A stretch of DNA of 34,630 nt from contig JANWLA010000008.1 of assembly GCA_025451075.1 (NCBI GenBank), forward strand, positions 1-34,630, given 5' to 3'. Below the pieces are notes generated by a model that did not search any database, had not been told where the DNA came from, and saw only the letters and a list, made by a program, of their open reading frames with translations. The stretch's first letter is position 1. Each line of letters begins with the position of its first letter. A program made the translations under genes and the position numbers. This DNA is from Nitrosotalea sp. (GTDB taxonomy: Archaea > Thermoproteota > Nitrososphaeria > Nitrososphaerales > Nitrosopumilaceae). Below, in pieces: positions 1-34,630 of this stretch.

Positions 1-23
1 AAAAAGAGGTGAATGATCAAAGA

Positions 24-191
24 ATGAATTGCCCAGAATGTGATGCAACAATAAAAATTCCAGACGACGCAAGTGTTGGAGAGATAGTCTCATGTCCTGA
101 TTGTGGGGCAGATTTTGAGATTGCTTCCAAGAATGGCGGCGCATGTGAATTAAAACATGCTGAGAAAGTTGGCGAAGATTGGGGAGAGTAA
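24..191 (+). CDS. lysW: LysW amino-group carrier protein, copy 1 (canonical EDWGE end)
   Basis: This 55-residue acidic carrier protein protects the amino group of glutamate or alpha-aminoadipate during ornithine and lysine synthesis; the substrate is attached to the side-chain carboxyl of the C-terminal Glu (family knowledge). The sequence shows a zinc ribbon with Cys3, Cys6, Cys24 and Cys27, an acidic tail, and the canonical ending EDWGE. I chose ATG at 24 because GAGGTGA at 6-12 makes a good Shine-Dalgarno for it. An in-frame GTG at 9 would lie inside that site. The stop codon (189-191) directly abuts the ATG of the ligase gene, so the two are one translational unit. Pairing with the first ligase suggests arginine/ornithine use, but in other archaea one LysW serves both pathways. 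Confidence 0.95.
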   Translation: MNCPECDATIKIPDDASVGEIVSCPDCGADFEIASKNGGACELKHAEKVGEDWGE

Positions 192-1049
192 ATGCCCAAA
201 GTTCGAATCGTGTTCGACAGAGTAAGACTGGAAGAGAAGATGCTCGAGCAAAAAGCAATCGAGCTTGGACACGATACGAAGATGATCGATGCCAAGACTA
301 CCCAATTTACCACCGAAAGTAAAAAAAATGATTACGATTTCGGAGATGTTGTTTTAGAAAGATGTGTCAGTTACTTTCGTGGTCTTCATTTTACAGCAGC
401 CCTTGAATTTTTAGACATTCCAGTAATTAACAGGACCGAAGTTGCAAACAACTGTGGAAATAAAATGCTGACTTCATTGTTGTTAAAAAAACACAACGTA
501 CCTACTCCAAAAACATACTTTACATTCTCATCAGAAGCAGCAGTTGAAACACTAGAAAAAGACGGCTACCCGCTTGTGATAAAGCCAATCATAGGGAGTT
601 GGGGAAGAGGGGTGGTACCTCTAAGAGACAGGGAGACGGCTGATGCAATAATTGAGGTCAGAGAACTAAATGATGGACCCTTGGATAGAATTTACTACCT
701 ACAAGAGGTTGTTACGCGTCCACCAAGAGACATACGCGCTATATCTGTAGGAGACCAGCTGATCGCTGCAATGTATAGAACGTCTACGGGTGGTTTTAAG
801 ACAAATATTGCTCTTGGAGCAGAACCAATTGCATGTGAGATCACAAAGGAGTTGGAGGATATTTGTATGAAGGCATCAAAGGCAGTAGGAGGTGGAATCT
901 TGGGAATTGATGTCATGGAAGACGAAAAACGCGGATTTGTAGTCCATGAAGTAAATAATACAGTAGAGTTCAAGGGACTAGCAAAAGTTGCCAAAAGAAA
1001 CATCCCAAAAGAAATGATCGACTATGCAATAAGTTATGCCAAGCGATAG
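192..1049 (+). CDS. argX: LysW-glutamate/alpha-aminoadipate ligase, ATP-grasp (ArgX-type, copy 1)
   Basis: A 285-residue ATP-grasp ligase of the LysX/ArgX/RimK family. It joins the alpha-amino group of glutamate or alpha-aminoadipate to the C-terminal Glu of LysW with ATP hydrolysis. Visible features are the N-terminal RCVSYFRGLH segment, the ATP-grasp core (VIKPIIGSWGRG, then RPPRDIRA), and the metal-binding HEVNNTVEF near the C-terminus. It abuts lysW1 with no gap. The second copy at 6025 differs around the substrate region (GRGVVP here versus GRMIAM; VEFKG here versus TEYKN). Because that copy sits behind homocitrate synthase and this one leads into argC-argB-argD, I assign this one to glutamate (ArgX). 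The assignment rests on context and could be reversed, or both enzymes could be bifunctional. Confidence 0.85.
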   Translation: MPKVRIVFDRVRLEEKMLEQKAIELGHDTKMIDAKTTQFTTESKKNDYDFGDVVLERCVSYFRGLHFTAALEFLDIPVINRTEVANNCGNKMLTSLLLKKHNVPTPKTYFTFSSEAAVETLEKDGYPLVIKPIIGSWGRGVVPLRDRETADAIIEVRELNDGPLDRIYYLQEVVTRPPRDIRAISVGDQLIAAMYRTSTGGFKTNIALGAEPIACEITKELEDICMKASKAVGGGILGIDVMEDEKRGFVVHEVNNTVEFKGLAKVAKRNIPKEMIDYAISYAKR

Positions 1050-1077
1050 ATTCCAAAAGTTGAAAAAAATTTTAGAG

Positions 1078-1107
1078 TTTAAATTATACTGTATTATGGT
1101 AGGAGAG
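1078..1107 (+). promoter_or_regulatory. Candidate internal TATA box and Shine-Dalgarno before argC
   Basis: The 63-nt gap between argX and argC contains a TATA-like TTTAAATTAT (1078-1087) followed by GGAGAG (1102-1107), five bases before the argC ATG at 1113. This suggests argC-argB-argD can be transcribed separately from lysW-argX as well as by readthrough. A start site predicted from the TATA position would lie close to the Shine-Dalgarno, so either the TATA element or the Shine-Dalgarno is probably the one in use. Confidence 0.4.
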
Positions 1108-1112
1108 TATCA

Positions 1113-2165
1113 ATGAAAGTCGGTGTAGTTGGAGCATCAGGATATGTAGGTGGAGAAATTCTCAGGCTACTAGTAAGTCACCCACATGCAGAAATTTCAA
1201 TGGTAACTTCAAGACAATATGTTGGAGAATACATCTCCAGAATACAACCAAGCTTGAAGGGATTTACAGACATGACATTTTCAGAACTTGATTATGATAA
1301 ACTAACAGACAAGTGTGATTTGGTATTTACAGCAGTACCACATGGAACTGCAGTAGACATTGTAAAAGCACTCTATGACAGAGGAATGAAAGTAATTGAT
1401 CTTAGTGCAGATTATAGACTACACAATCCTGCAGATTATGACAAGTGGTATGGCTGGCAACATCCACATCCAGAGTTGCTAGAAAAATCAGTCTTTGGAG
1501 TTCCAGAACTTCACAGAGAAGAGATAAAAAAATCACAGATTGTATCATGCCCTGGATGCATGGCAGTAACATCAATTCTTGGATTATACCCATTGATCAA
1601 AAAGAAGATTATTGATACAGAACACATTATAGTTGATTCAAAGATTGGTTCTTCTGGCGCAGGTGCAGGAACCGTTTCAGGTACACACCATGCAATGAGG
1701 TCAGGTGTGATTAGACCATACAAGCCAGCAAAGCACAGACATACCGGAGAGATAGAACAAGAGCTAAGCATTGCAAACGGTGGAAAAATCAAAGTATCAA
1801 TGAGTCCACATGCAGTAGACATCGTAAGAGGAATTCTTTGTACAAATCATGTCTTTCTCAATCAACCAGTAAGCGAGATGGATTTGTGGAAGATGTATCG
1901 TGAGCAATACCAAAATGAAAAATTCATCAGACTGATTCGTGACAAAAAAGGATTTTACAAATTCCCAGATCCAAAGTTTGTGGTAGGTTCCAACTTTTGT
2001 GATGTAGGATTTGACATTGACGAAGACAATAACAGAGTTGTGGTTCTTTCAGCATCAGACAACCTCATGAAGGGTGCAGCAGGATCTGCCATCCAAAACA
2101 TGAATGTCATGGCAGGATTCAACGAAATGGAAGGAATCGCATATTCTCCTCTAACTCCTGTGTAA
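1113..2165 (+). CDS. argC: LysW-gamma-glutamyl/aminoadipyl-phosphate reductase (ArgC/LysY)
   Basis: This 350-residue NADPH-dependent semialdehyde dehydrogenase reduces the LysW-bound acyl phosphate to the semialdehyde, the third carrier-bound step of ornithine/lysine synthesis. The N-terminus has the Rossmann motif GASGYVGGE. The catalytic cysteine is the second Cys (about residue 149) in SCPGCMAVTS, and HRHTGEIEQEL with SPHAVDIVRG are typical of the ArgC/LysY catalytic domain. It is of normal length and is preceded by a Shine-Dalgarno. It is the only reductase of this type in the cluster, so it probably serves both the Glu and the AAA branches, as is known for archaea using LysW. ArgB follows after five bases. 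Confidence 0.93.
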   Translation: MKVGVVGASGYVGGEILRLLVSHPHAEISMVTSRQYVGEYISRIQPSLKGFTDMTFSELDYDKLTDKCDLVFTAVPHGTAVDIVKALYDRGMKVIDLSADYRLHNPADYDKWYGWQHPHPELLEKSVFGVPELHREEIKKSQIVSCPGCMAVTSILGLYPLIKKKIIDTEHIIVDSKIGSSGAGAGTVSGTHHAMRSGVIRPYKPAKHRHTGEIEQELSIANGGKIKVSMSPHAVDIVRGILCTNHVFLNQPVSEMDLWKMYREQYQNEKFIRLIRDKKGFYKFPDPKFVVGSNFCDVGFDIDEDNNRVVVLSASDNLMKGAAGSAIQNMNVMAGFNEMEGIAYSPLTPV

Positions 2166-2170
2166 AAAAA

Positions 2171-2971
2171 ATGATTACAATAAAAATAGGAGGAAGTGTG
2201 GTAGATGGCCTTCATCCTACTACAATATCAGACATAAAAAAAGTCTCAGAAAATGAAAAACTCATCATAGTGCACGGCGGAGGAAAAGAAGTAACAAAAA
2301 TTTCAGAGGCTCTTGGAAAGGAACAAAAATTCATTGTCTCCCCAGGAGGGATCAAGAGCAGATTCACGGACAAGGAAACTGCAGAGATATTTACAATGGT
2401 CATGTCTGGAAAAATAAACAAGATGATAGTTGGCATGCTTCAAAAACATGGAATCAATGCAGTTGGACTCTCAGGAATTGATGGCAAGATAATCCAAGCT
2501 GAGCGAAAAAAGAAACTAATTGTAATGAACGAAAAAGGTCGCAAGATGGTAATTGACGGAGGCTATACAGGAAAGATACGAGATGTCAATACGGGATTAA
2601 TTCAATCCATTTTAGACCAAGGATATGTTCCGGTCATATCTCCAATTGCAATCAGTGAGGAGTGTGATTTTCTCAATGTTGATGGAGACAGAGCAGCTGC
2701 ATATGTGGCAGGCAAGATGAAGTCTGATAGGATACTATTTCTGACAAATGTAGATGGTTTACTCATGGACGAAAAGCTAGTCAAAAAGTTGTCACTGGCA
2801 GAGGCAAAGGAAATTTTGCCAAAGATTGGATTTGGAATGGAAAAGAAGATACTTGCAGCAACAGAAGCCTTGGAGATGGGAGTCAGGGAAGCACTAGTTG
2901 CAAACGGCAAAAAGGAAAACCCAATATCTGCGGCAATTTCTCATGACAATTGTACGGTGATATCAAAATGA
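2171..2971 (+). CDS. argB: LysW-glutamate/aminoadipate kinase (ArgB/LysZ)
   Basis: A 266-residue amino acid kinase of the acetylglutamate kinase family. It phosphorylates the side-chain carboxyl of the LysW-bound substrate. The sequence shows the N-terminal IKIGGSVV and VHGGGKEV nucleotide-binding motifs, a central GLSGIDGKI segment, LNVDGDRAAAYVA, and FLTNVDGLL near the C-terminus, all typical of ArgB/LysZ. The start is five bases after the argC stop, with few other choices. The stop overlaps the argD start (ATGA at 2968-2971), implying translational coupling. Being the only kinase present, it is likely bifunctional. Confidence 0.93.
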   Translation: MITIKIGGSVVDGLHPTTISDIKKVSENEKLIIVHGGGKEVTKISEALGKEQKFIVSPGGIKSRFTDKETAEIFTMVMSGKINKMIVGMLQKHGINAVGLSGIDGKIIQAERKKKLIVMNEKGRKMVIDGGYTGKIRDVNTGLIQSILDQGYVPVISPIAISEECDFLNVDGDRAAAYVAGKMKSDRILFLTNVDGLLMDEKLVKKLSLAEAKEILPKIGFGMEKKILAATEALEMGVREALVANGKKENPISAAISHDNCTVISK

Positions 2972-4143
2972 CAGAAGACCAATTCATGGGAAATATCTAC
3001 CAGAGATTTCCTGTAACAATAGAACGTGGACTTGGAGCCCATGTATGGGATGCAAGTGGAAAAGAGTACATTGATTGCATGGGTGGATATGGTGTAGCAC
3101 TAGTTGGTCACTGTAACCCCCGAGTAGTAAAAGAGATCAAGGCTCAGCTTGACAAAATCATTACCGTACATAGTTCATTATACAACAAGACACGGGAAGT
3201 GTTTCTTGAAAAACTAATTAAAATTTCACCAAAGAGCCTCAGTCAGGTATATCTAAACAACAGCGGAACAGAGGCGGTTGAAGCTGCAATCAAGTTTGCA
3301 CGCAAGTTTACAGGAAAGAAAAAGATGGTTGCAATGAATGGCTCATACCATGGGAAATCACTTGGCGCACTGTCAGTTACATTCAATCAAAAATATCGCA
3401 AGGCATTTGAGCCTCTTGTTGATACAGTGAGCTTTTCATCATTTGGAGATATTGAAGCATTACGAAATACAGTAGATTCGGACACTGCAATGATAATCAT
3501 AGAGCCAATCCAAGGAGAGAGTGGAATCAATGTTGCACCAGATGGGTTTTTACAACAAGTCAGAAAGTTATGTGATGAAAAAGGAATTGTTCTAGTTTTT
3601 GATGAAATTCAAGCAGGTCTTGGAAGAACTGGAAAGATGTGGGCAAGCCAACATTGGGATACAGTACCTGACATCATGTGTCTTGCAAAAGGCATTGCAG
3701 GTGGTGTACCAATGGGTGCAACACTAGTGAGGCCAGACATTTTAGCGTCAATCAACAAGGGAGAACAATCATCAACATTTGGCGGTAATCCATTATCATG
3801 TGCAGCAGGAATTGGAGCCATTGATGCACTAACAGAAGACAAGTTAGTTGAGAACGCAGAGAAGAATGGAAAAATATTCAGAGAAGGATTGGAGAGATTA
3901 AAAGAAAAACACAAGATAATCCGAGAGATAAGAGGTAAGGGATTGATGATTGGAGTTGAGATGAAGTTTGAAGTAAAGGACATATTGTTTGACGGAATTG
4001 CAAATAATTTGTTGTTACTTTATTCTGGTAAAAATATACTACGACTATTACCGCCTCTAGTCATATCAGAGTCTGACATAAACAAAGCTTTAGAAACTCT
4101 GGATGTAATACTAACAAAAGAGGAGCAGAGAAGAAATGTCTAG
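2968..4143 (+). CDS. argD: LysW-ornithine/lysine aminotransferase (ArgD/LysJ), PLP enzyme
   Basis: A 391-residue class III, PLP-dependent aminotransferase. It converts LysW-bound semialdehyde to LysW-lysine or LysW-ornithine with glutamate as amino donor. Motifs seen are NSGTEAVEAAIK, GSYHGKSLGALS, IIEPIQGESG, the PLP-aspartate region VFDEIQAGLGRTG, and the Schiff-base lysine in LAKGIAGGVPMG. A longer reading from 2950 exists, but ATG at 2968 fits the ATGA overlap with argB and the family length. The 3' end overlaps the next gene by eight bases, so argC, argB, argD and the Lrp gene form one tightly packed operon. Confidence 0.93.
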   Translation: MTEDQFMGNIYQRFPVTIERGLGAHVWDASGKEYIDCMGGYGVALVGHCNPRVVKEIKAQLDKIITVHSSLYNKTREVFLEKLIKISPKSLSQVYLNNSGTEAVEAAIKFARKFTGKKKMVAMNGSYHGKSLGALSVTFNQKYRKAFEPLVDTVSFSSFGDIEALRNTVDSDTAMIIIEPIQGESGINVAPDGFLQQVRKLCDEKGIVLVFDEIQAGLGRTGKMWASQHWDTVPDIMCLAKGIAGGVPMGATLVRPDILASINKGEQSSTFGGNPLSCAAGIGAIDALTEDKLVENAEKNGKIFREGLERLKEKHKIIREIRGKGLMIGVEMKFEVKDILFDGIANNLLLLYSGKNILRLLPPLVISESDINKALETLDVILTKEEQRRNV

Positions 4144-4555
4144 AGACAAGACAGACGAGACAATAATTGAGATGCTTAAAAAAGATTCAAGACAGTCTTT
4201 TGTAGAAATTGGTGAAAAACTAGGATTATCAGAATCCGCAGTAAGGCGAAGAGTAAAAAATCTTACAGACGGAGGCACAATAAAGAAATTTACAATTGAA
4301 ACAGGTGATGCTAATTCTACCAGTGCAATAATTTTGATCTCAGTTGATTCATCAACGGATACGTCAAAGGTGTCTGCAAAACTTTCTAAACTGCGTGGAG
4401 TACACACAGTATTTGAGATAACAGGTCAATATGACATTGCCACAATAATCAAAGCACCGACAATTACTGACATTAACGTATGCATTGATGAATTACGAAA
4501 GGTTCCAGGTGTGTTTGACACAAACACTGTCATAATATTGCGCACAGTCACATAA
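4136..4555 (+). CDS. Lrp/AsnC-family regulator (LysM-like)
   Basis: A 139-residue feast/famine regulator. Residues 1-55 are a winged helix (IIEMLKKDSRQSFVEIGEKLGLSESAVRRRV). Residues 65-138 are the RAM/AsnC ligand-binding fold, with VHTVFEITGQYDIATII and VPGVFDTNTVIIL. Sulfolobus LysM, an Lrp protein, regulates the lysW operon in response to lysine, and the location inside this cluster suggests the same job here. The ATG at 4136 lies within the last codons of argD and is preceded by GAGGAG. Directly downstream lies a promoter with three inverted repeats, its most likely target. The ligand is not readable from sequence. Confidence 0.88.
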   Translation: MSRDKTDETIIEMLKKDSRQSFVEIGEKLGLSESAVRRRVKNLTDGGTIKKFTIETGDANSTSAIILISVDSSTDTSKVSAKLSKLRGVHTVFEITGQYDIATIIKAPTITDINVCIDELRKVPGVFDTNTVIILRTVT

Positions 4556-4557
4556 AA

Positions 4558-4647
4558 CGAATTTCGTTATATAATTATGAAATTCGCCTAAAATCGCTCC
4601 AAAAACACTAAAACTAGACGATTTCTGTACGAATATGTTTATATTCG
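4558..4647 (+). promoter_or_regulatory. Promoter of homocitrate synthase with palindromic candidate Lrp operators
   Basis: Three inverted repeats sit in the 116-nt gap. First, CGAATTTC (4558-4565) pairs with GAAATTCG (4579-4586), 8/8. Second, AAATCG (4591-4596) pairs with CGATTT (4619-4624). Third, CGAATAT (4630-4636) and ATATTCG (4641-4647), 7/7, flank GTTT. The third palindrome covers the TATA box (TTTATATT, 4638-4645), about 26-30 nt before the ATG at 4672, so the mRNA is probably leaderless. Binding there would block TBP. The two outer repeats share the half-site CGAAT/ATTCG. An Lrp gene lies immediately upstream. Confidence 0.6.
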
Positions 4648-4671
4648 CAAAACCAAGTAAAAAATCTAGAA

Positions 4672-5862
4672 ATGGACGATGCAAACTATTACGCATATCA
4701 ATATAATGAGACAGGTGTAAAACCAAAGAAAATTAGAATACTAGACAGTACCTTGAGGGAGGGAGAACAACACCCAGGTGTTACTTTTTCAAACAAGCAA
4801 AGAATTCAGATTGCATGGATGTTAGATTATTTTGGAGTTGATCAAATTGAGATATCACCTATAGTATCTCCTGATCACAAGGAAGCAACAAAAACAATCA
4901 TCAAGCAGGGATTAAAGGCAGATATTGTAGCACATGTTCGTGCATTAAAAGAAGATGTGGATGTTGCAATTGATTGTGACGCTACTTGGATGGCAACATA
5001 TCTTGGAATTTCTGAGATCCACATGAAAGATAAGCTTAGAATTACAAGAGAAGAAGCATTACGAAGATCAGTTGAAACAGTAGAATATGCAAAAGCACAT
5101 GGACTCAAGATGCGATTTACAGTTGAGGACGGCAGTAGAGCAGACCCAGAATTTCTCATGCAAGTCTGCAAGGCAATATCTGATGCAGGTGTTGACAGAA
5201 TTAGTTTACCAGACACTGTTGGAATAATGAGACCAAATGGAATGTATAATTTTGTAAAGTCAATTAGAGAAGAAATAAAGACTCCACTTGATGTGCACTG
5301 CCATAATGATATTGGACTTGCTCTTGCAAATGCATTAGCTGGATGTGATGGTGGTGCAGACCAAATTCACACTACAATAGATGGAATAGGCGAAAGAACT
5401 GGAATACCTGCACTTGCAGAAACAGCAGTTGCCTTGACATATCTATACAAGTCACCAAATAATTTTAGGCTAGACATGCTTATGGATCTCTCCAGATTGA
5501 TTGAGCAGTATACCTCAATTGTTCCCTATGATTCAAAGCCAATTGTAGGGCCCACTGCGTACAAACATAAGGCTGGAACACATCTAGCTGCCATTTTGAG
5601 AAATCCTGCAGCATACGAACCAATCGAACCAAAGGTAGTAGGAAATAGGAGAAGAATTGTCTTCGGAGAACTTGCAGGAAAGAATGGTGCTGCATATTTG
5701 ATGTCACTATTAGGTCTTGAACAAAACGAAGAGCATGCAAAGTCAGTAGCAGCTGGTCTGAAGAACCTAAGGATGGGAGATTTGCTTGAGATACCACTTG
5801 ACGATAGACTTGAACAAAAGATAATTAATGACACAGAAGTGAAGGTAAAAACAGGAAAATAA
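4672..5862 (+). CDS. Homocitrate synthase (LeuA/HCS family)
   Basis: A 396-residue DRE-TIM metallolyase that condenses acetyl-CoA with 2-oxoglutarate, the first committed step of aminoadipate lysine synthesis. The sequence shows LDSTLREGEQHPGV at the N-terminus (substrate and metal site), the metal-binding HCHNDIGLALANAL, the IDGIGERTG loop, and a C-terminal segment with YKHKAGTHLAAIL. The family also includes 2-isopropylmalate and citramalate synthases. Homocitrate synthase is preferred because the gene is directly followed by lysW2-lysX-lysK and has its own regulated promoter after an Lrp gene. At 396 residues it is too short for a full LeuA regulatory domain. No homoaconitase or homoisocitrate dehydrogenase is in the window. 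Confidence 0.87.
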   Translation: MDDANYYAYQYNETGVKPKKIRILDSTLREGEQHPGVTFSNKQRIQIAWMLDYFGVDQIEISPIVSPDHKEATKTIIKQGLKADIVAHVRALKEDVDVAIDCDATWMATYLGISEIHMKDKLRITREEALRRSVETVEYAKAHGLKMRFTVEDGSRADPEFLMQVCKAISDAGVDRISLPDTVGIMRPNGMYNFVKSIREEIKTPLDVHCHNDIGLALANALAGCDGGADQIHTTIDGIGERTGIPALAETAVALTYLYKSPNNFRLDMLMDLSRLIEQYTSIVPYDSKPIVGPTAYKHKAGTHLAAILRNPAAYEPIEPKVVGNRRRIVFGELAGKNGAAYLMSLLGLEQNEEHAKSVAAGLKNLRMGDLLEIPLDDRLEQKIINDTEVKVKTGK

Positions 5863-5863
5863 T

Positions 5864-6028
5864 ATGAAATGCCTAGAATGTGATGCAAACATCAACCCTC
5901 CAAAGGACTCGATGGAAGGAGAAATAGTAACTTGTCCTGATTGCGGTGCAAGTTTTGAGCTTACCAAGGGATCCTCCGGTCTTGAGTTAAAACCAGCACA
6001 ATCTGTTGGTGAGGACTGGGGCCAGTGA
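5864..6028 (+). CDS. lysW: LysW carrier protein, copy 2, with C-terminal Gln (EDWGQ)
   Basis: A 54-residue protein beginning MKCLECDANINPPK and ending VGEDWGQ. Cys3, Cys6, Cys24 and Cys27 are placed exactly as in LysW1, so the zinc ribbon is intact. The start is one base after the homocitrate synthase stop. The stop TGA (6026-6028) overlaps the GTG start of lysX. The oddity is the last residue: codon CAG gives Gln, where LysW1 and the family have Glu, whose side-chain carboxyl is the ligation site. A single base (CAG versus GAG) separates the two. Sequencing error, deamidation before use, an alternative attachment, or a regulatory decoy are all possible. It is not decayed otherwise. Confidence 0.93.
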   Translation: MKCLECDANINPPKDSMEGEIVTCPDCGASFELTKGSSGLELKPAQSVGEDWGQ

Positions 6029-6873
6029 GCTCCGGTTTATCGATTCTCTACGATACCATCAGGTGGGAAGAAAAAGCACTCTTTGATGCCGCAAAGGAAA
6101 AAGGCATCGATGCAAAGATGGTTGACTGTAAGAATCTGTCCATTAATCTAGATAAAAGCAAGGAAGAATATGGAACGGTAATACAGAGATGTGTCAGCTA
6201 TTATCGTAGCCTTCACTCTACTGCAGCACTGGAAGGAAAGGGTGTCAACATAATTAATTCATTGAATACTAGCATCTTTGCAGGAAACAAATTATTCACG
6301 CACATGCTTTTGCTAAAAAAAGGAATACCCACACCATTTAGTGCAGTTGCTTTTTCACAAGAATCGGCACTTGATCTTCTGGACAAAAAGGGATATCCAA
6401 TGGTGATAAAACCAACTGTAGGCAGCTGGGGAAGAATGATTGCCATGCTAAAAGACAAGGAATCTGCAGAGGCAATAATAGAAAGCAGAGAAAACATGTA
6501 TCCAATTTATCAAGTGTACTACCTAGAAGAATTTGTCAACAGACCACCACGTGATATCAGGGCAATAGTAGTGGGGGACAAAGTTGTTGCTGCGATTTAC
6601 CGCTATTCTGGAGAAGCCCAGTGGAAAACAAACATGGCACTAGGTGGAAGAGCAGAGGAACTCAAGGTTACAAAGGAGTTGGAGGATATTTGTATCAAGG
6701 CAAAGGAAGCAGTCCAAGGACAGATAGTTGGAGTAGATCTAATGGAAAGTAAGGAAAACGGCCTTGTTGTTCACGAAGTCAACAATACAACGGAATACAA
6801 AAATACTGTCAGAGTTACTGGCGTAAATATACCAGCAATGATGATTGATTACGCAATGAGCCAAGGAAAATAA
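6025..6873 (+). CDS. lysX: LysW-alpha-aminoadipate ligase, ATP-grasp (LysX, copy 2)
   Basis: A 282-residue ATP-grasp ligase, paralogue of the gene at 192. It is predicted to attach alpha-aminoadipate to LysW. Matching features are RCVSYYRSLHSTAALE, the ATP-grasp core VIKPTVGSWGRM, RPPRDIRAI, and HEVNNTTEYKNTVRVTGVNIP at the C-terminus. The last stretch resembles what I recall of Thermus LysX more than the other copy does. The start is GTG at 6025, four bases inside lysW2 (GTGA overlap), giving strong translational coupling of carrier and ligase. The position between homocitrate synthase, lysW2 and lysK favours the lysine branch. How it handles a carrier ending in Gln is unclear. Confidence 0.88.
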   Translation: MSSGLSILYDTIRWEEKALFDAAKEKGIDAKMVDCKNLSINLDKSKEEYGTVIQRCVSYYRSLHSTAALEGKGVNIINSLNTSIFAGNKLFTHMLLLKKGIPTPFSAVAFSQESALDLLDKKGYPMVIKPTVGSWGRMIAMLKDKESAEAIIESRENMYPIYQVYYLEEFVNRPPRDIRAIVVGDKVVAAIYRYSGEAQWKTNMALGGRAEELKVTKELEDICIKAKEAVQGQIVGVDLMESKENGLVVHEVNNTTEYKNTVRVTGVNIPAMMIDYAMSQGK

Positions 6874-6876
6874 GAA

Positions 6877-8019
6877 TTGGACTCATCAATAACTAGTACA
6901 CCAAGATATTCAGTAAAAGTTCTAGAGAAGGCTCTAAGACTCTATACACCATCGCTTTCAGAAAAACCACTTGCTGAGTTTTTGGCAGACAAGTGTGATG
7001 ATTTTGGTTTTGAAGACATTCGCATAGACGATGTAGGAAATCTCATAGCTATAAAGGGATCTGGACATCCAAGAATAATGTTGTGTGGACACATGGATAC
7101 AGTTCCAGGAAAGATAAAGGTGAGAAATGAAGATGGCTTCATCTATGGTCGAGGGGCATCAGATGCCAAGGCACCCCTAATCTCAATGCTTCTTGCAGCA
7201 GCATCAGTTCAAGGCAATAACAATGGGACAATAACATTTGCGGCAGTAGTAGACGAAGAAGGAAATGCAACAGGAATCAAGAGCCTCGTAAAGCAAAAAC
7301 CAGAGATAGATTATGCAATATTTGGAGAGCCAAGTGGAATTAAAAATATTACAATTGCGTATAAGGGAAGAATTGCAATAAACCTGAGAGTAAATGTAGG
7401 TGATAGTGCACATGCAAGTGCACCATGGCTTGCAAAAAATGCGATTGAGGAATCATATGTATTTACAGCCGCATTGAAAAAATCCCTAGAGCAAAACCAA
7501 GAGGGCCTAGCAAAAAGCATGATGCTTACATCATCTCTGACGGAAATCAAGGGAGGTACTAGCCACAACGTAACACCACTAGAATGTGATGCCATAATGG
7601 ATATTAGGATTCCAGTAAACATGAACTGTAAAATAGTTGGAGAAAGAATTGCAACAACAGTTCAAGAGATTGCAAAAAAACAAGGGGTTAATGCATTTTA
7701 TTCAGTAATAGATGAAACTGAACCATTTGAAGCACCACACAATTCTCCGCTTGTCAGGGCTTTGACACTTGGAATAATGGATGTAGAAAAGGCAAGACCA
7801 CAGTTAATCCGAAAGACAGGCACTGGAGATATGAACATAATAGGAAATTCACTAAACATTCCAGTTGTCACATATGGTCCAGGAGATCCTCATGCATCAC
7901 ATACAATTGATGAAAGAGTCTCAACAGATGAGTTTCTAAGAAGCATCGAAGTTTTCAAGAGGATGTTGTCTCATCTCAGAAGATTACATGAGTTCAAAAA
8001 TCCTTCCACCAAATCCTAA
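6877..8019 (+). CDS. lysK: LysW-lysine/ornithine hydrolase (LysK), M20 metallopeptidase
   Basis: A 380-residue M20-family zinc hydrolase that releases lysine (and probably ornithine) from LysW by cutting the gamma-amide to the carrier's C-terminal Glu. Seen are the metal-binding CGHMDTVPG (His72, Asp74), the bridging Asp in GRGASDAKAPL, the DEEGNATG catalytic pair, EPSG, and the C-terminal YGPGDPHASHTIDE with a metal-ligand His. Start TTG at 6877, three bases after the lysX stop; no ATG gives a full N-terminus. It is the only such hydrolase here, so it likely serves both branches. Its reaction is chemically the same as removing NH3 from a terminal Gln, which matters for LysW2 (inference). Confidence 0.9.
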   Translation: MDSSITSTPRYSVKVLEKALRLYTPSLSEKPLAEFLADKCDDFGFEDIRIDDVGNLIAIKGSGHPRIMLCGHMDTVPGKIKVRNEDGFIYGRGASDAKAPLISMLLAAASVQGNNNGTITFAAVVDEEGNATGIKSLVKQKPEIDYAIFGEPSGIKNITIAYKGRIAINLRVNVGDSAHASAPWLAKNAIEESYVFTAALKKSLEQNQEGLAKSMMLTSSLTEIKGGTSHNVTPLECDAIMDIRIPVNMNCKIVGERIATTVQEIAKKQGVNAFYSVIDETEPFEAPHNSPLVRALTLGIMDVEKARPQLIRKTGTGDMNIIGNSLNIPVVTYGPGDPHASHTIDERVSTDEFLRSIEVFKRMLSHLRRLHEFKNPSTKS

Positions 8020-8059
8020 AACGAAGCTCAAAATATAGAGTAGTTAGAGTTTTTTTACA

Positions 8060-9106
8060 ATGTTATGGTTTGTAGGTCTTGGCATTTCAGGTCTTGAGGG
8101 AGCAAGTGCAAATGCCATACAAGTTTTAAAAAAGGCAGATATGACATACTTTGAGAATTTTACTAGCCCCATAGGAAGATCAGAATTATTAAAGATAAAA
8201 AAACTAGTCAGGGGAAAGATGACCATTGCACCCAGGTGGATGGTAGAAGATGGTAAGGCAATCTTACTTCTTGCCAAAAAGAAAAATGTCGTGTTGCTTG
8301 CATATGGAGATCCTTATGTTGCAACAACACACTTGGAACTACGCACGAGGGCAGAAAAAGATAAAATAAAAACCAGAACAATCCACGGTGCATCTGCAAT
8401 TACATCGTTGATTGGAGAATGCGGACTGCACCATTACAAAATTGGAAGACCTGTGACAATCATGAGAGAGATTCTATCACTAAATACTGTATACTATACG
8501 ATTTATGAAAACATGATAAAAGGAAATCATAGTTTGTTGATCTTAGAATTCGATAATAGTTCAAATTTCTTTTTGGATCCAAAAGATGCACTATCCAGTT
8601 TGCTTGAGACAGAAAATGGACAAAGAAGAAACGTCATTGACCAATCCACATTTGCAATAGTTGCATCAAGGATTGGGTCAAAGAACCAGAAAATAATTTC
8701 AGGAAAACTATCATCACTTGCTAAAATAGACTTTGGCAAGCCTCCACATACTATCATCATTCCAGGAAGATTGCATTTTACAGAGCATGATGCAATCAAG
8801 ATGTTTTCAAAGTGCCTTGATGAGCCATTTGATAATTCGTCAAAGATTCAGAAAATATCAGACCAGATGCTCTCAAAGTATATCCCAAAGGCAAGAAAGG
8901 CGCTAGAGGAAGTTATCAAGATGTTCAAAGATGACGCAAGTCTAAAGTCAGTAATAGAAAATGCACAGCTATACATAGATGATTCAGAAAAATTCCAAAG
9001 GGACGGGCAAGAAGAACTCGCGGTACTTAGCATAGGATATGCCGAAGGTCTCATGGATGCATTGCGCCTCTCAAAAGGAGTTGACCCATGGGCACAGAGT
9101 TTATAG
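8060..9106 (+). CDS. dphB: Diphthine synthase with C-terminal DUF357-like domain
   Basis: Residues 1-255 are a SAM-dependent TP-methylase of the Dph5/DphB family, which methylates the modified histidine of elongation factor 2 during diphthamide synthesis. Evidence is the N-terminus LWFVGLGISGLEGAS, LLAYGDPYVATTH, and IHGASAITSLIGECGLHHYKIG. The protein is 348 residues, whereas the family usually has about 260. The extra C-terminus (about 265-345) is helical, with ARKALEEVIKMF, then AQLYIDDSEKF and ending AVLSIGYAEGLMDALRLSKG. This last part matches what I know of DUF357, normally a separate small archaeal protein. Reading is continuous, so this is a fusion. It is monocistronic, with a TATA-like AAATATA at about 8032. 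Confidence 0.9.
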   Translation: MLWFVGLGISGLEGASANAIQVLKKADMTYFENFTSPIGRSELLKIKKLVRGKMTIAPRWMVEDGKAILLLAKKKNVVLLAYGDPYVATTHLELRTRAEKDKIKTRTIHGASAITSLIGECGLHHYKIGRPVTIMREILSLNTVYYTIYENMIKGNHSLLILEFDNSSNFFLDPKDALSSLLETENGQRRNVIDQSTFAIVASRIGSKNQKIISGKLSSLAKIDFGKPPHTIIIPGRLHFTEHDAIKMFSKCLDEPFDNSSKIQKISDQMLSKYIPKARKALEEVIKMFKDDASLKSVIENAQLYIDDSEKFQRDGQEELAVLSIGYAEGLMDALRLSKGVDPWAQSL

Positions 9107-9145
9107 ATAAATCAAATTGTAATAGTTTCGCTCTAGTGATAATAT

Positions 9146-9763
9146 TTGGATGCATTTGATAAAGAGATAATCACGGCCTTTTTTGTGGCAGCGCTTTCAG
9201 GCGATACCGCTACAGAGATCATACGCAGAAAACTTGCACTCAGTCCAGAATACATACAAGAGCGAATAGAGTATCTTGTAAAAAACGGATTTATTGAAAA
9301 TAACAAAAAAACCCTCACGGATCTTGGAAGAAATTCCATACGAGTAGTACTGGCAGGCGGAGTTTTTGATATAATCCACCCTGGACACATTCATACGCTT
9401 AGAGCAGCAAAAGACCTAGGCAATGTACTAGTTGTAGTAATTGCAACCGACAAGACTGCCCAAAAAATGAAGAGTCGAATTCCACTCCACAACATGGAGC
9501 TTCGCAAGGATTTGGTAAGATCACTTTCAATGGTAGACTATGCAGTAGTTGGATACGAAGGGGACATATTCAAATCAGTTGAGATCATCAAACCAAACAT
9601 CATCGCACTAGGATACGATCAGGTTCATCAAGAGAAGTTCATAATTGATGGATGCAAAAAGATAGGAATTGACGTATCCATTGCAAGACTCCAGTCTCCA
9701 ATACCAGACATTAAAAGCTCAAAGATTGAAAACGATTATGGCAAATCAATTTATGGAATTTAA
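9146..9763 (+). CDS. ribL: HTH-fused FAD synthetase-like cytidylyltransferase (RibL type)
   Basis: A 205-residue two-domain protein. Residues 1-65 form a winged-helix-like region (ALSPEYIQERIEYLVKNGFIE). Residues 66-200 are a nucleotidyltransferase with GGVFDIIHPGHIHTL (the HxGH signature) and ALGYDQ in place of the usual ISxT-type segment. Archaeal RibL transfers AMP from ATP to FMN to make FAD. The riboflavin kinase gene ends tail-to-tail with this one, supporting the role. A related glycerol-3-phosphate or phosphopantetheine cytidylyl/adenylyltransferase is the alternative. The start is TTG at 9146, the only start giving the whole HTH. The stop shares the bases TTAA with the ribK stop. Confidence 0.78.
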   Translation: MDAFDKEIITAFFVAALSGDTATEIIRRKLALSPEYIQERIEYLVKNGFIENNKKTLTDLGRNSIRVVLAGGVFDIIHPGHIHTLRAAKDLGNVLVVVIATDKTAQKMKSRIPLHNMELRKDLVRSLSMVDYAVVGYEGDIFKSVEIIKPNIIALGYDQVHQEKFIIDGCKKIGIDVSIARLQSPIPDIKSSKIENDYGKSIYGI

Positions 9764-10455
9764 TTTTGCATAGCTTTTGTGCTTATTGGAACTTTTATTG
9801 TGACCTTGGAGCCAGTAGAAAGTTTTGTTGCCTTTTTGATATTTTCTTCTGAGATCAATTCAATTATTGAATCATCATGATGAGTGCGCTCAAGCAAGAT
9901 CAATGCCGCATTTACATTATTGATTTTTGCAGGATAACATTTTACCCATCCATATGTTCTCTTGCCGTCTGAGAAACCATCGATCAATATTGCAGGATAT
10001 GCATCAAGTGAGCGTTTGGCTTCAATTGATTCCTTGTCTTTTAGTTTCACATTTAGCGTTCCTGGAAATGGAACATACTCAAGCTTTGTCTTGAATTGTT
10101 TTGTATATCCCTTCATAGACATATAGTACGCACCTTCACCCATACCAGAGCTTATTGTTCCCTTGAATTCTAAATGTGCCGGAATTGAGTCAAGACTTGA
10201 TTTTAACACAGATGAGATTTTGATCATTTCAGAGTGACCTTTTGTTGTTATTCTAACAGAGACTTTTTGTCCACTTCGTAGTCTCTCAATATACCCATTT
10301 GCCTCCAGTTCCATAAGGTGTTTTGATGCAGCTTGTTGTGACTTGTTTATGCTTTTTCCAAGAGAAGATGTAGTTATTGGTACAAAGTTATAACGCGCAC
10401 CTTTTGTGAAAAGTTCTGCAAGCGTTAGAATGTGTTGGATCTTTAGTTCAGGCAT
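9760..10455 (-). CDS. ribK: CTP-dependent riboflavin kinase with N-terminal winged HTH (RibK)
   Basis: A 231-residue protein. Residues 1-90 are a MarR-like winged helix (SINKSQQAASKHLMELEANGYIERL). Residues 95-225 are the archaeal RibK beta-barrel, with SGMGEGAYYMS, PFPGTLNVKL, RTYGWVKCYPAKI and LLERTHHDDSIIELIS. It phosphorylates riboflavin to FMN using CTP. HTH-RibK fusions are known in archaea and may autoregulate flavin genes. It lies five bases downstream of dnaG on the same strand, so the two are probably cotranscribed. It is convergent with ribL, with the two stops overlapping by four bases. Confidence 0.92.
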   Translation of the reverse strand: MPELKIQHILTLAELFTKGARYNFVPITTSSLGKSINKSQQAASKHLMELEANGYIERLRSGQKVSVRITTKGHSEMIKISSVLKSSLDSIPAHLEFKGTISSGMGEGAYYMSMKGYTKQFKTKLEYVPFPGTLNVKLKDKESIEAKRSLDAYPAILIDGFSDGKRTYGWVKCYPAKINNVNAALILLERTHHDDSIIELISEENIKKATKLSTGSKVTIKVPISTKAMQN

Positions 10456-10460
10456 TAATT

Positions 10461-11606
10461 TTATGCAACACCAAGCTCTGTAAATGTTTTGAGTACTAAT
10501 CCATCAGTGGATTTTAGATTAGCCATTCTATGACCAATCAGATACCCAATTCCAGCTTGTTTTGCAGAATCAACCAATCTCTGTGTTATTATTCCATCAA
10601 GTATTAGAAACTTGATGCCAGAACCTGGAGCAAGTTTTCCTACAACCTCACTTACCGGCACCTTGAAGAGTTGATTTGTACCATCATCAAGAGCTATTGC
10701 TTCCAATGATTCATTGAGTTGTGGATATACTTTCTTTACAACAGTAGCAATTGGTTCATCCTTTACATCCTTGAGTACTGGTTTTGCAGTCTCCTTTTTC
10801 ATGTCTTCAGCAGTATCTTTTAGAATATCTGCAATTTGTATAGGAGTTAGTTCTTCAACCTCTACGCCGTCTGGTGCTCTGTGTACTACATCCACATTTA
10901 CAAGAGATTTTAGTTCTTTTAGTATGAATCCTCCAGCTCTATCCCCATCAAGGAATGCGACTACTTTGGATTTTGAATCACATAGAGATTTTATGGATTC
11001 GTCAATTCTTGCACCTTCTATTGCAAGTGCGTTATCAAAACCTGCACGTAGTAGATTTATCACATCTGCTCTACCTTCAACTAAAATTATCCATGGCGAA
11101 TCAAACACTCCTGAACCACATGCTAGCTTTTCTTTCCCAAATGCTGCAATCTTTCCGGCAGAACCAACATCGGAGACATCCTTCAACATCTCCTCACCTT
11201 CACTAATTGTCTTAGTAGACCACTTTTGGACGATATCCTTTGCTCTATCTACAATTTCTTTTTTCTTGGCAGTACGAATATCATCAATTGCATCTAGTTT
11301 GAATGCAGCTTGGAATGGACCCACTTTGTCAATACTTTCTATTGCTGCTGCAATCAATGCGGCAGTATTGATATCAGTACTCATTGGAATTAGAGCATCA
11401 CCCTTTGTTTGAGTAGACGATGCCGTGGTATTGACCTCTATTCGTCCTACCTTCGACACCTTCTGGAGTTCATTTAGGTTCATTTCCGGGCCAAGCAGTC
11501 CTTCTGTCTGGCCAAAAATTGCGCCTATTATATCGGCTTTTTCAACGAGTCCATCGACGTCGAAGCTGAGCTTAACGTGATACTTGACAATTCCCTTATA
11601 TGACAA
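10461..11606 (-). CDS. dnaG: Archaeal DnaG-type primase (exosome-associated)
   Basis: A 381-residue archaeal DnaG. The N-terminal domain opens SYKGIVKYHVKLSF and contains the DIIGAIFGQTEGLLGPEM segment characteristic of archaeal DnaG. The central Toprim domain (about 170-260) shows the catalytic Glu in IILVEGRADVINLL and the DxD in VVAFLDGDRAGG. The C-terminal part is used by archaeal DnaG to bind the exosome through Csl4. It can make RNA primers, but its main archaeal role is thought to be as an exosome subunit. Start TTG at 11606 with AGAGGAT seven bases upstream; a nearby ATG is out of frame. It heads a dnaG-ribK unit. Confidence 0.95.
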   Translation of the reverse strand: MSYKGIVKYHVKLSFDVDGLVEKADIIGAIFGQTEGLLGPEMNLNELQKVSKVGRIEVNTTASSTQTKGDALIPMSTDINTAALIAAAIESIDKVGPFQAAFKLDAIDDIRTAKKKEIVDRAKDIVQKWSTKTISEGEEMLKDVSDVGSAGKIAAFGKEKLACGSGVFDSPWIILVEGRADVINLLRAGFDNALAIEGARIDESIKSLCDSKSKVVAFLDGDRAGGFILKELKSLVNVDVVHRAPDGVEVEELTPIQIADILKDTAEDMKKETAKPVLKDVKDEPIATVVKKVYPQLNESLEAIALDDGTNQLFKVPVSEVVGKLAPGSGIKFLILDGIITQRLVDSAKQAGIGYLIGHRMANLKSTDGLVLKTFTELGVA

Positions 11607-11682
11607 ATCATTATCCTCTTAATTTTTGATCAATTATTTTTCATAACAGTTCGATATAAGTGCTTATTCCTTTTCCCATACA

Positions 11683-12102
11683 CTATCCCTCAAATTCGTA
11701 GATGGACAGATCTTCTACGTTCCTTATTCTACCTTTTGTGATAATGGTAAGTTGTTTTCGGTATGATAGATCTACTGTCATCCTATGTTGAAGTTGAGAA
11801 ACTATACGTTTTGTAAGATACCTTCCCTTTCTGTCCGAGTCTAACAATATTATGAGATTTTTGTATTTGGGCATACTGTCAGCAAATTTTATCAAACCCT
11901 TAAAGCTGTGAAACTGACATATCTTTCCTGTGAAACCTAATTTTTGCAGGGCCTGTTCATCACGTTTTCCTTCCACAACTATTATGCTATGATATGCAGA
12001 GTTGAGTGACTTTACAAAATCTCTCACTTTGAAGATCTCATCTAATTCAAAATTCACAAACTTATTTACAAGCCAGGCTATTAAGCAATTTTCAGGTGTC
12101 AT
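11683..12102 (-). CDS. Small stand-alone Toprim-domain protein (UPF0292-like)
   Basis: A 139-residue protein that is mostly one Toprim domain, with the catalytic Glu in SIIVVEGKRDEQAL and the acidic pair in NLIILLDSDRKGRYL. Small archaeal Toprim proteins of this type are related to primases and RNase M5-like nucleases; the function is unknown. The longest start (ATG at 12102) shares bases with the ATG of the divergent amidotransferase (CATG at 12100-12103). A GTG at 12027 (residue 26) begins nearer the domain and leaves room for promoters, so it may be the true start. The dnaG gene lies 76 nt downstream on the same strand. Confidence 0.8.
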   Translation of the reverse strand: MTPENCLIAWLVNKFVNFELDEIFKVRDFVKSLNSAYHSIIVVEGKRDEQALQKLGFTGKICQFHSFKGLIKFADSMPKYKNLIILLDSDRKGRYLTKRIVSQLQHRMTVDLSYRKQLTIITKGRIRNVEDLSIYEFEG

Positions 12103-12790
12103 GTCAGAATTTCTAGTAATTCAAAACACAAGAGTAGAAGGAATTGGTACATTGGGAGATCTTCTCAAAGCAGATGGATTTAGTACAAAAACAATCCTTG
12201 CAAAAAATGAAAAAATTCCAGAGTCCACATATGATGCAATAATAATTTTAGGTGCTCCTGAGAGTGCAAATGATGATCTTCCATATTTGAAACAAGAGAT
12301 GGCGTTGATTCGCGATTATGTAAAAAAAGAGATTCCAATTTTAGGCATATGTCTTGGATCACAACTTATTGCCAAAGCATTTGGTGCAAGAGTGTACAAA
12401 GGACCTAAAAAAGAGATCGGATTCTATGATGACGTTGAATTTGACAACACAACCCAGTCTAATCTTTTCAATGGAATAAAGAGCCCATCTCTTGTATTTC
12501 ACTGGCATGGAGATACTTTTGATCTGCCCAAAAATGCAATCAGACTTGCACACTCAAAAGATTATCAGAATCAAGCAATAAAGATAGGAAGTGCAGTGGG
12601 AATACAATTTCATCTCGAGGTAGATGAATCAACCATAAAACTATGGTTAGAAAAATCAAATGAAGAACTAAGCAATGCGCCACATATCCATCCAGATATG
12701 ATTGAAAAACAAATACCACAAAAAATTGATACAATTAAAAACAATCTTGAAATATTTTACAAAAATTTCAAGTCAGAATTTAATCTTTAA
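12101..12790 (+). CDS. Class I glutamine amidotransferase (GMP synthase-like)
   Basis: A 229-residue stand-alone GATase1 domain. The nucleophile is Cys84 in GICLGSQLIAKAFGA, and the His/Glu partners are His171 and Glu173 in GIQFHLEVD, so the triad is complete. VFHWHGDTFDLP is typical of GMP-synthase-like amidotransferases of unknown substrate. Ammonia from glutamine would go to an unidentified acceptor. I chose ATG at 12101; a longer reading from 12002 would run antisense through the Toprim gene. A TATA-like TTATTTA at about 12062-12068 fits a leaderless start. A flexible tail after residue 185 is specific to this protein. Confidence 0.85.
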   Translation: MSEFLVIQNTRVEGIGTLGDLLKADGFSTKTILAKNEKIPESTYDAIIILGAPESANDDLPYLKQEMALIRDYVKKEIPILGICLGSQLIAKAFGARVYKGPKKEIGFYDDVEFDNTTQSNLFNGIKSPSLVFHWHGDTFDLPKNAIRLAHSKDYQNQAIKIGSAVGIQFHLEVDESTIKLWLEKSNEELSNAPHIHPDMIEKQIPQKIDTIKNNLEIFYKNFKSEFNL

Positions 12791-12816
12791 AAGTTCAGCC
12801 CTAGTTTTATCAGGTG

Positions 12817-13149
12817 TTACTTGGTTTGGTTGGTATTTGTTCCATTAGCCATAGCCAATTGAGACATTATATCCTCACCATGTTGTGCAACAGGTAGTGG
12901 GCCACTATTTGCACGTTGTAAACTCCATATCGCATGTATCCATTTGGTTTTTTCCCCTTTTGCGCAAATGTGATCACCGCAGATTTTACTGTCGCCAAAA
13001 GTTGCAGATGTATGCCTGTCATCAAAAACGGTTCTGACTTGTAATGCACTAGCTTGATGAGATTGAATAACCATCATGTAGGTAACCAAGACAAGCATGA
13101 CTGTGAAAACCAAACCTTTGTTTTCAATTCGACGTAATTGTAAAATCAT
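12817..13149 (-). CDS. Small secreted protein with CGxHxC motif (paralogue of 31605-31982)
   Basis: A 110-residue protein I cannot name. An N-terminal hydrophobic stretch (LVFTVMLVLVTYMMVI) followed by SHQASALQV looks like a signal peptide cut after ASA. The mature part contains CGDHICAKGEKTKW and then SLQRANSG, and ends in an Asn/Thr/Gln-rich tail with possible N-glycosylation sites. The same layout (signal, CGxHxCxxGExxKW, QR) occurs in the protein at 31605. The paired Cys with His suggests metal binding or a disulphide (inference). A TATA-like ATATTTTA lies at 13181-13188, giving a short leader. The next 197 nt upstream holds only this promoter and a stretch similar to the one near 14061. 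Confidence 0.72.
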   Translation of the reverse strand: MILQLRRIENKGLVFTVMLVLVTYMMVIQSHQASALQVRTVFDDRHTSATFGDSKICGDHICAKGEKTKWIHAIWSLQRANSGPLPVAQHGEDIMSQLAMANGTNTNQTK

Positions 13150-13346
13150 AAGATAAAAACAATTCGTTAATCACCATACGTAAAATATCATCACATATCA
13201 ACCAAAAATGAGATCAAGTTTCAAGTATTAGAATAGTTGACAAAAGTTTAATGGTGTATTTAACTCTCTTAAACCGCTATTCATGTTTTTTAATTTCAAT
13301 ATAGAATAAAACCTCTTCAACCATCATTTTCACAACTCAACATTTG

Positions 13347-13952
13347 TTATTGTTTTTCTGCAACGTACTTGTCATAGTATGGACTATTTGGAGAACAACG
13401 TTCACCTTGAATTATGCCTGCAGTTTTATTATTGTCAAACCAACTTGTTTTAGAAGGGCAAAATGTGCCACCGCAACTTAGATTTTCACACATTTGTATC
13501 ACTTTGGGCATTGTATGACCGATCCAACATGTTGTGAGGGATTTGACCTGACCATCTGGAAAAGTAGCTATAAAATGTCGTGTTTCATTAATCTTGAAGT
13601 ATCCATCATAGTTTACAATTATTGGCGGATGATGACCGCTAGTAGAATTTATTGCTCTTGGAAGCACGTTATTGCAATTTATCCCATCAACTTCGGGCGT
13701 ACTGTTACCTGTGTATACAAATTTCACACCATTAAATTCAACAGGTTTGTTTACTTCAGTAATAATGGGAAATCCATCATAAATTCTGCTTTTGTTGTCT
13801 ACTTCCATGTTTAAACTATAGATGCAGTTAGTCGAATTACCCTGGCATTCTTGAGGTCGTATTAATTCATTTTGGAATAAAAGAAAAACGTACGCTGAAA
13901 TAGTAATTGCCAAGACAGATGCCGAAATTATAGTAAGAAGCTGTGTCTTCAA
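13347..13952 (-). CDS. Membrane-anchored extracytoplasmic protein, unknown function
   Basis: The N-terminal hydrophobic helix (LLTIISASVLAITISAYVFLLF) is a signal or membrane anchor. The remainder is extracytoplasmic in character: several N-x-S/T sites and about eight cysteines, including CGGTFCPSKTSW near the C-terminus. No family is recognised. I place the start at TTG 13952 rather than the in-frame TTG at 13976. The aligned upstream block before the gene at 16186 carries an in-frame stop between the two positions, and the TATA-like TTTTTTAAAG sits about 25-30 nt before the second TTG. It is one of three neighbouring minus-strand genes with duplicated 5' regions. Confidence 0.65.
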   Translation of the reverse strand: MKTQLLTIISASVLAITISAYVFLLFQNELIRPQECQGNSTNCIYSLNMEVDNKSRIYDGFPIITEVNKPVEFNGVKFVYTGNSTPEVDGINCNNVLPRAINSTSGHHPPIIVNYDGYFKINETRHFIATFPDGQVKSLTTCWIGHTMPKVIQMCENLSCGGTFCPSKTSWFDNNKTAGIIQGERCSPNSPYYDKYVAEKQ

Positions 13953-14071
13953 AATACAATACAACTCGATCTTCAAACTTTAAAAAACTGCCGTAGATTC
14001 CCGCAGTAAGATTGTTCTAACCGGAGCAAAACCTTTGTCAGTATTTTCCCATATTTTGCCAAAAGTTTAAT
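13950..14071. repeat. 122-bp 5'-region repeat, copy 1
   Basis: This block matches 16184-16305 over 122 nt with 10 mismatches and no gaps (my count, about 92%). It begins at the TTG start of the gene at 13952 and contains its TATA-like element (TTTTTTAAAG on the minus strand) and a stretch reading AGTAAGATTGTTCTAACC on the plus strand. The identity extends well past a core promoter, so it reflects duplication rather than convergent promoter sequence. Confidence 0.88.
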
Positions 14072-14113
14072 GCCGTTTTAAACTCTCTTAAACTCGCTTT
14101 TACACTAATTTCT

Positions 14114-14149
14114 AATGTTTTTTAGTCAACTGCAATCCAGTGGTCTAAA
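14114..14149. repeat. 36-bp exact repeat, copy A
   Basis: Thirty-six bases, containing TTTTTTAGTCAACTGCAATC, recur identically at 15649-15684. This copy includes the stop codon of the fragment at 14145-14477. It lies close after copy 1 of the 122-bp block, so the two repeat types may belong to one duplicated cassette. Confidence 0.85.
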
Positions 14150-14477
14150 TAATTGAAATCTTTTTTGTAACCTCTTTTCCAAACCATATGTGGATATAAT
14201 ACGTACCAGTTTGATTAATAGATAAATAACCTAATTCTGGATTTCCAAATTTCATCACTCCTTCTGCGTGGTGAAGTATCAAGTCTGGCGGACATGGAAC
14301 AGCGATTTCTTTACTCTTCCACATGGTTTGATTGGTCTGATTCACAACCCATACGCTTGGCTCGGTACAATCGCCAATCATTTCGTTGAATTTTACTTGA
14401 AAATTAATTATCTCTCCTACTGCATATGAATCTCGGAGTCCTGTTATCTCGAGTGGGCTTGAAGGGTCAAAACCCAT
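14145..14477 (-). pseudogene. C-terminal domain split from the S-layer-like gene by an apparent frameshift
   Basis: This 110-codon frame starts inside the last codons of the gene at 14444 and encodes a domain (ITGLRDSYAVGEIINFQVKF, ending YLSINQTGTYYIHIWFG) of a beta-sandwich type seen in thaumarchaeal secreted proteins. It has no signal peptide, although its Cys and N-x-T content suggest an exterior location. In the overlap, ERGW is followed by VLTLQAHSR and a stop in the upstream frame, but by FDPSSPLEITG in this one. One extra T in the TTTT run near 14471 would join them. Thus it is probably the tail of a broken gene; a separate gene starting at ATG 14477 is the alternative. Confidence 0.6.
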
Positions 14478-15559
14478 CCTCTCTCAATCAGTTTTTTGGC
14501 AGTATCAAGTTTTACACATGCAGGAGAACCACCTGTTGTTTTAAAGATCAAGGTGAGACTAGGTTTGCAGAGAGTGTCATTAGGAGATATTCCAGACCAA
14601 AACTGGTCCAAAGGTGGAATTGATTCAGATTTGAAGTGAATGCCTTGAGACAGAGTACCTCCTCCTACAGTTGTAGCAAGCCACCAGCTTCTAGCAGTAG
14701 TGTCAAATGGGATTGTAAAATTCGCATAAAAGGTACCATTTTTGTTGATTGGGATGTCTTTGGTCATTACTGGGATTTTGCCATTTTTTTCAAGGCTAAT
14801 CTTTGCATCAGCATCATTCAAGTAAGATTTTCCTGTGACTGATACAACGTCACCAGGCATGTAGACGTATTTGTCTGTCGACATGGAAACTAGTTGGAGT
14901 CCGCAACAATTGCCCCTGATGCCAGCTTTGTCGGATACCTCTACCAGCTTACCTGATTCATCTCTGAAGTAATAGCTGGTCTTGATGTTCTGACCTACTG
15001 AGGAGATTATAGTACCTGATTGGCATAATTGGTCTGGAACTTCAAAGGTACCAGTAAAGATACCTGTTGATGGACCAGTCTCAACTAGTGAGAAACCAGT
15101 AGCGGATAAGCTTGATGCAAATCCGCCAGTAGTTGCGGTGTTGCTTTCACTTGCAAAACATGAACCGGTATTATCTGGTGTAAATTGACTGTTAATCTTG
15201 CTGTTAGACCATCTAACGTTTTGCTGACCAAATTGTACATCTACGAGTCTGCCAAATGAGCTGCCGTCAGAGTACTGCCCTAGACCTGATTTACCGATTG
15301 TGTCGGTTGCATCGTCTTGTATAATATTATCTGGTGTACCGGCTACTGCATAAACTGGTGTGACTGCGGTGTAGATGTCAACCAAGTCGTTGTTAACGTT
15401 AAGGTCTGGATCATTAACGGTGATTGTAGCAGTATCTCCTACCTTGTATGTATTCTGGTCAAATGATATGGTTGTAGAGTCAGCATTGACTAGATTAATT
15501 TGAAAGTAAGTAATCATAATTATGGAAAGTGCCATAATTAGATAGTTGATAGGTTTCAA
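14444..15559 (-). CDS. Secreted S-layer-like protein, C-terminus apparently frameshifted
   Basis: A 371-residue protein with a signal peptide (LIMALSIIMITYFQINLVNA) and then a beta-sandwich domain, TISFDQNTYKVGDTATITV followed by DPDLNVNNDLVDIYTAV, of the kind found in thaumarchaeal S-layer and surface proteins. A second Ig-like unit starts at about residue 225 (STDKYVYMPGDVVSVTGKSY). Near the end is SPACVKLDTAKKLIERGW, a segment I associate with thaumarchaeal exported proteins. After ERGW the frame runs only nine residues to a stop, while the neighbouring frame continues into a plausible domain. Start TTG 15559 is chosen by alignment with two neighbouring genes; a TTG at 15583 is also in frame. 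Confidence 0.75.
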   Translation of the reverse strand: MKPINYLIMALSIIMITYFQINLVNADSTTISFDQNTYKVGDTATITVNDPDLNVNNDLVDIYTAVTPVYAVAGTPDNIIQDDATDTIGKSGLGQYSDGSSFGRLVDVQFGQQNVRWSNSKINSQFTPDNTGSCFASESNTATTGGFASSLSATGFSLVETGPSTGIFTGTFEVPDQLCQSGTIISSVGQNIKTSYYFRDESGKLVEVSDKAGIRGNCCGLQLVSMSTDKYVYMPGDVVSVTGKSYLNDADAKISLEKNGKIPVMTKDIPINKNGTFYANFTIPFDTTARSWWLATTVGGGTLSQGIHFKSESIPPLDQFWSGISPNDTLCKPSLTLIFKTTGGSPACVKLDTAKKLIERGWVLTLQAHSR

Positions 15560-15620
15560 AATATACTGTTCTTCAACTTTCAAACCTTAAAAAACTGACG
15601 TAGGTTTCCATAGTAAGATT
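15557..15620. repeat. Partial third copy of the 5'-region repeat
   Basis: Sixty-four bases align without gaps to the first 64 bases of the blocks at 13950 and 16184 but are more diverged. The block starts at the TTG of the S-layer-like gene and retains TTAAAAAACTG and AGTAAGATT. Similarity is lost after 15620. Confidence 0.7.
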
Positions 15621-15648
15621 CCAAATTCTACTCGTGTTTTCCCGAACA

Positions 15649-15684
15649 AATGTTTTTTAGTCAACTGCAATCCAGTGGTCTAAA
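15649..15684. repeat. 36-bp exact repeat, copy B
   Basis: Identical to 14114-14149. Here it lies between the 5' region of the S-layer-like gene and the 3' end of the gene at 15734, about 50 nt beyond that gene's stop. Confidence 0.85.
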
Positions 15685-15733
15685 CACAGATTGATATAAG
15701 ATATTTGGAAACAGGCGAGTTTTCATTTTCTTG

Positions 15734-16186
15734 TTATTTGACATTTTTCACGACCATCGGTTCTAGTTCATTCCCATGACATTCATGGTCTTGAATAGTT
15801 GGATACCATGCATTTACAATCTTCTTGGTATGAAGATCAATCTCAACTCGTGCATTCCAACCCGTATCACATGAGTATGGAGTTTTAGCATCAGGGGGGA
15901 GATGAAACATGACAAATACGTATTTCCAATCAGTACCAGTTTTATTGGATATTCCACTAAAACCCATGGTAGAGAACTGCCATTGGTTTGACCACGCCTG
16001 TATTCCAGTGATGTTTAATGCATCATCTACCAATTTCTGTTTTTCATCATCAGACATGACAAGTCCATTTGGAGGATGTATTTTGTCAATCCTTGACTTG
16101 GTGTTAAGAAATGGAGGTAGAAGTATAATAGCTGTCATTGCACATATTCCTACTCCAATAATTATTGCAAGGTGTAGAGTTTTCAA
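15734..16186 (-). CDS. Membrane-anchored extracytoplasmic protein, unknown function
   Basis: A 150-residue protein with an N-terminal hydrophobic helix (LAIIIGVGICAMTAIILLPPF) and a soluble exterior domain. It contains DDALNITGIQAWSNQWQFS and a C-terminal part with two cysteines (PYSCDTGWNARVEIDL, IQDHECHGNELEP). I recognise no family; the middle loosely resembles PepSY-like domains, but not enough to call. The start is TTG 16186: the reading frame upstream is closed by a TAG, which fixes the start and supports the corresponding TTG starts of the two sister genes. It is divergent from the acyl-CoA synthetase gene, with a shared 210-nt intergenic region. Confidence 0.68.
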   Translation of the reverse strand: MKTLHLAIIIGVGICAMTAIILLPPFLNTKSRIDKIHPPNGLVMSDDEKQKLVDDALNITGIQAWSNQWQFSTMGFSGISNKTGTDWKYVFVMFHLPPDAKTPYSCDTGWNARVEIDLHTKKIVNAWYPTIQDHECHGNELEPMVVKNVK

Positions 16187-16305
16187 AATATACTATTTCT
16201 CGATCTTCAAACTTTAAAAAACTGGTGTAGATTCTCGCAGTAAGATTGTTCTAACCGAAGCAAAACCTTTGTCAGTATTTTCCCACATTTTGCCAAAAGT
16301 TTAAT
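16184..16305. repeat. 122-bp 5'-region repeat, copy 2 (divergent promoter region)
   Basis: This copy matches 13950-14071 at 112 of 122 positions. Its left end is the start of the minus-strand gene at 16186, and its right end runs into the TATA box of the plus-strand acyl-CoA synthetase transcript (TTTAAT at 16300-16305). The duplicated segment therefore carries one promoter outward on the minus strand and part of another on the plus strand. Confidence 0.88.
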
Positions 16306-16311
16306 ATAAAA
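16300..16311 (+). promoter_or_regulatory. TATA box of the HP/HB-cycle transcript
   Basis: TTTAATATAAAA is a strong archaeal TATA element. A start site about 26 nt downstream would fall at 16331-16334, one to four bases before the ATG at 16335, so the message would be leaderless for the small leader ORF rather than for the synthetase itself, whose TTG is 62 nt further on. Confidence 0.6.
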
Positions 16312-16334
16312 CACTTAGACCTTCGGATCACGTC

Positions 16335-16400
16335 ATGGTACACAAAAAAACACAGATCTCATCATTGCGATCTGCAAATAGAAAGGAGAGATCCTTTTGA
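16335..16400 (+). CDS. Putative 21-codon leader peptide upstream of acyl-CoA synthetase
   Basis: An ATG just after the predicted transcription start opens a 21-residue basic peptide ([10 protein letters not shown] and then [11 protein letters not shown]). Its stop TGA (16398-16400) overlaps the TTG start of the synthetase as TTGA. The synthetase's Shine-Dalgarno (AAGGAGAG, 16383-16390) lies inside it. GATCTC at 16355-16360 could pair with GAGATC at 16388-16393, next to that site. Leaderless initiation here followed by reinitiation would couple the two. It may simply be an open stretch in a 5' leader; conservation is untested. Confidence 0.4.
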
Positions 16401-18520
16401 ATCCAGTAACAAAGATTTTTGAAGAAACATTTGCAACAGATCATAAGGTAATTACTGAAGATCTGTCAAAAGCAGTACTAAAAAAATACGGAATCAAAGT
16501 TCCAGGTTATGCACTTGTAACCAATGCAAAAGACGCTGCAAAGGCTGCAAAGAAATTAGGTTTTCCACTAGTTATGAAAGTAGTTTCACCACAAATACTT
16601 CACAAAAGTGATGTAGGAGGAGTAAAGGTTGGACTACAAAATGAGAAAGAAGTAAAGAAAGCTTTTCTTGAAATGTATCCAAGACTCTCAAAGAAAAAGG
16701 GAGTCCATGTAAAAGGAATTTTACTTGAGAAAATGGTTCCACAGGGAGTTGAACTTATCATAGGACTCCAAAATGACCCACAGTTTGGTCCTGTAATAAT
16801 GGTAGGACTTGGCGGTGTACTAACTGAGATATTCAAAGATGTTGCATTCAGAATGCTACCAATTACAGTAGATGATGCAAAATCCATGCTTTTAGAATTG
16901 AAGGGTTCTAAAATTCTTCAAGGGTATAGAGGTACCAAGCCAATTGACCTGAACATGCTTGCAAAAACAATTGTTCAGATTGGTAAGGTTGGAGTAGACA
17001 ATGCAAACTACTTTGACAGTATTGACTTTAACCCAATAGTAGTTTATCCAAAATCATACTATGTGGTGGATGCAAAGATAATCTTAAGAAAAGAGATCAA
17101 AAATGATGCAATCTCAACTGTAAAACCAAACATCGAGTTCATGGAGACATTCTTTACGCCACAATCAGTTGCACTGGTTGGTGCATCTGCAACTCCAGGT
17201 AAAGTAGGAAACTCGGTTCTTGACAGCATTGCAAAACATGATTACAAGGGCAAGGTATACCCAATCAATCCAAAAGCAGAAGAGATTTTGGGATTAAAGT
17301 GTTATCCATCAATTGAAGCAATTCCAGACAAGATTGACTTGGTTGTTGTGTGTGTTGATTTGTCTGTTACACCTCCAGTTCTTGAAGCATGTGCCAAGAA
17401 AGGAATCCACAATGTAGTAATCGTCTCAGGTGGTGGAAAAGAACTTGGAGGAGAGAGAGCAGACTTTGAATCAGAAATCAAACGACTCTCAGAACAACAC
17501 AAGATCAGAATAATTGGTCCAAACTGTATAGGTATGTTCAATGCTGCCAACAGATTGGACTGTGCATTCCAAGGTCAAGAGCGAATGGTTCGTGCAAAAC
17601 TCGGACCAGTTGCACTGTTATCACAAAGTGGTACAATGGGAATCAGCTTCCTTGAGACTGCAGATTCATTTGGACTATCAAAAATGGTAAGCTATGGCAA
17701 CAGATCAGATGTAGATGAAGCAGACATGATCTGGTACCTGGCAAATGATCCTCAAACCAAAGTAATTGCATTATATGTAGAAGGTTTTGGCGATGGTAGA
17801 AAATTCATCGAAACCGCAAAACGTGTGATGAAAGAAAAACAAAAACCAATTCTAATCTGGAAGAGTGGAAGAACGGCACTTGGTGCAAAACAAGCAGCCT
17901 CACACACAGGTTCACTTGGAGGATCTAACGCAATAATTCAAGGAGCATTCAAACAAGCTGGAATAGTTTCAGTAGAAAGTTATCAAGAACTTGCTTCAGC
18001 TGCAAAAGCACTAGCATGGCAACCAGCAGCTAAAGGTCCAAGAGTTGCACTTGTCAGTAACGGTGCAGGACCAATGATTGGTGCAATAGACCAATTTGAG
18101 AAATATGGACTTGAACTTGGCAAAGTATCAGAAACAACGCTCAAAGAAATGAAAGAGCACTATCCTCCAACATATGTAATTGGAAATGGAAATCCTGCAG
18201 ATGTCACAGGAGGAGCAAATGCGGATGATTATAGATACTCAATCCAAAAGTTCATGGATGATCCAAACATCGACATTGTAATGCCATGGTTTGTCTTCCA
18301 AGACGATCCACTTGAAGAAACAATAATTGATTATTTGGGAGAGTTCTCAAAACAAGGTAAAAAGCCATTGCTTGTGGGTGGAAACGGCGGTCCATATACA
18401 GCCAAAGTTTCGGGCCTGATTGAAAAGCACAATGTTCCAGTATACGACGACATTAGAAACTGGGTTGCTGCAGCATCAGCCCTACATCAATGGGGAAAGA
18501 ACAAACCCAATAAGGTTTAA
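16397..18520 (+). CDS. ADP-forming acyl-CoA synthetase (probable 3-hydroxypropionyl-CoA synthetase)
   Basis: A 707-residue NDP-forming acyl-CoA synthetase. Residues 1-230 are an ATP-grasp (beta) domain with [20 protein letters not shown] and FNPIVVYP. Residues 245-700 are the CoA-binding and ligase (alpha) parts, with [25 protein letters not shown] and the phosphorylated His503 in [10 protein letters not shown]. The order, ATP-grasp first, is reversed from many fused relatives. In Nitrosopumilus an enzyme of this family activates 3-hydroxypropionate in the HP/HB cycle, and (from memory) its gene also adjoins a crotonase gene, as here. 4-Hydroxybutyrate or acetate as substrate cannot be excluded. 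TTG 16397 has a strong Shine-Dalgarno. Confidence 0.9.
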
Positions 18521-18545
18521 TTTCCTCATAGTTTGGAGTTTTGGC

Positions 18546-19307
18546 ATGTCTCTAGTTAATGTCTCAAAATCAGAAGGGATCTGCACCGTCAAGATAAACA
18601 GACCAGACAAGCTCAACGCCATGAACATGGATGTTGCAAATGAAGTCATCAAAATATTCAAAGAAATCGAGGCAGATGACTCCACCAAGGTTGTAGTCAT
18701 AACTGGAGAAGGAGACAAGGCGTTTTCTGCAGGTGCAGACATTGCATACATGTCAACAATTACACCAATAGAATCAGAAACTTATGCAAAACTTGGTCAT
18801 CTTTTAACTTATACTGTAGAAAATTGTAGCAAGCCAACAATTGCAGCAATCAATGGATTTGCACTTGGTGGTGGATGTGAACTTGCACTTGCATGTGATA
18901 TTAGAATAGCTGCAGATACTGCAAGAATGGGACAGCCCGAAGTAACAATTGGTGTATGTCCAGGCTGGGGTGGAACGCAGAGACTGCAAAGAACAATTGG
19001 AATTTCCCAGGCAAAAGATTTGATCTTTACTGGAAGAATGGTAAAATCAGATGAAGCAAAAGAAATGGGCCTAGTAAACAAGGTAGTAGAGCTTGCAAAA
19101 TTGATGGAAGAAACTATGAACTTTGCAAAAATGATTGCTCAGAATTCTGCAATGGCAGTAAGAATGTCAAAAATTGCAATAAACAAGGGAAGAAATTCAG
19201 ATATTGACACTGGCCTTGCACTAGAGTTGTACACTTGGGGCTTGTGCTTTACACACCCAGACAGAGCAGAACGAATGACTGCTTTTGTAAACAAGTCAAA
19301 AAAGTAA
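18546..19307 (+). CDS. Enoyl-CoA hydratase: 3-hydroxypropionyl-CoA dehydratase / crotonyl-CoA hydratase
   Basis: A 253-residue crotonase-fold protein. Both catalytic glutamates of true hydratases are present: Glu112 in [11 protein letters not shown] and Glu132 in [17 protein letters not shown], with the 20-residue spacing of mammalian crotonase. The oxyanion-hole segment is [11 protein letters not shown]. In Nitrosopumilus the homologue next to the synthetase gene dehydrates 3-hydroxypropionyl-CoA and hydrates crotonyl-CoA in the HP/HB carbon-fixation cycle (family knowledge). The start is ATG 18546, 25 nt after the synthetase stop and the only one matching the family N-terminus. Readthrough from the synthetase promoter is likely. 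Confidence 0.92.
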
Positions 19308-19375
19308 GCTCCAGCTAATCTTTGATTCCTATTATGTCAGGTATGAAAAGATTATTATAATTTAAAGCACGAATT

Positions 19376-19732
19376 ATGTTCATGAGTAATACACAGACCA
19401 CCAAATTGGTCACAATTACACCAAAAGCCGCAGAAAAGGTAATAGCTTTCATGGCAGAAGAAGCCGAAAAGCCACAGTTTCTGCGAGTCTACGTACAAGG
19501 CGGAGGATGTTCAGGATTATCCTATGGAATGGGATTTGAAAAGACATCTGAAGAAGACGATCTTGTGCTTGAAGAAAATGGTGTAAAGATGGTAATTGAC
19601 AGTTACAGTGTCGACTATCTCAAGGGTGCAAATATTGACTACATCGAGAGCTTAATGGGTGCAGGATTTAAAATCAACAATCCAAATGTAACCAAGTCTT
19701 GCTCTTGTGGAAGTTCATTTAGCACATCCTAA
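19376..19732 (+). CDS. IscA/ErpA/HesB-type iron-sulfur carrier
   Basis: A 118-residue A-type Fe-S carrier that holds and delivers clusters to apo-enzymes. The three conserved cysteines are visible: one in QGGGCSGLSYGMGF and two in the C-terminal SCSCGSSF. Length and fold pattern (VTITPKAAEKVI at the start) are standard. Two in-frame ATGs (19376 and 19382) are possible. A TATA-like TTATAATTTAAA at 19354-19365 puts the transcription start at about 19380, favouring leaderless initiation at 19382. HP/HB enzymes such as 4-hydroxybutyryl-CoA dehydratase need Fe-S clusters, but the link is only proximity. Confidence 0.93.
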   Translation: MFMSNTQTTKLVTITPKAAEKVIAFMAEEAEKPQFLRVYVQGGGCSGLSYGMGFEKTSEEDDLVLEENGVKMVIDSYSVDYLKGANIDYIESLMGAGFKINNPNVTKSCSCGSSFSTS

Positions 19733-19770
19733 ATCTGAAATTTCTTTAATTTTTATTTGCTAGTAACTAG
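19733..19770 (+). terminator. T-rich candidate terminator after the Fe-S carrier gene
   Basis: Several T tracts (TTTCTTTAATTTTTATTT) follow within 40 nt of the stop, the usual archaeal intrinsic termination signal. There is no clear hairpin. It also lies just beyond the end of the convergent gene at 19799. Confidence 0.4.
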
Positions 19771-19798
19771 TGTAAACTCAAAATTTTGCAATTATGTT

Positions 19799-20026
19799 TT
19801 AGATGACCATCAGAGTCATCGTAGTCAGAACATTTGGAATTTTTCTCACTTCCTTTGTTATGATTTTTTCAAGCGTTACAGAATCTAGTGCTTCAACTTT
19901 AATTATTATATCATAGAGTCCTAGTGTTCCAGTAACTTCTGATACACCTTTGATCTCCATAAGTTTTCTAATTATTGGATTTTCTTTTCCAGTTTCACAA
20001 TGTATTGCTACAAAAGCCTTGCTCAT
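19799..20026 (-). CDS. Stand-alone Lrp/AsnC ligand-binding (RAM) domain protein
   Basis: A 75-residue protein consisting only of the RAM/AsnC C-terminal domain: AFVAIHCETGKENPIIRKL, then VSEVTGTLGLYDIIIKV and VPN-type ending IPNVLTTMTLMVI. There is no DNA-binding part and no sign of a lost one. Such stand-alone RAM proteins bind amino acids and can assemble with full-length Lrp proteins. It lies 34 nt downstream of glutamate dehydrogenase on the same strand, suggesting cotranscription and an amino-acid-sensing role (inference). Confidence 0.85.
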   Translation of the reverse strand: MSKAFVAIHCETGKENPIIRKLMEIKGVSEVTGTLGLYDIIIKVEALDSVTLEKIITKEVRKIPNVLTTMTLMVI

Positions 20027-20060
20027 ACGACATTATCACGATATCAAGTATTAGGTATTT

Positions 20061-21308
20061 CTATGGCCAGAGGCCTCGGGCTTCAAATGCTTCCAAGACT
20101 CTTCCAACTGCAAGAACCATACTTGCTTTTCTCATGTCTACATTGTGTTTCTTGGATAGAGCATACGTATCATGGAATCCACGTACTATGTGATGTTCCA
20201 TTTTGCCTGCAACATCATCAAATGTCCAGTAATATCTTTGTAGGTTTTGCACCCATTCTAGATATGATATACATACACCGCCAGAATTTGCCAAAATATC
20301 CGGAATGACCATAATTTTTTTCTGGAATAAAACATCATCTGCTTCAGGTGTTGTAGGGCCATTTGCAGCTTCTGCAATTATTTTACATTTTATGTTTCTT
20401 GCAATTTGTGGAGTGATTTGATTCTCAAGTGCTGCAGGCACCAATACATCACATGGCGTAGTAAGAAGTTCTTCTGTTGACACCTTTTTGCTTCCAGGAT
20501 ATCCAACAACGCTTCCATGTTTATTCTTGTATTCAAGAACCTTCTTTGAGTCAAGTCCTTTTGGATTAACTATAGAACCTTTAGAATCGCTTACTCCAAT
20601 AATCTTTGCACCCATCTTTTCAATATACTCTGCAGCATGCGTTCCAGCATTACCATAACCTTGTATGACAACTTTTGCACCCTTGAGATTTAGTCCAACC
20701 TTCTTTGCACCTTCTCGTACACAATAAGCAACACCAAGACCAGTAGCTACATCCCTTGCAAGAGAGCCTCCAGAAGGAATTGGTTTTCCCGTAATAACAG
20801 CAGGTTCTGATTGTCCATGCATTACACTATAAACATCCATTATCTGTGCCATTTCTTTTCCAGTGGTATACACATCAGGAGCTGGAACATCTTTGCCTGG
20901 TCCAATAATTTCAGATATTGTATATGCATATCTTCGTGTCAGTCTCTCTTTTTCTCCAGCCGAGAGTCTTTTTGGATCGCAGATGATTCCACCTTTGCCA
21001 CCTCCAAATGGAACATCAACTATAGCACATTTCCAAGTCATCCACATTGAAAGTGCTTTTACCTCTTCAATTGTAACATCTGGGTGATATCGTATTCCCC
21101 CTTTGTGTGGACCTCTAAAATCATTATGTTGTGATCTATATCCAGTGAATACCTTGATTCTGCCATCATCCATTTTGACAGGTAGTGAAACGATTAGAAT
21201 TTTTTTCGGGTTTGCAAGCATTTCATGAACACCAGCATCAAGTTTCAAAATTTTTGCTGCGTCTGCTAGTTGCTTGAGAGCATTTTGCCAAGGATCGATT
21301 TTAGTCAA
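20061..21308 (-). CDS. gdhA: Glutamate dehydrogenase
   Basis: A 415-residue NAD(P)-dependent glutamate dehydrogenase that interconverts 2-oxoglutarate plus ammonium with glutamate, and so a main ammonium-assimilation route in an ammonia oxidiser. The substrate domain shows KGGIRYHPDVT, the second Lys in MTWKCAIVDVPFGGGKGG and PAPDV. The Rossmann domain shows VVIQGYGNAGTHAA. It matches the archaeal hexameric family in length. The start is TTG 21308, with a TATA-like AATTTAAAT at about 21340. Coenzyme preference is not readable with confidence. Confidence 0.96.
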   Translation of the reverse strand: MTKIDPWQNALKQLADAAKILKLDAGVHEMLANPKKILIVSLPVKMDDGRIKVFTGYRSQHNDFRGPHKGGIRYHPDVTIEEVKALSMWMTWKCAIVDVPFGGGKGGIICDPKRLSAGEKERLTRRYAYTISEIIGPGKDVPAPDVYTTGKEMAQIMDVYSVMHGQSEPAVITGKPIPSGGSLARDVATGLGVAYCVREGAKKVGLNLKGAKVVIQGYGNAGTHAAEYIEKMGAKIIGVSDSKGSIVNPKGLDSKKVLEYKNKHGSVVGYPGSKKVSTEELLTTPCDVLVPAALENQITPQIARNIKCKIIAEAANGPTTPEADDVLFQKKIMVIPDILANSGGVCISYLEWVQNLQRYYWTFDDVAGKMEHHIVRGFHDTYALSKKHNVDMRKASMVLAVGRVLEAFEARGLWP

Positions 21309-21362
21309 TCTTAACCGATATGTCTCACTGGATATTGTATTTAAATTTGTTGAGGTTTGTTG

Positions 21363-21716
21363 TTATTCTTTTGTAGTATTTTGATCGGGTTTTGTAGATC
21401 CACCTAGTTTAGAGTTCACCAAGTTACGCAGATCATCATCTGTAGTTCCTTCAATGTTAACTCCCAAAGACTTGGCAAGTGTCTCAAGCTTCTGTCTCTC
21501 AGACATGACAGGTCCTGAAATGTTGATGTTAAACTCCCCCTTGGCTTTCTGGATTTCTTCTTGAACCATGTTTTTTGTTTTATCATATTGTGCCATGACT
21601 CGAGCAAGTTTTTTTGTTGCATCAGGCAGTCTCTTGGTTCCAAGCAATAACACCAATGCCACCAAGACAATCATTATCCAGTCATTGCCTATGATATTGA
21701 GTGCAAAGCCAAACAT
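21363..21716 (-). CDS. tatA: Twin-arginine translocase subunit TatA/B
   Basis: A 117-residue protein with one N-terminal membrane helix (DWIMIVLVALVLLLG), the hinge GTKRLPDATKKLARVM, and a charged amphipathic and coiled region. This is the TatA/TatB layout for exporting folded proteins across the membrane. The start is ATG 21716. No tatC is in the window. It lies between the MFS gene (33 nt upstream) and gdhA (54 nt downstream) on the same strand. Confidence 0.9.
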   Translation of the reverse strand: MFGFALNIIGNDWIMIVLVALVLLLGTKRLPDATKKLARVMAQYDKTKNMVQEEIQKAKGEFNINISGPVMSERQKLETLAKSLGVNIEGTTDDDLRNLVNSKLGGSTKPDQNTTKE

Positions 21717-21749
21717 GGAATAATTGAACCTGTTTCTAAAATTAAAGCT

Positions 21750-22883
21750 TTAGACCAATATGACTTCTTTTTTCTTGAGAAGTACAAATCCCAATACAAA
21801 GAGTCCTGTAACAAACAGAACAAGATATGGAATTGAACTTCCAAATGAATTGGCAATCACACCTAGGATCAGAGGTCCAAAGGCCCACCCCAATCCAAAA
21901 GTTGCCTCATATGCACCAATCAAAGCTCCTACATTTTCTTTGGTCTTTCTCATTATGATCTCAAATGTTAGTGGAAAATACACACTAAATCCAAATCCAA
22001 GTACCAGTACTGCCACACTAAACTGCAGCACAGAATGAGAGTAAAACAACATAAGCATTCCAACAGATATAGACACAATAACAAGCAATAGACTAGTAAG
22101 GAATTTTTTCATCAAAAAGTTAGATGCCAATAATGAGATAAGACGAGATATTCCAAATACAAAGAAGAGAAGTTCAATATTTGATTCAGAGATAGATTTT
22201 TCGCTCATGTATACAGGAAGTATTGCCAAAAACACACCAAAGCTCACGCTACAAAATAAAAGAATTGCAATAACAGTTGGAAATTTTATCAAATGTCTTG
22301 CAGATGTTATTGATATAATTCCAATGTGGTTTGTCTTTCTGTCCTTTGACAGTACAAGTGAAGAAACCAATGAAGTTGCAATTGCAAATGCAGCAATTTG
22401 GAAGATCATCTTGTAAGATGTGTCAAAGTGTTCAAACAAAAATGAACCAACCAAGGGTCCAATCATAAGACCTACAACAAAAAAAGCCATTAACCTAGAT
22501 ATTGCTTTTACACGATTTTGTGGACTGACCGATTGTGAGATAATGGATTCACAGGGAGGCCAGAAAAAGGAATGTGCAACTCCAACCAGAGTTCTAAAGA
22601 TGATAATTTGAGGTACAGAATCTGCAACAGACAGCAAGTAAATTGATACGGTATCAAGTACAAGTCCAAGAGAGAGTAACAGACCCTTGTTGAATCTATC
22701 AAGTAACAGCCCAACAAAAAGCGGGATGAACATGTAAGGTATAAAATTTGAAAATCCAATTACTCCAAGGTCAGAGTATGATGCACCAAGATCTTTTGAG
22801 AATAGTGGAACTATGGGATTATGCATACCGTATGAAAATCCAACAGTTAATGCTATGACATAGACAAGAATTACTTTATTCAT
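21750..22883 (-). CDS. Major facilitator superfamily transporter
   Basis: A 377-residue integral membrane protein with about 12 predicted helices. The MFS motif A region is seen as FVGLLLDRFNKGLLLSLG between helices 2 and 3, and the second half repeats the pattern more weakly. It resembles drug/sugar efflux MFS proteins, but the substrate is unknown. I take ATG 22883, since the longer reading from 22934 overlaps the upstream methyltransferase gene. With this start only one base separates the two genes, so they are an operon. Transport of a methylated compound is possible but unsupported. Confidence 0.88.
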   Translation of the reverse strand: MNKVILVYVIALTVGFSYGMHNPIVPLFSKDLGASYSDLGVIGFSNFIPYMFIPLFVGLLLDRFNKGLLLSLGLVLDTVSIYLLSVADSVPQIIIFRTLVGVAHSFFWPPCESIISQSVSPQNRVKAISRLMAFFVVGLMIGPLVGSFLFEHFDTSYKMIFQIAAFAIATSLVSSLVLSKDRKTNHIGIISITSARHLIKFPTVIAILLFCSVSFGVFLAILPVYMSEKSISESNIELLFFVFGISRLISLLASNFLMKKFLTSLLLVIVSISVGMLMLFYSHSVLQFSVAVLVLGFGFSVYFPLTFEIIMRKTKENVGALIGAYEATFGLGWAFGPLILGVIANSFGSSIPYLVLFVTGLFVLGFVLLKKKEVILV

Positions 22884-22884
22884 T

Positions 22885-23574
22885 TTACTTGTATGCTGCA
22901 ACCATGATTGCGCCCCCAAGCATACCCTTTTCAAATTCTACTCTTGAGAACTTTTCAAGCAAAAGCGACTCTAGTTTCTTGTTCTGAGGCCATAATTTGT
23001 ACGTGCCATAAAGGGTAGCAAATTTGAGACCCAATCTTCCACCTCCAATAACTGCCAATATGGGAAGTATTGCTCGAAGATAAAATGACACTCCGATTCT
23101 AATTATTGGATTATCAGGTTTTCCTAGATCTACTATAACAAATCTTCCACCTTTTTTTAGGACTCGATGTATCTCAGATATTGCAATTCGGAGATTAATT
23201 GCATCTCTAAGTGAATACCCTGCAAGTACGGCATCAAACTTTTCGTCACGAAATGGAATATGCTCAAAGACACCACATGTTAGAACTGGCGCTAAAGAAA
23301 ATAATCTACTTGTATTTTTCAACATGGGCCTCAATGGATCATACAAAGTTATGCTGATTTTATCATCACAAATCATGGATGCAGTCTTTGACATGTTACC
23401 AAAACCTGAACCTGCATCAAGTATGTTGTCCCCAGGATTTACCCGCCCCTTGATTCCCCTTTGACGAAACTCAGAGTCCCTTCCAAGTGAGATTAAAGAA
23501 TTTACCTTGTCATATACAGGAATTATTTTTTCCAAAACATCGAGGACTTCGCCCCAATAGCTTCCAAGACCCAC
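22885..23574 (-). CDS. UbiE/MenG-like SAM-dependent methyltransferase
   Basis: A 229-residue class I methyltransferase. SAM motif I is NILDAGSGFGNMS. The N-terminal PVYDKVNSLISLGRD and the later GYSLRDAINLR with VLKKGGRFVIVDLGKP are characteristic of the UbiE/Coq5/MenG quinone C-methyltransferases. Thaumarchaea have menaquinone-type quinones, so a quinone substrate is plausible (inference). The start is GTG 23574; a TATA-like CATATAAT at about 23600 fits a leaderless message. It is divergent from the helicase gene, with a 133-nt shared upstream region. Confidence 0.85.
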   Translation of the reverse strand: MGLGSYWGEVLDVLEKIIPVYDKVNSLISLGRDSEFRQRGIKGRVNPGDNILDAGSGFGNMSKTASMICDDKISITLYDPLRPMLKNTSRLFSLAPVLTCGVFEHIPFRDEKFDAVLAGYSLRDAINLRIAISEIHRVLKKGGRFVIVDLGKPDNPIIRIGVSFYLRAILPILAVIGGGRLGLKFATLYGTYKLWPQNKKLESLLLEKFSRVEFEKGMLGGAIMVAAYK

Positions 23575-23707
23575 ACAAGTCTGGAAATAATACGATATTA
23601 TATGTCATCATGGTTTTTGGGCACATTTCATACACAAGTGATTTACCTGTGATCAATACAAGACAAGAACCAAAAATTAAATCATCCAGAATCTTTCTTT
23701 TGAACTA

Positions 23708-26218
23708 GTGCATTATTGTCCCAAGTGTAAATCCAAAATAGACGTACAACGTACTTTTAATCAGAAAATACATTTTAGCTGCTCCAAGTGTAAAATTGAG
23801 GATATTGTAGATTCCAAGAAAAATTTGGATGAAGCATTTCTAGAATTTTTGATAAAATTTGACAATGATGAGATACCAACCAAGAACCAGTCAGAATCTA
23901 CTCTGGAAAAAGAAGGCATGCTACAGACTGAAGAAGAAATAAACAAGATGATTGGAGATGCAAAAATTGCAGAGATTACCAAGTCAGTTCTTTTCTCAAA
24001 GAGACATTATGTCTCACACTTTAAGATAATAGAAGAACCTGACCCTGAAATGGGCTCAACTGTAACAGATTCAGGTCTTGATCAACGCATAATTGAGGCC
24101 TTGGAGTCAAAAGGCATAAAGAAATTCTACAAATTCCAAGAAGAAGCAATACATCACATCATTTCTGGCAATCATGTAGTAATTACCGCACCTACTGCAT
24201 CTGGAAAAACAGAATCATTTGTGGTGCCAATTATAGAAAAAATAGGCAATTCAAAAAATCTTGTTTCTTCCATACAAGCAATTTTTGTTTATCCGACCAA
24301 GTCTCTTTCTAGGGATCAACATCCAAAGATAAAAGAAATTACAGACAAGATGAATATACGATGTGCAGTATTTGACGGAGATACAAAACAAGAAGAACGT
24401 GGAGAAATTCTTGCAAATCCTCCTCAAGTGATTATAACCAACTTTGATGTGATCCATTATCATTTATGGCACAGAACTAGATTTGCTTCTCTGTTTAGTA
24501 CAACCAGATTTCTTGCAGTAGATGAAGCTCATGTATATTCTGGAATTTTTGGCTCTAATGTCCATTACATCATAAAAAGACTGAAACGAATTGCACCCAA
24601 GTTGCAGATGGTTGCAGCATCCGCAACCTTAGAAAACGCATTATCATTTTGCCAGATGCTATTTGGAGTAAAAATGGTTCAGGTCTCTGGATCTGGTAAG
24701 AAGGGCAAGACAGAATTTTCTATGCTATTTCCTTCTTTGATGACCCAACGTGCATTGATGATTGACATACTAAAAAAATTGACATCAAAACAACACAAGA
24801 CGCTAGTGTTTAGCAATTCACATCTTAATTCCGAACTTTTGGCACTTCAAGCAAGAAGACAAAAGGTAGACATCAAGGTTCATCGAGCAGGCCTCATGGC
24901 AAACTATAGAAGATCAGTTGAAAACTTGTTCAAGACTGACAAGTTACTTGCAATTTCTGCCACTCCCACACTCGAACTTGGGATAGATGTAGGTAATGTT
25001 GATGGAGTAATATCATCTACAATTCCAGTCAATAGACTCACACAGAGAATAGGAAGAGCTGCTAGAAAAGGCCAGGGTGGATATGCATTTCTAGTTCTAG
25101 GCAATGATCCAATATCACAATATTACAAGAACCATCCAGCAGATTATTTTGAAGATATTGAACAGATTTACATTGATCCAAAAAATCCCTTTGTTGAAGA
25201 GTTTCAAGTTGTGGCGATGGCTTGTGACAAACCTATTGCAAAACACGAATTACCAGAACATAGGGATATCATTGAAAGACATGTAGGTGCAGGCAATCTT
25301 GTTTTGATCGAAAATAGATACGTCCCAAATTATGATCAAATAAAATCAATTTTAGAAGATTATAGCATAAGAGGAATAGGAAGATCAATTGACATATTCT
25401 TGAACGGCAAAAAAGTGGGAGAGCGTATGTTACCAATTGCTTTAGAAGAGCTCCATCCACAAGCAGTTTATTTTTTGGCAGGAATTAGATACAAAGTCAA
25501 AGAGATTGGATATCCAGAGAAGTTGACTGCAAAATTAGAATATCTTCCAAAGAATTATCCATACTACACCAAAGCACTAACAGAAGAATGGCCAACAATT
25601 GAAACAATTTTTGAAAAAAGACTTGCAAATGGCATCGAGGTTGCATTCTGCAAATTACACATTCAAAAAAGAGTCTACGGATATGTCAACTTGGAACTGG
25701 GTCAAGATGTAGGACAAGGACAAAAAACAATTTTAGAAAAACCGCTTGATTATGATTTTGTTACAAAGGGCATCGTATTCAAAGCTCCAAGACCATTAAA
25801 CGAGATAAGCAAGGCTGAAAATGAAGAGTATGTAGAAGCAAGTGGATATCATGCTACAGAACATGTTGTCATAGAAGGAAGCAACATGATAACAGGAGGA
25901 GTATCACAAGACTTGGGTGGCATATCCCTTGGGACGTCTGGCTTGGTTTTTGTCTATGATTCTGCAATAGGCGGAAATGGTGCAAGCAAAGCACTCTACG
26001 ATAGACTAGAAAAGGCCTTTGAGCGAAGCCTAGACATAGTAACAGAGTGTCCTTGCAAAAACGAATCTGGGTGTCCTCGCTGTACTTTTTCTTATAGATG
26101 TGGCAATAACAACGAGTATCTTCACAAGCTTTCAGCAAAAGAGATCCTCCAGAGAATAATAGATGGTGAAATAACCGAAGTCACAGAACCTGTTGAAGGT
26201 GACAAGCCCCTAGTCTGA
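23708..26218 (+). CDS. Superfamily 2 helicase with C-terminal DUF1998 Zn-binding domain (Hrq1/MrfA-like)
   Basis: An 836-residue ATP-dependent helicase. It has an N-terminal zinc ribbon (CPKCKSK ... CSKCK, residues 4-30), Walker A APTASGKT (161-168), the DEAH box at 272-275, SAT as ASATLE, and motif VI QRIGRAARKGQGG. The C-terminal part contains YDSAIGGNGASKALYDRL and a four-cysteine cluster (ECPCKNESGCPRC ... YRCG), the DUF1998 hallmark. Relatives (yeast Hrq1, bacterial MrfA) act in DNA crosslink or adduct repair. The added N-terminal zinc ribbon is not typical of those. Start GTG 23708, likely leaderless from AAAATTAAAT at about 23672. Confidence 0.93.
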   Translation: MHYCPKCKSKIDVQRTFNQKIHFSCSKCKIEDIVDSKKNLDEAFLEFLIKFDNDEIPTKNQSESTLEKEGMLQTEEEINKMIGDAKIAEITKSVLFSKRHYVSHFKIIEEPDPEMGSTVTDSGLDQRIIEALESKGIKKFYKFQEEAIHHIISGNHVVITAPTASGKTESFVVPIIEKIGNSKNLVSSIQAIFVYPTKSLSRDQHPKIKEITDKMNIRCAVFDGDTKQEERGEILANPPQVIITNFDVIHYHLWHRTRFASLFSTTRFLAVDEAHVYSGIFGSNVHYIIKRLKRIAPKLQMVAASATLENALSFCQMLFGVKMVQVSGSGKKGKTEFSMLFPSLMTQRALMIDILKKLTSKQHKTLVFSNSHLNSELLALQARRQKVDIKVHRAGLMANYRRSVENLFKTDKLLAISATPTLELGIDVGNVDGVISSTIPVNRLTQRIGRAARKGQGGYAFLVLGNDPISQYYKNHPADYFEDIEQIYIDPKNPFVEEFQVVAMACDKPIAKHELPEHRDIIERHVGAGNLVLIENRYVPNYDQIKSILEDYSIRGIGRSIDIFLNGKKVGERMLPIALEELHPQAVYFLAGIRYKVKEIGYPEKLTAKLEYLPKNYPYYTKALTEEWPTIETIFEKRLANGIEVAFCKLHIQKRVYGYVNLELGQDVGQGQKTILEKPLDYDFVTKGIVFKAPRPLNEISKAENEEYVEASGYHATEHVVIEGSNMITGGVSQDLGGISLGTSGLVFVYDSAIGGNGASKALYDRLEKAFERSLDIVTECPCKNESGCPRCTFSYRCGNNNEYLHKLSAKEILQRIIDGEITEVTEPVEGDKPLV

Positions 26219-26287
26219 TATCACAGATCAAGCTCAGAAAACATCTAGAACAATACAAATTATTAGTCTCATGTGTAAATATCTAAC

Positions 26288-27112
26288 ATGGATAAAGTTG
26301 CAATAGTGACTGGAAGTGCAAGCGGAATAGGTTTTGAAACAGCACTGGCACTTGCACGAGAAGGATATCACACTTATGCAACAATGCGAGATACTAAAAA
26401 AGGCGATAAAATTTTAGAGATTGCAAAAAAAGAAAATCTACAGATCAGAGTAGTGGAACTTGATGTCAATAATGAAGATACCATTAAAAAAGCAGTTGAA
26501 GTCATATTAAATGAAAAAAAGAGAATTGATGTTCTAGTAAACAATGCGGGTTATTTTCTTGTTGGGTGCTTGGAGGACCTAACAATTTCAGATCTAAGGG
26601 ATCAGTTTGAAACAAACTTTTTTGGAGTTGTGCGAACAATTCAAGCAGTACTGCCTACAATGCGCAGCCAAAAATCAGGAACAATTGTAAATGTAAGCTC
26701 AGTTGCAGGAAGAATTGGATTTCCAGTGACTCCCGGATACATCAGTTCCAAGTTTGCGTTAGAAGGCTTGAGTGAGTCAATGCGATACGAGTTGTTTCCA
26801 TTTGGAATTAAAACAATAATCATCGAGCCCGGCGTCATCAAGACAAACTTGTTTGCAACTCTAAAAAAAGCAACAAAACAAGACTCTGCCTACAAGGATA
26901 TCACTGAGAAAGTTATGAAGGGATTACTAATGATGTCAGAAATGGGAACTCCCCCACAAGAAGTGGCAAAGACCATAACCAAGGCAGTCTCAGCAGACAA
27001 TCCACTGCCGCGCTATCCAGTAGGCAATGATGCAATCATGTTTCTTGAGGCAAGAAAGGACAAGACAGACATTGAGTTTGAAAATTACATAAAAAAAGAG
27101 CTTTTCAGCTAA
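26288..27112 (+). CDS. Short-chain dehydrogenase/reductase
   Basis: A 274-residue classical SDR. The cofactor motif TGSASGIG is at residues 8-15, NNAG is near 90, the catalytic Ser is in NVSSVAG, and Tyr151 and Lys155 are in YISSK. The motif after the glycine-rich loop (ATMRDTKKG) has an Arg suggestive of NADP. The substrate is unknown; the PGVIKTNLF segment resembles that of retinol/17-beta-hydroxysteroid-type SDRs. It stands alone between the helicase and topoisomerase genes. Confidence 0.92.
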   Translation: MDKVAIVTGSASGIGFETALALAREGYHTYATMRDTKKGDKILEIAKKENLQIRVVELDVNNEDTIKKAVEVILNEKKRIDVLVNNAGYFLVGCLEDLTISDLRDQFETNFFGVVRTIQAVLPTMRSQKSGTIVNVSSVAGRIGFPVTPGYISSKFALEGLSESMRYELFPFGIKTIIIEPGVIKTNLFATLKKATKQDSAYKDITEKVMKGLLMMSEMGTPPQEVAKTITKAVSADNPLPRYPVGNDAIMFLEARKDKTDIEFENYIKKELFS

Positions 27113-27142
27113 AATGCATCTTTTTTGACGTTATTTTATCAA
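27113..27142 (+). terminator. T-rich candidate terminator after the SDR gene
   Basis: CATCTTTTTTGACG followed by TTATTTTATC directly after the stop gives two T tracts. The rest of the gap to the topoisomerase gene (to 27268) holds only that gene's promoter. Confidence 0.45.
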
Positions 27143-27268
27143 TACAGAAATAGTAGAGTATGAAATTCTGTGAATTTTACACTATTCTTTTGGTTAGATT
27201 GATATACGACGAAAAGACAATTTTTGTCAAAGTCAACAGATTTAATCAAGAATTTAGTGATATCAAAA

Positions 27269-28834
27269 ATGAAATGGAAAACCCTTCAACACAATGGCAT
27301 AGCGTTTCTTCCTCCCTACGAATCAAAAGGTATTTCAGTTAAGATCAAGGGAGAGAAAGTTCCTCTAAGCATTGATGCCGAAGAGATGGCTTACCAATGG
27401 GCAAAAAAGAAGGACACCCCTTATGTAAAAGATCAAGTCTTTCAAAAGAATTTTCTTGCCTATTTTGTAAAAGTACTCCCTGCAAAATTCAAAAACATTT
27501 CACTTGTAGACGTTGATTTTTCTGAAGCATTCAAGGTAGTTGACATGGAAAAAGATTCCAAGCTGACCATGACAAAAGAAGAAAAGAAAAAGATCGCAAC
27601 CACAAGAAAGGAGATTAAAGAAAAGATGAAGTCAATATACGGCAAGGCAATAATTGATGGAAAAGAGGTAGATGTGGCAAACTGGATGGCAGAGCCGCCA
27701 GGTCTTTTCATTGGAAGAGGGGACCACCCACTAAGAGGCAAGTGGAAGCCAAGAGTCACAGAAAAAGATGTTACACTAAATCTTGGAAAAGAAGCAAAAG
27801 TACCACCCGGTAATTGGGGCAAGATAATTCACGAGTCTGACTTTATGTGGCTTGCAAGCTGGATGGATGTGCTCACTGATAAAAGAAAATACGTGTGGCT
27901 CTCAGATACATCAGATCTAAAACAAGAGCGTGACAAGATGAAGTATGACAAGGCAACAAAACTAGCTGCAGAAATAGACAAGGTATTGGGCATGGTTATC
28001 AAGAAAATGTCAGATAAAGACGAGAAGGTAAGAAGGGTTGCAACTGTTTGTTATCTAATTTACAAGACTGCAATGAGAGTAGGTGATGAAAAGGATCCAG
28101 ATGAGGCAGATACCGTAGGTGCTACCACATTAAGAGTAGAGCACATCAATCTAAAACCAGGCATTGTAGAATTTGACTTTTTAGGAAAAGACAGTGTGAG
28201 ATGGCAAAAACCACTTCCAGTATCAGAACAGGATAAAATGTTTTATGAAAATCTCAAAAAACTAACAGAGAAAAAGAAAAAGGATGATCTAATATTTGAT
28301 GGAATTACATCAAGACATGTAAATGAGTTTCTCAGTGGAATAGTAAAGGGACTCACTGCCAAAGTATTCAGAACATATCTTGCAACACAAGTAGTTACAA
28401 ATTATCTCAGAAAAGTTGACAATCTCAAATCAAAATCAGAAAACATCAAGATATACCATGCCAAATTAGCAAATCTAGAGGCTGCGGTTACATGCAATCA
28501 CAAGAGAACAATACCTAAAAACTTTGATGAGACTTTACAGAAAAAACGTGAAGCAATAAAGAAACTAAGTGAGACAAAACCAAAGACAGAGAAACAATCT
28601 GAGAAACTAAAACAGCGCGAAGAGAAATTAAAACTCACATTAGAATTAACAGAAAAAACTCGAGACTATAATTTGGGAACATCACTTCGAAATTACATTG
28701 ATCCAAGAGTAGTCAAAGCTTGGTCTGATGCAGTAGGACTAGAGTGGGAAAAACTTTACACATCTGCATTACAAAAGAAATTCCAATGGGTATCAAAAGT
28801 AGATACCAACTGGAAACAGATTGCACAAGTTTAA
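27269..28834 (+). CDS. Eukaryote-like DNA topoisomerase IB
   Basis: A 521-residue type IB topoisomerase that relaxes supercoils through a 3'-phosphotyrosine. The N-terminal core domain shows WKTLQHNGIAFLPPY and PPGLFIGRGDHPLRGKWKPR, as in eukaryotic Top1. The catalytic domain has KTAMRVGDEK with its Arg, KVFRTYLATQ, a charged coiled-coil linker (about 410-460), and the nucleophile Tyr476 in LRNYIDPRV. This enzyme is a thaumarchaeal hallmark among archaea. The ATG at 27269 is chosen over an in-frame start at 27224 because TTTAATC at 27241 is a fitting TATA box for leaderless initiation there. Confidence 0.96.
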   Translation: MKWKTLQHNGIAFLPPYESKGISVKIKGEKVPLSIDAEEMAYQWAKKKDTPYVKDQVFQKNFLAYFVKVLPAKFKNISLVDVDFSEAFKVVDMEKDSKLTMTKEEKKKIATTRKEIKEKMKSIYGKAIIDGKEVDVANWMAEPPGLFIGRGDHPLRGKWKPRVTEKDVTLNLGKEAKVPPGNWGKIIHESDFMWLASWMDVLTDKRKYVWLSDTSDLKQERDKMKYDKATKLAAEIDKVLGMVIKKMSDKDEKVRRVATVCYLIYKTAMRVGDEKDPDEADTVGATTLRVEHINLKPGIVEFDFLGKDSVRWQKPLPVSEQDKMFYENLKKLTEKKKKDDLIFDGITSRHVNEFLSGIVKGLTAKVFRTYLATQVVTNYLRKVDNLKSKSENIKIYHAKLANLEAAVTCNHKRTIPKNFDETLQKKREAIKKLSETKPKTEKQSEKLKQREEKLKLTLELTEKTRDYNLGTSLRNYIDPRVVKAWSDAVGLEWEKLYTSALQKKFQWVSKVDTNWKQIAQV

Positions 28835-28877
28835 GCAAGCTACATTTAATTGCATCAAGAATTTAGGCGTTAATTAT

Positions 28878-28970
28878 GCCGGGGTAGCTCAGCCTGGCCT
28901 AGAGTGCCAGTCCACATCAAGGGTAATACTCATAATCTGGAGGTCGTGGGTTCGAAACCCACCCCCGGTA
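28878..28970 (+). tRNA. tRNA-Met (CAU) with a 17-nt non-canonical intron
   Basis: The cloverleaf is complete: acceptor GCCGGGG/CCCCGGT, T-arm GTGGG-TTCGAAA-CCCAC, and anticodon CAT at 28931-28933 in loop CTCATAA. The anticodon stem CCAGA/TCTGG forms only if about 17 nt (28911-28927) is removed between its fourth and fifth positions (29/30), so the intron is in the stem rather than at the usual 37/38 site. Exact splice points are uncertain. The stem lacks the GGG/CCC pairs of initiators, so this is an elongator. The first pair is an unusual G1-U72. No CCA is encoded. The 3' end is duplicated at 31532. Confidence 0.93.
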
Positions 28971-28976
28971 TACCCT
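28958..28976 (+). repeat. attL-like direct repeat (tRNA-Met 3' end)
   Basis: CCCACCCCCGGTATACCCT covers the last bases of the T-arm, the acceptor strand, the discriminator and six downstream bases. It matches 31532-31551 except for one C in the C run; CCCCCGGTATACCCT is exact. Confidence 0.75.
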
Positions 28977-29054
28977 ATCTAATTCGAAACCCAATGAACG
29001 AATTTGGGGGGCTTTTTATTTGGGCTTTAATTCAAAAGGAGGCCTTTTGGTATA

Positions 29055-29696
29055 ATGGAAGCAGATCTCCACAACTCGCAGCGGCGCCTTGAGAAGGAAA
29101 AGGAGAACATATCTGTCTTCAAGAATGGAAAGATGGCAGTTGCCTTCCTTGAGGCAATGGTAACTGGTGGGATCTCCGTCTCTCGTGTATCAACTCTTGC
29201 ATGGAATGTCAAGACCATCGTATCCTGAAAGGACGACAAGTCAGTGTCTCAATGGACAAGAAAGGATGTGGAGTATGTCATAAACCAGATGCAAAAAAAA
29301 GACTGGTCAAGTGAGACCCGGGAAAGATTTGCCTTTACCCTGAAAAGGTTTGCGGCATATGCAAAAACAAAAAAGATTATAGATCTCAACAATGGCGATG
29401 AGTATCCCAAGCTTGTAGCATGGATACGACCTACAAAGTATCGAAGAAAAACAGATGATAACACACTTGAAAACAGAAAAGGGTTTTCAGAAGATGAAGT
29501 CATGAAGTTAATCCAAACAATGTCAGAAATGACATCAGATGGAGAGATTGTATCAACATTAATTCTTACCCTTTACGAAGGTGGTTTTAGGACTCATGAA
29601 GGCATATTATTAAAACAAAAAAAGCTAGAAGTACGCTCATCGTTCAAAACTTGTACATGTGATAGTTTTTCACAGGTCTGCAAAGTCTGGGTCTAG
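29055..29696 (+). pseudogene. Tyrosine recombinase/integrase, nonsense-mutated and C-terminally truncated
   Basis: ATG 29055, with GGAGG at 29038-29042, opens a frame for 57 codons (MEADLHNSQRRLEKEKEN ... SVSRVSTLAWNVKTIVS), interrupted by TGA at 29226-29228. The same frame then continues to 29696 through SQWTRKDVEYVINQMQKKDW, YPKLVAWIRPTKYRR and SEDEVMKLIQ, to LYEGGFRTHEGILLKQKKLE. This is the order of thaumarchaeal XerC/D-like integrases: SAM-like core-binding domain, then the first catalytic Arg. The HxxR and Tyr regions are absent. Soon after the Arg the neighbouring frame reads HRSAKSGSSIRS, suggesting a further frameshift. One stop separates the halves, so inactivation may be fairly recent. 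Confidence 0.82.
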
Positions 29697-29740
29697 TATT
29701 CGTTCATGGAAAAATTCACGATCAAATAGCGTCAAAAATT

Positions 29741-30979
29741 TTATTCTCTTCGTAGTGCAACCATTGGAGACAATTTTGATGCCTTCCATGCAGGATACAT
29801 TCCAGCCAGTATACTTAGTGTTAAAGAAAGCAACCAGACCTTGATCAAATCCAGTGGAACAAAGATGGGCGGTATATGTATAGATGGACCACCGCCTGCA
29901 GGAGCAGTTGTTGTAACTATACTCATTATGTAACCCCCTCCAATACCTATTATCGTCCCCAGTGACGCCCCTATTACTCCAATCAAGCTGGCTTCCACTA
30001 GAAACAGTGCAAGAATTGTAGTATTTTGTGCACCTATTGCTTTCATGGTACCTATCTCTCTAATTCGTTCCGTAACTGAGTTGTACAATGTTGTAACAAT
30101 ACCAACTGCTCCCACAACAAGTGCAATGATTCCAACCATTAGAATAAAGGCAGCATTACCGCTTGCAGCTTGCTGTCTAACTGCCATAATTGCTTTAGGA
30201 GTTGTAGCACCAAGAGTTTTTCCAAACGTAGAGGTTAGTTCTTGCTGTACAGTAGCAGTATCATCAGGAGTTGTTGCCGCAACTACTACACTATCATATT
30301 TGTTTTGCTTGTGCAACAAATCATTTCCTGCATCAAGATTAATGATGATAGAATTATCTATCCAATTATTACCAGATGGTTTTAAAATTCCTGAAATTAT
30401 AAAATTCTTTGTTACCGTTATTGTCTTTCCATTTTCATCTGAATATGTAGATGTAGCTGCAATTGTCTGGCCAAGCGTAACAAAGGCACTGACAGCACCT
30501 GGAGGATTTACTATTGTATCCCCTACAATAGCAGAAGATCGATCGTTTGGTTTTATTGTAGAACCATCAACATATTCAAGATTAGGTAATACCACAGTCA
30601 ATTTTGCTGGATCAATCGAATGGACGGATGCTCGCTCAGTGTTTCCTTGAGAATTCATCGTTACTGAACCAGAATATTCAGGTATTACATCAGATATCAA
30701 TGGCAAGGACTTTATTTTCTCTATAATGACATTATTGATTATCAACGCATTTCCTGCAGAAGCATCTCGAAATCCACGTTGTCCACTGCTTACAAAAATA
30801 ACATTGGCAGCCAACGTATTGAATTGTGTTTCCAAGAATGCTGCTTGACCTGCACTCAGGCCATTTAATATGACAACAAGACTGCTGCCAAGTACAACCA
30901 TCAGAATAGTAAGAAGTGTTCTCACCTTTCTATCAACTAGTGCCTCAAATGATAATAAAAAAAGATCTTTAGGATTCAT
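29741..30979 (-). CDS. MacB/FtsX-family ABC transporter permease
   Basis: A 412-residue membrane protein. One N-terminal helix (VRTLLTILMVVLGSSLVVIL) is followed by a large extracytoplasmic MacB core domain (about 45-270). Three C-terminal helices form the FtsX domain, with VGIVTTLYNSVTERIREIGTMKAIGAQ, here given in part as the signature TERIREIGTMKAIGA. Such permeases need a separate ATPase for lipoprotein release, efflux or mechanotransmission; none is nearby. The ATG at 30979 overlaps the end of the decayed gene upstream by eleven bases. It appears intact although its surroundings are decayed. Confidence 0.88.
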   Translation of the reverse strand: MNPKDLFLLSFEALVDRKVRTLLTILMVVLGSSLVVILNGLSAGQAAFLETQFNTLAANVIFVSSGQRGFRDASAGNALIINNVIIEKIKSLPLISDVIPEYSGSVTMNSQGNTERASVHSIDPAKLTVVLPNLEYVDGSTIKPNDRSSAIVGDTIVNPPGAVSAFVTLGQTIAATSTYSDENGKTITVTKNFIISGILKPSGNNWIDNSIIINLDAGNDLLHKQNKYDSVVVAATTPDDTATVQQELTSTFGKTLGATTPKAIMAVRQQAASGNAAFILMVGIIALVVGAVGIVTTLYNSVTERIREIGTMKAIGAQNTTILALFLVEASLIGVIGASLGTIIGIGGGYIMSIVTTTAPAGGGPSIHIPPIFVPLDLIKVWLLSLTLSILAGMYPAWKASKLSPMVALRRE

Positions 30980-31533
30980 TTTCTTTCTTTTTTGTACTGT
31001 CAAATATTGAGACGATGTCAGTGTCTCCCCGTGTCAACAATTTCAATTTTTTCTTTGCTGATTTTTTTCTTTTTACTAGAAATACAATTAATACTACTGC
31101 TGCAATTGGCGCTCCAACAAGTACAGGAATGCTGTCAATCAAAGTATGTTGAGTCGTAGAGGTATTGACTGGGGGACTACACATAATTTTACTGTTCCGT
31201 TTACTGGTACAGTATGAAAATTCTTCTAGTCATCAGCATATGTTACTTTGAATGCTACCTGATACATTCATGGTGACAAATAGTTGACTCCCCTAATTGG
31301 CATACTAATTGGAATTGGAGAATCAGGTGAAAGATCTCCTATGAATTGTTGTGTTAAACTGGATCCTCCTTGACCACACCCTGACTGGGACTACCACCGT
31401 TAGATCCCAGCATTATTTGTGGAATTTGTCATTCTCGCAGCTTTCATTGCACTTGTGAGTTGGAAAGGCGCAAGTTGTGCAGTAGTAAATAATGCAGTTG
31501 TACTGCCTTGATTGAGCAAATTACCAACAAGCC
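30969..31533 (-). pseudogene. Decayed surface/CARDB-like protein with C-terminal membrane anchor
   Basis: Reading the minus strand from 31533, recognisable pieces follow one another in shifting frames: LVGNLLNQGSTTALFTTAQL, then SGCGQGGSSLTQQFIGDLS, a stop, MYQVAFKVTYADD, a stop, and KNFHTVPVNGTVK. A final intact frame (31184-30969) has the membrane helix IPVLVGAPIAAVVLIVFLV and a Lys-rich cytoplasmic tail. At least two stops and two frameshifts make it non-functional. The order resembles archaeal COG1361-type exported proteins encoded beside MacB permeases. This fills the otherwise gene-free stretch 31185-31533. The last 71 codons might still be translated. Confidence 0.7.
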
Positions 31534-31551
31534 CACCCCCCGGTATACCCT
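31532..31551 (+). repeat. attR-like direct repeat
   Basis: CCCACCCCCCGGTATACCCT repeats the 3' end of tRNA-Met and its flank in direct orientation, with one additional C. The rest of the tRNA is not present here, as expected for the far boundary of an element that integrated at the 3' end of the gene. Confidence 0.75.
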
Positions 31552-31604
31552 TTTTTCATCAAAAGGCGAATACCTTTTATTCTTAGACTTTGCAAATACT
31601 GAAA

Positions 31605-31982
31605 ATGTCTAAAAAGATTCTAGTTTTTGTAGCCCTATTTTCTCTTGCCTTATCAATGACGGTAACCCAAGAGGCTAGCGCTCTAACAAGAGCTACCGGA
31701 GATTTTAGTCGTACTACAGCAAGCTTGGATCCAAGTAGAGTTTGTGGTAACCACGTTTGTCAACCAGGAGAAAGTTCCAAATGGTCATCAGCCGTGTTAT
31801 CGTCACAACGCCAAGGCCCCGGTAAAGCTACTGGTGCACAATATGGAATTATCATTATGCATCAAATATTTGTAAATTCACTAATGTCAAGTCATGCAAA
31901 TCAAATGATGATGAATTGGAGCCATTCAAATTCAACAATGATATCAAATCATCCAAACATGAACATGACTGGATCAAAATAG
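31605..31982 (+). CDS. Small secreted protein with CGxHxC motif (paralogue of 12817-13149)
   Basis: A 125-residue protein with a clear signal peptide (KKILVFVALFSLALSMTV, then TQEASALT, likely cut after ASA). The mature region carries CGNHVCQPGESSKW followed by SSQRQGPGK, the same motif order as the protein at 12817. The tail is rich in Met, Asn, His and Ser (HANQMMMNWSHSNS, HPNMNMTG), suggestive of metal, perhaps copper, binding (inference). Start ATG 31605 rather than 31590, because TTTTATTC at 31575 is a TATA-like box about 26 nt upstream. It lies just outside the element boundary. Function unknown. Confidence 0.75.
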   Translation: MSKKILVFVALFSLALSMTVTQEASALTRATGDFSRTTASLDPSRVCGNHVCQPGESSKWSSAVLSSQRQGPGKATGAQYGIIIMHQIFVNSLMSSHANQMMMNWSHSNSTMISNHPNMNMTGSK

Positions 31983-32091
31983 ACACGAAATAATTCTTGC
32001 AAAGACAATTTTTAGCAAATCAAGTGCAACCCAAAACATACAGGTAGATCCAAAGTTAATGTTAAATTGGCAGGTCTAATCCAATCTCATA

Positions 32092-33279
32092 ATGACAGAA
32101 TTTGAAGAATTTGCATATGCCCTTTTGGATCAGCTCTCAGTTGAGATAAATGAGGAAAAAGAGATAACAGGCTCAAAGGCAAGGGCGGAACAAGCATTTG
32201 TTTCAAAGATAAAATTTGAAGATATTGAATCAATTTGCAATAGACTATTTTCAGACATGTCAAAAAAAATAACAGAATTTACTGGAATTCCAGTATCTCA
32301 GACAAGAGTTGAATTCCCAGAACTTGTAGAGTTTAAGCGACTAAAGGGACGTAAAGTATATCCTACAAAGGAATCTGCAGAGTTTGTAGACGAACTTTTT
32401 ACTGCAATTGCACATGAGGATGTTCAAAAAATATCAGATCTTGCAGAAAAGCAGACTTTTAGATATCTAGTTTATTCAACTTACGCAAAGGGATACATCT
32501 CACAGATATCCACTACATATGGCGATTTTTATGAATCTGCAATATACCTAAACAAGTTCATTTTGTCCAGTTATCCACAGATAATACTATACAAACAAGG
32601 AGAACCCTATGAATCAAGATTTGATCAAGTAAACTCTGGATATATTGGAGCCTTGAAGATGACTATTCTTGAGGAACAAATTCATTCCATCCAGAACAAC
32701 TTGTACAACATAAACAAGGGTGCAGTATCTGAAGTTAATGCAATCAATGAGGAGCTTGCCAAAATAATCTTGGGTCTTGATGACACTGCAACAAAGAATC
32801 TTTACAACTATCTGCAGTTACCAGAAGTTCCAGATGAATATCCAATTGCAAAGAGAGCAAATCTATTTTTCATATTAAATCCAGATAATTTCATAGTTCA
32901 AGTCCTCGGACCAGATGTGATGACATTTACCAAGGTAACAGTAGATCCTAAAATCCTGGAAATGATTCCACAGCTTCTTGATATCTATCAGCGATGGCTA
33001 AAACCAATACAGGCACACCATGCAGCATTTACAACAATGGAAGGAATGGCAGAATTTGCGGTAAAAAACATTCTAAGAGAGGATCAAGACTTGAAAAATT
33101 ACCTGATTACATTTGCAAACAGCGACATCTCATCATATCAAGTTAGAAAGAGCATGGGAACAGACTTTACAGAACATATTTTTGCAAAATTAGGCCAAGA
33201 CACATACAAAACTCTAATTGCAAATCCTCCCACAACTCGTGAACTCAAAAATCCAGAAAGTTATCTAAATCGAAAATGA
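32092..33279 (+). CDS. Conserved-looking cytosolic protein of unknown function with gluzincin-like motif
   Basis: A 395-residue soluble protein; I recognise no family. It has no signal or membrane segment and is largely helical in character, with basic/acidic helices early on. Two segments stand out. LEEQIHSIQNNLYNINKG contains ExxH preceded by Glu where zinc peptidases have His, and about 115 residues later comes TTMEGMAEFAVKN, like the third-ligand EGxAE of gluzincins. The middle holds RANLFFILNPDNFIVQVLG. A degenerate or altered metal site is possible but unproven. The stop overlaps the next start (ATGA), so it is translationally coupled to the SirB1-like gene. Confidence 0.82.
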   Translation: MTEFEEFAYALLDQLSVEINEEKEITGSKARAEQAFVSKIKFEDIESICNRLFSDMSKKITEFTGIPVSQTRVEFPELVEFKRLKGRKVYPTKESAEFVDELFTAIAHEDVQKISDLAEKQTFRYLVYSTYAKGYISQISTTYGDFYESAIYLNKFILSSYPQIILYKQGEPYESRFDQVNSGYIGALKMTILEEQIHSIQNNLYNINKGAVSEVNAINEELAKIILGLDDTATKNLYNYLQLPEVPDEYPIAKRANLFFILNPDNFIVQVLGPDVMTFTKVTVDPKILEMIPQLLDIYQRWLKPIQAHHAAFTTMEGMAEFAVKNILREDQDLKNYLITFANSDISSYQVRKSMGTDFTEHIFAKLGQDTYKTLIANPPTTRELKNPESYLNRK

Positions 33280-34097
33280 GTAAATTTGATCCATTTGCAG
33301 CAGAGTGGATTTCTTATGCAAAAAACCCACAATACACATTGATTGAAAAATGCCTAAAACTAGCCCAGATCCTAGAATTTCCCAATCTGGACATTACAGA
33401 ATATGTCAAGAAGTTAAGATCGTTTGAACAAGGATTACTAGACCATGTCTCTGATGTTAAAAATCCGATCTACCTTGTTTCCATGTTAAATGAGTACATG
33501 TTTGACATGTTAGAGTTTCAGGGCGATAGTGATGACTATTACAATCCAAGAAACAATTTTCTAAATGTTGTAATGGATAAACGCAGTGGAATACCAATTA
33601 CATTGTCAATCATCTACATCGAGATTGCAAAGGCCATAGGTCTTGAGCTCCGTCCCGTAGGTTTTCCAGGTCATTTTCTTGTAAAATATTCAGAAGAGCT
33701 TATTTTAGATCCCTTTAACAGAGGCAGCCTATTAGACATTGAAGATCTCCAAGACATACTTGATGCCACATATGGGGAGGGGGTAGAGTTCGAGCCAGAA
33801 TATCTAAATGATATAGAACCAGAAAAAATGCTGATCAGAATTTTAAGAAATCTAAAGAGTTCCTACACAGAATCTTTTAGTTATGAAAAAGCAATGCATT
33901 GCATAAATATGGTGCTAGGCCTTGACCCAAATTCACCAGAGGACATCAGAGATAAAGGAATAATCCAAACAAGATTACTTCAAAATGATCTTGCGTTAGT
34001 ACATCTTAACAAGTATCTGGAGTTGGCACCTGAAGCAGATGATGTTGACGATATCTTGGATATGATAAAAAGCATTAAAGAGAAATCTAATCAATAA
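33276..34097 (+). CDS. SirB1-family protein (transglutaminase-like fold plus TPR)
   Basis: A 273-residue protein. The N-terminal to central part shows YYNPRNNFLNVVMDKRSG followed by IPITLSIIYIEIAKAIGLEL and RPVGFPGHFLVKY with LDPFNRG, the signature of the SirB1/transglutaminase-like family. Residues 200-265 are TPR-like (YEKAMHCINMVLGLDP, LALVHLNKYLELAP). Catalytic Cys of true transglutaminases is not evident in its usual place. The family is widespread, and its biochemical role is unclear. The four-base overlap with the preceding gene implies a joint function. Its 3' end overlaps the convergent small gene by eleven bases. Confidence 0.88.
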   Translation: MSKFDPFAAEWISYAKNPQYTLIEKCLKLAQILEFPNLDITEYVKKLRSFEQGLLDHVSDVKNPIYLVSMLNEYMFDMLEFQGDSDDYYNPRNNFLNVVMDKRSGIPITLSIIYIEIAKAIGLELRPVGFPGHFLVKYSEELILDPFNRGSLLDIEDLQDILDATYGEGVEFEPEYLNDIEPEKMLIRILRNLKSSYTESFSYEKAMHCINMVLGLDPNSPEDIRDKGIIQTRLLQNDLALVHLNKYLELAPEADDVDDILDMIKSIKEKSNQ

Positions 34098-34257
34098 TTG
34101 ATTGTACGTCTTTTCCTTTTTTGATTAGCTTGTGTTCGTATCTTACAATTTTGTTTCGCATTGTTCCTTTGAGTACATCTATTTCATGTCTCAAGCTGGC
34201 AACTTCGTCTTCAAGTCTAGCTACTCTTTCATAAATGGATTCGTCTTCGCCTGACAT
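34087..34257 (-). CDS. Small coiled-coil protein
   Basis: A 56-residue protein with heptad pattern ESIYERVARLEDEVASLRHE continuing into IDVLKGTMRNKI, and a Lys-rich end. This is a short homo- or hetero-oligomerising coiled coil of unknown function. ATG 34257 is chosen over GTG 34272 because a TATA-like TTTTTAAGG (34282-34290 on the plus strand) lies 25-30 nt upstream. It is convergent with the SirB1-like gene. A real gene is favoured by the strong heptads and promoter. Confidence 0.6.
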   Translation of the reverse strand: MSGEDESIYERVARLEDEVASLRHEIDVLKGTMRNKIVRYEHKLIKKGKDVQSIID

Positions 34258-34328
34258 ACTCTTAATCTTCACTAGATATGACCTTAAAAATTTATGGTTT
34301 ATTTTATTGAGGGTTTTGTCAGTATTTT

Positions 34329-34490
34329 CTATAGTGTGAATTCACCGTTGCAGGATTGACATTTTCCTTTCTCACTTCCAATCAATCCTATAATCAAAAT
34401 TTTTCCGATTGTACCGCATTTTGGACAGAGACCGGTTGTAACGTTTTTTGGACCGCTTGATCTTGGTTTTACTGATTTTCGCCTTACCAT
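34329..34490 (-). CDS. Small zinc-ribbon protein
   Basis: A 53-residue protein with a basic N-terminus (MVRRKSVKPRSS) and a four-cysteine zinc ribbon (LCPKCGTIGK ... GKCQSCNGEF). It is probably a nucleic-acid-binding or ribosome/transcription-associated small protein; the function is unknown. The frame stays open upstream through the tRNA-Ser gene, but ATG 34490 fits both the domain and a TATA-like TTAATAAA at about 34515. It is on the same strand as, and 52 nt downstream of, the tRNA. Confidence 0.75.
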   Translation of the reverse strand: MVRRKSVKPRSSGPKNVTTGLCPKCGTIGKILIIGLIGSEKGKCQSCNGEFTL

Positions 34491-34542
34491 TGCATCAATT
34501 CTAAAATTCGGTTTATTAAGTTTAAGCGTAGATCGCAAAAAG

Positions 34543-34626
34543 CGCGGGGAGTGGGATTCGAACCCACGGGTCCTTACGGACATGGGATTAGCAATCCCAC
34601 GCCCTACCAGGCTAGGCGACCCCCGC
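34543..34626 (-). tRNA. tRNA-Ser (GCU)
   Basis: On the minus strand the acceptor stem is GCGGGGG/TCCCCGC with discriminator G. The anticodon arm is TGGGA-TTGCTAA-TCCCA (anticodon GCT, plus-strand bases 34590-34592). The variable arm is long (GTCC-GTAA-GGAC), typical of serine, and the T-arm is GTGGG-TTCGAAT-CCCAC. No intron and no encoded CCA. Its promoter lies beyond the window edge. Confidence 0.96.
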
Positions 34627-34630
34627 ATAG

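Follow-up and report, generated by a model that had tools for sequence, protein, structure and literature searches.

The first 8 kb of the 34,630-nucleotide stretch of Nitrosotalea DNA analysed here (the window) hold a lysine/arginine cluster, lysW1-argX-lysY-lysZ-lysJ-asnC-homocitrate synthase-lysW2-lysX-lysK (Table 1), and raise the question of how LysW2, a small carrier protein of the kind on which lysine is assembled, can work when its last residue is encoded as glutamine. To our knowledge, every carrier studied so far uses a terminal glutamate, which by the accepted rule is indispensable. The gamma-carboxyl of this residue is the attachment group in known LysW charging, and the argW(E54A) mutant of Natrinema is an arginine auxotroph (PMC10433800); the alpha-carboxyl alone is therefore insufficient in that organism.

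Table 1. Features of the lysine/arginine cluster in the window.
Feature	Position	Strand	Evidence
lysW1, second carrier, end EDWGE (GAG TAA)	24..191	+	ORF and profile search
argX-type ligase (NNTVEFKG), LysW1 partner	192..1049	+	TIGR02144, 299.8 bits; signature
lysY/argC reductase	1113..2165	+	TIGR01850 above cut-off
lysZ, [LysW]-aminoadipate/glutamate kinase	2171..2971	+	NF010662 above cut-off
lysJ/argD aminotransferase	2950..4143	+	TIGR00707 above cut-off
Lrp/AsnC-type regulator	4136..4555	+	profile search; in cluster of relatives too
homocitrate synthase-like gene, immediately 5' of lysW2	4672..5862	+	TIGR02146/TIGR02090 matches below cut-off; position conserved
lysW2 carrier, zinc ribbon, end VGEDWGQ	5864..6028	+	ORF; NF041070 and PF21344 above cut-off; 3VPB chain E
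EDWG tail motif, LysW2 residues 50-53	6011..6022	+	read from sequence
LysW2 terminal codon CAG (Gln)	6023..6025	+	its G begins the lysX GTG
lysX, LysX-type ATP-grasp ligase (NNTTEYKNT)	6025..6873	+	TIGR02144, 338 bits; PDB 3VPD/1UC8; GSWGR
GSWGR motif of LysX	6421..6435	+	sequence; tail-recognition role from PMC10433800
lysK, M20 hydrolase releasing lysine from LysW; candidate LysW2 deamidase	6877..8019	+	PDB 5XOY, E 1.3e-44

The initial annotation described lysW2 as an intact gene ending in Gln and coupled to lysX, and this holds: the ORF encodes 54 aa (MKCLECDANINPPKDSMEGEIVTCPDCGASFELTKGSSGLELKPAQSVGEDWGQ) and closes with the codons GGC CAG TGA, giving the C-terminus EDWGQ, and the GTG start of lysX creates a 4-base GTGA overlap. 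LysW2 contains the LysW zinc-ribbon domain (NF041070, 81.4 bits, cut-off 75; PF21344, 45.3 bits, cut-off 27), its closest solved structure is 3VPB chain E, and it adjoins a ligase with the GSWGR motif, which is reported to recognise the LysW tail (PMC10433800). With the LysW/ArgW carriers of Thermus, Sulfolobus, Thermococcus and Natrinema it shares the zinc ribbon, the acidic tail and EDWG, and its locus shares with theirs the operon of LysX, LysZ, LysY, LysJ and LysK and the GSWGR of the ligase; unlike them, it has CAG in place of a codon for the C-terminal Glu to which substrates are attached, so that nascent LysW2 is without the known attachment group. Against the equivalog model TIGR01206 it scores 28.1 bits, below the cut-off of 53.2, in an alignment that ends one residue short of the C-terminus; LysW1 also falls below this cut-off (43.8 bits). 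The signature of the ligase is NNTVEFKG after LysW1 and NNTTEYKNT after LysW2, and by the rule that Gly-Phe versus Asn-Thr separates ArgX from LysX (PMC10433800) the first appears to be ArgX-like and the second LysX-like. The window LysK matches 5XOY, a known [LysW]-lysine hydrolase of the M20 family, and all of the metal-binding and catalytic residues (H66, D68, D90, E121, E122, E145 and H336) are conserved. LysW2-type tails of ammonia oxidisers (KPAQ.VGEDWGQ) have a second Gln several residues before the end (window 5997-6028), at a position where LysW1-type tails (.AE.VGEDWGE) have Glu (window 160-191).

Of 400 genomes searched in the order, 277 contain EDWG-Gln-stop; the reversed pattern, run as a control, had no matches, and the Gln-ended motif with its stop recurs adjoining lysX. 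The sequencing error that the initial annotation had considered is excluded by this prevalence. Counted by hand from the listing, as genomes with at least one Gln-ended match, the ending is found in 205/232 genomes of the window's family (f1), 66/70 of f8 and 6/7 of f2, and in 0/91 of other families; f8 and the f2 genus g23 are probably, as judged from their sequences, the Nitrososphaeraceae-type and Nitrosocaldus-type clusters, and named contigs with Gln ends include, among the matches listed, Nitrososphaera, Nitrosocosmicus, Nitrosopolaris, Nitrosocaldus, Cenarchaeum and Nitrosopumilus. GAG in related genomes had been put forward as a finding that would count against a Gln-ended carrier; it does occur in a minority (G162, G295, G333, G342 and G318), but as reversions inside the Gln clade. 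The gene amoA (PF12942) is present in f1, f2, f3 and f8; the assembly containing the window, which is 85% complete, gave no match, although the gene is present in its genus. We rejected the idea that the Gln end marks ammonia oxidisers, as both carriers end in Glu in the amoA-positive f3 and G047 (f2), and many non-oxidisers have Gln.

Beyond the order, a contig pattern scan and a phylum search found Gln-ended LysW in at least about 20 other phyla among the matches listed, many of these genomes being metagenome bins in which single lineages may be mis-binned. The matches listed include the bacterial groups Ignavibacteriota, Pseudomonadota, Acidobacteriota, Bacteroidota, Calditrichota, Chloroflexota, Gemmatimonadota, Sumerlaeota and several Patescibacteria, and among other archaea the Undinarchaeota, Heimdall-, Borr- and Jordarchaeia and further Thermoproteota. 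Genomes reached through Gln loci have Gln at the end of their sole EDWG[EQ] carrier in 24 of 25 cases (among the matches listed). The Gln end is a widespread trait, not an error, and in some genomes it is the sole form; EDWGQ appears in none of the open-access papers searched, and its novelty is provisional. Separately, some patescibacterial LysW-like proteins ending in EDWGQ are without the zinc-binding cysteines (L149 1274-1291, L176 3203-3220), and two Chloroflexota contigs (G865:C141:6459-6856, G899:C30:40568-40787) have two or three EDWGE-stop matches spaced about 190–200 bases apart, G899 having two tandem lysW genes adjoining lysX.

Several genomes rely on one form only. Complete amoA-positive genomes exist with exclusively Gln-ended carriers: two lysW genes, both ending in Gln, are present in each of the 99%-complete single-contig genomes G056 and G083, while G041, G049 and G007 have one lysW, Gln-ended, with both argX and lysX present (a second pattern match in G007 is false, ending in TGG rather than a stop, as the pattern TRR also accepts TGG). 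In one genus a single such carrier is present for ArgX and LysX. In the Nitrosocosmicus-like genus g29 (L093, L094, L095) no lysW was found upstream of argX, leaving one Gln-ended carrier for two ligases; another reading frame runs up to argX there. DapB was found in none of 15 Nitrososphaerales genomes tested, nor in the Ignavibacteria genomes with Gln ends, using a search that was positive in 11 of 14 control genomes. The carriers of Gln-only genomes lacking DapB must therefore support lysine synthesis, and in single-carrier genomes arginine synthesis as well; since Gln is sometimes the only form, the cell must either convert it to Glu or have a charging route that has yet to be described. 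G247 (a single contig) encodes both ligases and a single, Glu-ended carrier, homocitrate synthase being followed by lysX without an intervening lysW. Taken with the Gln-only genomes, it follows that the Glu and Gln forms are interchangeable as sole carriers. At this locus (L110, 2950-3172) homocitrate synthase has a GC-rich, low-complexity extension that occupies the place of lysW2.

The two forms also exchange over evolutionary time. Complete LysW ORFs of these archaea, gathered by whole-protein similarity with no requirement on the tail, all end in Glu or Gln, yet single-step codons exist for Lys, Asp, His, Ala or Gly; over all loci, a set partly selected by tail, there are 185 Gln ends, 99 Glu ends and one odd weak match. 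When the terminal residue is mapped onto a tree of 196 partner ligases, 14 switches between Glu and Gln are counted, at least 11 of them forced by well-supported branches. Reversions of LysW2 to Glu are seen in G162, G295, G333 and G342, a group of g7 genomes whose tails are nearly identical, as well as in G318 and, within f8, in genera g53 and g57; in the g53 cluster that was read LysW1 ends in Gln. No ligase column convincingly tracks the terminal residue in 835 column-residue tests, the best of which goes in one direction in about 5 of 11 independent pairs, and GSWGR is conserved in 79/79 partner ligases of Glu carriers and 115/117 of Gln carriers. A weak test of LysK likewise found no tracking residue; columns 64 and 175, which separate the Glu and Gln groups, were discarded as they look instead like the split between archaea and Chloroflexota. 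The 14 changes are below, but within the range of, those at the third position of the neighbouring Gly codon (57 in total, 12 counting C and G rows alone) in a sample that is not random, and we do not claim strong codon-level selection for Gln.

The parallel with Pup drawn in the initial annotation is apt. Pup, of the actinobacterial Pup/Dop/PafA system, is like LysW a small protein with Gln at its end in some species and Glu in others, Gln- and Glu-encoded forms both being present among LysW relatives; it is gamma-linked, and Dop both removes Pup and deamidates PupQ (PMC8599861). The likeness is one of analogy alone: the two are not homologous, LysW carries metabolic intermediates whereas Pup tags proteins, LysW is served by an ATP-grasp ligase and an M20 or Ntn hydrolase, and its deamidation is a proposal.

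To account for what is directly observed (the distribution, the Gln-only genomes, the restriction to Glu and Gln, the switching, and the intact ligases and LysK), we infer that Gln-ended LysW is a working pro-carrier that is deamidated once, most likely by LysK, and is from then on ordinary LysW-Glu, a reading to which we give a probability of roughly 0.55. LysW2 would be made as a pro-form, and the hydrolase that afterwards splits LysW-gamma-lysine is the most likely enzyme to convert its terminal Gln to Glu, since no gamma-amide of this series is simpler than LysW-Gln. LysX would then charge the gamma-carboxyl of LysW-Glu, the carrier would be recycled, and as each release step would restore Glu, one conversion per molecule, even by a slow reaction, would suffice. 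Selection between Gln and Glu codons would then be weak and other residues excluded; with once-only deamidation Gln and Glu could be expected to swap freely and no other residue to be seen. LysK had been named before as a possible deamidase of LysW2 and, given its conserved M20 residues, it stands as a proposal, although LysK activity may depend on the amino-acid moiety of the substrate. If Glu and Gln were fully equivalent, it would still have to be explained why Gln prevails in the window's family, for instance by a slow rate of transversion or by a slight advantage. Nor is Gln universal: in one set of Chloroflexota lysW clusters read, 23/23 end in Glu.

Most bacterial Gln clusters long enough to judge are without lysK, and contain instead a protein of about 215 aa (C2) between lysY and lysZ or after lysJ (24 loci, two of them in archaeal bins). 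The standard reaction of class-II glutamine amidotransferases releases ammonia from the side-chain amide of Gln. C2 of locus L175 (4266-4910, +), which was aligned with 27 relatives from many bacterial phyla and two archaeal bins (alignment A2), scores 31.1 bits against PF13230 (cut-off 23), placing it in this class, and M1 C2 R3, R75 and N101-G102 are invariant in the 28 sequences. It has the Ntn fold, the N-terminal Cys nucleophile and the Arg and Asn-Gly of the gamma-glutamyl pocket; the predicted structure (pLDDT 95) has as its best PDB match EgtC (4ZFL/4ZFJ, E 1.7e-12), a gamma-glutamyl amidohydrolase whose structure has also been solved with glutamine. C2 shares with EgtC and the class-II amidotransferases the fold and the Cys2, Arg and Asn-Gly residues; unlike EgtC, to which it is about 17% identical, it sits in lysW operons without lysK, and it scores 29.8 against the EgtC equivalog TIGR03442 (cut-off 218.65). 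C2 and LysK were never seen in one locus. A dedicated Gln deamidase, as suggested by the 24 Gln clusters, was rejected: C2 accompanies Glu-ended LysW in seven Bacteroidota/Ignavibacteria clusters, and no homologue was found in the window's genome or in 19 genomes of ammonia-oxidiser families. As C2 also occurs with Glu-ended LysW, we regard it as a candidate substitute for LysK in the last step rather than as a Gln-specific deamidase. Release and deamidation in C2 operons could be one activity, given the standard reaction of the family, and in the ammonia oxidisers, these being without C2, LysK is the obvious candidate for the deamidase. Among the open-access papers searched, none connects LysW and lysine biosynthesis to a glutamine amidotransferase or to EgtC. 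In L174, L177, L180, L242 and L244 a recurrent protein of about 217 aa lies on the opposite strand about 0.9–1 kb upstream of lysW; it weakly matches the C-terminal part of aspartate kinase and is possibly a lysine-responsive regulator.

The same mechanism could operate with another cellular amidase deamidating LysW-Gln and LysK not involved. Nothing indicates that LysK accepts LysW-Gln, and class-II glutaminase domains are common in genomes; however, no extra conserved amidase-like gene was seen in the archaeal Gln clusters, no C2 homologue was found in the ammonia-oxidiser genomes tested, and one enzyme would have to exist across all Gln lineages, so we consider this unlikely. Alternatively, LysX and ArgX might use the Gln amide directly, the incoming amino acid displacing ammonia and no separate deamidase being needed, whether by activation of the amide or by a transferase reaction of the ligase like that of glutamine synthetase. 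Glu- and Gln-ended carriers would then both be substrates of one ligase family in archaea and bacteria, as might be expected from the similar appearance of their ligases. Ammonia is, however, a poor leaving group, and we know of no precedent for direct amide use among ATP-grasp ligases, which makes this a rather doubtful solution even though the amide carbonyl of PupQ has been proposed to attack ATP in Dop (PMC8599861).

A third option is attachment through the alpha-carboxyl: an ordinary peptide bond would link the amino acid to the terminal Gln, whose side chain would be irrelevant. LysX does belong to the RimK family of alpha-L-glutamate ligases (TIGR00768), and the family of LysK includes carboxypeptidases, but the strict limitation to Glu and Gln and the auxotrophy of the E54A mutant disfavour such a linkage, and in the window the same LysZ, LysY, LysJ and LysK must serve both LysW1-Glu and LysW2-Gln; we judge it improbable. 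It is more improbable again that the Gln form is a held-back pool whose regulated activation controls lysine or arginine synthesis. Such a role would fit the fact that Gln predominates among the LysW2 proteins of the window's family and, in many Nitrososphaeraceae-type genomes, on LysW1 as well as LysW2; against it stand the repeated reversions to Glu within Gln clades, the presence of Gln on either carrier and the lack of a dedicated conserved partner gene. The control step specific to lysine that the initial annotation had envisaged is in particular unsupported, as Gln is also found on the arginine-side LysW1 and in many other phyla, and several reversions have taken place without visible change in the ligase. 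Finally, although known charging requires the gamma-carboxyl, the suggestion of a non-chargeable decoy that holds LysX is, like that of sequencing error, excluded as a general explanation in view of complete genomes with Gln-ended LysW alone and no DapB, and of hundreds of independent assemblies.

If Gln is encoded at the carrier end in most ammonia-oxidising archaea, and in members of about 20 further phyla, then either an activation like that of Pup by Dop has arisen in primary amino-acid synthesis, or LysX performs an undescribed chemistry. C2, found instead of LysK across many operons of bacteria, may carry out the final step of lysine or arginine synthesis.
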